Below, in pieces: positions 1-64,000 of a stretch of 64,000 bases of DNA. The stretch comes from Methylocystis sp. H62 (lineage in GTDB: Bacteria > Pseudomonadota > Alphaproteobacteria > Rhizobiales > Beijerinckiaceae). Below the pieces are notes generated by a model that did not search any database, had not been told where the DNA came from, and saw nothing but the letters and a program-made list of their open reading frames with translations. Positions within the stretch are counted from its first letter, which is position 1, and each line of letters starts with the position of its first letter. Location of the stretch: positions 248,001 to 312,000 of the forward strand of contig NZ_JADNQZ010000058.1 of NCBI RefSeq assembly GCF_015709515.1, written 5' to 3'. Position numbers and translations under genes: made by a program.

Positions 1-1
1 G

Positions 2-580
2 CAGCGCACCGCGGAAGCCTGCTTCATGCCGCTGACCGTGGGCGGCGGCGTGCGCACGCTGGACGACATTCGCAATCTGCTGCTCGCCGGCGCCGACAAG
101 GTCTCGATCAATTCCGCCGCCGTCGCCAATCCCGGCTTCGTTCGCGAAGCGTCGGAAAAATTCGGCGCGCAATGCATCGTCGTGGCTATTGACGCCAAGC
201 GCGCTGCCGAGGGACGCTGGGAAATCTTCACCCACGGCGGGCGCCGCGCAACGGGGATCGACGCAGTGGAATTTGCGCGGGAGGTCAGCGAACGCGGCGC
301 AGGCGAAATCCTGCTCACCTCGATGGATCGCGACGGCACGAAAAGCGGCTTCGACATCGCGCTGACGCGCGCCGTCGCCGACGCCGTGCAGGTGCCGGTC
401 ATCGCTTCGGGCGGCGTTGGAACGCTCGACCATCTCGTCGCCGGCGTCAAAGAAGGCCATGCGAGCGCCGTGCTCGCCGCTTCTATTTTCCATTTCGGCG
501 AATATTCGATCCCGCAGGCGAAGCTGCACATGGCGGCGGCGGGGCTGCCGATGCGCCTCGACGGCCTGGAGGCGATGTGA
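2..580 (+). CDS. hisF: Imidazole glycerol phosphate synthase cyclase subunit HisF (5' end cut by window)
   Basis: C-terminal three quarters of HisF, the TIM-barrel cyclase that turns PRFAR plus HisH-derived ammonia into IGP and AICAR in histidine synthesis. The reading frame is open from base 2, so the gene starts before the window. Visible family motifs are PLTVGGGVR near the start, the [13 protein letters not shown] strand-loop, VVAIDAKR, the catalytic loop [13 protein letters not shown] with its Asp, and the phosphate-binding [12 protein letters not shown]. It ends with a normal HisF C-terminus. hisE follows after a 175-base gap filled by a palindromic repeat, then coaA, the usual Rhizobiales order at the end of a his operon. 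AICAR produced here is a substrate for PurH, also encoded in this window. Confidence 0.97.
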
Positions 581-616
581 TGATGGCAAAATCCAGTTGC
601 AGCGCGGGGGCGATGA

Positions 617-750
617 CCCCCTCCCTGTCCCTCCCCCGCTTCGCTTCGCTCGCGGGAGAGGGGACGCTAACGATCGGCGTTAGCGAAATCCCGATGAAGC
701 GCGGAATCTGCTCCCTCTCCCGCGCAGCGGGGGAGGGTTGGGGAGGGGGG
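617..750. repeat. Palindromic repeat family A, copy 1
   Basis: An imperfect inverted repeat: a C-rich arm (CCCCCTCCCTGTCCCTCCCC) pairs with a G-rich arm ending GGGGGAGGGTTGGGGAGGGG. Between them is an inner hairpin with arms CGCTAACG and CGTTAGCG. The same element recurs at 3751-3873 and 21277-21402. The G-rich end directly precedes the hisE start and provides its apparent Shine-Dalgarno sequence. Confidence 0.9.
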
Positions 751-755
751 CTGTC

Positions 756-1079
756 TTGAGTTTCACGCTCGACGATCTCGCCGCGCTCATCAAAGCACGG
801 CGCAATGACAGCGCCTCGACCTCCTATACGAAGACCCTGCTCGACGCCGGAATGCCGCGCATCGCCAAGAAATTCGGCGAAGAGGCGGTCGAAACGGTGA
901 TCGCAGCGATGGAGAGCGACCGAAGCGCGCTCGTCAACGAGGCCGCGGACACGTTCTATCATCTTCTGGTCATGCTCGAAGCGCGGGACATTTCGCTCGG
1001 CGACGTGTTGCACGAACTGGAGCGGCGCACGAAACAGTCCGGGCTTGCGGAGAAAGCCGCGCGTGGAGCAAAGGAATGA
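756..1079 (+). CDS. hisE: Phosphoribosyl-ATP pyrophosphatase HisE
   Basis: Hydrolyses PR-ATP to PR-AMP, the second step of histidine synthesis. The 107-residue all-alpha protein carries the MazG-like metal-binding signature KKFGEEAVE followed by [14 protein letters not shown], as expected for stand-alone HisE. I choose a TTG start at 756, giving [12 protein letters not shown] like other alphaproteobacterial HisE. It lies 5 bases after a G-rich GGAGGGGGG stretch. An in-frame TTG at 738 would lie inside the repeat and add only repeat-encoded residues. The stop overlaps the coaA start by four bases (ATGA), so translation is probably coupled. Confidence 0.93.
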
Positions 1080-2038
1080 CGGTGGCGGAGCTCGTCCCCA
1101 ACAACGAGGCTCTTTCCCCCTACCGGCATTTTACGCGCGCCGAATGGGCGTCGCTGCGCGCCGATACGCCGCTGACGCTGACGCTCGATGATCTCGTCCG
1201 ATTGAAGTCCCTCAACGATCCGATCTCGCTCGAGGAAGTCATCGAAATCTATCTGCCGCTGTCGCGCCTGCTCGCGCTATACGTCGCGGCGACGCAGGGC
1301 CTCTTCAAGGCGACGCAGCGCTTTCTCGGCGCCGAGGACGGCAAGGTTCCTTACATTATCGGGGTCGCGGGCTCCGTCGCCGTGGGGAAGTCCACGACGG
1401 CGCGCGTATTGCGCGCTCTGCTGTCGCGCTGGCCGAATACGCCGAAAGTGGAGCTCATCACCACCGACGGATTTCTGTTGCCCAACAGGATCCTTGAAGC
1501 CGAAAAGCTGATGGACAAGAAGGGCTTTCCGGAAAGCTACGACAACAAGTCGCTGCTGCGATTTCTTTCCGACGTGAAGGCGGGACGGCGCAACGTCTGC
1601 GCGCCGGTCTATTCGCACATGACCTATGACGTCGTCGAGGGCGAAGCGAGCTGCGTCGATCGTCCCGACATTCTCATCGTCGAAGGCGTCAACGTCTTGC
1701 TTGCGCCGCGCATGCGCGACGGCCGCGAAATTCCCTTCGTCTCCGACTTCTTCGATTTCTCGGTCTATCTCGATGCGCCCGAAGGCGTGCTGGAGCGATG
1801 GTATGTGGAGCGCTTCCGGCGCCTTCAGCAGACCGCGTTCCGCGATCCGAAATCCTACTTCCGCGTCTATGCCGATCTCGATGCAGAGGAGACGACGCGC
1901 GTCGCAAAAGACATATGGACGCGCATCAATCTCGAGAATCTGCGCCAGAACATCGCCCCGACCCGCCCGCGCGCGAGTTTGATCCTCACCAAGGACGCCG
2001 ATCACAGGATCGAGGAAGTGTCGCTGCGCAAATTATAA
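1076..2038 (+). CDS. coaA: Type I pantothenate kinase CoaA
   Basis: Phosphorylates pantothenate with ATP, the first and usually controlling step of coenzyme A synthesis. The protein has 320 residues, the normal bacterial PanK-I length. It shows the P-loop [16 protein letters not shown] around residue 98, the substrate-binding segment TTDGFLLPN, and the PVYSHMTYD and LIVEGVNVL motifs of the family. The start overlaps hisE by four bases, placing it at the end of the his operon as in many Rhizobiales. No unusual features are seen. Confidence 0.97.
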
Positions 2039-2094
2039 GCTTCGCTTCGACGACGATGTGGAGTTCGCTTGCGTAAGGCTTATAGGGTAGGCGA

Positions 2095-3705
2095 ATGATC
2101 GCGGGTCTGCAAACGCTTGTCTTTCTTCTCGCGGCGGTGGCGTTCGTCGCCTTCATCGCGTCGCGCTCCGGCGCCGCCGCGCCAATCCTGCTGGTCGCTG
2201 CCGGCGTGCTGATCGCCGTCGCCCCGGGCGTGCCCGCCCTTGTGCTGGAGCCACAATTCGTGCTGCTCCTCGTGCTGCCGCCGGTGATCTACATCTCCGC
2301 GGTCAATATGAGCTGGCGGGAGTTCAAATTTAATCTGCGGCCGATCCTTCTGCTCGCCGTTGGCTGCGTCGTCTTCACCACCATTTCCGTCTCGCTCGCG
2401 ACGAAATGGCTGCTCGGCTGGCCGCTGGCCGTCGGTTTCGTGCTCGGCGCCATCGTGTCGCCGCCCGACGCCGTGGCGCCGCTCGCCATTGCGCGCCGCA
2501 TGCAGTTGCCGCGGCGCATCTCGGTCATTTTGGAGGGAGAGGGTCTCGCCAATGACGCTACCGCGCTTGTCCTTTATCGCTTCGCGGTGGCGGCGGTCAG
2601 CGTCGGCTCCTTTTCGCTGGCGCAAGGAGGCGAGACCTTCACGGCGATTATCGCCGGCGAAATCGTGTGGGGCATTGGCGTCGGCTGGACGATGCTGCGG
2701 CTGCGTCGCTTCATGCGCGATCCGCGCATTGAAATCACTCTCTCGCTGATCACCCCGTTCTTGGCCTATTGGCCGCCTGAACATCTCGGCGGCTCGGGCG
2801 TCATCGCGACGGTCGCCACCGGCCTCTATATCAGCTGGAACGGCCCCAGATTGATCAGCGCCGCGACGCGCTTGCAAGGCGTGTTCTTCTGGGATTTCTT
2901 CCTTTTTCTGATCGAAGGCCTGGTTTTTCTCTTCACCGGCCTGCAGGCGCAGGCGCTTTTTGCGCGAATCCAAGACCATTCGCTGTACGAACTGACGACG
3001 TCCGCCGCGATCGTTTCGCTTGTCGTAATCGCGGCGCGCTTCGTGTGGACGTTTCCGATCACCTACCTGCCGCGATGGCTGATTCCGCCGCTGGCGCGAC
3101 GCGATCCTTCGCCGCCGTGGCAGTGGCCGTTCATCATTTCCTTCACTGGCGTGCGCGGGATTGTCTCGCTCGCCGCGGCGCTGGCGATCCCGCTCGCCAC
3201 CGCGGACGGCGCGCCGTTTCCCTATCGCGACTCGATCTTTTTTCTCACCTTCTGCGTCGTGATGGTGACGCTCGTCTTCCAGGGGTCGGCGTTGCCCTGG
3301 ATCATTCGCAAACTCGGCCTCGTCAAAACCGGCATGAGGGAACGCGTCCTCGACCGGGCTGAAGAGCTGCGCGCCCGCCACGCCGCGATCGAGGCGTCGA
3401 GCGCAAAACTCGCGCGTTTTGGCGCGGAAAATGACGTGCCGGAAGAAGCGATGAACTCGCTTCTCGCGCAACAGGACTATTTTCTGTCGCGCGTACGCAT
3501 GAAATGTGAGGCAAGTGAAGAACGCCGTGCGCTGACGGCGCTGCACGATGAGATCGAACTGCAGCTCATCGCCGAGGAGCGCAATCTGATCAACGGCATG
3601 CTACGCGAAGACAAACTTACCGACGAAGCGCGCCGCCGCATCGAGCGCGAACTCGATCTGCGCGAGGCGGACACGCTGAATCGGAGGAAAGAGCGGCTGG
3701 GGTAG
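2095..3705 (+). CDS. CPA1-family Na+/H+ (cation/proton) antiporter
   Basis: A 536-residue inner-membrane protein with about 12 predicted transmembrane helices in the first 400 residues, followed by a roughly 130-residue charged cytoplasmic tail. Signature segments are IVSPPDAVAPLAIAR and EGEGLANDATALVLYRFA, the latter holding the ND ion-binding motif typical of NhaP/CPA1 exchangers, plus SFTGVRGIVSLAAALAIP in the later core. It presumably exchanges sodium or potassium for protons and serves pH or salt homeostasis. It stands alone, 56 bases after coaA, and converges with clpB across a family A repeat. The transported ion cannot be told from sequence. Confidence 0.92.
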   Translation: MIAGLQTLVFLLAAVAFVAFIASRSGAAAPILLVAAGVLIAVAPGVPALVLEPQFVLLLVLPPVIYISAVNMSWREFKFNLRPILLLAVGCVVFTTISVSLATKWLLGWPLAVGFVLGAIVSPPDAVAPLAIARRMQLPRRISVILEGEGLANDATALVLYRFAVAAVSVGSFSLAQGGETFTAIIAGEIVWGIGVGWTMLRLRRFMRDPRIEITLSLITPFLAYWPPEHLGGSGVIATVATGLYISWNGPRLISAATRLQGVFFWDFFLFLIEGLVFLFTGLQAQALFARIQDHSLYELTTSAAIVSLVVIAARFVWTFPITYLPRWLIPPLARRDPSPPWQWPFIISFTGVRGIVSLAAALAIPLATADGAPFPYRDSIFFLTFCVVMVTLVFQGSALPWIIRKLGLVKTGMRERVLDRAEELRARHAAIEASSAKLARFGAENDVPEEAMNSLLAQQDYFLSRVRMKCEASEERRALTALHDEIELQLIAEERNLINGMLREDKLTDEARRRIERELDLREADTLNRRKERLG

Positions 3706-3750
3706 GCGGCGCGGCGCGCCAAGAACGCGGCGCTCGGGAAACGTCAAGAG

Positions 3751-3873
3751 CCCCCTCCCTGTCCCTCCCCCGCTTCGCGGGAGAGGGAACGCTAACGATC
3801 GGCGTTAGCGAAATCCCGACGAAGCGCGGAATCTGCTCCCTCTCCCGCGAAGCGGGGGAGGGTTGGGGAGGGG
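3751..3873. repeat. Palindromic repeat family A, copy 2
   Basis: The cleanest copy. Arms CCCTCCCCCGCTTCGCGGGA and TCCCGCGAAGCGGGGGAGGG are reverse complements over most of their length, with the inner hairpin CGCTAACG/CGTTAGCG between them. It sits between the convergent stops of the antiporter and clpB, and its last base directly precedes the clpB stop codon. In this setting it could act as a bidirectional terminator or mRNA 3' stabiliser; that is inference. Confidence 0.9.
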
Positions 3874-6498
<2,625 letters not shown>

Positions 6499-6598
6499 TT
6501 TTAGCCCCTCTGACCAGGAGGCGGCCCTTTCTTTTAAGCGGCGCGCCTCGCGTCCAAAATTTCTCGTTCAAGGCCCCTTGCGGCTGCCCTCGTGGTCG

Positions 6599-6626
6599 AT
6601 ATGGGAAGGGCTGCACGAGGTTAAAG
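6599..6626 (-). promoter_or_regulatory. Candidate RpoH (sigma-32)-type promoter of clpB
   Basis: Reading the minus strand, CTTTAA, a 15-base spacer and CCCATAT resemble the heat-shock consensus (CTTGAA, then CCCCATNT) about 100 bases upstream of the clpB start. One position of the -35 element differs. The assignment rests on this match and on clpB being a classical RpoH target. Confidence 0.35.
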
Positions 6627-6675
6627 GGGGTGCGGCGCGAAAGCGCGGACTCGACCGCAAGCGAAGATGCATCGA

Positions 6676-7086
6676 TTAACCGCGCCTGTCCGTCCAAACC
6701 GCGCGCCATCCGCCATAGAGCGCGAGGGCCGCGAGCGACAGCGTCATCGCATAGACCAGTCCCGAGGCGATGAACCCAGCGATGGGACTGCCGTACATCG
6801 CAGAAATGTCAGGCGGCCGCTGCTCGGCGGCGGGGCTCAGATGCGCGAACCACAGCGCCACGGCGCCAAGAACGCCGATGACCGCCCAGAACCCCGCGCC
6901 GATCTTGCCGCGGAAATAGAAATACAGCGCGGCGCCCGTGAGCGCGTATTTCACCGAAAGAAAGGCGGCGGCGATCGCCCATGCCCTTGGTTGCGAGAAA
7001 TCGTCGCGCAACAGGTGGTCGAGATCATGCGCGGCGGAAAACGCCACTGCGGCCAGAACGAGGACCGTGAGCGTCTTGTCCGGCAT
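6676..7086 (-). CDS. Small membrane protein of unknown function
   Basis: A 136-residue protein with four likely transmembrane segments (roughly residues 5-25, 38-60, 64-84 and 105-128). A histidine/aspartate-rich loop after helix 1 (SAAHDLDHLLRDD) could bind a metal, but I recognise no family. A GGAGAG Shine-Dalgarno sequence lies 7 bases before the ATG, supporting this start. It lies alone between clpB and a divergent MOSC gene, interrupting the usual clpB-DUF4167 adjacency. Confidence 0.75.
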   Translation of the reverse strand: MPDKTLTVLVLAAVAFSAAHDLDHLLRDDFSQPRAWAIAAAFLSVKYALTGAALYFYFRGKIGAGFWAVIGVLGAVALWFAHLSPAAEQRPPDISAMYGSPIAGFIASGLVYAMTLSLAALALYGGWRAVWTDRRG

Positions 7087-7180
7087 GGCTGGCTCTCCTT
7101 GCGAAACGGCGGCGCTGTTTTCGTGACGGCTGGGGAGGTGTAGGCAATTCGCCTCGACTTGTCACCGAACAGGGACGTCC

Positions 7181-7951
7181 ATGCGACTCGCCTCTCTCTA
7201 CCGCTATCCCGTCAAGGGCCTCTCGCCGGAGCCGCTGGACGCCGCCGATCTGAAGACTGGGGATTACTTTCCGGGAGATCGGCTGTTCGCGCTGGAAAAC
7301 GGCGCTTCAGGCTTCGATCCCGCGGCGCCCGAGCATCAGCCAAAAATCAAATTTCTGATGCTGATGAGGAACGGCGGGCTCGCGGGTCTTGCGACGCGCT
7401 ACGATGACGCGACAGGCGTATTGACGATCGCCAGGGCAGGGCGCGAGGTCGCGCGAGGGGATTTGCGGTTCGCCGAAGGGCGCCAACCCATCGAGGCCTT
7501 CCTGACTGGCTTTCTTGGGCCCGAAATCCGTGGCCCCGTGCGGCTTCTGGCGGCGCCCGACGGCTTTCGCTTCACGGATTCGAAGTCGGGATTCGTCTCA
7601 CTCGTCAATTTGGCGAGCGTTGCGGCGATTGCGCAGGCGCAAGGCGCCGCGCTGGATCCGCTGCGGTTTCGCGCCAATCTCTATGTCGAAGACATGGACG
7701 CGTGGGCCGAAGCGGCGCTCTTGGGGCGAACCCTGTCGATCGGCGGCGCCCGGCTCGAGGTGCTCAAAATGACCGATCGCTGCGCGGCCATAGGCGTCGA
7801 GCCGGGCACGGGGCGACGCGACATGGATCTCGTTCAAACGCTGCGCCAGAACTTCGGCCACATCGATTGCGGCGTTTACGCGCGGGTGATCGCGGGTGGC
7901 CGGATCAAGGCCGGCGACGCGATCAGCTTCGACCCCGAAGCTTTCTGCTAG
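7181..7951 (+). CDS. MOSC domain-containing protein
   Basis: A 256-residue protein with an N-terminal MOSC_N beta-barrel (starting MRLASLYRYPVKGLSPE) and a C-terminal MOSC domain. The conserved cysteine appears in KMTDRCAAIGVEPGTG. MOSC proteins are relatives of the molybdenum cofactor sulfurase C-terminus and of YcbX/mARC-type reductases that handle Moco or N-hydroxylated substrates. Its substrate cannot be assigned. No ferredoxin domain is fused, unlike YcbX. The stop overlaps the convergent DUF4167 stop by four bases. Confidence 0.88.
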   Translation: MRLASLYRYPVKGLSPEPLDAADLKTGDYFPGDRLFALENGASGFDPAAPEHQPKIKFLMLMRNGGLAGLATRYDDATGVLTIARAGREVARGDLRFAEGRQPIEAFLTGFLGPEIRGPVRLLAAPDGFRFTDSKSGFVSLVNLASVAAIAQAQGAALDPLRFRANLYVEDMDAWAEAALLGRTLSIGGARLEVLKMTDRCAAIGVEPGTGRRDMDLVQTLRQNFGHIDCGVYARVIAGGRIKAGDAISFDPEAFC

Positions 7952-8859
7952 AACCGATCGGGCTCCAGCGGAAGTTCGCCCACCTGCGGCGATTCATCGT
8001 CCCGTGCGCCGCCAGCGACGTCATCCATCGGCGGGCGCGGGCGCCGGCGCCGGCGTGAACTCAAATGATAATTGACTCCGCCCTCGTTTTCACGCGGCGC
8101 ATTCTCGCGCTCGAGAACGGGTTCCGCGCCCGCGCCCTCGCTGGGAACAGCGGCGCGCGCCACTGGCGCGGTGATGAATGAAGGAAGCGCCGTCCCTGGT
8201 TCGCTCTCGGCCGCGCTGGCCTCCGGGCGCGGCTGAAAGCGGCGGTCGCGACCGCGCTCATATCCCTGGTGGCGAGGACGCTCGCCGCCTTCGGCGTTTC
8301 GGTCCCGGTTAAACGGCGGTCGTTCCGGCCGCTGCTGCCGTTCCGGACGCTCCACGCGCTCGCCGGCGCGCATCTCGCCGATCGGGCGCTCCTCGAAAGG
8401 CTGGGGCTGCGGCTGCGGCTGCGAGAAATGCGGCTGCGGCTGTGGTTGTGGTTGCGACGCGAAGGGCGGCGGCGGCTGGAAAGCCGGGGCTGGGAGCCGT
8501 TCGGCAAGCGGCGCGAAACGGTCCGGAAGCGGGGCGAAATCGTCGTCGTCCTCGGAAGTGTCGACTTCCGCTTCCAGCTGCGGGCGCCCATAGCCGTTGA
8601 CTTGCTGTTGCTGCTGCGCGGCGGCGATCAGCCGGAAATAGTGCTCCGCATGCTGCAGCAGGCTCTCGGCCATGATCGTGTCGCCGGAGGACTGCGCGTC
8701 GCGCGCCAGCTGAAGGTATTTTTCGGCGACATGCTGAGCCGTGCCGCGGATCTTCACGTCGGGGCCATTCGACTCATAGGACCGTGTAAGCGGATTTGGC
8801 CCTTTGCGGTTGTTGTTGGGCCGTCCGCGCATTCTCTTGTTTTGCCCTGGTCTCATCAA
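7948..8859 (-). CDS. DUF4167 domain-containing protein
   Basis: A 303-residue protein widespread in Rhizobiales, of unknown function. The conserved N-terminal domain (about residues 1-85) begins with a basic, Asn-rich stretch (RMRGRPNNNRKGPNPLTRSY) and continues with KIRGTAQHVAEKYLQLARD and LQHAEHYFRLI. The basic start suggests nucleic acid binding. The rest is low complexity: QP repeats around residues 135-160, then Arg-rich disordered segments. Its location downstream of prmC follows the common order. Confidence 0.9.
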   Translation of the reverse strand: MMRPGQNKRMRGRPNNNRKGPNPLTRSYESNGPDVKIRGTAQHVAEKYLQLARDAQSSGDTIMAESLLQHAEHYFRLIAAAQQQQQVNGYGRPQLEAEVDTSEDDDDFAPLPDRFAPLAERLPAPAFQPPPPFASQPQPQPQPHFSQPQPQPQPFEERPIGEMRAGERVERPERQQRPERPPFNRDRNAEGGERPRHQGYERGRDRRFQPRPEASAAESEPGTALPSFITAPVARAAVPSEGAGAEPVLERENAPRENEGGVNYHLSSRRRRRPRPPMDDVAGGARDDESPQVGELPLEPDRF

Positions 8860-9351
8860 ACTCCCCGAAATCTTGCTGCGCTCGGCCCCGCCTGCGCGGC
8901 GTTCCCAATAACGTCGCCGCTAAATTCCTTCGCCCGGCGCATGCGCGAACGGACAGGCGACAGCAATCCGTTTTCGGACCTCAAGCTTCGATAACGCTGT
9001 GCGCGAGTCGATTTTCCTCAAGTCGGCGCCAATCGGCGGCCCCACGTAGCTTTGCGCCAATTCCCCTCAGCGCAACGGCTTGACGTCCAACGCGATTGCA
9101 TGCCTGCCTGCCGGATCGCAACGCTCCCGACAATCGAAGTGGTCTTCACTCCGGCGCTTTCATGTCGATTTCGACGTTGCTCCTGGCCGGTCGTTTCGGG
9201 CTTCCGTTCGCGAAGCGGAGCCAAAGCGTTCGAGTTCTTCTCGAAGTCGGCGATCGGCTGGACCTGGGGATGACTATAGTGGAGGGGGTGGCCGGCAACA
9301 AGGCCGAGCGCGGCGAGACGAGCCAAAAAAGCGGGTACTGTCGCCAATATG
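8860..9351. other. Intergenic region between prmC and DUF4167
   Basis: A 490-base stretch on the leader side of DUF4167. Open frames on both strands here give arginine- and serine-rich translations with no recognisable domain and no convincing ribosome binding site, so I call none. It presumably contains the DUF4167 promoter. No tRNA, palindromic repeat or clear terminator was seen. Confidence 0.5.
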
Positions 9352-10251
9352 TCACGGCATTGGCGGGCCAAGCCGCGCCGCCACGACCCTCTCGTGGCCC
9401 CCAACGTCGCGCGCCACACGCTCGATGTTGAAGCCCTGGGCCTCCAACAGCGCGGCGACGCCGCCAGCTTGATCGAAGCCGACCTCGAACAGGACGACCG
9501 TGTCCTCGTCGATCAGCCGCGGCAGGTCGCCGATGATCTCCCGATATCGCTCGAGCCCGTCGGCGCCGCCGTCGAGCGCCAGCGCCGGATCATGGAGCCG
9601 CACCTCGGGATCGAGCCCTGCAATATCCTCGGTGCGCACATAGGGGGGATTGGACACGATAAGGTCGAAACGCGCCTGGAGCGCCTCCGCCCAGCGGCCG
9701 CGCACAACCGCCGCGCGGTCCGACAGGCCGCAACGGGCGAGATTTGCAGCGGTCGCCGCGCAGGCGTCCTGCGAGAGATCGACGGCGAGGGCGCGCGCCG
9801 CCGGAAGCTCGCTGAGGAGCGCGCAGGCGATAGCGCCCGAGCCGGCGCCGAGATCGAGAATCGAGAGCGGCGCGTCGCGCCTGTCCGCAACGACGCGCAG
9901 CGCCGTCTCGACCAGCGTTTCCGTGTCGGGCCGCGGATCGAGCACTGACGGCGCGACGGCGAGGTCGAGCGTCCAGAATCCGCGCTCTCCAAGAATGCGC
10001 GACACCGGCTCACGGGCGGCCCGTCGCGCCGCGTAGCGGGAGAGGGCGCGCGCCTCCTCGTCCGAAAGCGGCGCGCGCGGCGTCATGGCGAGTTCGAGCC
10101 GCGTCAGCCCCGTGGCGGCGCGCAGCAGGGCGCGTGCGTCCTCCTGCGCGTCATCGACCCCCCGCGCGCCAAGATAGTCCGCAACTGTCGCGATCGCCTG
10201 GGCGCGCGTCAGCGGATCGCTCGTTGCGGCTTTCCTCGCGCCCAGATTCAT
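9352..10251 (-). CDS. prmC: Peptide chain release factor N5-glutamine methyltransferase PrmC
   Basis: Methylates the GGQ glutamine of release factors RF1 and RF2 using SAM. The 299-residue protein has the N-terminal helical bundle, the PrmC segment RILGERGFWTLDLAVAPSVL, the SAM-binding ILDLGAGSGAIACALL, and the catalytic NPPY motif in IVSNPPYVRTEDI. Its ATG lies only two bases after the htpG stop, so it is probably co-transcribed with htpG. In many Rhizobiales prmC directly follows prfA; here prfA is about 23 kb away, paired with ptsP. Confidence 0.96.
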   Translation of the reverse strand: MNLGARKAATSDPLTRAQAIATVADYLGARGVDDAQEDARALLRAATGLTRLELAMTPRAPLSDEEARALSRYAARRAAREPVSRILGERGFWTLDLAVAPSVLDPRPDTETLVETALRVVADRRDAPLSILDLGAGSGAIACALLSELPAARALAVDLSQDACAATAANLARCGLSDRAAVVRGRWAEALQARFDLIVSNPPYVRTEDIAGLDPEVRLHDPALALDGGADGLERYREIIGDLPRLIDEDTVVLFEVGFDQAGGVAALLEAQGFNIERVARDVGGHERVVAARLGPPMP

Positions 10252-10253
10252 CT

Positions 10254-12164
10254 CTACCCCCGGCTGGCGAGAAGCGCCGTCAGTCTTTTCGCGAAAGCCG
10301 CTGCGTCGATGGGATGCTCGCCGTCGGCGACGCGGGCGAGATCGAGCAGCAGGAACTGCTCGTCGCGCGCCGCTTCACGCCCCTTTGCGCGCAACGCCGT
10401 CGCCAGCGCAACGATCGCTTCATGCCTCGGGTTGATCTCCAAAACCGGCTTTCCGAAGGCCGCCTGTTGTCCATGTTCGGCCAGAAGGCGGGACAATTGG
10501 CGATCGAGCCCGCTGTCGGGAGCGACGAGGCAGACGGCGCTGTCTGTCAGACGCGTCGAGGCGCGCACGTCGTCCACATATTCGGCAAGCGTCTCCTTGA
10601 GGGCCGCCAGCAGGTCGGCGACGTCGGCCGGCGGCGTCGCCTCCGTCTTGGCGTCCTCGACGAGCGCGATCGAATCGATGTCGGCCTGGCCCTGCGTGAC
10701 GGATTTGAACGGCTTGCCTTCGTAGCCGAGCGCGCTCGTCACCCAGAAGGCGTCGACGGCGTCGTCGAGAAGCAGCACTTCGACGCCCCTCGCGCGGAAT
10801 CCTTCAAGCTGCGGGCTGGCGCGCAGCCGCTTCATATCGTCGCCGACGAGATAATAAATCGCCGTCTGATTTTCCCTCAGATCGGCGACGTAATCCTTGA
10901 GCGTGCGGGTCTGTTCCTCGGATTTCGTCGAGGCGAATCGCGCAATTTCGAACAGAGCGTCACGGCGGCTCGGGTCTTCATGCAGCCCTTCCTTGAGCAC
11001 GGAGCCGAAGTTCTTCCACACGTCCGCGAATTTTTCGGGCTCGGCGTCGGCGAGCTTCTTGAGTTCCTGCAAAATGCGGGTCGCGATGGCCTTGCCGATC
11101 GCGCCGGCGACCGGGCTTTTCTGCACCATCTCGCGCGAGACATTGAGCGGAATGTCGGCGCTGTCGACGACGATTCGCATAAACCGCAGCCAGGCGGGCA
11201 GCAGCTCCATGTCGCGCGAGATCAGCACGCGGCGCACATACAGCTTGGATTTGCTCTTTCGCGCCGGGTCGAAGAGATCGAAGGGCCGCGCCCCAGGAAC
11301 GAAGGCGAGCACCGTATATTCGGTGCGTCCTTCGGCGCGCCAGTGGGCGATCAGCGCGGGCTCGTCCAGCTGACCGGACAATTGCCGGTAAAAGTCGACA
11401 TATTGCTCATGCGTGATGTCGGACTTGGGCTTCGTCCACAGGGCGACGCCTTCGGCGATTCGCCGAGGCTCTTCGCCCGGCGCCGCGATGAGATCAATCG
11501 GCGCGGCGATCGCGCCCGAGTGCTCGCACACCACGCTTTCAACCCGCGAGCCGTCGAGAAATTCATCGCTGTCGGCGTTGAGATGCAGCGTGACGCGGGC
11601 GCCGACGGCGGGCGCCTCTTCGAGCGGCAGAGCCGCGATCTGATAGGAGCCCTTGCCGTCTGAACGCCACAGCCAGGCCAGATCCTCGCCGGCGCGCCGC
11701 GTCGCGACCTCGACGTGGTCGGCGACCATGAAGGCGGAATAGAAGCCGACGCCGAACTGGCCGATGAAGCCGGCGTCCTTCTCCTTCCCGAGTTTGTCGA
11801 GAAAGGCGCGCGTGCCCGAATTGGCGATGGTGCCGAGGGCGCTGATCAGCTCCTCGCGCGACATGCCGACGCCATTGTCGGCGACGGTCAGCGTGCGCTT
11901 CTCCTGATCGAGTGAAATCGTAACGAGCGGCGCGGCGGCTTGCGTGGCGAGTTTTTCGTCGGAAAGCGCCTCGTAACGCAGCTTTTCGCAGGCGTCGGCG
12001 GCGTTCGAGACGAGTTCGCGCAGAAAGACGTCGCGCTCCGAATAGACGGAATGCGTCATCATCTCGAGCAGCCGCGCGACGTCGGCCTCAAAACCGAAAT
12101 TGGCGGCGGGTTGCGGATCGGCGGCGGGAGCCGCCGCGTCGACGGATGCGGCGTCGTCGGTCAT
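10254..12164 (-). CDS. htpG: Molecular chaperone HtpG (Hsp90)
   Basis: Bacterial Hsp90, a dimeric ATP-dependent chaperone. The 636-residue product starts MTDDAASVDAAAP, with a GGAGAG Shine-Dalgarno sequence six bases upstream of the ATG at 12164. An open frame continues 135 codons further upstream but gives no conserved sequence. GHKL ATPase motifs are ELVSNAADACEKLR (the essential Glu and Asn), DNGVGM and GQFGVGFYSAFMVAD. Middle and C-terminal domains are complete. The Shine-Dalgarno sequence may be hidden in a leader hairpin. Confidence 0.97.
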   Translation of the reverse strand: MTDDAASVDAAAPAADPQPAANFGFEADVARLLEMMTHSVYSERDVFLRELVSNAADACEKLRYEALSDEKLATQAAAPLVTISLDQEKRTLTVADNGVGMSREELISALGTIANSGTRAFLDKLGKEKDAGFIGQFGVGFYSAFMVADHVEVATRRAGEDLAWLWRSDGKGSYQIAALPLEEAPAVGARVTLHLNADSDEFLDGSRVESVVCEHSGAIAAPIDLIAAPGEEPRRIAEGVALWTKPKSDITHEQYVDFYRQLSGQLDEPALIAHWRAEGRTEYTVLAFVPGARPFDLFDPARKSKSKLYVRRVLISRDMELLPAWLRFMRIVVDSADIPLNVSREMVQKSPVAGAIGKAIATRILQELKKLADAEPEKFADVWKNFGSVLKEGLHEDPSRRDALFEIARFASTKSEEQTRTLKDYVADLRENQTAIYYLVGDDMKRLRASPQLEGFRARGVEVLLLDDAVDAFWVTSALGYEGKPFKSVTQGQADIDSIALVEDAKTEATPPADVADLLAALKETLAEYVDDVRASTRLTDSAVCLVAPDSGLDRQLSRLLAEHGQQAAFGKPVLEINPRHEAIVALATALRAKGREAARDEQFLLLDLARVADGEHPIDAAAFAKRLTALLASRG

Positions 12165-12165
12165 G

Positions 12166-12211
12166 TTCTCTCCAATGAATACAAAAAGAGAAGGGGCGTC
12201 GCGGGCGACGC
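12166..12211 (-). promoter_or_regulatory. htpG leader with hairpin over the ribosome binding site
   Basis: On the minus strand the Shine-Dalgarno sequence of htpG (bases 12168-12173) lies in a 6-bp stem, TTCTCT with AGAGAA (12187-12192 and 12166-12171), enclosing a 15-base AT-rich loop. Just upstream is a GC-rich hairpin (12196-12201 with 12206-12211). Masking of a heat-shock gene's ribosome binding site by a weak stem is how RNA thermometers work; function here is inference. Confidence 0.35.
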
Positions 12212-12634
12212 GACTGCGGCTCCTGAATTCGTCATTGATGAGGAATTTGCAAGAGGCTCGCCGGCTCGCCGGCCCATCGCGCCAGCTAAAGCTGGATTGA
12301 GCCAAAGCTAGACGAGCCGGCGCGGGAGCGAAACTCCCGGCCGGCCCGACCATCGCCACGACCTCTAAATCTCTGAACCGCACGCCTTCGGGGGGCTGGG
12401 GGGCTGACGAAACCGAAAACGCGTGGCCTCGAGCTGTCGAGGCAATGAACCTCATTTTGGGCGGCCCGTTTGGCTGGCAAGGGGCGCCATGCCGGCGAAA
12501 GTATGATTCTTCCCAGCCAAATCTTATCATCGCGCACGGACGCGAAGATTCTCGTCGTAAACCAGTCATTAAGTCTTGCCCGGCGCATCCTTGCGGGCCA
12601 ACATGGTTAAGAGAGGTCGAGGAGAACGGGACGC
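12193..12634. other. Divergent intergenic region htpG / DUF2794
   Basis: About 440 bases between divergent genes, so it should hold both promoters. Two small stem-loops are visible: CCAGC-taaa-GCTGG (12282-12295) and CGGGAG-cgaaa-CTCCCG near 12320. No RNA gene or protein was recognised. Confidence 0.45.
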
Positions 12635-13045
12635 ATGGCGGAGTCGGAGACGACGGAGCCCAGCCGGGTTCGACCCGCGCTCGTCGTCGTGAACGGCGCT
12701 TCGCCGGACGCGGCGTCGGGAGGTCGGGGAGACAAGCGCGGCGTGGCGGTCTCGTTCAGCCGCCCGGAACTCAACGTCATCTTCAATCTTTACGGCGCGA
12801 AAGTCGCGCAGGGGGAATGGCGCGACTACGCCATCGACTTCACGCCGGCCAAGGCCGTGTTCTCCATTTTCCGGCGGGCGAGCGAGGCGCCGCTGTATCG
12901 AATCGAGAAGGACCCGGCGCTGGCGCGTCGGCAGGGCGCCTATGCCGTGATCGCAGCGACGGGGCTCGTGCTTCGGCGCGGACATGATCTCGCGCGCGTG
13001 GTGAGGGTTTTGGATCGCGCCTTAAAGCTCGTCGGCGCGGAATAG
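12635..13045 (+). CDS. DUF2794 domain-containing protein
   Basis: A 136-residue protein matching the alphaproteobacterial DUF2794 family. A variable start is followed by the conserved core VSFSRPELNVIFNLYG, VAQGEWRDYAIDF and the C-terminal alternating helix-strand region. Function is unknown. It is cytoplasmic by prediction, with no signal or membrane segment. The start is supported by GAGGAG about 11 bases upstream. Confidence 0.87.
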   Translation: MAESETTEPSRVRPALVVVNGASPDAASGGRGDKRGVAVSFSRPELNVIFNLYGAKVAQGEWRDYAIDFTPAKAVFSIFRRASEAPLYRIEKDPALARRQGAYAVIAATGLVLRRGHDLARVVRVLDRALKLVGAE

Positions 13046-13075
13046 CCTCGCGGGAGTCCCACAAACCACCCCGGC

Positions 13076-14320
13076 TCAGAATCGATCGGCCCGATACGGC
13101 GCGGGATCGATGAAGGGCTGTTCGCCCGTCATCATATCGGCGAGGAGCCGGCCGGACACCGGCCCAAGCGTCAGCCCATGATGCGCATGGCCGAAATCGA
13201 ACCATAGGCCGCGATGACGCGGCGCCGGACCGATAATCGGCAGCATGTCCGGCAGGCAGGGCCGCGCGCCGCGCCAGGGTTCGGGGTCCAGCCGTTCGGC
13301 GAGCGGAAACAATCGCCGCGCCGTCGGTTCGCAAACCTCGATCTGCACCGGCGTTGGCGGCGCGTCGCGGCGGGCGAATTCGGCGCCGCTCGTCAGCCGG
13401 ACGCCGCGGCGCATCGGCGCCAAAAGATAACCGACGTCGGCGTCGAGGATCGGATGATTGAGCTTTGCGCCGTCCTTGGCGGCGTAATGCATATGGTAGC
13501 CGCGCTTCCAGCCGAGCGGAATCCGATAGCCGAGCGGTCCGTAGACGGCGTCCGACCAGGGGCCGAGCGCCACGACCGCGGCGCCGGCGACGAGCGGCCC
13601 TTGCGCGGCCTCGACGCGCCAGCGCCCGTCCGGCTCTTGTGAAAGGCTGCGCGCGTCGCCGGCGAGCAATCGCCCGCCACGTGCGACAAACAGATCGGCA
13701 TAGGCTTTCGACAGAGCGGCGGGATCGATGATCGCAGCGGTGTCACGGTAATGGATACCGCCCATGATCGGCGCGAGATCGGGCTCCAGCGCCGCGACCC
13801 CGGCCGAGTCGAGCGTATCGATATGCAGATCATAGGCGCGCAGCCGCTCCGCGTCGGCAAGGCCGGCGGCGAGAGTCCGCTCGCTGCGATGCAGCTTGAT
13901 CCAGCCGGTTCTGCGCAACAGCTCGCCGGCGCCTGCCTGCTGGATCAGCGCCTCATGCTCGCTCAGGCTGTGTTCGATCAGCGGGCGTCGCGCCTCAATA
14001 TTTCGCTGCACCCTCTCTGGCGCGCTCTCGCGCCAATAACGCAAAAGCCAGGGCCCCACCGCCGGCATTGCCGAGACGTGATAACGCGCCTCCGGCAGAA
14101 GGTTCAGCGCATATTTGATGAGTTTCGCCGGATCGCGCGGGAACAGATAGGGGATGAGGGAAGAACGTTCGATCAGGCCGGCGTTGCCAAAGCTCGTCTC
14201 CTGTCCCACAGCGCCGACGCGATCGATGAGCGCGACGTCGCGGCCGCGCGCCTGCAGATGCAGCGCGGCGCTGACGCCGACGATTCCGGCGCCAAGAACG
14301 ACGACATCCGTCGACTGCAT
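13076..14320 (-). CDS. FAD-dependent D-amino-acid dehydrogenase / oxidoreductase (DadA-like)
   Basis: A 414-residue DAO-family flavoprotein. It begins with the FAD dinucleotide-binding motif VVVLGAGIVGVSAALHLQARG, followed by QETSFGNAGLIERSSL as in DadA-type enzymes, and ends with the flavin-contacting FDFGHAHHGLTLGPVSG. It probably deaminates a D-amino acid or related secondary amine at the inner membrane, passing electrons to quinone. The exact substrate is not determined. No alanine racemase gene is adjacent, so the symbol dadA is not justified. It is divergent from purB. Confidence 0.88.
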   Translation of the reverse strand: MQSTDVVVLGAGIVGVSAALHLQARGRDVALIDRVGAVGQETSFGNAGLIERSSLIPYLFPRDPAKLIKYALNLLPEARYHVSAMPAVGPWLLRYWRESAPERVQRNIEARRPLIEHSLSEHEALIQQAGAGELLRRTGWIKLHRSERTLAAGLADAERLRAYDLHIDTLDSAGVAALEPDLAPIMGGIHYRDTAAIIDPAALSKAYADLFVARGGRLLAGDARSLSQEPDGRWRVEAAQGPLVAGAAVVALGPWSDAVYGPLGYRIPLGWKRGYHMHYAAKDGAKLNHPILDADVGYLLAPMRRGVRLTSGAEFARRDAPPTPVQIEVCEPTARRLFPLAERLDPEPWRGARPCLPDMLPIIGPAPRHRGLWFDFGHAHHGLTLGPVSGRLLADMMTGEQPFIDPAPYRADRF

Positions 14321-14412
14321 GAATCCTCCAAGCTGGTCGCCCCATATATGGACTTTGATGCAACGCGCATGCTAGCGCCTCTCTTCTTCCACAAATTTTC
14401 AGGGCGCGCCGG

Positions 14413-15756
14413 ATGATCCCCCGCTATTCCAGACCCGAGATGACCGTGATTTGGGAGCCGCAGACGCGGTTTCGCATCTGGTTCGAGATCGAGGCCTACG
14501 CCTGCGACGCGCTCGCGGAGATCGGCGTCATCCCGCGGGAGAGCGCCAAGGCGATCTGGGACAAAGCGGATTTCGTCACCTTTGACGTCGCGCGGATCGA
14601 CGAAATCGAGCGGGTGACGAAACATGACGTGATCGCCTTTTTGACCCATCTCGCCGAATTCATCGGCGCCGAGTCGCGCTTTGTGCATCAGGGCATGACG
14701 TCCTCAGATGTGCTCGACACCTGTCTCGCCGTGCAATTGTCGCGCGCCGCGGATCTCTTGATCGCCGACGTCGAAGCGCTGCTCTCCGCGCTCAAAACGC
14801 GCGCTTTTGAGCACAAATACACGCCGACGATCGGCCGCTCGCACGGCATTCACGCCGAGCCGACGACCTTCGGGCTGAAACTGGCGCAGGCCTACGCCGA
14901 ATTCACCCGCGCGCGGCAGCGGCTCGTTGAAGCGCGCAAGGAAATTTCGACCTGCGCGATTTCTGGCGCCGTCGGCACCTTCGCCAACATCGATCCGCGG
15001 GTCGAAGGCTATGTGGCGCATAAGATGGGACTGACCGTCGAGCCGATCTCGACGCAAGTCATTCCGCGCGACCGCCACGCGGCGTTTTTTGCGACGCTCG
15101 CCGTCGTGGCGTCGTCGGTCGAACGGCTCTCCATCGAAATCCGTCATCTTCAGCGCACCGAGGTGCTCGAGGCGGAGGAATATTTTTCCCCCGGGCAGAA
15201 GGGCTCGTCCGCCATGCCCCACAAGCGCAATCCGGTGCTGACCGAGAATCTGACCGGCCTTGCGCGGCTGGTGCGCGGTATGGCGATTCCCGCCATGGAA
15301 AACGTCGCGCTCTGGCATGAGCGCGATATTTCGCATTCGTCCGTCGAGCGCATGATCGGGCCCGACGCGACGGTCACTCTCGACTTCGCGCTGGCGCGCT
15401 TGACGAACGTCATCGACAATCTCGTCGTCTACCCCGAAAATATGCGCAAGAATTTGGAGAAGCTCGGCGGGCTCATTCATTCGCAGCGCGTGCTTCTGGC
15501 GCTGACCCAAAAAGGCGTCTCGCGCGAAGACGCCTACGCCATGGTGCAGCGTAACGCCATGCCGGTCTGGCATCGGGCGTTCGAAGGACGCCCGTCGCAA
15601 GAAAATAATCTCGATGGCGATTTCCGCACCCTGCTCGGGCAGGACAAGGATGTAAGCGCGAAACTATCGCCGTCAGAGTTGGACGCGCTCTTTGACCTCT
15701 CGTACCACTTCAAACACGTGGACGTGATTTTTGCGCGGGTCTTTGGGAAGGCATAG
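14413..15756 (+). CDS. purB: Adenylosuccinate lyase PurB
   Basis: Catalyses fumarate release from SAICAR and from adenylosuccinate in purine synthesis. The 447-residue start MIPRYSRPEMTVIW and length fit the short bacterial PurB group. Conserved segments are FVHQGMTSSDVLDTCL, TIGRSHGIHAEPTTFG (catalytic His) and the fumarate-lyase signature GSSAMPHKRNP with the mobile serine loop. It is monocistronic here. Its 3' end overlaps the convergent DUF2721 gene by 47 bases. PurH, the next enzymes of the pathway, is encoded at 29.9 kb. Confidence 0.97.
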   Translation: MIPRYSRPEMTVIWEPQTRFRIWFEIEAYACDALAEIGVIPRESAKAIWDKADFVTFDVARIDEIERVTKHDVIAFLTHLAEFIGAESRFVHQGMTSSDVLDTCLAVQLSRAADLLIADVEALLSALKTRAFEHKYTPTIGRSHGIHAEPTTFGLKLAQAYAEFTRARQRLVEARKEISTCAISGAVGTFANIDPRVEGYVAHKMGLTVEPISTQVIPRDRHAAFFATLAVVASSVERLSIEIRHLQRTEVLEAEEYFSPGQKGSSAMPHKRNPVLTENLTGLARLVRGMAIPAMENVALWHERDISHSSVERMIGPDATVTLDFALARLTNVIDNLVVYPENMRKNLEKLGGLIHSQRVLLALTQKGVSREDAYAMVQRNAMPVWHRAFEGRPSQENNLDGDFRTLLGQDKDVSAKLSPSELDALFDLSYHFKHVDVIFARVFGKA

Positions 15757-16186
15757 CGCCGCCGCTAATCTCCAGATATGCAAGCTGCAATTCTCTCGCG
15801 AAGGCGACCAGCGCGGCGGTGAAGAGCGCCATCGCCACGGCGAACAGCAATCCCGCGCCATACTCGTGGCGCACATGAAGGTAAGCCGCCCCGAAGCTGA
15901 CGATCACGAGAACGCTCGTCACGATGCAGCTCGCCACGCCCCAATACATCGCGTAATGCATCAGCAAGCCGCGCTTTCTGAGGATCGGCAATTCAGCTTT
16001 CAGCTGGGCGTATTCGGCGCTGTCTGCGTCCATCCCGGCGATGCTTCTCGAACGATCGACGATGCGCTCCAACCGCGAGACGAGCACCGACAAGAGCTGC
16101 GCCTCGGCTGCAAGCAGAAAAGCGGGGCCAGTGACCTGCGAGATGACGTTGGAAAGCTGTTCGATGGAGGGCGTGTTGATGAGCAT
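15710..16186 (-). CDS. DUF2721 family membrane protein
   Basis: A 158-residue protein with three likely transmembrane segments: one near residues 10-30 (VISQVTGPAFLLAAEAQLLSV) and two near 85-105 and 115-135. Between them is a charged region (RLERIVDRSRSI) that is the hallmark of DUF2721. Function is unknown. I start at the ATG at 16186 (MLINTPSIEQL), which matches the family. An upstream in-frame extension to 16297 lacks conservation. Convergent overlap with purB. Confidence 0.8.
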   Translation of the reverse strand: MLINTPSIEQLSNVISQVTGPAFLLAAEAQLLSVLVSRLERIVDRSRSIAGMDADSAEYAQLKAELPILRKRGLLMHYAMYWGVASCIVTSVLVIVSFGAAYLHVRHEYGAGLLFAVAMALFTAALVAFARELQLAYLEISGGAMPSQRPAQKSRPRV

Positions 16187-16275
16187 GAGGGTCTCGGAGA
16201 AAGAGGGTCTCGGAGCATGAGGTCTCGCATGAGGATCCAGCGCAGTTCCGATTAGGCGCGCCCGCCAGTCAAGCG

Positions 16276-17430
16276 CTACCGTGACGGCCAGCGCCATTTT
16301 GGCGACTCATGTTCGGGCGCGAGGGTCTCGCCCAGACGCTTCTCTAGCGCGATTTCGACGCAACAATGGTCTTTTCTCAGTTCCGAGACCAGCTGGGCAG
16401 AGTGCGACACGACGAAAAGCTGCGTCTTGTTGGAGACCTTGCGCATCAGCCGCGCCAGCGCGCCGATGAGATTGGGATGGAGGCTCGCTTCAGGTTCGTT
16501 GAACACCATCAGCGGCGGCGGGCGCGGCGTCAGCAGCGCAGCGACGAGCAGCAGATAGCGCAGCGTGCCTTCCGAGAGTTCCGCGGCGCGTAGCGGCCGA
16601 AGCAAACCGTGCTGGCGCATCAGCGTCTCCACGTAACCGTCCGATGCCGAAATATTGATCGTGCTGGATGAAAAGGCGTCGTCGATCGTCTCTCCCAGGC
16701 CGTCCGCGTCGCCAACTTCCAGAATGGTTGCGAGCGCCGCCGCGAGGTCTGCGCCGTCATCGGCGAGCGCGGGGGTGAAGGTGCCGATCTGCGGGCGTCG
16801 CGCCGGCGCTTCGCGGTCGGCGCGCAGATTGTCATAGAAGCGCCAGCTCCGCACCGTCTCACGCAAGATTGAGAGGTCATAGGCTTCGCGCAGGTCGGCG
16901 CAGTGCGTCATCATGCTGTCGACGCCGGCGAGTGAAGCCGCGGCCTGCCGCCATTCGCCATTTTCCCCGCGAATGCGTGCGCTCGGTCCCCGTCGCTCGG
17001 CGAAAAGATTAGCATGGCCGAGATATTCTCCGGTCCATTGCGCCTCGAGCTTGATCTGCGGATCGAGCGGGAAGGCCTCCGTAGCATTGGAAGTTGGACC
17101 GAGGTCGATCGCATAACCATAGGTCTTCGAAGCGAAGCCGAGCTTCACCGCCTTTTGCGACTGGCGCGCCAACGGCTCTATCGGCGTTTCGCCTGCTTTC
17201 ATGGCGCGGGAGAATTTCTCTGGCCCAGCCCGAAGCGTCGAATTCAGTCCGCCCTCCCGGGCAAGGGATTGGATGATGCGCCCCTGCGCAACATCGGCAA
17301 GAAGGCGTAGCGCGCGATAAAGGCTGGATTTGCCGGCGCCGTTGGCGCCAGTCACGATGGTGAGCCGCCCCGGCGCAAGGACCAGATCGCGAATCGACCG
17401 ATAGCCGGAAATTGCAAGCCGCGTGATCAC
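16276..17430 (-). CDS. AAA family ATPase (RecF/OLD-like)
   Basis: A 384-residue ABC-class ATPase. The N-terminus has the Walker A motif VTGANGAGKSSLYRAL right after a strand typical of RecF/OLD proteins (ITRLAISGYRSIRDLVL). The C-terminal half has the signature-like ELSEGTLRYLLLVAALL, Walker B MVFNEPEASLHPNL and the H-loop SHSAQLV. No TOPRIM nuclease domain is present, so this is not a full OLD nuclease. I use a GTG start at 17430 because GGGAGG lies just upstream; an earlier TTG-type start has none. Divergent from ccmI. It could act in DNA repair or defence, but no partner gene adjoins it. Confidence 0.82.
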   Translation of the reverse strand: MITRLAISGYRSIRDLVLAPGRLTIVTGANGAGKSSLYRALRLLADVAQGRIIQSLAREGGLNSTLRAGPEKFSRAMKAGETPIEPLARQSQKAVKLGFASKTYGYAIDLGPTSNATEAFPLDPQIKLEAQWTGEYLGHANLFAERRGPSARIRGENGEWRQAAASLAGVDSMMTHCADLREAYDLSILRETVRSWRFYDNLRADREAPARRPQIGTFTPALADDGADLAAALATILEVGDADGLGETIDDAFSSSTINISASDGYVETLMRQHGLLRPLRAAELSEGTLRYLLLVAALLTPRPPPLMVFNEPEASLHPNLIGALARLMRKVSNKTQLFVVSHSAQLVSELRKDHCCVEIALEKRLGETLAPEHESPKWRWPSR

Positions 17431-17522
17431 CGAGCCTCCCTTGGGGCGAATATCCGATGGACGGGCGTGCAGGGGCAATGGCCGCCCTTCCAATAGGGAG
17501 CGCAAAGCCTTAAAGAGCGGGC

Positions 17523-18638
17523 ATGATCTGGCTTATCTTCGCCTTGCTGACCGGCGCCGCGGTGATGGCGGTGCTGGCGCCGCTCGCCATGCGGAATGGG
17601 GCGCAGGATGAAAGCGCCGCCGACGTCGCCTTTTTCGAGGAGCAGATCGCCGAAATCGCGCGCGAGCGCGAGGAAGGTCGCCTCGACGCAACGGACGCTG
17701 AGGCCGCGAAGACCGAGGCGGCGCGCCGTCTGTTGCGCGCGGAAGCCGCGCCAAAGGCGCGGGTCGTCGCTTCGCGCAAACTCGCGCTCGGCGCGGCCCT
17801 CGCCGCCATCGTGGTCATCCCCGCCGTCGCGCTGATGCTTTATGCGCGGCTCGGCCATTCCGACATTCCGGACATGCCGCTGACCGCGCGGCTCGACTCC
17901 GCGCCGGACCGCAACGACCTCTCCGGCGCCGTCGCGCGCATCGAACAGCATTTGCGCGAGCATCCCGAAGACGGCCGCGGCTACGAAGTCATCGCGCCAT
18001 ATCTGCTGCGCACGGGGCGCGGCGAAGACGCCGTCCACGCCTATTCGGAGGCGCTGCGACTTTTGGGCGCAACCGCGGCGCGACATGCGGCGCTCGGAGA
18101 AGCGCGCGTCGTCGTCGCTCAAGGCGTGGTGACGCCCCAAGCCAGGAACGATTTCGAGGCGGCGCTCGCGCTCGACGCGGCGGCGCCCGAGGCGCAGTAT
18201 TACCTCGGCGTGGCGGCGGCGCAGGCCGGCGAGAAGGACAAGGCGATCGCAATCTTTTCGAAGATGGCTGCTGACGCGCCCGCCGACGCCGCTTATCTGA
18301 AGGCGGTCAACGCCCAGCTCGCCATTCTGCGCGGCGAAGCAAGCCCGCCGGTCGTCGCGCGCGGGCCGTCGAGCGAGCAGGGCAAAGCGATCGCGGCGAT
18401 GCCCGCCGACCAACGTCAGGAGATGATCCGCGGCATGGTGGATCGGCTGGCCTCGCGGCTCGAATCCAAGAGCGACGACGTCGAGGGATGGCTAAAGCTC
18501 ATTCGCGCCTATAGCGTCCTCGCCGAGACCGAAAAGGCCAGAAAGGCCGTGACCGACGCGCGCAAGGCGCTCGCCAGTAAGCAGGACGACATGGCTCGCA
18601 TCGAGGCGCTGGCGAAGGAGCTGAATATCGGAGGCTAG
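17523..18638 (+). CDS. ccmI: Cytochrome c maturation protein CcmI (CycH)
   Basis: An inner-membrane apocytochrome c chaperone that delivers unfolded apocytochrome to the CcmFH haem lyase. The 371-residue protein has two N-terminal transmembrane helices (about 1-20 and 90-110) flanking a cytoplasmic charged loop (FFEEQIAEIAREREEGRLD), then a periplasmic TPR region with helices such as AYSEALRLLG and EAQYYLGVAAAQAGEKDKA. It is the first gene of the ccmI-E-F-H operon. Confidence 0.93.
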   Translation: MIWLIFALLTGAAVMAVLAPLAMRNGAQDESAADVAFFEEQIAEIAREREEGRLDATDAEAAKTEAARRLLRAEAAPKARVVASRKLALGAALAAIVVIPAVALMLYARLGHSDIPDMPLTARLDSAPDRNDLSGAVARIEQHLREHPEDGRGYEVIAPYLLRTGRGEDAVHAYSEALRLLGATAARHAALGEARVVVAQGVVTPQARNDFEAALALDAAAPEAQYYLGVAAAQAGEKDKAIAIFSKMAADAPADAAYLKAVNAQLAILRGEASPPVVARGPSSEQGKAIAAMPADQRQEMIRGMVDRLASRLESKSDDVEGWLKLIRAYSVLAETEKARKAVTDARKALASKQDDMARIEALAKELNIGG

Positions 18639-18695
18639 ACGTTTTGCCTCTTCGCGAGAGCGGCCCTGCGGGGCCGTATGGGAGCGTTCAGAATA

Positions 18696-19133
18696 ATGAC
18701 GCGTAAGGGAAAGCGGCTGACGTTGATTGGCGGCGCGATGGCGGTTCTTGGCCTCGCCGCCGGGCTTATGCTGTTCGCGCTTCGCGACAATATCGTGTTC
18801 TTCTACACGCCCTCGGAGCTTGCGAAGAAGCAAACGGCCTCCGGCGCGCGGCTGCGCATCGGCGGTCTGGTGAAGGAAGGCACGGTGGTCAAGAATGGCC
18901 AAGATGTGAACTTCACGGTCACTGACAAGACGAGCGATCTTGCGGTGTCCTACACGGGCCTGCTGCCGGATCTCTTTCGCGAAGGGCAGGGCGTCGTCGT
19001 TGACGGCGTGCTGCAGCCCTTCGGCGGCTTTCGCGCCGACAGCGTGCTGGCCAAGCACGATGAACGCTACATGCCGCGCGACGTGGCGGACGCTCTAAAG
19101 AAGCAGGGCGTCTGGCAGGGAGAGACGAAGTGA
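18696..19133 (+). CDS. ccmE: Haem chaperone CcmE
   Basis: A periplasmic haem carrier that covalently binds haem and hands it to CcmF. The 145-residue protein has a single N-terminal anchor (residues about 8-28) and the OB-fold core including [15 protein letters not shown]. The haem-binding histidine lies in [10 protein letters not shown], the expected HxxxY context. I take the ATG at 18696 ([12 protein letters not shown]) as start; an ATG 18 bases upstream is possible but adds unconserved residues. Second gene of the ccm operon. Confidence 0.93.
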
Positions 19134-19154
19134 TGGGCGGCTGCCGTGTTCATA

Positions 19155-19264
19155 CCTCCCCCTTGCGGGAAGCGAACGGGTGGGGGGCGATTTCACAGTC
19201 CCTCTGCGAGATCACCCCACCCCGAACCGCGTCGCGGTTCGACCCTCCCCGTCAAGGGGAGGGA
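19155..19264. repeat. Palindromic repeat family B, copy 1
   Basis: A mosaic of C-rich and G-rich blocks with outer arms CCTCCCCCTTGCGGG and CCCCGTCAAGGGGAGGG, and an inner hairpin AACCGCG/CGCGGTT. It is related to the element at 41396-41502. It occupies the ccmE-ccmF gap; the ccmF reading frame is open through it, but the conserved start lies after it. Confidence 0.75.
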
Positions 19265-19299
19265 TATGCGCCCTTTCTTGCGATCCTTGGAAGGTCTGC

Positions 19300-21267
19300 A
19301 TGATCGTTGAAACCGGACATTACGCGCTTGTCCTCGCGCTCGCCCTGGCGCTGGCGCAATTCGCCATCCCCTTCATCGGCGCGCGCTTGAATGACGCCGC
19401 GCTGATGCGCGTCGCGCGCCCCGCGGCGATCACGCAATTCCTGTTCGTCGCGCTCTCCTATGGCGCGCTGACCTACGCCCATGTCGTTTCCGACTTCTCG
19501 CTCGTCAACGTGATCGAGAACTCGCACTCGCTGAAGCCCTTCATCTATAAAATCTCCGGCGTCTGGGGGAACCACGAAGGCTCGATGCTTCTGTGGGTGC
19601 TCGTTCTCTCCTTTTGCGGCGCGCTGATCGCGGTTTTCTCCAACGCAATTCCCGACCGGCTGCGCGCCGACGCGCTCGCCGTGCAGGGGCTGCTCGGCGC
19701 GGCCTTTCTCCTTTTCATTCTGCTGACCTCAAATCCGTTCGCGCGCGTCGCGCCGGCGCCGTGGGAAGGGCGCGATCTCAACCCGATCCTGCAGGACCCG
19801 GGCCTCGCGATCCATCCGCCGCTGCTCTATCTCGGCTATGTCGGCTTTTCGATCGTGTTCTCTTTCGCCGCCGCCGCGCTCATTGGCGGACGCATCGACG
19901 CCGGCTGGGCGCGCGTCATTCGCCCCTGGACTCTCTTCGCCTGGATCGCCCTGACGCTCGGCATCGCGATGGGGTCGTATTGGGCCTATTACACGCTCGG
20001 CTGGGGCGGCTTCTGGTTCTGGGACCCGGTCGAGAACGCGTCGCTGATGCCCTGGATCGCCGGCACGGCGCTTGTGCACAGCGCCGCCGTGATGGAAAAG
20101 CGCGAGGCGCTCAAGGTCTGGACGATCTTTCTCGCGATCCTCGCCTTCTCGCTCTCTCTGCTCGGCACGTTTCTCGTGCGCTCCGGCGTGCTGACGTCGG
20201 TGCATGCCTTCGCGAGCGATCCCGATCGCGGCGTGTTCATTCTGGCCATTCTCGGGTTCTTTATCGGCGGCGCGCTGGCGCTCTTCGCGTTGCGGGCCGG
20301 CGCGCTGCCCGTCGGCGGCCTGTTTTCGCCCATCTCGCGCGAAGGCGCGCTCGTCCTCAACAATCTGCTGCTTTCGGCGTGCTGCGCCACCGTCGTCGTC
20401 GGAACGCTCTATCCGCTGGCGCTGGAAGCGATCACCGGCGAAAAGATTTCCGTCGGCGCGCCTTTCTTCAACACCGTGCTGGTCCCGATCGCGCTGCCGC
20501 TCGCCTTGCTGATGCCGATCGGCCAGATGCTCGCCTGGAAGCGCGGCGATCTCGCCGCCGCTTTGCAGCGGCTGCGCATCGCCTTCATTGTCGGCGTCGT
20601 CGCGACGGCGGCTTTCGGCGCCTGGTACGGAACGCCCTTCCTCTCCATCGTTACCGCCGGCATCGCGATCTATCTCGTCGTCGGCGCTTTGAGCGATCTC
20701 GCGCTGCGCGTGCGGGGAAGCTCGGGGCGCGCGAGCCTGAAGCGGCTCGCCGGGCTGCCGCTGTCCGTCTTCGGCACGTCGATCGCTCACGCCGGCATGG
20801 GGCTGACTCTGCTCGGCCTCGCCGCGACCGGCTGGGGCGTCGAAACCATCGTCGCGATGAAGCCCGCGAGCTTCTACGACGTCGGTCCCTATCAGATCGG
20901 CATCGACTCCGTTTCGCCGCGCCAGGGACCGAATTATTCGGAAGTCTATGCGGTGATGGCGGTGCGCAAGGACGGCGCGACGCTCGCGACGATCGAACCG
21001 GCCAAGCGCTTCTATCAGGCGCGGCGCATGGCGCGCTCGGAGGCGGGCATCGTGACGCTCGGGCTCGGCCAAGTCTATGCGGCGATTGGCGACTCTCATG
21101 AGGACGGAACGATCGACGCGCGGCTGTATTGGAAGCCGCTCGTGACGCTCATCTGGATCGGCGCGCTGATTATGGCGATCGGCGGCGGGCTGTCGCTCGC
21201 CGACCGGCGCTTGCGCATCGGCGTCGCCCGCCGCGCCGCCGCGCCAGCCTTGGAGCCGGCGGAATGA
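19300..21267 (+). CDS. ccmF: Cytochrome c haem lyase subunit CcmF
   Basis: A large inner-membrane protein (655 residues, about 15 helices) that takes haem from holo-CcmE and, with CcmH and CcmI, attaches it to apocytochrome c CXXCH motifs. The tryptophan-rich haem-handling WWD motif is visible as [17 protein letters not shown]. The start at 19300 ([17 protein letters not shown]) matches the family and is preceded by GGAAGG. The frame extends upstream into the family B repeat, which I exclude. The stop overlaps the ccmH ATG (ATGA). Confidence 0.96.
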
Positions 21268-21854
21268 GCGTCGAAGCCCCCTCCCTGTCCCTCCCCCGCT
21301 GTCGCGGGAGAGGGGACCCTAACGATCGGTATTTGTCGGATGGCGAGAAATCGCCGAATCTGGCTCCCTCTCCCGCGAAGCGGGGGAGGGTTGGGGTGGG
21401 GGTCTTCATCGCGCTCGTTCTCTTCCCCCTGACCGCTTACGCCGTCACGCCGGGCGAAAGGCTTGCCGATCCGGCGCTCGAAGCGCGGGCGCGGGCGATC
21501 ACCACGGAGCTGCGCTGCCTCGTCTGCCAGAACCAGTCGATCGATGATTCCGACGCCTCGCTCGCCAAGGATTTGCGCGTGCTCGTGCGCGAGAAGCTCA
21601 AGGAGGGGATGAGCGACGCGCAGGTGCGCGAATTCGTCCATGCGCGCTATGGCGATTTCGTGCTGCTCCGCCCGCCGGTGAAGCTCGGCACGCTGCTGCT
21701 CTGGGCCGCACCGCTGATCGCGCTGCTCGCGGGCGCCGCCGCCATCTGGATGGCGGCGCGGCGACGGGCAGGCTTCCCCGCCACGCCGGCCAAGGCGCTC
21801 AGCGAAGAAGAGCGCGCGCGGCTGAGGGCCCTCGGCGTATCGGACCGCGATTAG
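21264..21854 (+). CDS. ccmH: Cytochrome c maturation protein CcmH (repeat inserted at N-terminus)
   Basis: A membrane-anchored thioredoxin-like reductant of apocytochrome c. The mature region is normal: the redox motif [10 protein letters not shown], then a C-terminal transmembrane anchor ([21 protein letters not shown]). The ATG at 21264 overlaps the ccmF stop, but residues 5-46 are encoded by a family A palindromic repeat before the hydrophobic signal segment [14 protein letters not shown] second possible start is GTG at 21396, with GGAGGG five bases upstream inside the repeat, giving 152 residues, the usual CcmH length. I report the longer frame; the shorter start is at least as likely. 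Confidence 0.88.
21277..21402. repeat. Palindromic repeat family A, copy 3 (inside ccmH frame)
   Basis: The outer arms match the other family A copies: it begins CCCCTCCCTGTCCCTCCCC and ends GCGGGGGAGGGTTGGGGTGG. The central part differs from copies 1 and 2 and carries another hairpin (TTTGTCGG / GAGAAATC region). It is open in the ccmH frame without a stop. Confidence 0.88.
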
Positions 21855-21924
21855 CGCTTCGCGAAGATTGCTTTTTTCCGTCCACCAGGCACAAAATGGC
21901 CTTCTTTAATAAGGGGTCATTTCA

Positions 21925-24204
21925 ATGCCCGACAGATTGCCCTTTCTTAAGAGAGCGCAAGATCATCAGCGCCAATCAGAAAAATCGCTGGTTTTGCCCC
22001 CAATTGCCTCAGAAGCCGATGATCTCAAGGCGATTAAGAAAGCAGTGGAGGATGCAGCAGCTGTCAGTGGAGCGCTTTGGATTTCCTATCTCTTTGTTCT
22101 TTTTTACCTGGCCCTCGCAGCAGGCGCGGTAACCCACGTCGATTTGCTGCTGGAAAGACCAATAGACCTACCATTCTTAAATAACATTAAGCTTCCGCTG
22201 CTCGCCTTTTTCATACTGGCGCCCCTGTTGTTCCTGATCAGCCACGCTTATACGATGGCGCACTTCGTCATGCTTTCCGACAAAGCGAAACGGTTTCACA
22301 AGCTACTGCGGGAGCAAATCAAGAGCGGCGACAGTCATTCCGCGCAGGAGGCGCAGGCACATGGAATTCGCACCGGTCTGCGACGGCAGCTGCCGAGCAA
22401 TATCTTTGTGCAGTTTCTCGCCGGCCCGGACGACTTTCGCGAGGGTGCTTTCGGATTGCTATTGAAATCTATTGCCTGGATGACGCTAGCCATCTTGCCA
22501 GTCGCATTGCTTGTGCTGGTACAGTTACAGTTTCTACCATATCACGACTGGCGAATCACCTGGCTGCATCGCTTCACGGTGCTTGCCGATCTTGGGCTGG
22601 TTTGGTGGCTCTGGGTGGAAATTCTCGCTGCGAGGGACGCCGAAACTAAGCAATTGCATTCACGCTTCTCTTTAGCCGCATTCAATCCATTTCAACGCCG
22701 AGCAACAGATTTCAGGATGTCGAACGTTCGGTCCGCTGCGTTAATGAGCGGAGCCGTCAGCGGGCTTGCAATATATTTCTCGTGGATAGTTGCTACCTTC
22801 CCGGGAGAATGGAAGCGCTATCCATACGCATGGTTTGCGATAATCGAACCCAAGGCAGCAACAAACTTTATATTTGGAGAAGTCCGCGCCATGGACGGGC
22901 TAACGACTGGAAGTTGGCCTTTAAATACTTTGCGGTTACCCGAGTTTAACCTTTATGACGCGTTAGATATGGATCACGAAAAACTGGATAAGAAAGAGCA
23001 TTCTATCAGCCTTCGAGAGAGACACCTAGAGTATGCGGATTTCCTGGCGGCGGACTTCGGTAAAGGCGCAGATTTCCGTTGGGCAGACCTTGAAGGCGCA
23101 TACTTAGTGGGGGCAAAGCTGACAGGGGCAATGCTCAGCTTTGCAGACTTAACTGGAGCTTCATTGGCTGTTGCAAAATTGCAAGGGGCACATCTAAACT
23201 TGGCCACAATTCAAGTTGCTTCGCTCGCTTCCGCTCACCTTGAGGGTGCCTTCCTAAGCGGAGCGCACTTGGAGGGTTCCCAACTTAGATATGCTGATCT
23301 TCAAGGCGCTTTGCTGTCAACAGCTCACTTACAGGCTGCGTCGCTTGAAAATGCAAATCTAAAGGGAGCAATTTTGCATTTCTCTGAATTGCATGGAGCA
23401 TCGCTCGACAATGCTCAGCTTGAAGGTGCCTCTTTAGATAGCACACAACTTCAGGGAACCTCGCTAGTCGACGTTACTTTCAGGGCTGCTTCGTTACAGT
23501 CCCCTTATTTTTGGCGGGCCAATTTCGGAGAAAAATTTAGTGGCAAAGAACATGCGCCTATGCAGCTTAACAATCCGGATTGGAGTTCGGCGCAAATGGA
23601 TGGCTCTCTGTGGAGCAGAGCGTCCTATACAGATTTGAAAGCCTTAATAGAAGGCTTTCCGGAGGGAAGAGTACGAACGGAAGCGCTTTCACGAATTGCT
23701 TGCCTCGCTTATAGCAATACTGACGAAAAGTGTCGCTATGCCCAATCGCCCGCGGCCGTTGCAAATTGGCAAGGCGAACTGAATAAGGCCCGGGGACCTG
23801 ATCGTGAGAAGGCGGTGGGCGATATACTGCATGATCTCATTTGTGTTCGTGACGTAAACGCCATTTTCATTCTGCGAGGGCTTTTGCGAGACTCATATCG
23901 TGGCTTGTCTCAGATCGCAGCTGCCGGCGAAGGCGCTCTAGAACTAATCCAACTCATTCTGAACGGTAATCAGAATGGGGAGTGTCCCGTTTCAGCTCAA
24001 TTGACGTTCGAAGACAAGTTGCAGTTATCAAAGCAAAAGGAAGAGTTGGAAAAACAGAAAAGGAAAAAACTGGACGAGGTAATGCTCCAACGTTCAACAG
24101 CGCCGAAAATACCTCCTGAGCCGGAGATATCTCCGCCGCCAGTTGACGAATTGTTTGGGGACCGAAGCAGAAAAACCGGAACACGTAAAGTGGCTCCCTT
24201 TTAA
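21925..24204 (+). CDS. Membrane-anchored pentapeptide-repeat protein
   Basis: A 759-residue protein of unknown function. The first 300 residues hold about five transmembrane segments (near 47-67, 88-110, 168-195, 212-232 and 272-292). Residues about 365-530 are a run of roughly 30 pentapeptide repeats of the A(D/N/H/Q)LxG type, expected to form a right-handed quadrilateral beta-helix. The C-terminus has a helical region and a charged coiled-coil (KLQLSKQKEELEKQKRKKLD) before a Pro-rich tail. Base composition and codon use are clearly more AT-rich than the flanking genes, suggesting horizontal acquisition. AAGGGG precedes the ATG. It follows ccmH but is not part of cytochrome maturation as known. 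Confidence 0.85.
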   Translation: MPDRLPFLKRAQDHQRQSEKSLVLPPIASEADDLKAIKKAVEDAAAVSGALWISYLFVLFYLALAAGAVTHVDLLLERPIDLPFLNNIKLPLLAFFILAPLLFLISHAYTMAHFVMLSDKAKRFHKLLREQIKSGDSHSAQEAQAHGIRTGLRRQLPSNIFVQFLAGPDDFREGAFGLLLKSIAWMTLAILPVALLVLVQLQFLPYHDWRITWLHRFTVLADLGLVWWLWVEILAARDAETKQLHSRFSLAAFNPFQRRATDFRMSNVRSAALMSGAVSGLAIYFSWIVATFPGEWKRYPYAWFAIIEPKAATNFIFGEVRAMDGLTTGSWPLNTLRLPEFNLYDALDMDHEKLDKKEHSISLRERHLEYADFLAADFGKGADFRWADLEGAYLVGAKLTGAMLSFADLTGASLAVAKLQGAHLNLATIQVASLASAHLEGAFLSGAHLEGSQLRYADLQGALLSTAHLQAASLENANLKGAILHFSELHGASLDNAQLEGASLDSTQLQGTSLVDVTFRAASLQSPYFWRANFGEKFSGKEHAPMQLNNPDWSSAQMDGSLWSRASYTDLKALIEGFPEGRVRTEALSRIACLAYSNTDEKCRYAQSPAAVANWQGELNKARGPDREKAVGDILHDLICVRDVNAIFILRGLLRDSYRGLSQIAAAGEGALELIQLILNGNQNGECPVSAQLTFEDKLQLSKQKEELEKQKRKKLDEVMLQRSTAPKIPPEPEISPPPVDELFGDRSRKTGTRKVAPF

Positions 24205-24300
24205 AAAACGAAACTGCTCGAACCCCTATCCAACGCACGCCCGCTGGACTATAGGGGCGGGACAGTTCCCGCCGCCCCGGCGCCTCTCAAGGAGCGGATC

Positions 24301-24552
24301 ATGGCCCAGCATTACACGCCCCATTTCCACAATCAGCCCGGCGTCGCGCAGATCCGGATCGGGGCCAAGGAATTCATGTGCATCGGGGCGCTCCCGCCCT
24401 TCGACCATCCGCATGTCTATCTCGATATGGGCGCTGGCTCGGAGGCGATCTGCCCCTATTGCTCGACGCATTACGTCTACGACGCGGCGCTGCGCGGCGG
24501 CGCCGACCCGGCCGAATGCGTCTATCGCATCTCTGAAGACACCGCCGCCTGA
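24301..24552 (+). CDS. CHCC zinc-finger domain protein (NDUFS6-like)
   Basis: An 83-residue protein of the zf-CHCC family, related to the mitochondrial complex I accessory subunit NDUFS6. Visible ligands are the Cys in FMCIGALPPFDHPHVYLDMG with its His, and the pair in AICPYCSTHYVYD. Alphaproteobacterial members are thought to act with complex I; I infer a similar role. Good Shine-Dalgarno sequence (AAGGAG) seven bases upstream. The monooxygenase gene follows after 13 bases. Confidence 0.9.
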   Translation: MAQHYTPHFHNQPGVAQIRIGAKEFMCIGALPPFDHPHVYLDMGAGSEAICPYCSTHYVYDAALRGGADPAECVYRISEDTAA

Positions 24553-24565
24553 TAGAAGCTCGCGG

Positions 24566-25750
24566 GTGAACGCGCCGATCGTCATCGCCGGCGCGGGCAT
24601 TGGCGGCCTCGCCGCGGCCCTGTCGCTGGCGCGCGCCGGCAAGCGCACGCTGGTCCTCGAGCGCGCGGCTCGGATCGAAGAGATCGGCGCCGGATTTCAG
24701 ATCGCGCCGAACGCCGGCCGTATTCTCGCCAAGCTCGGGCTCGAGCCGGCCCTCGCCGCCGTCGCTCTGGAGCCGCAGGCCATCAATATTCGCCGCGGGC
24801 GGGACGGCGCCGTTCTGGCGCGGCTTGATCTTTCCGCCGCAAGAACCCGCTGGGGCGCGCCGTTCCGGCTTTTCCACCGCGCCGATTTGCAGGGCGCGCT
24901 GCTGCAGGCGGCGCTGGACAATCCGCAGACGCATGTCCGCGCCGGCGCCCGCGTCGGCGATTTCGAAGCGACCGCCCGAGGCGTTCGCATGCGCGTGCAC
25001 ACCCAGGACGGCGTCGAGGAAATCGAGGCGGCGGGCCTAATCGGCGCCGACGGCGTGCGCTCGAGCGTGCGCGGCCATCTCGTCCCGTCGGAGCGCGACG
25101 CGCCCGCCTATTCCGGCTGCGTCGCCTGGCGCGCGACGCTGCCCGCCGACCGGGTTCCGGCGGCGCTGCGCGTGCGCGAATCGCATCTCTGGCTGCTGCC
25201 GGGCGCCCATGTCGTGCATTATCCGCTGCGCGACGCCTCAATGATCAACGCCGTCGTCATCATCGAAGAGCCGCTGGAGGCGGAGGACGCCGGCTCAAGC
25301 CTGTCGCTTGACGGCGCCGCGCTCACGCGCCGACTCGCGCCGCGTAAAATCGCGGCGGAACTGCGCGACTTGATCGAAGCCGGCGCCTCCTGGCGCCACT
25401 GGCCTTTGTTCACGCGGCCGGCCCTGGAACACTGGACGCAGGGACCGGTGACGCTCCTCGGCGACGCCGCGCATCCGATGGTCCCCTTTCTGGCGCAAGG
25501 CGCGGCGCAGGCGATCGAAGACGCCGACGCCTTGGGCGAATCCTTCATGCGACTGGGCGCGACGGTGGAAACCGCCTTCGCCGCCTATGAGGGCGCAAGG
25601 CTTCCCCGCGCCGATCGGGTCGTGGGCGCGTCTCGTCGCCAGGGCGGCTATTTCCATATGCGCGGACTGCCGGCCGCGGCGCGCAATCTTGCGATCCGCG
25701 CGCTCGGCGGACGCGGCATGCTGGCGCGGAACGCCTGGCTGTATCGTTAG
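24566..25750 (+). CDS. FAD-dependent aromatic-type monooxygenase
   Basis: A 394-residue class A flavoprotein monooxygenase. Motifs: GAGIGGLAAALSLARAGKR (Rossmann GxGxxG), the GADGVRSSVR segment (DG fingerprint), and GDAAHPMVPFLAQGAAQAIED (GD motif). It resembles salicylate hydroxylase and UbiH-like enzymes; the substrate is not known. GTG start at 24566, chosen because the FAD motif follows at once and the region upstream belongs to the preceding gene. The stop overlaps the convergent TMEM175-like gene by four bases. Confidence 0.88.
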   Translation: MNAPIVIAGAGIGGLAAALSLARAGKRTLVLERAARIEEIGAGFQIAPNAGRILAKLGLEPALAAVALEPQAINIRRGRDGAVLARLDLSAARTRWGAPFRLFHRADLQGALLQAALDNPQTHVRAGARVGDFEATARGVRMRVHTQDGVEEIEAAGLIGADGVRSSVRGHLVPSERDAPAYSGCVAWRATLPADRVPAALRVRESHLWLLPGAHVVHYPLRDASMINAVVIIEEPLEAEDAGSSLSLDGAALTRRLAPRKIAAELRDLIEAGASWRHWPLFTRPALEHWTQGPVTLLGDAAHPMVPFLAQGAAQAIEDADALGESFMRLGATVETAFAAYEGARLPRADRVVGASRRQGGYFHMRGLPAAARNLAIRALGGRGMLARNAWLYR

Positions 25751-26334
25751 CGTTCGCGCTTCTCGGTAAGAACGCGCTCGATTCTCGGATCTGGCGCAAG
25801 CCACATCAGCGCCACGAGCACGTAAATCGCCAGCGAAATTCGTGGATCAATCAGCGTCAGCCCGATGGCGAGAAGATAAAGCACCACCGAAATCTTGCCT
25901 TTGACGTCGACGCCCAGCGCGCGCGCGAGCGTCGACTCGGGTCCGTGCGTCTTCAGAAGCATTCGGCTGAGGATGAAATAGGCGATGGCTGGCGCCAGCA
26001 GCGCTGCGCCATAGACCGCGACCGTCGCTCCAGCAAAATGGTTCTCCGCCATCCATGCGCTGGCGAAGGGAATGAGAGACAGCCAGAACAGCAAATGGAT
26101 ATTGGCCCACAGCACCCGGCCCGTCACATGCGACGCCGCCTGCAGCAAATGATGGTGGTTGTTCCAGTAGATGGCGATATAGGCGAAGCTCAAAACATAG
26201 CTGAAAAACACCGGGGCGAGCTGCGCGAGCGCCGCGAAGCTCGCCTCATGCGGCGGCTTCAGTTCGAGCACCATGATCGTGATGATGATCGCAATGACGC
26301 CGTCGCTGAAGGCTTCAAGCCGCTGCTTCTCCAA
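25747..26334 (-). CDS. TMEM175/DUF1211 family putative potassium channel
   Basis: A 195-residue protein with about six transmembrane helices. The diagnostic FSD motif is in helix 1: RLEAFSDGVIAIIITIMVLEL. Bacterial members are tetrameric K+-permeable channels. I choose the TTG at 26334 (giving MEKQRLEAFSDG), which matches family N-termini and has GGAG seven bases upstream. A longer frame reaching 26493 would add 53 residues of unconserved sequence. Its histidine-rich loop YWNNHHHLL is usual for the family. Confidence 0.85.
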   Translation of the reverse strand: MEKQRLEAFSDGVIAIIITIMVLELKPPHEASFAALAQLAPVFFSYVLSFAYIAIYWNNHHHLLQAASHVTGRVLWANIHLLFWLSLIPFASAWMAENHFAGATVAVYGAALLAPAIAYFILSRMLLKTHGPESTLARALGVDVKGKISVVLYLLAIGLTLIDPRISLAIYVLVALMWLAPDPRIERVLTEKRER

Positions 26335-26819
26335 AGGTCTGCTCCAAGGCCGATTGTTTTTTCCGACGCTATACGCATTCGCGCGGGAATGCGCTCGCCC
26401 GTTTCCTGCTCGCCAACCGGGCGTCAGCCGGTCTCGCAACGGTCCCATTCCTCGGCCAGTGCGTAAACCTCTGTGACGAATTTGCGCTTCCACGAAGGCG
26501 CGCCGTCACACTCGCTAAAAAAAATTGCGCGCCGAGCGGGCGCGTTAACCGCCGGAACGGTCGCATATTAACCGGCGGTCCTCGAAGCTTAAGTGGGGTT
26601 GGCCGGAAGGGCCGAAAACGAAACGCCTGGCAGGAAAAAAATTGATGCAGTTCAGTGTGATAGGAGATCGCATCAAATTTTATGCATTCCCATAAGACGA
26701 AATTATACTTACCGAAGACCTCAGAAAATCTAAACGCGTTCGCGTAAAATGCGGCTGAAATACTTTCATCGAAAGCAAAACAAGAAAACTAACCTCGCCT
26801 CATGTCACGGAGGCGGGTT
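26335..26819. other. AT-rich intergenic region with an inverted repeat
   Basis: 485 bases between divergent genes. The part from about 26620 to 26800 is unusually AT-rich for this genome. A perfect 8-base inverted repeat ACCGCCGG...CCGGCGGT (26548-26555 and 26572-26579) spans 16 bases of spacer. Promoters for both neighbours are expected here. No coding frame or known RNA was recognised. Confidence 0.5.
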
Positions 26820-27443
26820 ATGTTGGGCATCGTTAGCAAGGCGGTTGTGGCTCTCGGGATGGCGGGCGCGGCGCTTATCGCCGTCAATGCAAAAAGTTTC
26901 GCCGGACCCGAAACCGCGAGTTTCGCCACGCTTGGCGCCGAAACCAGCGTGCCCTACGGCTGGGTGGACTTCTGCCAGCGCTACCGGGGCGAATGCCAGA
27001 ACGAGGAAACCGCGCCGCAGGAGGTCGAACTCACCGCCGCCGTCTATCGCAAGATCGCGCGCATCAACGCCTGGGTGAATGAGAATATCGACCCGATCGC
27101 CGACGCCGATCACTGGGGCGCGGTCGATCAGTGGGATTATCCGAGCGACGGCAAGGGCGACTGCGAGGATTTCGCGCTTCTAAAGCGCCGCATGCTGATC
27201 GAGGAAGGCTTTCCCCGGCAGGCGCTGCTGCTGACCGTGGTGAAGGAGAAAAACGGCGACGGCCATTCCGTCCTGACGGTCAAGACCAACCACGGCGAAT
27301 TCGTGCTCGACAATCTTTCCAACGAGATGCGGCCCTGGACGCGCGCTCCCTATCGCTTCGTCAAGCGGCAGTCGCAGCAAAATCAGAACGCCTGGGTGGC
27401 GATTGGCCCGGCGACCAGCGCCCCGCTGTATGTGTCGCGGTGA
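26820..27443 (+). CDS. BTLCP-type transglutaminase-like cysteine peptidase (LapG-like)
   Basis: A 207-residue secreted protein with a signal peptide (about residues 1-28). The catalytic Cys is in GKGDCEDFALLKRR, His in NGDGHSVLTVKT and Asp in FVLDNLSNE, the Cys-His-Asp triad of DUF920/BTLCP peptidases. LapG, the best-known member, cleaves adhesins under c-di-GMP control, but no LapD or large adhesin is encoded beside it. GGAGG six bases before the ATG at 26820 supports this start over one 18 bases upstream. Confidence 0.88.
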   Translation: MLGIVSKAVVALGMAGAALIAVNAKSFAGPETASFATLGAETSVPYGWVDFCQRYRGECQNEETAPQEVELTAAVYRKIARINAWVNENIDPIADADHWGAVDQWDYPSDGKGDCEDFALLKRRMLIEEGFPRQALLLTVVKEKNGDGHSVLTVKTNHGEFVLDNLSNEMRPWTRAPYRFVKRQSQQNQNAWVAIGPATSAPLYVSR

Positions 27444-27451
27444 GGCTGCTT

Positions 27452-27982
27452 TCAGCCGATCAGCGTCAGCCCGCTCGCGTAGCGTTGGCCGTTCTCCACA
27501 TAATGTTTCGCCGAGTCGAGATGGCGGTCGCGCGCCGCTTCGTCGAGCGTGCGGATCGCCTTGGCGGGGGAGCCGACGATCAGCGAATAGTCGGGAAACT
27601 CCTTGCCTTCGGTCACGAGCGCATTGGCGCCGACGAGGCAGTTCGCGCCGATCTTCGCGCCATTGAGGATTGTCGCGCCCATGCCGATCAACGTCGCTTC
27701 GCCGATGATGCAGCTATGCAGGATGACGCCATGGCCGATCGTGCAGTCCGGCCCGATGACGAGCGGGAAGCCCATGTCGGTGTGGAGAATGCTGTTTTCC
27801 TGAATATTGGTGCGGGCGCCGACCGTGATCCACTCATTGTCGCCGCGCAGCACGCAGCCGAACCAGACATTGGCGTCTTCCTCCAGCGTGACGCGGCCGA
27901 TGACATGCGCGCCTGGAGCCACGAAGAACCGGCTGGGAGCCGGCAGGCGCGGCGCGATTCCGTCGATCGTGTAAAGCGGCAT
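27452..27982 (-). CDS. Gamma carbonic anhydrase family protein
   Basis: A 176-residue left-handed beta-helix (hexapeptide repeat) protein. Metal-site histidines are suggested in NSILHTDMG and TIGHGVILHSC. The second half contains IGMGATILNGAKIGANCLVGANALV. Such proteins are reversible CO2 hydratases or, in some cases, acyltransferase-like paralogues (PaaY/YrdA). It is convergent with the LapG-like gene with an eight-base gap. Confidence 0.9.
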   Translation of the reverse strand: MPLYTIDGIAPRLPAPSRFFVAPGAHVIGRVTLEEDANVWFGCVLRGDNEWITVGARTNIQENSILHTDMGFPLVIGPDCTIGHGVILHSCIIGEATLIGMGATILNGAKIGANCLVGANALVTEGKEFPDYSLIVGSPAKAIRTLDEAARDRHLDSAKHYVENGQRYASGLTLIG

Positions 27983-28194
27983 GGGCGAAGCCTCCTAAAA
28001 AAGAGGCGCGACATTGCCATTTTCCCCCTTTCGCATGCAATGGCGTAGCGCATAAGCCGGCGCGATCTCATTCGGAAGTCACGGAAATTTGGACTATAAG
28101 CGGAAGGCGGGGTTTGATATTGCCCGCTGGCGCGCGGCCGGTGGGGACCTATCGCGCGAGAGCCGCTGTCGGAGGACGCCCACTGAGCGCCATC

Positions 28195-29916
28195 ATGTTG
28201 CGGGATCGGGTTCGGCTGGCGAGCGTTTCCGCGGCGCGGGCGGCGGGCGCCTTCGCGCGAGGCGCCGCCGCGCCCTATCACCTCATGAAGTCGATGGCGA
28301 TCGCGCCGCCGGAGCGGCTGCGCATCGCGCCTCCCGACATCAGAACCACCGATTCGACGGTCGCCGATCAGATCTACGCCGGCTATTTCTCCTTCGAGGG
28401 AAAAACCGTGCAGGCGCGGGGCGTATCGCCTTTTCTGGTCGCGCCGCCTTCCGAATGCTGGCGGCGCTCCCTTGCAGGCTTTTCCTGGCTGCGGCATTTG
28501 CAGGCCTCGGACAAGAGGGTGGCGCTGGCCACCGCGCAGGAACTCGTCGCGGATTTTCTTTCGCTTCCGAAAATTCCGGCCGACGATCCGGCGATGGAGC
28601 CTGCCGTCGTCGCGCGGCGCCTCCTCTCGTTTCTGTCGCAATCGCCGACGCTGCTCGACGGCGCCGACGCCGATTTTTATGACGCCTTCATGTTGGGGCT
28701 CGCGCGCAACGCGCGGCTGCTCTGGCGGGCGCTGGCCGGCGATGGGGCGCGGGGCGCCGATCGCGCCTTCTGCGCCATCGCGCTTGCCGAATTCGCCGTT
28801 TGCGCGGACACCGGCCGCAAGATCGCCCCGCATGTGTCGCGCGCGCTCAGCGCGGAGCTCGATCGCCAGATCCTCATTGACGGCGGCCATGCCAGCCGCA
28901 ATCCGCAGGTCGCGGTCGACCTGCTGCTCGACCTGTTGCCATTGCGGCAGGTGATTGCGGCGCGTGGCCTGCAAACGCCGTCCGCCGTCCTGCGCGCCAT
29001 CGACCGGATGATGCCGATGCTGCGGATGCTGCAGCATGGCGACGGCTCGCTGGCGCTGTTCAACGGCATGGGCGCGACGGCGCTGGACCGGCTGGCGAGC
29101 GCGCTCGCCCACGAGGACACGCGCGGCGCGCCGCCCGTCAACGCCCCATACGCCGGCTATCAGCGCATGGAGGCCGGCGACGCGCTGGTCATCGTCGACG
29201 CCGGCGGGCCGCCGCCTTTCGAATTTTCCCTATCGGCCCACGCCGGCTGCCTGTCTTTCGAATATTCGCTGGGAATCGAGCGGGTCGTCGTCAATTGCGG
29301 CGCTCCCTCGGCGCCGCATCTGGATGCGCGTGAACTGGCGCGCGCCACCGCCGCGCATTCGACGCTCATCGTCGGCGATCGCTCCAGCGCCCGCATCGCG
29401 CCGCAGAGCGCGCCACGCCGGCGCGCCGGGCGCGTTCTTGGCGGCCCACGCAACACGGCGGTCGAGCGCCGCCGTTTCGAGGGCGAGACGACGCTCGTTT
29501 TGTCGCATGACGGCTATGTGCGCGATTTCGGCCTTGTCCATCAGCGCGAACTGACCCTTCCGGCCGATGGCGCCGCACTCCTCGGAGTCGATCGGCTCAT
29601 CGCTGCGGAGCGCGGTGGAAAACATGCGCAAGCAAGCGATTTCGCTCTGCGCTTTCACATTCATCCGCGCGTGCGCATCGCAACGAACGCCGACGGCGCA
29701 ATCGAACTCACGCTCGCCGATGGCGAAATCCTCATCTTTGAAGCGCAAGACCTGACGCCGGAAATCGAAGACAGTATTTTCTTCGCCGCGCCCGGCGGCG
29801 CGCGCAAATGCGCCCAAATCATCGTGCGAGGGGCGGCGGCTCCCGGGGCTGAGATCGCTTGGAGTTTCCGGCGGCGCGCAGGCGCGCAGGTTCCTCCCCG
29901 CGGCAAGGTATGCTAA
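28195..29916 (+). CDS. Heparinase II/III family protein
   Basis: A 573-residue protein of the alphaproteobacterial heparinase II/III-like group that sits before purH in many Rhizobiales. N-terminal alpha/alpha toroid with [22 protein letters not shown], and a C-terminal beta-sandwich with [16 protein letters not shown] and [16 protein letters not shown]. The substrate polysaccharide is unknown, and no clear signal peptide is seen. I use ATG 28195, but GGAGGA lies 18 bases upstream, so an in-frame CTG at 28183 could be the true start. The frame is open further upstream to 28114. Confidence 0.85.
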
Positions 29917-29941
29917 GCGCGGCGCCAGTCAGGAGTATGCA

Positions 29942-31534
29942 ATGCCCGTCGATTTGCGCCACGTGGCGCGCGCGCTGATTTCCGTTTCCGACAAAACCGG
30001 CCTTGTCGAGTTCGCGCGCGTTCTGGCGACGCATGGCGTGGAGCTTGTCTCCACCGGCGGCACGCGCAAAGCGCTCGCCGAGGCGGGTCTCGCGGTTCGT
30101 GACGTGGCCGATCTCACGCAGTTTCCGGAGATGATGGACGGAAGGCTGAAGACTCTGCATCCCAAGGTGCATGGCGGCCTTCTGGCGATCCGCGAGAATC
30201 CCGAACATGAAGCGGCGATGCTCGCGCATGACATCCGACCGATCGATCTGCTCGTCGTCAATCTCTACCCCTTCGAGGCGGCGCTTGCGAAAGGCGCGCC
30301 GTTCGAAGAATGCGTCGAAAACATCGACATCGGCGGGCCGGCGATGATCCGCGCCGCGTCGAAGAATCACGACGACGTCGCGGTCGTCGTCGATCCCGAT
30401 GATTACGCGATGCTCGTCGAGGAACTCGCGTCGACGACGGGCGCAACGCGGCTCGCGACGCGCAGGCGGCTCGCGCAGAAGGCGTTCGCGCGCACCGCCG
30501 CTTATGACGCCGCGATCTCCAATTGGCTCGCGCAGCAGCTCGGCGAAGCCTCGCCGCCGCTACGCGCCTTCGGCGGACGACTCGCCGAGCCGATGCGCTA
30601 CGGCGAAAACCCGCATCAATCCGCGGGCTTCTATCTTACCGGCGAGAAGCGGCCGGGTGTCGCCACGGCGCGCCAGATTCAGGGCAAGCAGCTCTCGTAC
30701 AACAACGTCAATGATACCGACGCAGCCTTCGAATGCGTCGCGGAATTCGATCCGGCGCGGACCGCGGCCGTCGTCATCGTCAAACACGCCAATCCTTGCG
30801 GCGTCGCGGAAGGCGCGACTCTTGTCGACGCCTACGCCAAGGCGTTGCGCTGCGATCCGATGTCCGCCTTCGGCGGCATCGTCGCGCTCAATCGCAAACT
30901 CGACGCCGACGCGGCGCGCGAGATCGTCAAGATTTTCACCGAGGTGATCATCGCGCCCGACGCTGACGAAGAGTCGATTTCGATCATCGGCGCCAAGAAG
31001 AATCTGCGTCTGCTGTTGACCGGCGGCGTTCCGGATGCGCGCGCGGCCGGCTTGACCTATCGCTCGGTTTCAGGCGGCTTTCTTGCGCAATCGCGCGATC
31101 GCGCCGTCGTTGACGAGATGAATCTGCAGGTTGTGACGCAGCGCCAGCCGACGGCCGAAGAGCTCGCGGATCTCAAATTCGCTTTCCGCGTCGTGAAGCA
31201 CGTCAAGTCGAACGCCATCGTCTACGCGAAGGGCGCCGCCACGGTGGGAATCGGCGCCGGGCAAATGTCACGCGTCGACTCATCGCGCACCGCCGCGCAC
31301 AAGGCGCAGGAGGCCGCGCGCGCGGCGGGGTTAACGGTGAGTCTCGCGAAAGGGGCCGTCGTCGCTTCCGACGCTTTCTTTCCTTTTGCGGACGGACTAT
31401 TGGCCGCGGCCGAGGCAGGCGTGACGGCCGTCATCCAGCCGGGCGGCTCCATGAATGATAAGGACGTGATCGCCGCGGCGGACGCGCAGGGTCTCGCCAT
31501 GGTTTTCACTGGCGTGCGCCACTTCCGACACTAG
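29942..31534 (+). CDS. purH: Bifunctional AICAR transformylase / IMP cyclohydrolase PurH
   Basis: Catalyses the last two steps of IMP synthesis. The 530-residue protein starts with the MGS-like IMP cyclohydrolase domain ([46 protein letters not shown]). The transformylase domain carries the catalytic Lys-His in [12 protein letters not shown] and the C-terminal [14 protein letters not shown] lies seven bases before the ATG. It follows the heparinase gene by 25 bases. Confidence 0.98.
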
Positions 31535-31603
31535 CCATCGACACTAGCCATGCGCCGCGCGATCCGGCTAGAGTGGCGCTTGACGCGAAATGGAGTTCAA
31601 AAA

Positions 31604-31933
31604 ATGCGTAAGTCTTTGAAACTGGCGTTGGGCCTCGCGTTGGTTGGCGCGCTTGCTTCGAGCGACGCTCTCGCGAAATCGAAACAACGCGCGCCTGTCG
31701 CGACGGGTCAGGTCACCGCGACGCAGGGCGACGATTTTCCGGTTCCTCTGCCGCATAATCTGACGACGGGCAAGGACTGGCTCGACGACGGCTCGGCGCC
31801 GGACGCGGCGAAGGGAAATCTGCAGCCCAATCGATACGCCAATGACAATTACTTCCTGGAGCAGCAGGATTTCTCGCTGCAAGATCCGCAGCGCTACAAT
31901 GAAATCGGTCAGTATTTCGATTACGGCTGGTGA
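31604..31933 (+). CDS. Small secreted protein of unknown function
   Basis: A 109-residue protein with a clear signal peptide (MRKSLKLALGLALVGALASS, cleavage near ALAKS). The mature part is polar, with an Asn/Tyr/Gln-rich C-terminus (NRYANDNYFLEQQDF and IGQYFDYGW). GGAG lies nine bases before the ATG, and a hairpin resembling a terminator follows the stop. I recognise no family. Confidence 0.7.
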   Translation: MRKSLKLALGLALVGALASSDALAKSKQRAPVATGQVTATQGDDFPVPLPHNLTTGKDWLDDGSAPDAAKGNLQPNRYANDNYFLEQQDFSLQDPQRYNEIGQYFDYGW

Positions 31934-31951
31934 GCGGCGCCTCACAATGAA

Positions 31952-31974
31952 AAGGCCGGCGTAGGCCGGCCCCT
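31952..31974. terminator. GC-rich hairpin between convergent genes
   Basis: GGCCGGC-gtag-GCCGGCC follows the stop of the small secreted protein and precedes the stop of the convergent gene. There is only a short pyrimidine run after it, so it is a modest intrinsic terminator at best. Confidence 0.5.
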
Positions 31975-31999
31975 TCCTGACGATTGGATCATGGCTGCG

Positions 32000-32263
32000 T
32001 CAGCACATCGGCACGGCGCGGTAGCCGATGACATAGCCACGGCGGCTATAGATCGGCTCGCGAACGTAATCGCAATCCGGCTCGCTCGCGGCCGCCGCCG
32101 CCACTGCGCCTAACGCGAGCGCGCCGCCCACGGCGAAAGGCGCCCAGCCATAGCCGTGATGATGCCATTTGGACCAGGCCAATGCCGGCGTGGCGCTCGC
32201 GACCGCCCCCAACATGACGCTGGCGGCGAGACTCGTAGAGACAATCTTTTTCAACGTAGACAT
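32000..32263 (-). CDS. Small secreted Rhizobiales-type protein
   Basis: An 87-residue protein with a signal peptide (MSTLKKIVSTSLAASVMLGA, cleaved after TPALA), a His/Trp/Gly-rich segment (WSKWHHHGYGW), an Ala-rich hydrophobic stretch, and a C-terminus CDYVREPIYSRRGYVIGYR with two cysteines. The ending resembles the BA14K-like and other small secreted proteins common in Rhizobiales, where function is unknown. GGAGAA lies a few bases before the ATG at 32263. Confidence 0.72.
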   Translation of the reverse strand: MSTLKKIVSTSLAASVMLGAVASATPALAWSKWHHHGYGWAPFAVGGALALGAVAAAAASEPDCDYVREPIYSRRGYVIGYRAVPMC

Positions 32264-32385
32264 GAGGTTCTCCTCGGCGTTCTCACTCGTCACTTGGCGA
32301 GTAGCCGCACTCTAGCGAGAGCCTGCCCCGACGTTCGTGCGTCGGCGCACAGGACGCATGCGCACGTCATTTCGGCGGCGCGCGT

Positions 32386-33456
32386 CTACGCCTCGCTTTG
32401 CGAGAGGAGTTTTTGCTGATGATCGGTCGTCAGCGCGTCGAAGATCTCGTCGAACTCGCCTTCCATCACGCGGTCGAGCTTATACAGCGTGAGATTGATG
32501 CGATGATCGGTGACGCGTCCCTGCGGAAAATTATAGGTGCGGATTCGCTCGGAGCGATCGCCTGAGCCGACCTGCTGCTTGCGATCCTCCGAACGTTCAT
32601 TGTCGAGGCGCTGGCGCTCGGCGTCGTAGAGACGCGAGCGAAGAACGTTCATCGCCTTGGCTCTGTTGCGATGCTGGGAGCGCTCCTCCTGCATCATCAC
32701 GACAATGCCCGATGGAATATGGGTGATGCGGATGGCCGACTCGGTTTTGTTGACGTGCTGCCCGCCGGCGCCTTGCGCGCGCATCGTATCGATCTGCAAA
32801 TCCTTCTCGTCGATGTCGACGTCGACGTCCTCGGCCTGCGGCAGCACCGCGACCGTCGCGGCCGACGTGTGGATACGACCTTGCGTTTCGGTTTCCGGCA
32901 CGCGCTGGACGCGGTGCACGCCCGACTCGAATTTCAGCCGGCCATAGACGCCGCGCCCGATGATCTCGGCGACGATTTCCTTGAATCCGCCAAGCGGGCC
33001 TGGGCTTTCGGACACGATCTCAATACGCCAGCCCTTGAGCGCCGCATATCTCTGATAGGCGCGGAAAAGATCGCCGCCGAACAGCGCCGCCTCGTCGCCG
33101 CCGGTGCCGGCGCGCACTTCGAGAATGACGCCTTTCTCGTCCGCTTCGTCCTTCGGCAGCAGCGCCAGTTTCAGCGCGCTTTCCGCCGCAGTAAGTCGTT
33201 CGTGTGCGGCCTCCGTCTCGCTTTCAGCCAGTCCGCGCATGTCGGCGTCGAGCGAGGCGTCAGCGAGCATGGCGGAAAGATCGTCGGATTCCTTTTGCGC
33301 CGCGCGATAGGCGCGAATCCTGTCGACGACCGCGTCGAGCGTCGCGCGTTCGCGCGAGAGCGCGACGAACGCTTGCCCGTCGGCGCCGACGGCGAGCTTG
33401 TCGCCGATCTCGTCGTAGCGGCGCAGAATGAGGTCGAGCTTATCTTGAGCGAACAT
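32386..33456 (-). CDS. prfA: Peptide chain release factor 1
   Basis: RF1 recognises UAA and UAG stop codons and triggers peptide release. The 356-residue protein has the catalytic GGQ in [15 protein letters not shown] and the region [20 protein letters not shown] that contains the stop-codon recognition loop. It lies 56 bases downstream of ptsP on the same strand, a conserved Rhizobiales pair. PrmC, which methylates its GGQ glutamine, is usually the next gene but is encoded about 23 kb away here. Confidence 0.97.
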
Positions 33457-33512
33457 GGGGAGGAGGCTTCCCGAGCAATGGTGAGGGCGACGGCGTGAAG
33501 AAAGGAGGCTCG

Positions 33513-35777
33513 CTACAAGGGCACGCCGCGCGCAATCGCATAATCGCGCAATTGCTCGCGCACCGACGCGCTACCGTCGTCCGCTGCGAGCAACGAGGCG
33601 AGATACATCTGCGCCTCTTCGAGATTGAGATTGAGGATCATTGACTTGACCGGACCGATGGCGGAGGCGGCCATCGACAGCGAGCGGTAGCCGATGCCGA
33701 GCAGCGCCAGCGCCTCGAGCGGGCGGCCGCCCATCTCGCCGCAGAGCGTCACCGGCGCGTTGTGCCGCGCGCCCGCCGTGACGATGCGCTCGAGCGCGCG
33801 CAGCACCGGCCGCGAGAGATTGTCGTAGCGCTTCGAGACGCGCGTGTTATCGCGGTCGGCCGCATACATATATTGCACGAGATCGTTCGATCCGACCGAC
33901 AGAAAATCCGCGCGCTCGGCGATAAGATCGATTTCCCACAGGAGCGACGGCACTTCCACCATCGCGCCGAGCTCCAACCGCGTCGGCAGCGGATGGCGAT
34001 GATGCGTGATGTGGTCGAGTTCCCGCAGCGCAATCGCTTTCGCCGCGTCAAATTCGGCGACATTGGCGATCATCGGGAACATGATGCGCAGATCGCGATG
34101 GGCGCCCGCCTTCAGCATCGCGCGTAGCTGCATGCGCAAAAGTCCCGGCCTGTCGAGACCGATGCGGATGGCGCGCCAACCGAGCGCCGGGTTCTCCTCT
34201 TCGATCTTCGCCATATAGGGAAGGATCTTGTCGGAGCCGATGTCGAGCGTGCGAAACGTGATCGGCTTATCCGGCGCGGCGTCGAGCACGGCTTTGTAGA
34301 AGCGATACTGCTCGTCCATGCGCGGAAAGCGCGGCGCGAGCATGAATTGCAACTCGGTGCGGAAGAGTCCGATCGAATTCGCGCCGGTCTCATGCAGATG
34401 CGGCATGTCGATCGCCAGGCCGGCGTTCATCTGCAGCCCGATTTCGACGCCGTCCTTGGTGACCGCCGGCACATCGCGCAGCTTGGCGTATTGCTCCTGG
34501 CGCCGCGCCCGCAGCCGCGCCTTTTCGGCATAGGCGCTCTGCACGTCGGGCTGCGGCCGGACATGCACTTCGCCGGTCGTGCCGTCGACGATGATCGGAT
34601 CGCCGGTTTCGACGATGTCGATCAGGCCGGCGACGAGCCCCACGGTGGCGATGCCAAGCGCGCGCGCGACAATCGCGACGTGGCTCGTCGGCCCGCCTTC
34701 TTCCAGCACGAGGCCGCGCAGCCGCTTCCGGTCATAGTCGAGAAGCGCCGCCGGTCCCATGGTGCGCGCCACGATGATGGCGTTTTCCGGCACGCTGTCG
34801 CGATCGGCGACGTAGCTCTGACCCGTCAGCTGATGCAGCAGGCGGTTGGCGATATCGTCGAGATCGTGCAGGCGGTCGCGCAGATAGGGATCTGTCTGGC
34901 GCTGCATGCGCGCGCGCGCGTCGTTCTGGACGCGCTCGACCGCCGCCTCCGCCGTCAGGCCGGTCATCACCGCTTCGCGCAGGCGGCGCACCCAGCCGCG
35001 GTCATAGGCGACCATGCGCACGGTTTCGAGCACGTCGCGCGGCTCGCCGGCGGCGATGCGGTCGCTATGCGCGACGAGCTCGTCGATCGACTGGCGCATT
35101 GCGTCGATCGCATGTTCGAGCCTTGCGAGTTCAGAGGGCATGTCCTCGGCGACGAGCTGCTTGATCACGACGCGCGGCTCGTGCAGCAGCACATGGCCGA
35201 GGCCGACGCCTTCCGCCATCGGCGCGCCTCTCAGCGACGCCGGACGATAGAGCGCGAGATCGCGCGGGTCTTCGATCGCCTGCAATTCGCCCGAGGCGAT
35301 GAGCTCGGCGAGCAGCATCGCCGTCGTCTGCAGCGCCTCGATCTCTTCTTCCGAATAAACGCGGCGCACCTTGTTCTGCACGACGAGCACGCCGAGCGTG
35401 TTGCCGCCGCGCAGGATCGGCACGCCAAGGAAGGAGTGATAGGCGTCTTCGCCCGTCTCAGGCTTGTAGGAGAAGGAGGGATGCTCCTGCGCCTCGGAGA
35501 GGGCCAGAGGCTCGGCGCTCTTGGCGATCAGGCCGACAAGTCCTTCGCCCGCGTGCATCGTGGTGAGATGCACGGCCTCGCGGTTCAGGCCCTCCGTGGC
35601 GTAAAGCTCCAAGCGCTGGTCGGCGCGCAGCACATAAACGGAACAAACCTCGGCGACCATATTCGCGGCGATCTGCACGACGATCTTGTCGAGCCGCGCC
35701 TGTGCGCTCACCGGTTCCGCGCTGATTTCGCGGAGTCGGCGCAGCAGAAGGCGAGGGCCGCCGAGAGCGCTTCGCAT
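33513..35777 (-). CDS. ptsP: Phosphoenolpyruvate-protein phosphotransferase PtsP (EI-Ntr)
   Basis: First enzyme of the nitrogen-related phosphotransferase relay (EI-Ntr to NPr to EIIA-Ntr). The 754-residue protein has an N-terminal GAF domain (about 20-165), the HPr-binding and phospho-His domain ([15 protein letters not shown] with the active His), and the PEP-binding barrel ([35 protein letters not shown]). The start at ATG 35777 ([21 protein letters not shown]) fits the family length. In relatives lysC often lies upstream; it is not in this window. EI-Ntr can respond to glutamine through the GAF domain. Confidence 0.96.
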
Positions 35778-36096
35778 CCAATCCGTTCCCGTTTTCCTAG
35801 AACTTCGCGGGTTGGCACACCGCAAAAAAACCGCCATGCGCCTGCAGATTGCGACGGTGGCCTTCAAGCAGCGTATATTGGCGCCGTCCGCGCTCCGCAA
35901 GCGCGGCCAAGAAGCGCAGCGACGCAAGGAACATACCGTTATTGCAAAGCTTGGCGAATCGGCTTGCCGGCAGGGCCCGAAGCATCTACCACTTTCCGAT
36001 CAAAGTCTGGCGATGACAGCCCGCCCACGCGCTTGGCGCCCGCCATCGGCCACGCCAGACGCGTTCTCCGAGCCTGCGGCATCGAGAAGAGAGTTC
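35778..36096. other. Divergent intergenic region ptsP / GGDEF-EAL
   Basis: 319 bases holding presumably both promoters. Frames through it are extensions of the neighbours without conservation. No repeat or RNA recognised. Confidence 0.5.
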
Positions 36097-38964
36097 GTGC
36101 GTCTGAAAAAATACCTAATTGCGCTCTTTTTGTTCATCCTCTCGGCTCAGGCCGTCGCCATGGAGTCGGTGCGGGTGCCGCAAGGCGCGCGGGCGATTGA
36201 TCTCACCAATGTCATCGAGAAACATTCCTCGCAGGGCGACCGGCTGCAGGTCTCGACCGCGCCGGGCTCGGACGGCATCGTCCGCCGTATCGAGGTCGGC
36301 GCCAAGGAGGCCGGCAGCCAGCCCAACTGGATCGTTTTCGCGCTCACTAACGACACGGATGAGCAGATCGAGCGCCTGATCGTCGCCCCGCATTACCGCC
36401 TGCAGGGCTCGGGCGTCATCTGGCCCGATCTCGGCTCGACGCGCATCAGCGCGATCACGGCCAGCCAGGGCTTTCCGCCCGAGGCCGAAGACGCCTCGGA
36501 CGCCGACGTTTTCCGGCTGACGCTCGACCCCGGCACCACGGTCACCTATGTCGCGGAGCTGCGCACGCCCAACCTGCCGCAGCTCTATTTGTGGGAGCCC
36601 GCCGCCTATAAGGACAAGGTGACGAGCCTGACGCTCTACAAGGGCATCGTCATCGGCATCGCCGGCCTGCTCGCGCTGTTTCTGACCATCGTCTTCGTGG
36701 TGAAAGGCGCCGTCATCTTCCCGGCGGCGGCGGCGCTCGCCTGGGCGGTGCTGGCCTATGTGTGCATCGATTTCGGCTTCTGGGACAAGATTTTCGGCTT
36801 TGACGCCAACGCCAACCGCATCTGGCGGGCCGGCGCCGAAACGGTTCTGTCGGCGACGCTGGTCGTCTTCCTTTTCGCCTATCTGAACCTCAACCGCTGG
36901 CATGTGCGCGCCTGGCACGTCGCCGCCCTGTGGCTGCTGATTCTGTTGGACCTCGTCGGCCTGGCGGTGTTCGACGCGCCCGTCGCCGCCGGCGTTGCGC
37001 GCATCTCGCTGGCGACGGCCGCCGTCGTCGGCTTCGTGCTGATTCTCTATCTCGCGACGCATGGCTTCGATCGGGCCATCATGCTGATCCCGACGTGGTT
37101 CCTGCTGGCCGTGTGGGTCGCGACGGCGGGATTTGCGGTGGCCGGCTGGATCACCAATGATCTGGTGTCTCCTGCGCTCGTCGGGGGCCTGGTGCTCATC
37201 GTGATGCTGATCGGATTCACGGTGATGCAAAACGCCTTCGCCGCCGGCGGGCTGTCGCACGGGGCCATCAGCGACGTCGAGCGCAAGGCCCTGGCGCTGA
37301 CCGGCGCCAATGAGATCGTGTTCGATTGGGACGTTCCGTCGGACCACATCTACGTCAGCCCTGAGGCGGAAGCGGCCCTCGGGCTCGACCGCGGCGGCCT
37401 CGAGGGCGCCGCCTCCTCCTGGCTCGATCTTCTGCATCCCTTCGAGCAGGACCGCTATCGCGCCTGCCTCGACGCCATTCTCGAGCAGCGGCGCGGCCGC
37501 ATCAATCAGGACTTCCGCCTGCGCGCAGCGGACGGCCATTATCTCTGCTACCGGCTGCGGGCGCGGCCCGTCGTCGGCCCCGACGGCGAGGTGATTCGCG
37601 TCGTCGGCACGCTCAATGACGTGACCGACGAGCGCAACGCCCAGGAACGGCTGCTGCACGACGCCGTGCACGACAATCTCACCGGGCTGCCGAACCGCGA
37701 ATTGTTCTTCGATCGGCTGGAGGCCGCGCTGATTCTCGCGCGCATGGAAAAGGACGTGCGCCCGACGATCCTCGTCATCGACATCGACCGCTTCAAGCAG
37801 ATCAATGAGCAGGTCGGCATGGCCATGGGCGACAGCATTCTGCTCACCGTGGCGCATCGCCTGACGCGGCTGCTGCAGCCACAAGACACGCTGGCGCGGC
37901 TTTCCGGCGATACATTCGCGATCATCCTCGTTTCGGAGTCGCACGCCGACCACGTCATCTCCATCGCCGATTCGGTGCGCCGCGCGCTGTCTATTCCGGT
38001 GCGCTTCACCGACCAGGAGATCGCGCTGTTCGCCTCGATCGGCATCGCGCTCTACGATCAGCAGACGCATCCCGGCGCCCGCGACATGCTGGAAGACGCC
38101 CAAATTGCGATGCGCCACGCCAAGCGCTCGGGCGGCAACCGCATCGAAGTGTTCCGCCCGGCCATGCGCGCGCAGCGCTCCGACCGGCTGACGCTCGAAG
38201 CCGATCTGCGGCGGGCGCTGGAGCGGGGCGAGATCAAGGTGTTCTTCCAGCCGATCGTCAGGCTCGAGGATCGCACCATCGCCGGTTTCGAGGCCTTGCT
38301 GCGGTGGGATCATGTGCGCCTGGGTCGGCTCGAGCCTTCCGAATTCCTGCCCATCGCCGAGCAGACGGGACTGATCGTCGATCTCGGACTTCTGGCGCTT
38401 GAGCGCACGGCGCGCGAACTCGCGGCCTGGCAACGCGCGCTTGCTGTCGATCCGCCGATCTTCGCCTCCGTCAACGTCTCGTCGCGCCAGCTCCTGCGCC
38501 ACGACCTCCTGCGCGACGTCAAAAGCGTGTTGATGCGCAATGATATCGCCAAAGGCAGCCTGAAACTCGAACTGACCGAGAATCTGGTGATGGAGAATCC
38601 CGAATATGCCGCGCAGATGCTGGCGCGCATCAGGGAACTCGGCGCGGGGCTGTCGCTCGACGATTTCGGCGCCGGCTATTCGTCGCTGGCCTATTTGCAG
38701 CGCTTCCCCTTCGACACGATCAAGATCGACCGTTCCTTCATCAAGCAGTCCGGCAAGGGCGCGCGCCCCATCATTCTGCGCTCGGTCATTGCGCTGGCGC
38801 AGGATCTCGGCATGGACGTCGTCGCCGAGGGCGCGGAGACCGAGCAGGACGCCATCGAGCTTTATCAGCTCGGCTGCGGCTTCGCGCAGGGCTATGCTTT
38901 CGGGCGCCCGATCAGCGCGCGGGATGCGAGGCGTCTTGTTGGCGCCGCGCCCGAAGCGGCTTAA
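36097..38964 (+). CDS. Membrane GGDEF-EAL protein with degenerate GGDEF, probable c-di-GMP phosphodiesterase
   Basis: A 955-residue protein, GTG start at 36097. Signal peptide (MRLKKYLIALFLFILSAQAV), then a periplasmic domain resembling 7TMR-DISMED2 (about 25-170) and about seven transmembrane helices (185-390). A PAS domain follows (about 398-520), then GGDEF (about 525-690) and EAL (about 705-950). The GGDEF signature reads SGDTF, so cyclase activity is probably lost. The EAL site looks complete: FEALLRW, SVNVSSRQL, LELTENLV, LDDFGAGYSSL, IKIDRSF and VAEGAETEQD. It probably degrades c-di-GMP in response to an envelope signal; the degenerate GGDEF may bind GTP as a regulator. Confidence 0.9.
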   Translation: MRLKKYLIALFLFILSAQAVAMESVRVPQGARAIDLTNVIEKHSSQGDRLQVSTAPGSDGIVRRIEVGAKEAGSQPNWIVFALTNDTDEQIERLIVAPHYRLQGSGVIWPDLGSTRISAITASQGFPPEAEDASDADVFRLTLDPGTTVTYVAELRTPNLPQLYLWEPAAYKDKVTSLTLYKGIVIGIAGLLALFLTIVFVVKGAVIFPAAAALAWAVLAYVCIDFGFWDKIFGFDANANRIWRAGAETVLSATLVVFLFAYLNLNRWHVRAWHVAALWLLILLDLVGLAVFDAPVAAGVARISLATAAVVGFVLILYLATHGFDRAIMLIPTWFLLAVWVATAGFAVAGWITNDLVSPALVGGLVLIVMLIGFTVMQNAFAAGGLSHGAISDVERKALALTGANEIVFDWDVPSDHIYVSPEAEAALGLDRGGLEGAASSWLDLLHPFEQDRYRACLDAILEQRRGRINQDFRLRAADGHYLCYRLRARPVVGPDGEVIRVVGTLNDVTDERNAQERLLHDAVHDNLTGLPNRELFFDRLEAALILARMEKDVRPTILVIDIDRFKQINEQVGMAMGDSILLTVAHRLTRLLQPQDTLARLSGDTFAIILVSESHADHVISIADSVRRALSIPVRFTDQEIALFASIGIALYDQQTHPGARDMLEDAQIAMRHAKRSGGNRIEVFRPAMRAQRSDRLTLEADLRRALERGEIKVFFQPIVRLEDRTIAGFEALLRWDHVRLGRLEPSEFLPIAEQTGLIVDLGLLALERTARELAAWQRALAVDPPIFASVNVSSRQLLRHDLLRDVKSVLMRNDIAKGSLKLELTENLVMENPEYAAQMLARIRELGAGLSLDDFGAGYSSLAYLQRFPFDTIKIDRSFIKQSGKGARPIILRSVIALAQDLGMDVVAEGAETEQDAIELYQLGCGFAQGYAFGRPISARDARRLVGAAPEAA

Positions 38965-39049
38965 TCTTGCTCTTTTGCTCGAGCTTGTTCATTTAAGGTG
39001 ATCAAGGCTGCGAATGGAAGCAAATCACGCCGCTGCCGAAACGTCGTAG

Positions 39050-41365
<2,316 letters not shown>

Positions 41366-41395
41366 AATTCAGCGCTCGTCGCAGATAGGGCGTTT

Positions 41396-41502
41396 CCCTC
41401 CCCTCGACGGGGAGGGTGGCTTGCGAAGCAAGCCGGGTGGGGTGAATTCTATTACCCCCACCCGATCGCCTGCGGCGATCGACCTCCCCGCAAGGGGGAG
41501 GT
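41396..41502. repeat. Palindromic repeat family B, copy 2
   Basis: Outer arms CCCTCCCCTCGACGGGGAGG and CCTCCCCGCAAGGGGGAGG flank inner hairpins GCTTGCGAAGCAAGC and CGATCGCCTGCGGCGATCG. It is related in layout to 19155-19264. It lies between the convergent stops of ligA and the hydroxylase gene, where it could terminate transcription from both sides. Confidence 0.85.
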
Positions 41503-41513
41503 AGTGCGCGCCC

Positions 41514-42161
41514 TCACACCGCGCGCGTGCCGGGCGTCTCATCCTTCCGATAGGCGGTGCCGAACACATAGTCCCACCAGATCGCGTGAACGCCGAAGCC
41601 TTTCTCGGCGTCGCGGAAATGATGCAGCATGTGCAGGCGTTTCACCATGCGGGCGAACTCGGATTTCGGCTGCCCGTGATGCGTCCAGTAGTGCACGCAA
41701 TCATAGATCACATAGCCCGTGATGAAGCCGGCCAGCGCCGGCCACGCGAAGGTCGCGCCAAAGAGCACGCGGGCGCAGACGAGCGCGATCAGCATGATCG
41801 GCGCCGAGAGCAGCGGCGGCATGACGAGCCGCAGCGGGTCGTTGGGATAGATGTGATGCACGCCGTGGATGAGGAACTGGAAGCGCGGCCCCAGCCCGAA
41901 CGGCAACGCGAACACGGTATGAAAGAGATAGCGATGGCCAAAATATTCGGTCAGCGTCCAGCCCAGATAGCCGACGACAAGACCCAATACGACGAGCGTC
42001 GGACTGTTGAACGTGAGCGAATAGATCACCAGGCCGAGAATGATCGGGCAATAGACGATCACCGGCGTCAAATGATGCACCCGCGACAGTTTGTCGAGAA
42101 GATCGCTCTCGAAGAGGCGGGGCGAAGCGTCGAGCGCTTCCGTTCTTACGTCCTGCGTCAT
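41514..42161 (-). CDS. Fatty acid 2-hydroxylase-like di-iron membrane enzyme
   Basis: A 215-residue protein of the fatty acid hydroxylase/sterol desaturase superfamily. Four membrane spans and the full histidine set: GHRYLFH, LIHGVHHIYP, CVHYWTHHG and RLHMLHHFRD. The context HGVHHIYPNDPLRLVMPP and the ending GFGVHAIWWDYVFGT resemble eukaryotic FA2H/Scs7 more than sterol enzymes. Those enzymes 2-hydroxylate the N-acyl chain of sphingolipids. It is the last gene of the cluster, starting three bases after the desaturase stop with GGAG upstream. Assignment to ceramide hydroxylation rests on family resemblance and context. Confidence 0.8.
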   Translation of the reverse strand: MTQDVRTEALDASPRLFESDLLDKLSRVHHLTPVIVYCPIILGLVIYSLTFNSPTLVVLGLVVGYLGWTLTEYFGHRYLFHTVFALPFGLGPRFQFLIHGVHHIYPNDPLRLVMPPLLSAPIMLIALVCARVLFGATFAWPALAGFITGYVIYDCVHYWTHHGQPKSEFARMVKRLHMLHHFRDAEKGFGVHAIWWDYVFGTAYRKDETPGTRAV

Positions 42162-42164
42162 GAC

Positions 42165-43160
42165 TTACTCCGCCGGCGCGACGACAGGCTCTACGCGCTC
42201 CGCCGCCTGCGTGACATTTTCCGACCGCGTGCCGAGCGAATAGGTCGGATCGAAGATGAAGGTGACGAGCAGCGCCGTCCAGGAACGATGGCATCGCAGA
42301 TCGTCATAGAACTCCGGCGCCATCGCCTTCAGCTGAGGCAAACGATTCCACGGGATCTCGTGAAAATCGTGGTGTTCGTTGTGATAGCCGATGTTGAGCG
42401 CGAGCGTGTTGAGCGGCCCGTAATAGTCGAACGTCCCCTGGTCGGGGCCGAAGGCGAAATGCTCCTGCAGCCAGCGGGCGCTCAATGGATGCAGGCCGCC
42501 AACCGAGAACCAGAAGGAGAAGAAGAGATAGAGCAGCGCGTTCGGCCCGAACGCCCAGAGCACGAGAAGATCGAAGACGGCGATGACGGCGATATTGATA
42601 TAGGTCCAGGTTCCCAAGATCGGCACCGTGCCTTTCAGACGCGACAGGCGCGCAAGCTGAATGACCGGGAAGAAGAAGAGCCAGACCGCCTTGCGCCAGC
42701 CGCTATTGCCGACCCATTCGACCTCCCAGCGGCTCGGAATGTCGGCGTCATAGTCATAGGCCGACAGATGCGAATGATGCTTGATGTGATAGCAGCGAAA
42801 GCCCATCGCCGTCGGAAAGGCGTTGGAAAGATCGGCGAGGATCGCCGTCCACTTGTTGGCGAGCGGGCTCTCGAAGACGCAATTGTGGATCGCGTCGTGG
42901 ATGATAACGAAATTGGCGTGATTGGCGAAGGCGCCGACGCAGATCGCCATCAAGAGCGACAGCCACCAATAGGAAAGGCCGAGCGAACCCAAGATCGCGG
43001 CGATGACGAACTGACCGACGAAAATCGCCGCCGTGATCTTGAAGGTCACCGGGTCCTTGCCGAAGAGTTCGCGCACCTTCGGATATTTTTCGAGGATCAG
43101 CTTGCGCCGCTCGACATGCGAGCGGTCGGCGCCATTGGCGGTGACGGATATGCCATTCAT
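42165..43160 (-). CDS. DEGS-like sphingolipid (dihydroceramide) desaturase
   Basis: A 331-residue membrane desaturase. Three histidine boxes: HDAIHN, HIKHHSHL and GYHNEHHDFHEIP. The last, with YYGPLNTLALNIGYHNEHHDF and WNRLPQLKAMAPEFYDDL around it, closely follows eukaryotic sphingolipid Delta-4 desaturases (DEGS/DES). The N-terminus is a short charged segment (ERRKLILEKYPKVRELFG) also like that family. The ATG overlaps the stop of the acyltransferase gene (ATGA). Expected product: a Delta-4 double bond in the long-chain base; the regiochemistry is inference. Confidence 0.82.
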   Translation of the reverse strand: MNGISVTANGADRSHVERRKLILEKYPKVRELFGKDPVTFKITAAIFVGQFVIAAILGSLGLSYWWLSLLMAICVGAFANHANFVIIHDAIHNCVFESPLANKWTAILADLSNAFPTAMGFRCYHIKHHSHLSAYDYDADIPSRWEVEWVGNSGWRKAVWLFFFPVIQLARLSRLKGTVPILGTWTYINIAVIAVFDLLVLWAFGPNALLYLFFSFWFSVGGLHPLSARWLQEHFAFGPDQGTFDYYGPLNTLALNIGYHNEHHDFHEIPWNRLPQLKAMAPEFYDDLRCHRSWTALLVTFIFDPTYSLGTRSENVTQAAERVEPVVAPAE

Positions 43161-44371
43161 GACGTTGCATCCTGTAGCTGAGTCGCCCTAACGCCGTCGC
43201 GCATACGCATCGCCTCGCCGCCATCGCCGGCGGTGAGGCGCTTTTCATAGATGCGATGAATCTTGTCGACCTTGCCGCCGAATATTTCGATCGGCCGGCG
43301 CATGTCGGCGTTGCTTTCCAACACCCATCCCGCTTCGAGATGCGGAACGCGGATCTTCGCGTGGCGCCGCCGCATCTCTTCGACCAGCGACAGGAAGATC
43401 GCGCCGCCGGTAGCGCTTTTTTGTAGCGTCTTGCGCGTGCCAAGAAGCAACAGCCGCGCCGATTTGAACTGATGCGAGCGGAAGCGCTTGAACGCGCGCG
43501 CCCAGCCGAAGGGGAACAGGCGTCCGTTGAGATCGGCGAGAATCTCATTGAGATTGGGAAGCGCGATCGCAAAGGACTGCGGAACGCCGTCAAGCTCGAC
43601 GACGATGCCGAAATCCGCCGGCACGAGATATTGCAGCGCGTCGGCGTCGGAGTCGAATTCTTCCTTAGTGAAGGGCACGAAACCCCAATTTCCGCTCCAG
43701 CCGTCGTTGAACAGCTCGGTCATCAGCGCGGTTTCGCCCTGCTTCAAGGCCTTCATGTTCAACGGCCGGAGCTTCAAGCGATCGCGCCATTCGCGCCGCG
43801 TTGAAATCCGCGCCGGCTTGTCGCTCTCGTCGCTCGAAATGTCGAAGCGGTAGGACAAGAGGTCTTGCGCCTTCTCATAGCCCAGCGCCTCGAGATGGCG
43901 CGAGAGATAGGGCGGATGCCAGGGCATGAAAAACATCGGCGTCGCGTCGAAGCCATCGACGAGAAGTCCGCACTCCTTGTTGACCGACGGCGAGAACGGT
44001 CCGTTGATCCGCTCCGCGCCCTTGGCGCGCAGCCAGTCCTCGGCGGCCTGGGTCAGCGCGCGCACGACCTCGACGTCGTCGATGGCGTCGAGCGCGCCGA
44101 ACTGCGCATTGGAGGCGCCGACCGGCGTGACGCTGGGCTTGTAGATCTGCGCCATGATGCGCCCGACCCACTGGCCGTCACGGCGGGCGAGAAATTTCTG
44201 CTCATCGACGAGCTTGTAATGCGGGTTGAGCTTATGCGCGAAGACGCTCCAGCGCTCGATGTCGAGCGGCGGCGCGAAGCCTTCGGCGCCGGCGTAAAGC
44301 AGCCGTGGCAGCCTGCAGAAGGTCGCAAAGCGCAAAGGGCCGTCGACCGGAAGAATCTCGATCCGCGCCAT
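43157..44371 (-). CDS. GNAT-fold acyltransferase, candidate bacterial ceramide synthase
   Basis: A 404-residue cytoplasmic protein. It has the layout of the large GNAT-type N-acyltransferases found beside spt genes, such as the Caulobacter bacterial ceramide synthase. It starts RIEILPVDGPLRFATFCRLPR; later segments include GPFSPSVNKECGLLVDGFD, MFFMPWHPPYL and FNDGWSGNWGFVPFTKEEF. ATG at 44371, with AGGA seven bases upstream; a TTG two codons earlier is unlikely. Position between spt and the desaturase supports N-acylation of the sphingoid base. The function is inferred from context and recalled family resemblance, not shown by a catalytic motif. Confidence 0.72.
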   Translation of the reverse strand: MARIEILPVDGPLRFATFCRLPRLLYAGAEGFAPPLDIERWSVFAHKLNPHYKLVDEQKFLARRDGQWVGRIMAQIYKPSVTPVGASNAQFGALDAIDDVEVVRALTQAAEDWLRAKGAERINGPFSPSVNKECGLLVDGFDATPMFFMPWHPPYLSRHLEALGYEKAQDLLSYRFDISSDESDKPARISTRREWRDRLKLRPLNMKALKQGETALMTELFNDGWSGNWGFVPFTKEEFDSDADALQYLVPADFGIVVELDGVPQSFAIALPNLNEILADLNGRLFPFGWARAFKRFRSHQFKSARLLLLGTRKTLQKSATGGAIFLSLVEEMRRRHAKIRVPHLEAGWVLESNADMRRPIEIFGGKVDKIHRIYEKRLTAGDGGEAMRMRDGVRATQLQDATS

Positions 44372-44437
44372 ATGCAAGTCCTAGCGGCCGCTGGCCTTAA
44401 TCGAAAGCGTCAAAGTGACGCGGATACGGCGAACGGC

Positions 44438-45676
44438 CTATCCGCCGGCCATGGCGGCGGCGACGATCTGATGCGCCTCTTCCGTCACCGGCGGCATGTC
44501 GCGCAGCATCTGGATGACGCCGCGGATTTCCGCTTCGCTGTGGTTCGCGGAGAAGAAGAAGCGCAGCCGCGGCCCGTCCTTCGGCACGCCGATGCGCACG
44601 ACCGGCGGCACGTAATAGCCGTTCTCCAGCAGATGCTGCGACGCCCACATGGTCTCGACGTCGCTCGAGAACAGGATCGGCACGACGCCGCGGCCGATCG
44701 CCGGCCCGGTCGAGAATCCCGCTTCATGCGCCACGGTGCGGAAGAGCTCGGCGTTGTCCGCGAGTTTGGCGATGCGCCAGGTCTCTTCCTGCATCAGCCG
44801 CAGCGCGGTGCGCGCGGCGGCGAGAATGACCGGCGACAGGCCGACGCTGTAGACGAAGCCCGGCAGCGTATAGCGGAACCAGTCGATGACCTGCTTCTTG
44901 CCGCAGACATAGCCGCCGCAGGACGCGAGCGTCTTCGACATGGTGCCGACGATGAGGTCGATGCGCGCCGGATCGACGCCCTGATGTTCGGCGAGGCCGC
45001 GGCCCGTGTCGCCCAACACGCCCAGCGAATGCGCCTCGTCGACAAGCAGCCAGACCTTGTATTTTTCCTTGATGGCCAGGAGCCGCGGCAGGTCCGCGGT
45101 GTCGCCGTCCATGCTGTAGACGCCCTCCACCACGACGAGGACGTTGCGGTATTCCTCGCGGTGGCGCGCAAGCAGATGGTCGAGATGATCCAAGTCGTTG
45201 TGGCGGAATTTTTCGACCTGCGCCGACGCGCCGTCGGCGCCCGCGACGATGCTGTTATGCGCGAGTTCGTCGATGAAGATCGCGTCGCGCTTGCCGCTCA
45301 TCAGCCAGGCGATCGTCGTGACATTGGAGAGATAGCCGGAGACGAGCGTCAGCGCGCTCTCCATGCCCAGAAACTCGGCGATCTCCGCCTCGAACGGCTT
45401 GTGCGTGGTGCGTTCGCCGCCGACAAGCCGCGAAGCCAGCGCGCCGATTCCGAGGCCGTCGATCTCGCGCTTTGCCTCCTCGCGGATCCGCGGGTGATTC
45501 GCGAGCCCGAGATAGTCGTAATTGGCGAAGCTGACGAAGTGCTTGCCCTGCGCCTCGAATTCGGTCCGCAGCCGGTCGATCTGGGCGAAGAACGGATCGC
45601 TGAACTCCAGCAAGGCGTTGCCAGCAAAACGGAATCGCCTTGCCGCGTAATCCTCTAAGCTCTTATGCTTCGTCAC
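44438..45676 (-). CDS. spt: Serine palmitoyltransferase-like alpha-oxoamine synthase
   Basis: A 412-residue PLP enzyme of the AOS family (SPT, KBL, AONS, ALAS). The lysine forming the aldimine is in VGTMSKTLASCGGYVCG; other motifs are FANYDYLGLANHP, LVDEAHSLGVLGDTGRG and the segment ASRLVGGERTTHKPFE. Placement with a ceramide synthase-like enzyme, a DEGS-like desaturase and an FA2H-like hydroxylase makes serine palmitoyltransferase the best call: condensation of serine with a long-chain acyl thioester to 3-ketosphinganine. A GTG start at 45676 is used. A biotin (AONS) role is unlikely because no bio genes adjoin. Confidence 0.78.
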   Translation of the reverse strand: MTKHKSLEDYAARRFRFAGNALLEFSDPFFAQIDRLRTEFEAQGKHFVSFANYDYLGLANHPRIREEAKREIDGLGIGALASRLVGGERTTHKPFEAEIAEFLGMESALTLVSGYLSNVTTIAWLMSGKRDAIFIDELAHNSIVAGADGASAQVEKFRHNDLDHLDHLLARHREEYRNVLVVVEGVYSMDGDTADLPRLLAIKEKYKVWLLVDEAHSLGVLGDTGRGLAEHQGVDPARIDLIVGTMSKTLASCGGYVCGKKQVIDWFRYTLPGFVYSVGLSPVILAAARTALRLMQEETWRIAKLADNAELFRTVAHEAGFSTGPAIGRGVVPILFSSDVETMWASQHLLENGYYVPPVVRIGVPKDGPRLRFFFSANHSEAEIRGVIQMLRDMPPVTEEAHQIVAAAMAGG

Positions 45677-45784
45677 TTATTGGGCAATCCCTGAATACGG
45701 GCGCGCCGCGCGCTATTGGCGAGAACTTGGGCCGCTGAGCGCCCAAGAAAGGTCTGCGCTGCTTAGCATTCCCGTCCCGTCTGC

Positions 45785-46060
45785 GCCAGCGGGCGGCCAG
45801 GGCAGGGGTGGGCGATCGGGCGAAGGATTGTTTTCCTCACCCTCATCCTGAGGAGCCGCCCGCAAGTCGGGTTTACCCGACTTGCGAATTTAATGTCGAT
45901 CTCGGGCAGGCCCGAGATCGAAGGCGGCGTCTCGAAGGACGAGGGTGAAGAAAAATGCACGAAAACGGGCTTCCTCGTCCTTCGAGACGCGCGCTACGCA
46001 CGCTCCTCAGGATGAGGAAGCCCTTCACCCGATCGCCCTGCGGGGCCAGCGGGGCAGGGG
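45785..46060. repeat. Composite palindromic repeat (family C)
   Basis: Two inverted copies of a Rhizobiales-type element: CCTCATCCTGAGGAGC...GTCTCGAAGGACGAGG (45840-45945) and its reverse complement (45972-46019). The first copy carries two perfect internal hairpins: CGCAAGTCGGG/CCCGACTTGCG (45861-45886) and GATCTCGGGC/GCCCGAGATC (45898-45919). Outer flanks GGGCGATCGGGCGAAGG (45811-45827) and CTTCACCCGATCGCCC (46023-46038) are also nearly inverted copies. It fills most of the gap between the divergent spt and ccmA genes. Confidence 0.85.
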
Positions 46061-46154
46061 GGCGCTTGGGGCGCGCGCGGCCGGGGCCATCGCCAAACAC
46101 GCTCTCTGTCCGCCCTGTCTGGCGGAGTCGATCGCAAAGCTCTATGCGGAGCGC

Positions 46155-46832
46155 ATGTCGATCGATGTCCCAGGGCCTGTTCAGCCGCCCGTTCAGCCGC
46201 CCGTCGATGGCGCTTTACGTCTTTGCGTCGATAATCTCGGCGTTTTGCGCGGGGGCAGGCGCGTGCTCGATCACCTGAGCTTTTCGCTCGCCGCCGGGCA
46301 GGCGCTGATCGTGACGGGTCCCAACGGCGCCGGGAAATCGACGCTGCTGCGGGCCTTGGCGGGACTCCTGCCGCGCGCGGGCGGCTCGATCGCTCTCGAA
46401 GGCGGGCCGAGCGACGTCGAACTGCCGCAGCAGGCGCATTACCTTGCCCATAGCGATGGGATGAAGGCGGCGCTGACGGTTGAGGAGAATCTCGATTTCT
46501 GGTCGCGTTATTTGGCCCAGGAGCCTGACCGGCGCAGCCGCACGGTCGGCGCGGCGCTCGGGGTCGTCGGCCTCTCCCATGTCGCCGCCGCGCCGTTCGG
46601 CGTGCTGTCCGCCGGCCAGAAGCGCCGTGCGGCCTTGGCGCGACTTCTCGTCGCCTTCCGGCCGCTCTGGCTCCTCGACGAGCCGCTGACCGCGCTCGAC
46701 CGCGCCTCACGCGAAAAATTCGCGCTCGCCATGAGCGATCATTGCGGCCAAGGGGGATTGATCGTCGCCGCGACGCATGAGCCGCTGGGGCTCGAAGAGG
46801 CGGCGTCGCTTGCCTTGGGCTCCGCCTCGTGA
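46155..46832 (+). CDS. ccmA: Haem exporter ATP-binding protein CcmA
   Basis: ATPase of the CcmABCD complex that releases holo-CcmE for cytochrome c maturation. The 225-residue protein has Walker A VTGPNGAGKSTLLRALAG, signature LSAGQKRRAALARLL, Walker B LWLLDEPLTALD and the H-loop ATHEPLG. ATG at 46155 with GGAG upstream; the frame is open into the upstream repeat but without conservation. The stop overlaps the ccmB GTG start by four bases. It stands 24 kb from the ccmIEFH operon. Confidence 0.95.
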   Translation: MSIDVPGPVQPPVQPPVDGALRLCVDNLGVLRGGRRVLDHLSFSLAAGQALIVTGPNGAGKSTLLRALAGLLPRAGGSIALEGGPSDVELPQQAHYLAHSDGMKAALTVEENLDFWSRYLAQEPDRRSRTVGAALGVVGLSHVAAAPFGVLSAGQKRRAALARLLVAFRPLWLLDEPLTALDRASREKFALAMSDHCGQGGLIVAATHEPLGLEEAASLALGSAS

Positions 46833-47500
46833 GCGCGCCGCTTTCAGCGCTTTTCCTGCGCGAATGGCGCGTGGCGCGCCGCATCGGCGGCTCGGGCGCG
46901 ATGGGCGTCGTGTTCTTCCTGACGCTCGTCGCGATCGTGCCCTTCGCCGTCGGGCCAGACCCCAATCTGCTTGCCCGCATCGGCCCGGCGATCCTCTGGA
47001 TCGCGGCGCTGCTGGCGACGCTGCTCTGTCTCGACCGCCTGTTTCAGGCAGACGCCGAGGATGGCTCTCTGGATCTTTTCCATCTTTCCGAGACCCCGCT
47101 CGAATTGGCGGTGCTCGTCAAATGCGCGGCGCATTGGGCGGCGACCGGCCTGCCGCTCGTGATCGCCGCGCCGTTTCTGGGGCTGATGCTGCAACAGGAG
47201 GCGATGGCGCTCGTCGGCGTCGTCGCGACGCTGCTTGTCGGCACGCCGGCGCTCACGCTGATCGGCGCGATCGGCGCGGCGGCGACGGTGACAGTGCGGC
47301 GCGGCGGACTGCTGATGGCGCTGCTCGTGCTGCCGCTGACGATCCCGGTGCTGATCTTCGGCGTCTCCGCCGCGGAGGCGGCGAGCGGCGGCGCCGTTCC
47401 CTTCTATGCGCCCTTCGCGATCCTCAGCGCGATCACGCTCGCTGCTCTCGCGCTCTGCCCCTTCGCGGCCGCGGCGGCGCTGCGGTATCTCGGCGAGTAG
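46829..47500 (+). CDS. ccmB: Haem exporter membrane subunit CcmB
   Basis: Six-helix membrane partner of CcmA. The 223-residue protein contains SLDLFHLSETPLELAVLVKCAAHW, matching the conserved CcmB cytoplasmic segment, and LVLPLTIPVLIFGVSAAEAA near helix 5. GTG start at 46829 overlaps ccmA, so the two are coupled. ccmC and ccmD, which usually follow, are absent here; a convergent DUF1036 gene comes next, so they must lie outside the window. Confidence 0.95.
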   Translation: MSAPLSALFLREWRVARRIGGSGAMGVVFFLTLVAIVPFAVGPDPNLLARIGPAILWIAALLATLLCLDRLFQADAEDGSLDLFHLSETPLELAVLVKCAAHWAATGLPLVIAAPFLGLMLQQEAMALVGVVATLLVGTPALTLIGAIGAAATVTVRRGGLLMALLVLPLTIPVLIFGVSAAEAASGGAVPFYAPFAILSAITLAALALCPFAAAAALRYLGE

Positions 47501-47509
47501 GTCGCAGCG

Positions 47510-47950
47510 TCAATCGATGCACACGCGCCCGCTGTTCGAGCGGCCGGTGAGGCTCTGCGTATGATTGCCGCTGCCGCTCGTGACATGGACGAAGTTCTTC
47601 ATCTGCCCGCGTCGTCCAAACACGCAGCGCTTGGCGTCGCCGATCTTGAACGCCCCCGGCGTCGTGCAGAAATTTGAGTCGCCGCGCCATTCCCTGCCGC
47701 CGCCGTGAGCATAGAAGAAGTAGTTATGCGGATCGGAGGTCTCGCTGCGCAGGACGACTCTTTCGCAGCCGCCGCAGGCGCGAAGCTTCCACCATCCCTC
47801 CGACGTGAATCCGCCGCGGGGGCTTACCCAGGCCGATGCGACGGTGATTTGATCGGGCGTTCTGTTGCAGACCGTAAAATCCGCCTTCGCGGGCGGCGCA
47901 AAAGCGCAGGATGCGACGGCGAGCGCGATCGAAAGACGAAAAGCATTCAT
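47510..47950 (-). CDS. DUF1036 family secreted protein
   Basis: A 146-residue protein with signal peptide (MNAFRLSIALAVASCAFAPP) and the DUF1036 core: FTVCNRTPDQITVASAWV, TSEGWWKLRACGGCERVVL and NYFFYAHGGGREW, with several cysteines likely forming disulfides. The function is unknown. GGAGAG upstream of the ATG at 47950 supports the start; a longer frame to 47995 lacks it. Convergent with ccmB. Confidence 0.85.
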   Translation of the reverse strand: MNAFRLSIALAVASCAFAPPAKADFTVCNRTPDQITVASAWVSPRGGFTSEGWWKLRACGGCERVVLRSETSDPHNYFFYAHGGGREWRGDSNFCTTPGAFKIGDAKRCVFGRRGQMKNFVHVTSGSGNHTQSLTGRSNSGRVCID

Positions 47951-48045
47951 TTCACTCTCCAAAAAATGAGCTTTGAAAAACGCGCGATAAGTCATCGACG
48001 CCCGCTTAAAGCAACTGACGCGTATTTCGCGCCGGCGCTCAACCG

Positions 48046-48141
48046 TCAGCTTGCGCGCGCCGGAAAAGCGGCGAGCGTAAAGGCGATCGCGAGCGCCAGG
48101 AGCAGCGCCAGATGCAGGGCGCGATTGCGCAATCTGGACAT
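48046..48141 (-). CDS. Possible 31-residue secreted or membrane micropeptide
   Basis: An ATG frame of 32 codons (including stop) encoding a basic start (MSRLRNR) and one hydrophobic stretch (ALHLALLLALAIAFTLAAF) ending ARAS, with GGAAG about nine bases upstream. It reads like a signal peptide or single-span small protein. No homologue is recalled. Confidence 0.3.
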   Translation of the reverse strand: MSRLRNRALHLALLLALAIAFTLAAFPARAS

Positions 48142-48407
48142 TTTAGTCTTCCTTCAAAAGAGACGCGCCGAGCGCAACAGGCCACGTGCGGCAAACATCA
48201 TTTAAGATCGAAATAGCGTGCGGCGCCTCGTCCGGTTAGCTGAGAGAGGCGCAAGAAAGATCAGCGTCGCGGCGCAGCCGAGAGCTGAACGCCCGGTATG
48301 CAGCCCCGCCCAACTCTTCATGAGAGCGCGCCCGCTTCGCCTGGGTCGATCGCCATGAGCCGCTTGTTGATAGGGGCGCGACTTTTAGCAGCGTATAAGG
48401 CCAGTTC

Positions 48408-49226
<819 letters not shown>

Positions 49227-49287
49227 ATAGCCCGGCGGCGGGAAACCAAAGGTCGCAAACCAAAGGTCCCGTGCCGCCATGCGCGAT

Positions 49288-51693
49288 TTAGTAGAGGCCG
49301 CCGGTGCCGCTGCCGACCTGCTGATCCACGTCATGCGGCGTATCGAGCTGACGCGGGCCGCCGCCGCCGGAGTAGGAGTCGGGCGGCGCGGTTCCCGGCT
49401 TGAAGGCTTCGAGAATCGTGCCGGCTCCCGACGAACGCAGGCCGGAATGCACGTCGATGGAAATAAGCTTGATCCCCGGCGGCACACGGAACGGCGTATC
49501 CGGCTTGTCTTTGAGAGCCACCGTCATGAAGTCGCGGAAGATCGGCGCGGCGAACTGCGCGGCCTGGGCGTGGCTGCCGAGCGAGCGCGGCCGATCGTAG
49601 CCGATGAAGACGCCGACCGCGAGATCGGGCGAAAAGCCGATGAACCAGAGATCTTTGGCGTCATTCGTCGTGCCGGTCTTGCCGGCAAGGTGCTTGCCCA
49701 CCGCCCGGATCGAGACGCCGGTGCCGCGCTGGATCACGCCTTCCATGATCGAGGTGATCTGATAGGCGGTGAGCGGATCGAGCACCTGTTCGCGCTTGTC
49801 GATGAGCTTCGGTTCGAGCTGATTTTCCCATTTGGCGGAGTCGCAGCCGATGCATTGCCGCTCATCGTGGCGGTAGAGCGTCTTGCCCCAACGATCCTGA
49901 ATGCGGTCAATCAGCGTGGGCTTGATGCGCTTGCCGCCATTCGCCAGCATTGAATAGCCGGTGACCATGCGCAAAAGCGTCGTTTCGCCGGCGCCGAGCG
50001 CCATGGAGAGATAGGGCGTCATCTCGTCGTAGACGCCGAAGCGTTTGGCGTATTCGGCGATGAGCGGCATGCCGACGTCTTTCGCCAGACGCACCGTCAT
50101 CATGTTCTTGGAATGCTCGATTCCGTAGCGCAGCGGATGCGCGCCGGTGCCGTGGCCGCCTTCGAAATTCTCGGGCGTCCAATAGGTGCCGTCCGCCTGC
50201 TGGATGGAAATCGGCTCGTCGAGGATTGACGACGACGGCGTATAGCCATTGTCGAGCGCCGTCGCATAGACGAAGGGCTTGAACGAGGAGCCGGGCTGGC
50301 GCAACGCCTGAGTCGCGCGATTGAACGACGATTGGTCGAAGGAAAAGCCGCCGACCATGGAGAAGACGCGGCCCGTATGCGGGTCCATGGCCACCATCGC
50401 GCCGGAGATGTCAGGGATCTGGCGCAGACGATATTGGCCGGCGCGTCCCGCGAGCGGCTCGACGTAGATCACGTCGCCCGTCGTCAAGGCCGTTCGCGGC
50501 GTGCGGCCGCTCCAGCGCATGCCTTCGGCCGTGAGAAGGCCGGTCTCGCGTTCGCGCGCCACTTCGCCGAATTTCTCGCGTCCCGGCTGAAGGCCGATGC
50601 GCGCGGCGTCGCCGGTCACATCGAGCACGACGGCGAGGCGCCATGGCTTGACGTCGCCAAGCGCGGGGATAGCGGCGAGCGTCACGCCCCAGTCGGAGGA
50701 GATGTCGATGTGGTTCATCGCGCCGCGGAAGCCATGCGCCTCGTCGTAGCGAACGAGACCGTCGGCCAGGGCCTTTCGCGTGAGGGCCTGCATCTTGGGG
50801 TCGAGCGTCGTGCGAACCGACAGCCCGCCCTCGTAGAGCTTCTTCTCGCTTTGTTGCTCCAGCAATTGACGGCGTACTTCCTCGGCGAAATAGCCCGCGA
50901 CATAAGTGTTGGGCGAGAGAACGCGCGGATTGACGCCAAGCGGTTCCACCTTCGCCTTCGCGCCTTCGTCGGCGGTCACATAGCCGTCGGCGATCAGTCG
51001 ATCGATGACGTAGTTGCGACGCTCGAGGGCGCGCTCGCGATTCTGAAACGGATGATAATTGCTCGGCGCCTTGGGAAGCGCGGCGAGATAGGCCGCCTCG
51101 GCGAGCGTGAGCTCATTGACCGATTTGTTGAAATAATTGAGCGCCGCGGCGGCGACGCCGTAGTTTCCAAGGCCGAGATAGATCTCGTTGAGATAAAGCT
51201 CGAGAATCTTGTCCTTGGGATAGGCCGCTTCGATGCGGAAGGCGACGAGCGCTTCGCGAATCTTGCGTTCGATCGAACGCTCGTTGCCGACGAGGAAGTT
51301 CTTGGCGACCTGCTGAGTGATGGTCGAGGCGCCTTGCACATGGCGGCCGCCCTGGGCGAGCACCGTCACGGCGCGCATCACGCCTTCCGGATCGATGCCG
51401 ACGTGGTTGTAGAAATTCTTGTCTTCGGCGGAGATGAACGCCTGTTTCACCAGCTGCGGAATGGCGGAGCTCGGCAGGAACAGGCGGCGTTCATGCGAAT
51501 ATTCGGCGAGGATCGAGCCGTCGCCGGCGTGCAACCGCGTCGTCACTGGCGGCTCGTAGTCGCGCAGCTGGGCTGTGTCGGGCAGATCCTTGGAAAAATA
51601 ATAGATCAGCCCGGACCCGGCGATCGCTCCGATGAGGAAAACGATCGTCGCGGTCGCGAAGACGAAGCCCAAAAACCTTGCGAGCATTCGCAT
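49288..51693 (-). CDS. mrcA: Bifunctional penicillin-binding protein 1A
   Basis: Inner-membrane peptidoglycan synthase with glycosyltransferase and transpeptidase domains, 801 residues. N-terminal anchor (residues 8-32). GT51: SAEDKNFYNHVGIDPEGVMRA, with the catalytic Glu, and GASTITQQVAKN. Transpeptidase: PGSSFKPFVYATALDN (SxxK nucleophile), HSKNMMTVRLA (SxN) and LAGKTGTTNDAKD (KTG). It follows amiC, the order typical of alphaproteobacteria. prfB, often next in that order, is not found here. Confidence 0.97.
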   Translation of the reverse strand: MRMLARFLGFVFATATIVFLIGAIAGSGLIYYFSKDLPDTAQLRDYEPPVTTRLHAGDGSILAEYSHERRLFLPSSAIPQLVKQAFISAEDKNFYNHVGIDPEGVMRAVTVLAQGGRHVQGASTITQQVAKNFLVGNERSIERKIREALVAFRIEAAYPKDKILELYLNEIYLGLGNYGVAAAALNYFNKSVNELTLAEAAYLAALPKAPSNYHPFQNRERALERRNYVIDRLIADGYVTADEGAKAKVEPLGVNPRVLSPNTYVAGYFAEEVRRQLLEQQSEKKLYEGGLSVRTTLDPKMQALTRKALADGLVRYDEAHGFRGAMNHIDISSDWGVTLAAIPALGDVKPWRLAVVLDVTGDAARIGLQPGREKFGEVARERETGLLTAEGMRWSGRTPRTALTTGDVIYVEPLAGRAGQYRLRQIPDISGAMVAMDPHTGRVFSMVGGFSFDQSSFNRATQALRQPGSSFKPFVYATALDNGYTPSSSILDEPISIQQADGTYWTPENFEGGHGTGAHPLRYGIEHSKNMMTVRLAKDVGMPLIAEYAKRFGVYDEMTPYLSMALGAGETTLLRMVTGYSMLANGGKRIKPTLIDRIQDRWGKTLYRHDERQCIGCDSAKWENQLEPKLIDKREQVLDPLTAYQITSIMEGVIQRGTGVSIRAVGKHLAGKTGTTNDAKDLWFIGFSPDLAVGVFIGYDRPRSLGSHAQAAQFAAPIFRDFMTVALKDKPDTPFRVPPGIKLISIDVHSGLRSSGAGTILEAFKPGTAPPDSYSGGGGPRQLDTPHDVDQQVGSGTGGLY

Positions 51694-52070
51694 GAAATAT
51701 CACCCTTAGAGCGGCCGGCGGCTGGCGTCGGCTATTGTTTCAATGCCAAAGTCCGTGTCGCAACCGCGGGCGCCTGAGCCTGGCCGGCGCGCGAGAGCGA
51801 CTCGTTCAGCTCAGATATAGTGAGCGATCGCACTTTTTGGGTCGCTTTCTTTCACAACGCCCGTTTGGATCATTCCACCGTTCGGCGAATTCCCGGCGCC
51901 GGCTCGCGGCGCCTTTGACTGCGAACGCCGCCGGTCACGAAATTGCCGCGACGCGAGAAGCGTTTATCCGCAAGTGTGTGACGCCGAGTCTGCGTTTCTC
52001 GTTCTTCGGCGGCTGCGACGCGCGGGCGATCGTGCGTCGCGACTGTCTCCATGTGCCGTGATTTTGTGTT
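51694..52070. other. Intergenic region amiC / PBP1A
   Basis: 377 bases between co-oriented genes, presumably holding a separate PBP1A promoter. Frames here give low-complexity arginine-rich products with no ribosome binding site; none is called. Confidence 0.5.
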
Positions 52071-53330
52071 TTATTGTGGGCGCGCCGCGCCCGAGGGCGC
52101 TTCAGCGGGGGCCCGCGCTTCACGGCTACGCGCGCTGATAAAGGCGTCAACAGCTTCGGCGGTTTTCTGCGCCGCGCGCTCGCGCCAGTCCTGGGACGTC
52201 AGCCGGGAAAGATCCTTTTCGCTCGAAAGATATCCAAGTTCGAGCAGCACCGAGGGGACGTCAAAGGCTTTGAGCACAACGAAGCCCGCCGAACGGCTTG
52301 GATTTTTGTTGAGCGCCCCGACTTCCTTCCAGAATGAGATCAGCGAATGCGAAAACTGGCGACTGTAGCCGCGGGTCTCGCGCCGCGTGAGTTCGAACAA
52401 TATGTCGCCCACCTCTTCGGCGTCCGCCTTGCTTTCAAGTCCGGCGGCCTGATCCGCGAGATTCTCCTTCTCGGCCATCCGCGCCGCTTCGGCGTCCGAG
52501 GCGCGCTCGGAGACCGTGTACACGGTCGCGCCCTCGACGCGGGACGCGGACAGCGTGTCCGCATGAACCGAGATAAACAGCGACGCATTGTTTTCGCGAC
52601 CGATTCGCACCCGCTCGCCGAGCGGGAGAAACATGTCGTGGTCGCGGGTTAAAAGCACGCGCGCGCGCCCGGTTTCCTGGATTTTGTCCCGCAGCGCACG
52701 CGCGAACTCGAGCACGACGTCCTTTTCCATTTCGCCGTGCTTGGAGGTTGCGCCCATATCGACCCCGCCATGGCCCGGATCGATGACCACCATGGGCTTG
52801 TCCGTTGGCGCTTTGGCGGCCGTCGCTGGCAGTTTGGGCGGTTCTGCGGGCTGCAGGCGCGCCTGTTCGGCGACGGTCGAAGCGAAATGCCCGGCGCTGG
52901 TCGGGGCGAGTTCGATGACGAGCCGCGGTCCGCCGACGGCGACCTCGCTGTCCGCCTTGAGAATCTTGGCGGGCCCCACGAGATCGATCACGACGCGCGA
53001 GCGTCCCGGCGCGAAGGTGCCATAACGATAGGATTTTATGAGCTTGTCGCCGGGCGACAGGCCGGCGTTCGCCTCCATGCGGAAGAGCACTTCCGGCAAA
53101 TCGACGATGATGCGCGGCGGGTTCGCCACGGGATGGGCGGTCACCGGCGGCAAGCCGGTGAGATCGAAGAGGAGGCGGGAACGATCGGGGAGCGCCTCGA
53201 TTCGCGCGGTCAGCGCAGAGACCTCCTTCTGCTGCTCGTCGGCGGCGGCGGGCCGCGCGCCCAGAGCCATGAGGAGCGCGGCCGCCATGACGATCAAGAC
53301 GATCAACGGTCGTGGCGCTCCTGCACGCAA
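52071..53330 (-). CDS. amiC: N-acetylmuramoyl-L-alanine amidase (AmiC-type)
   Basis: Periplasmic amidase that splits septal peptidoglycan. About 419 residues: signal peptide (hydrophobic run LIVLIVMAAALLMALGA), AMIN domain (about 45-150), then the Amidase_3 zinc domain with VVIDPGHGGVDMGA (His), Glu in KHGEMEKDVVLEFA and SLFISVHADTL (His). TTG start at 53330 is chosen because GAGGAGG lies six bases upstream; a TTG at 53357 has none. It faces rne across a long divergent region, as in related genomes. Confidence 0.93.
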   Translation of the reverse strand: MRAGAPRPLIVLIVMAAALLMALGARPAAADEQQKEVSALTARIEALPDRSRLLFDLTGLPPVTAHPVANPPRIIVDLPEVLFRMEANAGLSPGDKLIKSYRYGTFAPGRSRVVIDLVGPAKILKADSEVAVGGPRLVIELAPTSAGHFASTVAEQARLQPAEPPKLPATAAKAPTDKPMVVIDPGHGGVDMGATSKHGEMEKDVVLEFARALRDKIQETGRARVLLTRDHDMFLPLGERVRIGRENNASLFISVHADTLSASRVEGATVYTVSERASDAEAARMAEKENLADQAAGLESKADAEEVGDILFELTRRETRGYSRQFSHSLISFWKEVGALNKNPSRSAGFVVLKAFDVPSVLLELGYLSSEKDLSRLTSQDWRERAAQKTAEAVDAFISARSREARAPAEAPSGAARPQ

Positions 53331-53993
53331 AGCTGTCCTCCTCACCCGTGTCCCCAAATTTCGCGCGGCGTTTCGATCCGGCGATTGGCATTTTGGAAGA
53401 GCGCCGTTAACGCATCGTTAGCTTATCTGAAAGCCGTCGATTCCGGGACATTTCTCCACGAATTTTTCGGTGAATAGCCGAGCCGGCGCTTGCACCGGCC
53501 GACTTCGACCGATATGTAAGGAGATAGCTGCGGAATTCTGCGGCGCGATATTTGCCGCAAATTGCGGCCGTCAAGTCGAGCCAACAGAATTTCGGACAGT
53601 TGCTTTCCGTTGCGCCGCCCCGTGCAGGTCGTGACGTTTGGTCGCCGCCACTTGGCGGTGCGAAAGGTTTTTTGACGATCTCATGGCCAGGACCGTGATA
53701 GGCGCGAGAGCAGTCGTTTCCTCCGTGTGGCTTGTCCGCGCGGAAGGGCGCAGCCTAGCAAAAAACATGTCCTCTTGGCTCGTTCGTCATTTCACGGGGA
53801 CGAGGCGCGATGCGCTTTGTCCCGCCGGCTCCCAAGCCGGCAAGCGTATCGCAGGTCTCAGGCCTGTCTCCCTTATCCTCACAAGAAGCGTTCGCGCCGT
53901 CAGGATGCGCCAAAGAGCGGTCGCCGAGTCCCCTCGAGGACTCAGGCTTGCCCCGTCGGCGTTATTGCGCGCGACGCCGCAGAAGAGTTCCCC
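53331..53993. promoter_or_regulatory. amiC / rne divergent region and long rne leader
   Basis: 663 bases without a recognisable gene. On the rne side are a hairpin followed by a T-run (CCGCC-actt-GGCGG at 53645-53658, T-run at 53668-53673) and a stem-loop GCCGGCT-ccca-AGCCGGC (53824-53841). RNase E mRNA leaders in other bacteria mediate autoregulation; that role here is inference. Confidence 0.4.
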
Positions 53994-56900
53994 ATGGCTA
54001 ACAAGATGCTCATCGACGCCTCCCATCCGGAGGAGACCCGCGTAGTCGTTCTACGTGGAAGCCGCGTTCAGGAATTCGATTTCGAGGCTGCTGACAAAAA
54101 ACCCCTGCGCGGCAACATTTATCTCGCGAAGGTCACGCGGGTTGAGCCGTCACTTCAGGCCGCTTTCGTCGACTATGGCGGAAATCGCCACGGCTTTCTG
54201 GCCTTCGCCGAAATTCACCCTGATTACTATCAAATCCCCGTCGCCGACCGTCAGGCGCTGCTCGAGGAAGAGAGCCGCGCCCATCAGCAGGCCGACGAGG
54301 AAGAGCGGGTTCCGCATGGTCGCGGGCGCCGTTCGCGCCGCCGCCAACACGAGGGCGCCGAGAAGCGTGCGAGCGCCGATGAGGCTGTGACGAGCGAGCC
54401 CCTCGACGACGCGGGCGCTTCGCCGATCGTCATTGAGGATCAGGCCGAAACTGGCTTCGCCGAATCGGCTGAGGAACGGTCCGAAGCCGCGCCGGAGTTC
54501 GCGCTCCAAGCTGAGTCGCAAGAATATCTGGAAGCCCGGCCAGTGCCCGCGGAGACCGAATCGAGGGGTCAAGACGTCGAGGCGGAGGAGCCCGAGGCCG
54601 GGAACGCCGAAGCCGCCGAGTTTCGGGCGGAGAGCACGGACGTTGAGGCCGAGGCGGGCGATCAACCGAGCGCTACGGCGCAGCATGAGCGGATTTCCAT
54701 CGACCCGGCCGGTTTCGGTTCGGTCGAGACCGGCGAAGCCGAGGAGTTTGTCCTCGAGGCGCCGGAGCCTGACCACGAACTGAAAGCGCGCCGCCAGGAC
54801 GAGCGCGACGAGGCGCGGGAACGCGCCCGCGAAGATTCGGAAGGCGAAACGGCTGAGGTCAACGCCCGCGTCAACGCCCCGGCTGAGGAGCATGACGAGG
54901 AAGAGCACGACGACGAGGACGATCACGTCGAGCACATCGGCGGGGACGCGATGGACGAGGCGCCCTATCGCGCGCCGCGCGCCCGTCGCCAGTACAAGAT
55001 TCAAGAGGTCATCAAGCGCCGCCAGGTGCTGCTCGTTCAGGTCGTCAAGGAAGAACGCGGCAACAAGGGCGCCGCCCTCACCACCTATCTTTCGCTCGCC
55101 GGCCGTTATTCCGTGCTCATGCCCAACACCGCCCGTGGCGGGGGCATTTCGCGCAAGATCACCGACGGCGCGGACCGCAAGCGGTTGAAGGAGATCGTGC
55201 ATGATCTCGAAGTGCCGGAGGGGATGGGCGTCATCCTGCGAACGGCCGGCGCGACGCGGACCAAGCAGGAGGTCAAGCGCGATTTCGAATATTTGCTGCG
55301 GCTGTGGGAGAGCGTGCGCGAATTGACCCTGCGCTCCGCGGCGCCGACCCTCGTCTATGAGGAAGGCTCGCTCATCAAGCGGGCGATTCGCGATCTTTAT
55401 GGGCGCGACGTCGAGGAAGTCGTCGTTTCCGGCGAAGACGCCTATCGCGAGGCCAAAGACTTCATGCGGATGCTGATGCCGAGCCACGCCAAGAACGTGC
55501 GCCTGCATCGCGAGCCCTTTCCGATCTTCGCCGAAAGCGGCGTCGAGGCCCAGCTCGATGCGATGTTCTCCAACCATGTCACGCTGAAATCGGGCGGCTA
55601 TCTGGTCATCAACCAGACCGAGGCCTTGGTCGCCATCGACGTGAACTCGGGACGTTCGACGCGAGAGCACAATATCGAGGACACGGCGGTTCGCACCAAT
55701 CTCGAAGCCGCGGACGAAGTGGCGCGGCAGTTACGACTGCGGGATCTCGCGGGGCTGATCGTCGTCGACTTCATCGACATGGAGGAGAGTCGCAACAATC
55801 GCGCTGTTGAGCGACGCCTCAAGGACGCGCTGAAAAACGACCGCGCCCGCATTCAGGTCGGCCGCATCTCGCATTTCGGCTTGCTCGAAATGTCGCGCCA
55901 GCGCATCCGCGCGGGCGTCGTTGAAGGCTCGACAGTGCCATGTCCGCACTGTCTCGGCGCCGGTCACGTGCGCTCCACCGCTTCCGTCGCGCTGCACGTG
56001 CTGCGCGTGCTCGAAGAGGCGCTGGTCAAGAGCGCCGCGCATGACGTGACGCTGCGCACCCGCGCAGTGGTGGCGCTCTATATCCTCAACCAGAAGCGCG
56101 CCCATTTGCAGGAGCTGGAGCGCCGCTTCGGCGTCCACATCACGGTGGCCGCCGACGATACGCTGACGGGCGCGACCTATCATGCGCTCGAGCGCGGAGA
56201 ACTCGCGACCGGTCCGCGCGTTTCGCAGCGCGACGCGCCTCTGCGGGTCGATTCGCTGCGCGCCGAACCTCTTGAGGAAGAGGCGCCGGAAGATGTGATC
56301 GGCGGCGAAATCGTCGAGGTGGAAGAGGAAACCGTCGAGTCGAACGGCGACCAGCGTGACGAGAACGGCGAACGATCGCGCTTGGGCGCGGAAGAAGACG
56401 CATCGCGCGGCCGTCGCCGTCGCCGTCGTCGAGGCCGTGGCGGCGGCGCACAGGGCGGCGAGCCCTTGCCGCCCGGCGCCGAGCAGCCGTCCGATGAAGG
56501 TCTTGCGATCATGGCGGCGATTGAGGGCGCGCCGGCGCCTGCCGAGGAGCGGTCTGACCGCCGCGGCGGCCGACGCGGCGGCGGCCGCAGTCCAGATCGC
56601 GGTTCAGATCGCGGTCCTGGCCGTTGGCGGCGATCCGCCCCCCTGGCCGAGGAATTCAAGGATCCTTCCGCAGTCTTCGCGTTCGACGAGGGTGGAGAGG
56701 ACGCTGAGGCGCTGATCTCTCCGCGTGGAGCGCAGATGCCGGACTATCCGGAGCCTTTGCCGGCGCCGCCGCCGGTAAACGGCGCCGAGATTGCGCGGCC
56801 CCCCCAGCCGCCCTCCCAAGTGCGCTCAAGCGAGCCGGTCGCCCAGATCGCTCCGCCTCAGGCGGCGGCGCCGACGCCCGAGCCCGCCCCGCAGCCGGTC

Positions 56901-57002
56901 GCCCCGCGCGAGCCCACGGAAGTGGTCATTACGCAAGCGGACCCCGACCGCCCGAAGAAGGGCGGCTGGTGGCAGCGCGTGCGCACGCCTTTCGGAAGTT
57001 AG
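53994..57002 (+). CDS. rne: Ribonuclease E
   Basis: Endoribonuclease central to mRNA decay and rRNA processing, 1002 residues. The S1 domain is split by an acidic, disordered insertion: PLRGNIYLAKVTRVEPSLQ... then, after about 235 residues, RRQVLLVQVVKEERGNKGAA. Catalytic region: TEALVAIDVNSGRSTREHN and LIVVDFIDMEESRNN hold the metal-binding aspartates. CPHCLGAGHVRS is the zinc link. The C-terminus (beyond about 750) is Arg/Pro-rich and disordered, with likely scaffold motifs such as GRRRRRRRGRGGG. ATG at 53994; an in-frame extension upstream to 53727 is unconserved. Confidence 0.96.
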   Translation: MANKMLIDASHPEETRVVVLRGSRVQEFDFEAADKKPLRGNIYLAKVTRVEPSLQAAFVDYGGNRHGFLAFAEIHPDYYQIPVADRQALLEEESRAHQQADEEERVPHGRGRRSRRRQHEGAEKRASADEAVTSEPLDDAGASPIVIEDQAETGFAESAEERSEAAPEFALQAESQEYLEARPVPAETESRGQDVEAEEPEAGNAEAAEFRAESTDVEAEAGDQPSATAQHERISIDPAGFGSVETGEAEEFVLEAPEPDHELKARRQDERDEARERAREDSEGETAEVNARVNAPAEEHDEEEHDDEDDHVEHIGGDAMDEAPYRAPRARRQYKIQEVIKRRQVLLVQVVKEERGNKGAALTTYLSLAGRYSVLMPNTARGGGISRKITDGADRKRLKEIVHDLEVPEGMGVILRTAGATRTKQEVKRDFEYLLRLWESVRELTLRSAAPTLVYEEGSLIKRAIRDLYGRDVEEVVVSGEDAYREAKDFMRMLMPSHAKNVRLHREPFPIFAESGVEAQLDAMFSNHVTLKSGGYLVINQTEALVAIDVNSGRSTREHNIEDTAVRTNLEAADEVARQLRLRDLAGLIVVDFIDMEESRNNRAVERRLKDALKNDRARIQVGRISHFGLLEMSRQRIRAGVVEGSTVPCPHCLGAGHVRSTASVALHVLRVLEEALVKSAAHDVTLRTRAVVALYILNQKRAHLQELERRFGVHITVAADDTLTGATYHALERGELATGPRVSQRDAPLRVDSLRAEPLEEEAPEDVIGGEIVEVEEETVESNGDQRDENGERSRLGAEEDASRGRRRRRRRGRGGGAQGGEPLPPGAEQPSDEGLAIMAAIEGAPAPAEERSDRRGGRRGGGRSPDRGSDRGPGRWRRSAPLAEEFKDPSAVFAFDEGGEDAEALISPRGAQMPDYPEPLPAPPPVNGAEIARPPQPPSQVRSSEPVAQIAPPQAAAPTPEPAPQPVAPREPTEVVITQADPDRPKKGGWWQRVRTPFGS

Positions 57003-57116
57003 AGCGCTTCCCGATCACACGGACTCGTGTGATCGAAAAGGAATCGCTCAAAGTCAAAACGCTGGAGCAGGTTCTCATCGAAAAAGTCCGTCGACTTTTT
57101 TGGAACCTGCTTCAGG
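57003..57116. repeat. Palindromic repeat family D
   Basis: Between the convergent rne and aminotransferase stops. It contains GATCACACG-gact-CGTGTGATC (57015-57036) and a larger stem GAGCAGGTTC/GAACCTGCTTC that encloses AAAAAGTC-cgtc-GACTTTTTT. It resembles the AGCGCTTCCCGATCAC...GGAATCGCT elements scattered in Rhizobiales genomes. The aminotransferase stop codon lies inside its last bases. Confidence 0.85.
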
Positions 57117-58275
57117 GCCGCAGCCAGGCTTCTAGGCGGGCGAGGCCCTCGCGCACGTCCGCCTCCGGCCCGGCGTAAGAAAGCCGCAGCGTTTTTGCGC
57201 CGCGGCGCGGATCAAAATCGAGGCCGGGCGTCGTCGCGACGCCGGCCTCGTGCAACATCCGCCGACAGAACCCGATCGAATCTTCGGTGAAACGCGAGAT
57301 GTCGGCGTAGATGTAAAAAGCGCCGTCGGGCGGGGCGAAATTGTCCAATCCCAGTTTGGGAAGCCGGTCGAGTAGAAGCGCCCGGTTCCGCGCATAGGCG
57401 GCGCGGTTCGCCTCCAATTCGTCGCCCGCGTCGAAAGCGGCGAGGGCCGCCCGCTGCGACAAGGTCGGGGCGCAGATCGCCAGCGACTGCTGCAAGCGCT
57501 CGAGCGGACGCATCAATTCGGCCGGCGCGACAAGCCACCCGAGCCGCCATCCGGTCATCGCGTAATATTTCGAGAAGGAATTGATGACGAGGGCGCGTTG
57601 CGAGAACCGCAGCGCGGTCTCCGCGCGCATCTCATATTCGAGTCCGTGATAGATCTCGTCGGAGACGAAAACTATTTCGGCTTCGTCGCAGAAGGCGCAG
57701 ATCCGCGCCAATTCATCGCCCGCGATCATCGCGCCGGTCGGATTGGCGGGACTCATGAAGAGCGCGCCGTGAAGCTTCCTGTCGCGATGGGTGGCTTCGA
57801 GCATGGCCGCGGTGGGCGCAAAGCGCGTCTCTTGGCCGACGTCGAGCAGGACCGGCTCCAAGCCGAGCGCCGAAAGGATGTTCGCATAGGCCGGATAGCC
57901 AGGCGCGGTGACGGCGATGCGCGCTCCCGGATCGAACGCGGCGAGGAAGGTGAGCAGAAAGCCGCCGGATGAGCCCGTCGTGGCGATGACGCGGTCGGGC
58001 GCGACCTCGACGCCATAGCGCTCGCGATAGTGGCGCGCGATGCGATCGCGCAGCGGCGCGTCGCCGAGAGCCTCGCCATAGCCGATCGAGCCGTGGGCAA
58101 GCGACTCGGCGGCGGCCTCGCGCACGCGGCGCGGCGCGGGGACCCCAGGTTCGCCAAGCTCCAAATGGATGATGCTGCGGCCGGCGCGCTCCAAGGCTTT
58201 CGCGTCGCGCAGCACGTCCATCGCCATGAAAGGCGCGATATGGGAGCGACGGGATGGGGGTAGGGGTACGTTCAT
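57112..58275 (-). CDS. Class I/II PLP-dependent aminotransferase
   Basis: A 387-residue fold-type I aminotransferase. The PLP lysine is in VINSFSKYYAMTGWRLGW; other segments are HLELGEPGVPAPRRVREAA, ATTGSSGGFLLTFLAAFDPG, FMSPANPTGAMI and FVSDEIYHGLEYE. It resembles aspartate or aromatic aminotransferases; the substrate is not clear from sequence. Its ATG at 58275 is divergent from the MmcQ-like gene. Confidence 0.88.
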   Translation of the reverse strand: MNVPLPPSRRSHIAPFMAMDVLRDAKALERAGRSIIHLELGEPGVPAPRRVREAAAESLAHGSIGYGEALGDAPLRDRIARHYRERYGVEVAPDRVIATTGSSGGFLLTFLAAFDPGARIAVTAPGYPAYANILSALGLEPVLLDVGQETRFAPTAAMLEATHRDRKLHGALFMSPANPTGAMIAGDELARICAFCDEAEIVFVSDEIYHGLEYEMRAETALRFSQRALVINSFSKYYAMTGWRLGWLVAPAELMRPLERLQQSLAICAPTLSQRAALAAFDAGDELEANRAAYARNRALLLDRLPKLGLDNFAPPDGAFYIYADISRFTEDSIGFCRRMLHEAGVATTPGLDFDPRRGAKTLRLSYAGPEADVREGLARLEAWLRP

Positions 58276-58377
58276 ACAAGCCTTCTATTGCTAATCTCAG
58301 TCAGGCGCACGCTCTGGCCGCCACGCGCCATATGATCTTGAGCGGCGCACGCCGCGTCAGGTCTTGATGGAGTAGTC

Positions 58378-58720
58378 GTGGCCACCAGCCGTGATTTCCG
58401 GCGCATCGCACTGTCGCTCGAGGGAACGCGCGAAGCGCCGCATTTCGACAGAACTGCTTTTAAGGTCGCGCGGATCTACGCAACTCTCGCCGCCGACGGG
58501 ACTGACGGCCAACGTGAAACTGGCGCCCGAAGAGCAGTCGTTCAAATCCATGATGGCGCCGCATGCCTTTGCGCCTGTTCCCAACGCCTGGGGGCGGCAG
58601 GGATGGACGACGATTCTGCTCGCAGCGATGGATGTCTCGGAGCTGCGCGACGCGCTTGAAACGGCTTGGCGCCACGCCACAAAGAAAACGACCAAAAAGA
58701 AAAACAAATGTACGAATTAA
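58378..58720 (+). pseudogene. MmcQ/YjbR family gene with a frameshift
   Basis: Two overlapping frames read as one 110-residue MmcQ/YjbR protein. The first gives GTG-started SRDFRRIALSLEGTREAPHF and FKVARIYATLAADG. From about 58501 the frame shifts to NVKLAPEEQSFKSMMAPHAF and NAWGRQGWTTILLAAMD, ending at 58720. Removing one base near 58501 restores a normal protein (ADGLTANVKLAPE). This is either a real frameshift or a base-calling error. GGAG lies six bases before the GTG. Small DNA-binding-like CyaY-fold proteins of this type have unknown targets. Confidence 0.75.
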
Positions 58721-59994
58721 GCGCCGCCGAGCTGATTCAGAGACTGTCGATCGCCCTGGCGATCGGCCTTCTCATCGGTCTCGAACGAGGCTGGACGTCA
58801 CGCGACGAGTCGGAAGGCGAGCGCGCCGCCGGTCTTCGCACGCATGGGCTTGCCGGACTGCTCGGCGGCGTATGGGGCGCCATCGTTCAGCCTTACGGCG
58901 GCGTCGGCGTGGTCGCTTTGGCGATCACGCTTGTCTTCGTCGGCGCGTTGATCGGCGTCTATCGCTATCGCGAAAATGTTCATGATGAGACCTTTGGCGC
59001 GACGACCGTCGTCGCGGCGTCGCTAGCCTTTTCCCTCGGCGCCTTCGCCGTGATTGGGGACATACAGGCGGCCGCCGCCGCAGCGGTGGCGACGACGGCG
59101 ATCCTGGCGCTCAAAGGGTTTCTCCACGGCTTCGTCAAGCGCATCACCTGGGACGAGCTGCGCTCCGGGCTGGCGTTGCTGGCGATGAGCTTCATCTTGC
59201 TGCCGGTTTTGCCGAATCGCGCCATTGACCCGTGGCAAGCGGTGAACCCTTTTGAATTGTGGCTGATGACCGTGCTGATCGGCGTGATTTCGTTCGTCGG
59301 CTACGTCGCCGTTCGAATCATCGGCTACCGCCGCGGCGTCGCAATCGCCGGCATGGCGGGAGGACTGGCGTCGTCGACGGCCGCGACAGCGGCGATGTCG
59401 CGGCTGGCGCGGGAACATCCCGAGCAGATTGGCGCTTCGGCGGCGGGCGCAATCTTCGCCAATGCGGTGATGGCGCCGCGAATCATCGCCGTCATCGCGG
59501 TCATCAATCCGACGCTCGCGTGGCGCTTGGCGCCGCCGGTCGTTGCGGGCGGCGTGCTCTTCGCGCTCGCCGGAGTCTTTCTCCTGCGACGAAGCGAGCG
59601 GCCTGCAGAATCGAGCGGCTTTTCTGTTGGCAATCCGCTGGATCTGATGGCGGTGCTGAAATTCGGCGCGCTCCTCGCGACCGTGATGATCCTCTCGCGG
59701 CTCGCGACTCATTTCGCCGGAAGCGCCGGCGCCTATGCCCTCGCGGCCATCTCCGGCATCGTCGACGTTGACGCGATCGGGTTGACCATGGCGCGGCTCG
59801 GCGCATCCGAGATCGGCATAAAGGCCGCGGCGGGAGCGGTGCTGCTGGCGCTGCTGTCGAATACGGCGTCGAAAGTCGTGATGGGCTGGGTTATCGGCGG
59901 CGCCGCGATGGGCCAAAGACTGGCCGCGGCTTCCGCTCTCGCCGTCGCCGGCGCGCTCGCGGCGTTGTGGTTGGCGGATTTCGCTCGCCTATAA
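58708..59994 (+). CDS. MgtC/SapB N-terminal, DUF4010 membrane protein
   Basis: A 428-residue protein with about 12 membrane helices: an MgtC-like N-terminal half (ALAIGLLIGLERGWTSRDE and GLAGLLGGVWGAI) and a DUF4010 C-terminal half (GVAIAGMAGGLASSTAATAAMSR). Function is unknown; relatives are linked to magnesium or small solute homeostasis. ATG at 58708 lies inside the 3' end of the frameshifted MmcQ-like gene. Its stop overlaps the modC stop by six bases. Confidence 0.88.
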   Translation: MYELSAAELIQRLSIALAIGLLIGLERGWTSRDESEGERAAGLRTHGLAGLLGGVWGAIVQPYGGVGVVALAITLVFVGALIGVYRYRENVHDETFGATTVVAASLAFSLGAFAVIGDIQAAAAAAVATTAILALKGFLHGFVKRITWDELRSGLALLAMSFILLPVLPNRAIDPWQAVNPFELWLMTVLIGVISFVGYVAVRIIGYRRGVAIAGMAGGLASSTAATAAMSRLAREHPEQIGASAAGAIFANAVMAPRIIAVIAVINPTLAWRLAPPVVAGGVLFALAGVFLLRRSERPAESSGFSVGNPLDLMAVLKFGALLATVMILSRLATHFAGSAGAYALAAISGIVDVDAIGLTMARLGASEIGIKAAAGAVLLALLSNTASKVVMGWVIGGAAMGQRLAAASALAVAGALAALWLADFARL

Positions 59995-61083
59995 ACCGCG
60001 CTCGTCGAGAGCGACAGACTTCACCAGGGCGAATACGTCCGCGCCGACGGTCAGCCGCAACTCGTCGAGCGCGAGGCGCGTGATCGCCGAGACAAGACGG
60101 TCGCCGCCGATGAGCGTCAGCGTGACGAAGGCGAGGGCGCTCTCGGACGCATCGATCTTCTCGATGCGGCCGCGCAAGATCGTGCGCACGCTGGTGTCGC
60201 GGGGTTCGGACATCGCAAGCGCAACGTCTGTCGCGCGCATGACGACGCGCGCCTCGCGCTGCGTCGTCAGACGCGCAGCGATCAAGATCTCGCCCGCCGG
60301 ATGGGCGAGCCGCGTGACGCCGTAAGCGTCGTCGACGGCGACGACGCGCGCTTTGAGCGCGTTGACCACGCCGAATCGGCCGCCTTCGACAAGACGGCTC
60401 GCGCTTGGCAGCACGTCGAGCGGCGCGCCGCGCGCGACGACATGGCCGCGATCGAGCACGACGGCCTCGTCGGCGATGCGCGTGACCTCCTCCGGCGCAT
60501 GGCTGACATAGATGATCGGGATGTCGAGTTCGTCGCGTAGCCGTTCGAGATAGGGCAACACGTCGAGACGGCGCGCCACGTCGAGCGACGCCAGCGGCTC
60601 ATCCATCAGCAGCAGTTGCGGGCGCGTCAGCAGGGCGCGGGCGATCGCCACTCTCTGTCGCTCGCCGCCGGAAAGCGTATCCGGCCAGCGCTGCGCGAGA
60701 GCGGCGATGTCGAGCATTTCGCAGATCGCGTCGCGGCCCGCTTCGGCCGCGGTGACGCGCGCGCGGGTCATTCCATAGTCGAGATTTCCTTTGACGGTGA
60801 GATGCGAAAAAAGGCTCGCGTCCTGGAACACCATGCCGAGCGCGCGGCGATGCGTCGGCACGAAGACGCCCCGCGCCTCGTCTTGCCAGACGTCGCCGCC
60901 GATCTTGAGAAGCCCGTCGGGCGCGCGCGCCAGCCCCGCCATGCAGCGCAGGGCGGTGGTCTTGCCGGAGCCGGAAGGGCCAAAGAGCGCTGTGACGCCG
61001 CGTCCCGGCAGCTCGAGGTCAACGTCGAGCGCGAAGCCAGGATAGGCGAGCCGGAAACGCGCGGCGATGGCGCCGTCAGCCAT
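59989..61083 (-). CDS. modC: Molybdate ABC transporter ATP-binding protein ModC
   Basis: ATPase of the molybdate importer. The 364-residue protein has Walker [19 protein letters not shown], signature [16 protein letters not shown], Walker [13 protein letters not shown], and a C-terminal Mop/TOBE domain (about 295-360) that binds molybdate. It overlaps the end of modB by eight bases. ATG at 61083 is used; an upstream ATG at 61107 lacks a ribosome binding site. Confidence 0.95.
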
Positions 61084-61750
61084 AGCGGCCGTTCCGTCGG
61101 CGCCCATAGAGCGCGAGCAGAACGCAGAAACTGAACAGCAGCATGCCCCCCGCGAGCCAATGTGCGCGCTCGTAGTTCATCGACTCGACCTGGTCATAGA
61201 TCAGCACCGACACCACCCGCGTCTTGTCCGGAATGGCGCCGCCGATCATCAGAACGACGCCGAATTCACCGACCGTATGCGCGAAGCCGAGGATCGCCGC
61301 GGTGACGAGACCGGGTCTGGCGAGCGGCAGCGCCACCGTGAAGAAAGCGTCGAGCGGGCTCGCGCGCAAGGTGGCGGCGGCCTCCAGCGGACGATCGCCC
61401 ATCGCCTCGAAGGCGTTCTGGATCGGCTGCACGACGAAAGGCAGCGAATAAAAAAGCGACGCCACGACGAGGCCGGCGAAGGTGAAGGGCAAAGGCGCGA
61501 CGCCGAGGAACGCCGTGAGCCTGCCCAAGGGTCCATGCGGGCCCATGGTCAGCAGCAGATAGAAGCCCAGCACCGTCGGCGGCAGAACCAGCGGCAGCGC
61601 CACGACGGCGCCCAATGGACCTTTGAGCCAGGACCGCGTCCGCGCCAGCCACCACGCCAATGGCGCGCCGATCAGGAGCAGCAGACAGGTGACGATCGTC
61701 GCGAGCTTGAGCGTCAGCCAGATCGCCGCGAAATCTTCAGATGTCGGCAT
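61076..61750 (-). CDS. modB: Molybdate ABC transporter permease ModB
   Basis: A 224-residue inner-membrane permease with five or six helices. The cytoplasmic EAA loop reads [28 protein letters not shown] at 61750 ([17 protein letters not shown]); an in-frame extension to 61822 is unconserved. It works with ModA and ModC to import molybdate for Moco enzymes. Confidence 0.95.
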
Positions 61751-61854
61751 GTGAGACCTGCCGGCGAGCGGCGGCGGTAAGGTTAGGACAGGCGGAAGAC
61801 GGTCAGCGTCCGCCTGTTCCACATTTTAGCGGAATCGTGCACGCGCGGAACGGC

Positions 61855-62637
61855 CTACCGCGCGGCCTGGCCGGGGGGCGCGAAGCCAAACTTTATCATG
61901 ATCGTCTGCGACTGTCCGGTCTTGAGATAGTCGAGAAAGGTCTTCGCCAAAGGTTTGTCGGCGCCCTGGCGGGTCACGACATAGGCCTGTTCGAGTCGTG
62001 AATGCAGCGTCTCAGGGATCAGAGAATAACCACCTCTGTCCGCCGCCTGCTTGCTCAAAGCGATCGAAAGAGCGGTCAACGCGACATCGGCGGCGCCGGT
62101 CTCGGCGTATTGCGTCGCCTGCGAGATGTTCTCGCCGAACACGAGCTTGTCCTTCACCTTGTCCCAAAGGCCGGCGGCGCGCAGCACTTGTTCCGCGCAT
62201 CTGCCGTAAGGCGCATGCGCCGGATTGGCGATCGCGATCTTGCCGATCTTGGGATCCGCAAGATCCTCCAAGCGCATTTTTGTCGCGTCGCGCGTCGCGC
62301 TCCACAAAACGATCCTGCCGACCGCGTAGGGCATGGGCTCGGTCGCCGCGAAGCCGTCCTTGCGCAGCGCGCGCGCATAGGCGATGTCGGCCGAAAAGAA
62401 AATGTCGAAGGGGGCGCCCTCGCGGATCTGCGTCTGCAGCTTGCCGGAAGAGCCGTAAATAACATCGACCTTGTCGCCCTTATGGGCGGCTTGAAAGTTG
62501 GAGACGATTTCCTGCAACGCGAATTTGAGATCCGACGCCGCCGCGATGGTGATTTCGCCGGCTGTCGCCGCGCGCAGCGGCGCGAGCGTCAACACAATCA
62601 GGCAACAGACGGCGAGAAAATCATGCAGTCGGCGCAT
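61855..62637 (-). CDS. modA: Molybdate-binding periplasmic protein ModA
   Basis: A 260-residue substrate-binding protein. The signal peptide ends near RAATAGE; the mature start EITIAAASDLKFALQEIV has the oxyanion-binding Ser typical of ModA, and YGSSGKLQTQIREGAPFDIFFSAD follows. First gene of modABC; modB starts 104 bases later. Confidence 0.95.
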   Translation of the reverse strand: MRRLHDFLAVCCLIVLTLAPLRAATAGEITIAAASDLKFALQEIVSNFQAAHKGDKVDVIYGSSGKLQTQIREGAPFDIFFSADIAYARALRKDGFAATEPMPYAVGRIVLWSATRDATKMRLEDLADPKIGKIAIANPAHAPYGRCAEQVLRAAGLWDKVKDKLVFGENISQATQYAETGAADVALTALSIALSKQAADRGGYSLIPETLHSRLEQAYVVTRQGADKPLAKTFLDYLKTGQSQTIMIKFGFAPPGQAAR

Positions 62638-62731
62638 CTACGCAGCTCCCAAGGTTTGATGGCTCGAGAGCATGCCTGTTGCGATGCGCCGGCCGCTGGA
62701 CCCAATTGCCGGACCCAATTGCAAGAATCGT

Positions 62732-63052
62732 TCACACGGCTGCAGCGATCCACCGCGACAATTCGCCCTTGGGCGCGGCGCCGACCTTTTGCGCGGCCGC
62801 CTTGCCGTCCTTGAACAGAATGAGCGTCGGAATCGATCGGATGCCGAGCTTGCTCGCCACGGCAGGATTTTCGTCGATGTTGAGCTTGACGACTTTGATC
62901 TTGCCCTTCATCTCCGCGGCGATCTCCTCCAGCGCCGGGGCGATCATGCGGCAGGGACCGCACCATTCCGCCCAAAAATCGACAACAACCGGCTCGGCGG
63001 ATTTGAGCACTTCCTGTTCGAAAGTGGCGTCAGTGATTTTCTGCGTGGTCAT
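62732..63052 (-). CDS. trxA: Thioredoxin
   Basis: A 106-residue thioredoxin with the active site [16 protein letters not shown] and the cis-Pro in [13 protein letters not shown]. It reduces disulfides in the cytoplasm. ATG at 63052, with GGAAGG upstream; a longer frame to 63163 is unconserved. Confidence 0.98.
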
Positions 63053-63243
63053 GGCCGGCCTTCCATTGGGCTTTTCGTTAGACGTGCGCGGAACGTAGGA
63101 AGCGCGCCATCGCCCGTCAAGGCGACGTCCCAAGCAGTTCAGGTTCTGACCGATCGGAATCATTCCGCGACGCTTAGCGATTCATTAAACGCATGTGTCG
63201 CAAACGTATGTGTCGCGCGTCGATAAAAACACCGCGCGCCGAC

Positions 63244-63290
63244 AAAAAACACAAAGAGCGGGAAGGGCGTCCCGCCGCTCCCCGCTCTTT
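63244..63290 (-). terminator. Intrinsic terminator of the candidate ncRNA
   Basis: Minus strand: perfect 10-bp stem AAAGAGCGGG...CCCGCTCTTT (63281-63290 and 63253-63262), then GTG and a run of six T (63249-63244). Confidence 0.85.
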
Positions 63291-63486
63291 GGTACCCCGT
63301 CCTTAACCAAACTGAAACGCCAAGCTCCGAAGTCTTAAGTCGCTCCGATAGCCCCGTTCGCGCCGACTCATCTTGCGAGCCTCGGCGAACTGCGTTCTGT
63401 TCGGCGTCCTCCCCGACTTGGACCGTAGCTGGGCCTAATTCCTGCGACGCATACGACGCTTAGGCTTTTACCCCAACCAACCTGGC
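63244..63486 (-). ncRNA. Candidate structured non-coding RNA
   Basis: A stretch of about 240 bases between trxA and the carboxylase gene has no coding frame but, on the minus strand, a well-spaced promoter and a strong intrinsic terminator. Inside it GCCTAA...TTAGGC (near 63430-63465) and AAGACTTCGGAGCTT (near 63333) form hairpins. I checked it by eye against tmRNA, 6S, SRP and RNase P RNA hallmarks and could not match it. The 5' end is estimated from the promoter. Confidence 0.55.
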
Positions 63487-63492
63487 GAGCGA

Positions 63493-63521
63493 ACACTAGG
63501 ACAAAACGGGCGGACTGTCAC
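63493..63521 (-). promoter_or_regulatory. Candidate sigma-70 promoter of the ncRNA
   Basis: Minus strand: GTGACA (-35), a 17-base spacer and TAGTGT (-10). The match is imperfect but well spaced, and it sits at a sensible distance from the terminator. Confidence 0.45.
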
Positions 63522-63649
63522 TTGAAAAATGTGCAGTTTGACGAATTTTGTGATCGGGCGCCGCTGAATTAGGCGGATCACGCGGACCCAGCCTCAATGG
63601 CGCGACGCGATCACATTTGCGACGGCGCCGCGCTCGTTATTGCGCCGCG

Positions 63650-64000
63650 TTACAAGGGAATGTTGTCGTGCTTCTTCCAGGGATTCTCCAATTCCTTGTG
63701 CCGAAGCAGCGCAAGCGCGCGAGCGATTCGTTTGCGGGTCGAACGCGGCGTAATCACCTCGTCGATATAACCACGCTCCGCGGCGACAAATGGCGACAAG
63801 AAGCGATCTTCATACTCCTTTGTGCGCTGAGCGATCTTCTCCGGATCGCCGAGATCGGCGCGGAAGATGATTTCGACGGCGCCCTTTGCGCCCATGACGG
63901 CGATCTGCGCCGACGGCCAGGCGTAGTTGACGTCGCCGCGGAGATGTTTTGACGCCATAACGTCATAGGCGCCGCCGAACGCCTTTCGCGTGATGACCGT
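63650..64000 (-). CDS. Acyl-CoA (propionyl-CoA) carboxylase beta subunit, C-terminal part
   Basis: The last 116 codons of a carboxyltransferase beta subunit, running off the window end. Typical segments are [35 protein letters not shown] and [20 protein letters not shown]. The ending [18 protein letters not shown] fits propionyl-CoA carboxylase PccB. It would carboxylate propionyl-CoA to methylmalonyl-CoA. Confidence 0.93.

Follow-up and report, generated by a model that had tools for sequence, protein, structure and literature searches.

Methylocystis sp. H62, whose genome is that of a Methylocystis-type methanotroph, carries a compact four-gene operon that in our judgment probably encodes the core of a ceramide pathway together with two tailoring steps, namely the introduction of a Delta4 double bond and of a 2-hydroxyl. 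Bacterial ceramides are known mostly as dihydroceramides, and the operon is predicted to build a ceramide bearing two modifications typical of plants, fungi, and animals. This reading builds on the gene families, the operon and its conservation, the intact catalytic residues, and the linkage to a companion cluster in relatives, all of which are evident at the sequence level. Our best reading of the predicted product is a glycosylated, 2-hydroxylated, Delta4-unsaturated ceramide.

Organization and conservation of the operon

The operon lies on the minus strand of a 64-kb stretch of DNA that was analyzed as a whole (hereafter, the window). Its first gene encodes AOS, an SPT-like alpha-oxoamine synthase (44438..45676; 412 aa, GTG start), and is followed by GNAT, a tandem-GNAT N-acyltransferase of the bCerS/aca family (43157..44371, with its ATG at 44371 inside an ORF, 43157-44377, that has a TTG start), DES, a DEGS-like sphingolipid desaturase (42165..43160; 331 aa), and FAH, an FA2H/SCS7-like fatty acid (ceramide) 2-hydroxylase consisting of the hydroxylase domain only (41514..42161; 215 aa). 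A preliminary description of this DNA had reported four co-oriented minus-strand genes, and all four ORFs were recovered at these coordinates. Its spacings of 66 bases between AOS and GNAT (counted to the GNAT ATG) and a 4-base overlap between GNAT and DES also held, but DES and FAH are 3 bases apart rather than 4.

L041-L044, the four relatives for which longer stretches were read, keep all four genes at 58-91% identity, and the operon is therefore not a chance arrangement. The co-oriented GNAT-DES-FAH block was seen in each of the 30 short loci read, the window locus included, and DES was found in 36 of the 37 Methylocystis genomes, counting our own. Of 20 gene comparisons, 16 yielded a dN/dS ratio, which ranged from 0.05 to 0.34; the other four, all with L144, gave no dS estimate. 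GC content gave no signal of foreign origin (operon, 62.4%; window, 64.0%), as 36 of 240 windows were at or below the operon's value.

The desaturase and the hydroxylase

DES exceeded the Pfam gathering scores of both PF08557, the sphingolipid Delta4-desaturase model (34.6 against 23 bits), and PF00487 (84.7 against 29.7 bits). PF08557 was passed by all seven bacterial DES proteins scanned, and the desaturase adjoining a Sphingomonas-like bCerS did not match it. Three clusters of histidines (H88, H92; H125, H128, H129; H260, H263, H264), which we take to be the desaturase histidine boxes, were invariant in 29 sequences, and DES showed 33% identity over 319 aa to a provisional DEGS1 sequence. 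The DES tree was built without the L102 desaturase, which fell below the HMM threshold, and a search of viral contigs, meant to supply an algal-virus DES as a reference, returned 56 pattern matches and no relative. The positions at which DES and FAH would act are presumed from their families. Conceivably, a ceramide is made but DES is a C4-hydroxylase or a bifunctional, DEGS2-type enzyme, giving a phytosphingosine-type product instead of, or beside, sphingosine. Eukaryotic DEGS2 is bifunctional (PMC10140171), and the sequence features analyzed do not separate desaturase from hydroxylase activity; we found no point against this alternative, since the predicted DES fold and PF08557 are compatible with both activities, and we regard it as fairly unlikely.

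FAH matched yeast SCS7 (phmmer, 2.7e-24), and its sole Pfam domain is PF04116. The two proteins have an HGxHH...RLVMPP stretch in common, and the match covers only residues 96-281 (4zr1) and 190-374 (4zr0) of the SCS7 chain; the N-terminal part of SCS7, presumably cytochrome b5, is absent from the 215 aa of FAH. In a tree built without two PF04116 paralogues from the same genome (below the HMM threshold), FAH and SCS7/FA2H were separated, with 100/100 support, from 14 hydroxylases neighboring bCerS genes. On this basis we rejected the idea that FAH is simply the common alphaproteobacterial bCerS-neighbor hydroxylase.

The alpha-oxoamine synthase and the N-acyltransferase

The catalytic residues of an alpha-oxoamine synthase are intact in AOS: K248, H140, D213, H216, and R372, which we take to be the PLP lysine, the stacking His, the Asp/His pair, and the carboxylate Arg, respectively, were kept in the alignment across all groups compared. 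Its closest PDB matches are SPTs (1.3e-61), but it scored below all three NCBIfam SPT cut-offs (NF047599, 291 of 500 bits; NF047600, 276 of 640; NF047603, 211 of 670); the top NCBIfam model was bioF, also below cut-off (341 of 426 bits). In a tree built without the KBL reference L230, AOS formed a separate clade (support 100/99), apart from AONS/KBL and also outside canonical SPT, a label borne by 11 rows, of which L084, L096, L102, and L113 are over an NCBIfam cut-off and seven were labeled by kinship. Topology tests rejected a grouping of AOS with KBL (p 0.0031) and did not reject one with BioF (p 0.111) or a single clade with SPT (p 0.27). Column analysis was unhelpful as a marker of SPT specificity: the window AOS clade shared only 4/26 SPT-specific columns (verrucomicrobial clade, 5/26), 4/9 BioF-specific, 5/68 KBL-specific, and 12/124 ALAS-specific columns. 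AOS is thus SPT-like and not a proven SPT, and the missed SPT cut-offs, the pattern of SPT and BioF columns, and the unrejected BioF grouping all weigh against the ceramide reading.

No Pfam or NCBIfam model matched GNAT. Since PDB sequence searches with DES and GNAT returned nothing meaningful, predicted folds were compared instead, and the AlphaFold model of GNAT (pLDDT 82.8) was closest to tandem GNATs (E 1.1e-12). Searches of the class covered 385 evenly sampled genomes; 52 class genomes (our own included) had a GNAT match, and 40 of these neighborhoods were read. GNAT was 33-41% identical (blastp) to the GNATs found there, and 16 of the 40 neighborhoods hold an SPT-like gene; in L102, the GNAT (35% over 383 aa) comes four genes after an SPT that exceeds a curated cut-off. 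The bCerS family assignment runs through these alphaproteobacterial proteins rather than the Caulobacter protein itself.

These results bear out most of the preliminary assignments. A DEGS-like desaturase agrees with the two Pfam models passed by DES, an FA2H-like hydroxylase with both the SCS7 match and the tree, and a bCerS-like acyltransferase with the family shared by GNAT and the GNATs near SPT genes in other alphaproteobacteria. The SPT-like PLP enzyme was upheld as to its PDB matches but not as a curated SPT. Placement of that enzyme with AONS/KBL, along with di-iron enzymes outside the DEGS and FA2H clades, had been named as speaking against a sphingolipid role; the tree placed AOS with neither, although a grouping with BioF was not rejected.

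A companion cluster and the proposed pathway

The acyl carrier, activating enzyme, and ketone reductase had been described as absent from the window. In agreement, none of 11 partner queries (the companion-cluster proteins described below, two CerR-like epimerases, a second ACP, and one AMP-ligase) had a relative in the 64 kb by tblastn at E 1e-3, while the four operon proteins, used as a control, were recovered. About 22 kb beyond the window lies a companion cluster encoding an ACP, a ketosynthase, a dehydratase-like pair, an SDR reductase, and glycosyltransferases of the GT21 (PF13506) and GT2 families. This cluster adjoins DES in 10 of 28 loci (L137-L164), with AOS and GNAT in view in nine of the ten. 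Its SDR gene, at 336017-336871 of contig C58, has a counterpart at E < 1e-60 in each of the 36 genus genomes (of 37) that have DES, whereas G022 has neither. The companion genes are likely pathway partners of the operon.

The genome search for cerR and acp envisaged in the preliminary description thus gave a candidate ACP and a candidate reductase, but not a CerR orthologue. With the L102 epimerase as query, five partial matches were found in the genome (32-39% over 105-197 of 298 residues), and the three best (32-35% over ~195 residues) reached no NCBIfam cut-off, a point that weighs against the ceramide reading. Since the CerR-like epimerases gave only such partial matches, we rejected them and preferred the companion SDR as the candidate replacement for CerR in ketone reduction. 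We take PF13506 to include ceramide glucosyltransferases; however, since the model also matched 11 of 14 controls, a match to it alone was not accepted as identifying one.

In the proposed pathway, AOS would join L-serine, its presumed substrate, to an acyl thioester that is probably carried by the companion cluster's dedicated ACP, giving a 3-keto sphingoid base, the ketone of which would be reduced by the companion SDR. The tandem GNAT would transfer an acyl chain to the amine, DES would desaturate at Delta4 (trans), FAH would hydroxylate C2 of the N-acyl chain, and the GT21/GT2 glycosyltransferases would place a sugar on the C1 hydroxyl. We infer both the order of the steps and the sugar head group. 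Were AOS to take alanine or glycine, DES and FAH would tailor a 1-deoxy-type N-acyl lipid. The position of AOS in its own clade outside the curated SPT families would allow for this, and 1-deoxyceramides are reported from the Black Sea (PMC11334938). However, the companion GT21 and GT2 enzymes would require a C1 hydroxyl, which counts against a 1-deoxy product, as does a CDP-alcohol transferase in a verrucomicrobial cluster (L167), and we consider such a lipid decidedly unlikely.

Related loci in other bacteria

The operon families recur, rearranged, in Verrucomicrobiota, one Acidobacteria MAG, and one Saprospiraceae MAG. Among the best 80 of at least 554 DES relatives, to which all phylum counts refer and many of which lie on short MAG contigs, 32 loci in four phyla hold all of the AOS, GNAT, and FAH families. 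In the same best 80, only 1 of 20 Bacteroidota loci holds any member of the three families, and an Ignavibacteriales locus and both Phreatobacteraceae loci hold none. FAH relatives occur in only 1 of the 12 loci of this set labeled Beijerinckiaceae, so DES and the hydroxylase need not go together. These sparse occurrences weigh against the ceramide reading. The Saprospiraceae locus (L197) combines DES and FAH relatives with an SPT over its curated cut-off (681 of 640), a GNAT, an epimerase, a PAP2 enzyme, and a phosphoinositol dihydroceramide synthase-like protein that scores 276, below its cut-off of 480.

It is very improbable that the operon instead modifies other lipids, in which case the amino ketone formed by AOS would not be a sphingoid base and the substrates of DES and FAH would be ordinary fatty acids or lipids linked to hopanoids. 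AOS reaches no SPT cut-off, and the two GT21-like proteins that score highest in the genome match HpnI, the model for a hopanoid glycosyltransferase, with 188 and 155 bits against a cut-off of 310, but PF08557 on DES, the FA2H/SCS7 kinship of FAH, the bCerS kinship of GNAT, and the recurrence of these families around the curated SPT of L197 all argue against it.

Comparison with known pathways and implications

DES and FAH belong to the same enzyme families as eukaryotic DEGS1 (PF08557/PF00487) and FA2H/SCS7. Unlike their eukaryotic counterparts, they are encoded in a bacterial operon, and FAH lacks the N-terminal part of SCS7. N-acylation in eukaryotes is carried out by a LAG1-type ceramide synthase, whereas in Methylocystis it is assigned to GNAT. 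The ceramide pathway of Caulobacter and Sphingomonas comprises SPT, bCerS/aca, CerR/epi, acpR, and aasR (PMC9386255; PMC11087976). Methylocystis resembles it in having an alpha-oxoamine synthase, an N-acyltransferase of the same sequence family, and a dedicated ACP, but differs in the separate clade of its AOS, in an SDR where no CerR orthologue was recognized, and in the added DEGS-like desaturase and FA2H-like hydroxylase; neither 'desatur' nor 'hydroxylase' appears in the main text of either paper. In myxobacteria, FA2H homologues have been tied to sphingolipid formation (PMC10002949, on Ring et al. 2009) and are functional. The Methylocystis FAH is likewise a bacterial FA2H-like hydroxylase, but it is accompanied by a DEGS-like gene, of which the available text of that source makes no mention. 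L197 resembles the Bacteroidota inositol lipid and sphingolipid pathways (as outlined in PMC9246714) in its SPT, GNAT, epimerase, PAP2 enzyme, and inositol-phosphate synthase, but has DES and FAH in addition; unlike in L197, no epimerase, PAP2 enzyme, or inositol-phosphate synthase adjoins the operon in Methylocystis.

In the available text of PMC11334938, as in the two Caulobacter/Sphingomonas papers, 'desatur' is absent, and the titles and opening abstract lines among the best open-access matches listed describe no bacterial DEGS-like enzyme. Since the subscription literature fell mostly outside this search, such absence is no proof of novelty.

A ceramide pathway of this kind raises three questions: whether sphingosine-type ceramides are made by bacteria, which enzyme stands in for CerR in Methylocystis, and whether the eukaryotic tailoring enzymes are related by descent to bacterial ones. 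We offer only tentatively, and lean against, the wider proposition that ceramides with a 2-hydroxyl, a Delta4 double bond, and a glycosyl or phospho head group are produced by type II methanotrophs and by several further phyla of soil and water through a shared bacterial DES/FA2H/bCerS module set on at least three alpha-oxoamine synthase lineages, and that the bacterial enzymes are the ancestors of eukaryotic DEGS and FA2H or have a common source with them. Methylocystis makes these questions directly accessible to experiment, with its compact operon, its linked ACP/SDR/glycosyltransferase cluster, and cultured strains such as M. rosea SV97 and M. silviterrae FS, both of which were recovered in the scan for DES relatives. 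If the predicted pathway is real, care would be needed in taking sphingosine or 2-hydroxy ceramides from soil and sediment as eukaryotic markers.

Gene content and conservation of the operon

The preliminary description placed four co-oriented minus-strand genes at 41514-45676, and these occupy that interval as it stated. In 5' to 3' gene order they encode an alpha-oxoamine synthase (AOS, 412 aa), a GNAT-type acyltransferase (404 aa, start ATG at 44371), a desaturase (DES, 331 aa), and a hydroxylase (FAH, 215 aa). Along the operon, successive genes are 66 bases apart, overlap by 4 bases, and lie 3 bases apart; the first two values agree with those claimed, while the last had been put at 4. Both flanking ORFs, named by eye, lie on the opposite (+) strand, one NAD-dependent DNA ligase-like (39062-41365) and one ABC transporter-like (45945-46832). 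The host genome is 4.54 Mb in size. The closest DES proteins among the matches listed in a scan of named genomes were Methylocystis records (96-97% identity), which marks the host as a type II methanotroph of the Methylocystis type.

Of the 37 genomes of the genus, 36 carry DES, counting the source genome; outside it, and apart from two broken fragments, identity is 80-98%. GNAT, DES, and FAH were adjacent and co-oriented in all 30 short loci, including that of the window, and the four relatives examined over a longer stretch (L041-L044) retained all four genes. Of 20 gene comparisons, 16 gave a dN/dS of 0.05-0.34; the remaining four, all with locus L144, yielded no dS estimate.

Identity of the desaturase and hydroxylase

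The DEGS-like identity claimed for the desaturase was borne out by family models. DES scored 34.6 bits against the sphingolipid Delta4-desaturase model PF08557 (cut-off 23) and also exceeded PF00487, as did all six further bacterial DES proteins scanned; a desaturase adjoining a bCerS-like gene in a Sphingomonas-like locus (L102) had no PF08557 match. The histidine clusters were invariant among 29 sequences. Against an approximate human DEGS1 sequence, identity was 33% over 319 aa for the window protein, 42% over 306 for a Saprospiraceae DES, and 23-28% for three other bacterial desaturases. In the DES tree this DEGS1 nested within bacterial DES (99/100 with those of loci L203, L210, L213, and L130), a placement for which the tool flags a risk of long branches meeting. 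The best structural matches of the DES model (pLDDT 84.0) were two FtsHi motor complex chains (E 5e-5 and 3e-4), followed weakly by AlkB and stearoyl-CoA desaturase (E 0.02-0.07). DES is rare in the class: among 385 alphaproteobacterial genomes, matches below 1e-80 were found only in the source genome and G401, with weak partial matches in three more. In G401, DES is convergent with, and adjoins, GNAT and a hydroxylase of the non-SCS7 type.

FAH, described earlier as FA2H-like, matched yeast SCS7 in its hydroxylase domain only (phmmer, 2.7e-24). In a 35-row tree, a 100/100 branch separated window FAH, the L123 hydroxylase, SCS7, and relatives from DES clusters of other phyla from 14 hydroxylases adjoining bCerS in other alphaproteobacteria. 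Because of this match and tree position, FAH is, as judged from sequence, an FA2H-type enzyme that lacks the N-terminal domain. A PF04116-type hydroxylase match occurred in 27 of 40 bCerS neighbourhoods (L084-L123); those placed in the tree, L123 excepted, formed a family apart from SCS7.

Identity of the acyltransferase and synthase

At E 0.001, GNAT matched neither Pfam nor NCBIfam. Its likeness to bacterial ceramide synthase held up in genomic context and fold: homologues are found near SPT genes in the class, and the structure model is a tandem GNAT. They occur in 51 other genomes of the 385, at 31-42% identity (two weak ones excepted), and 16 of 40 neighbourhoods (7-18 kb) contained an SPT-like gene. 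When six of these SPT-like proteins were scanned with NCBIfam models, four (L084, L096, L102, L113) exceeded an SPT cut-off and two (L090, L123) fell below. The order in L102 (epimerase, ACP, SPT, two LptFG-like genes, desaturase, GNAT; named by eye) resembles the Sphingomonas arrangement described in the available text of PMC9386255.

For AOS, the SPT-like claim stood in part. Its best solved-structure matches were SPTs (1.3e-61) and its catalytic residues are intact, but it reached 291 of 500 bits for SPT and 341 of 426 for bioF, its best NCBIfam models, and is therefore without a curated identity. A tree of 47 proteins set the window clade apart (100/99) from canonical SPT (100/100), ALAS, BioF, KBL, and a verrucomicrobial clade; besides Methylocystis, the window clade contains further Beijerinckiaceae-type loci together with L090, L211, and L216. 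Of the placements that the preliminary description said would count against SPT, grouping with KBL was rejected (p 0.0031); grouping with BioF was not significantly rejected (p 0.111), the clade itself being separate. The data do not object to grouping with SPT (p 0.27) or with SPT and the verrucomicrobial clade (p 0.375). The window clade shares 4 of 26 SPT-specific columns versus 4 of 9 BioF-specific columns, and such columns do not favour SPT. Serine is presumably the substrate. The source genome also carries two 5-aminolevulinate synthase copies above the curated cut-off (L079, L080).

A companion cluster beyond the window

The genome search proposed earlier for an acp partner yielded a candidate ACP 21.6 kb past the right end of the window, in a companion cluster at ~333.6-339.3 kb of the same contig. 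The cluster encodes the ACP, a FabF-like ketosynthase, two small proteins (one MaoC-like, the other without a family match), an SDR, and GT21 and GT2 glycosyltransferases. Of the two strong GT21-family proteins in the genome, both below the HpnI cut-off, one (L218) belongs to this cluster and the other (L217) may be a hopanoid enzyme.

Among the 28 loci L137-L164, ten (L145, L148, L155-L160, L162, and L164; 36-79% identity) have the companion series next to DES, with AOS and GNAT in view in nine; L162 starts at DES. L155 ends early, without ketosynthase and ACP, and L148 has an additional SDR-like ORF in between. GT21 lies within the series in L145 and L148 only, and stands alone beside DES in L151. 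In L131 a relative of the SDR adjoins AOS, and in L123 one adjoins GNAT. Co-occurrence was scored in 61 genomes, 37 of the genus and 24 outside. SDR (E <1e-60) and DES (E <1e-100) share the same 36 genus genomes; G022 (89% complete) alone lacks both, possibly through loss of the whole pathway or because the genome is incomplete. None of the 24 outside genomes had the SDR at E <1e-60 (two had matches of 1e-47 to 1e-54), and one (G055) had DES. Because it is linked to DES, AOS, and GNAT and co-occurs with DES, the SDR is the best candidate for ketone reduction, although it might just as well act with the ketosynthase in making acyl chains.

The gene set in other phyla

Locus counts were taken from the best 80 of at least 554 DES relatives. 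Within these 80, AOS, GNAT, and FAH were found singly in 51, 44, and 39 loci and together in 32, or in 23 of the 49 with at least 5 kb on each side of DES. Verrucomicrobial loci have the order DES-FAH-AOS-gap-GNAT, the gap in L167 being filled by a CDP-alcohol phosphatidyltransferase gene (11265-12191), which suggests a phospho-alcohol head group. An Acidobacteria MAG has a like ORF, named by eye, between AOS and GNAT (L185, 11058-12077); misbinning may apply to such single MAG loci. A Saprospiraceae MAG carries an apparent inositol-phosphoceramide cluster (L197, 6814-15353), ordered CDP-alcohol transferase, DES, FA2H-like FAH, PAP2 enzyme, SPT, GNAT, epimerase, and inositol-phosphate synthase. 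Its SPT exceeds the curated cut-off (681 of 640), and its PAP2 protein resembles phosphoinositol dihydroceramide synthase below cut-off (276 of 480). Among the same 80, AOS, GNAT, and FAH were all absent from the other 19 Bacteroidota loci, and were absent from the Ignavibacteriales locus and both Phreatobacteraceae loci; FAH was present in just 1 of 12 Beijerinckiaceae-labelled loci. The window clade, the verrucomicrobial clade, and the curated SPT of L197 are separate AOS tree groups, whose common origin the tree test did not reject.

Proposed pathway

SPT/bCerS pathways of bacteria are already known. Functional FA2H-like enzymes are known from myxobacteria, according to the available text of PMC10002949, and in Caulobacter, N-acylation is proposed to precede reduction, with a periplasmic ketosphinganine reductase, CerR (available text of PMC11087976); that order may also apply here. 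The open-access literature matches listed included no bacterial operon that joins a DEGS-like gene to bCerS and FA2H, and no sphingolipid genes from methanotrophs. Most likely, AOS would condense an ACP-bound acyl chain with serine to a keto base; the SDR would reduce this base, GNAT would N-acylate it, DES would introduce the double bond, FAH the 2-hydroxyl, and GT21/GT2 the sugar.
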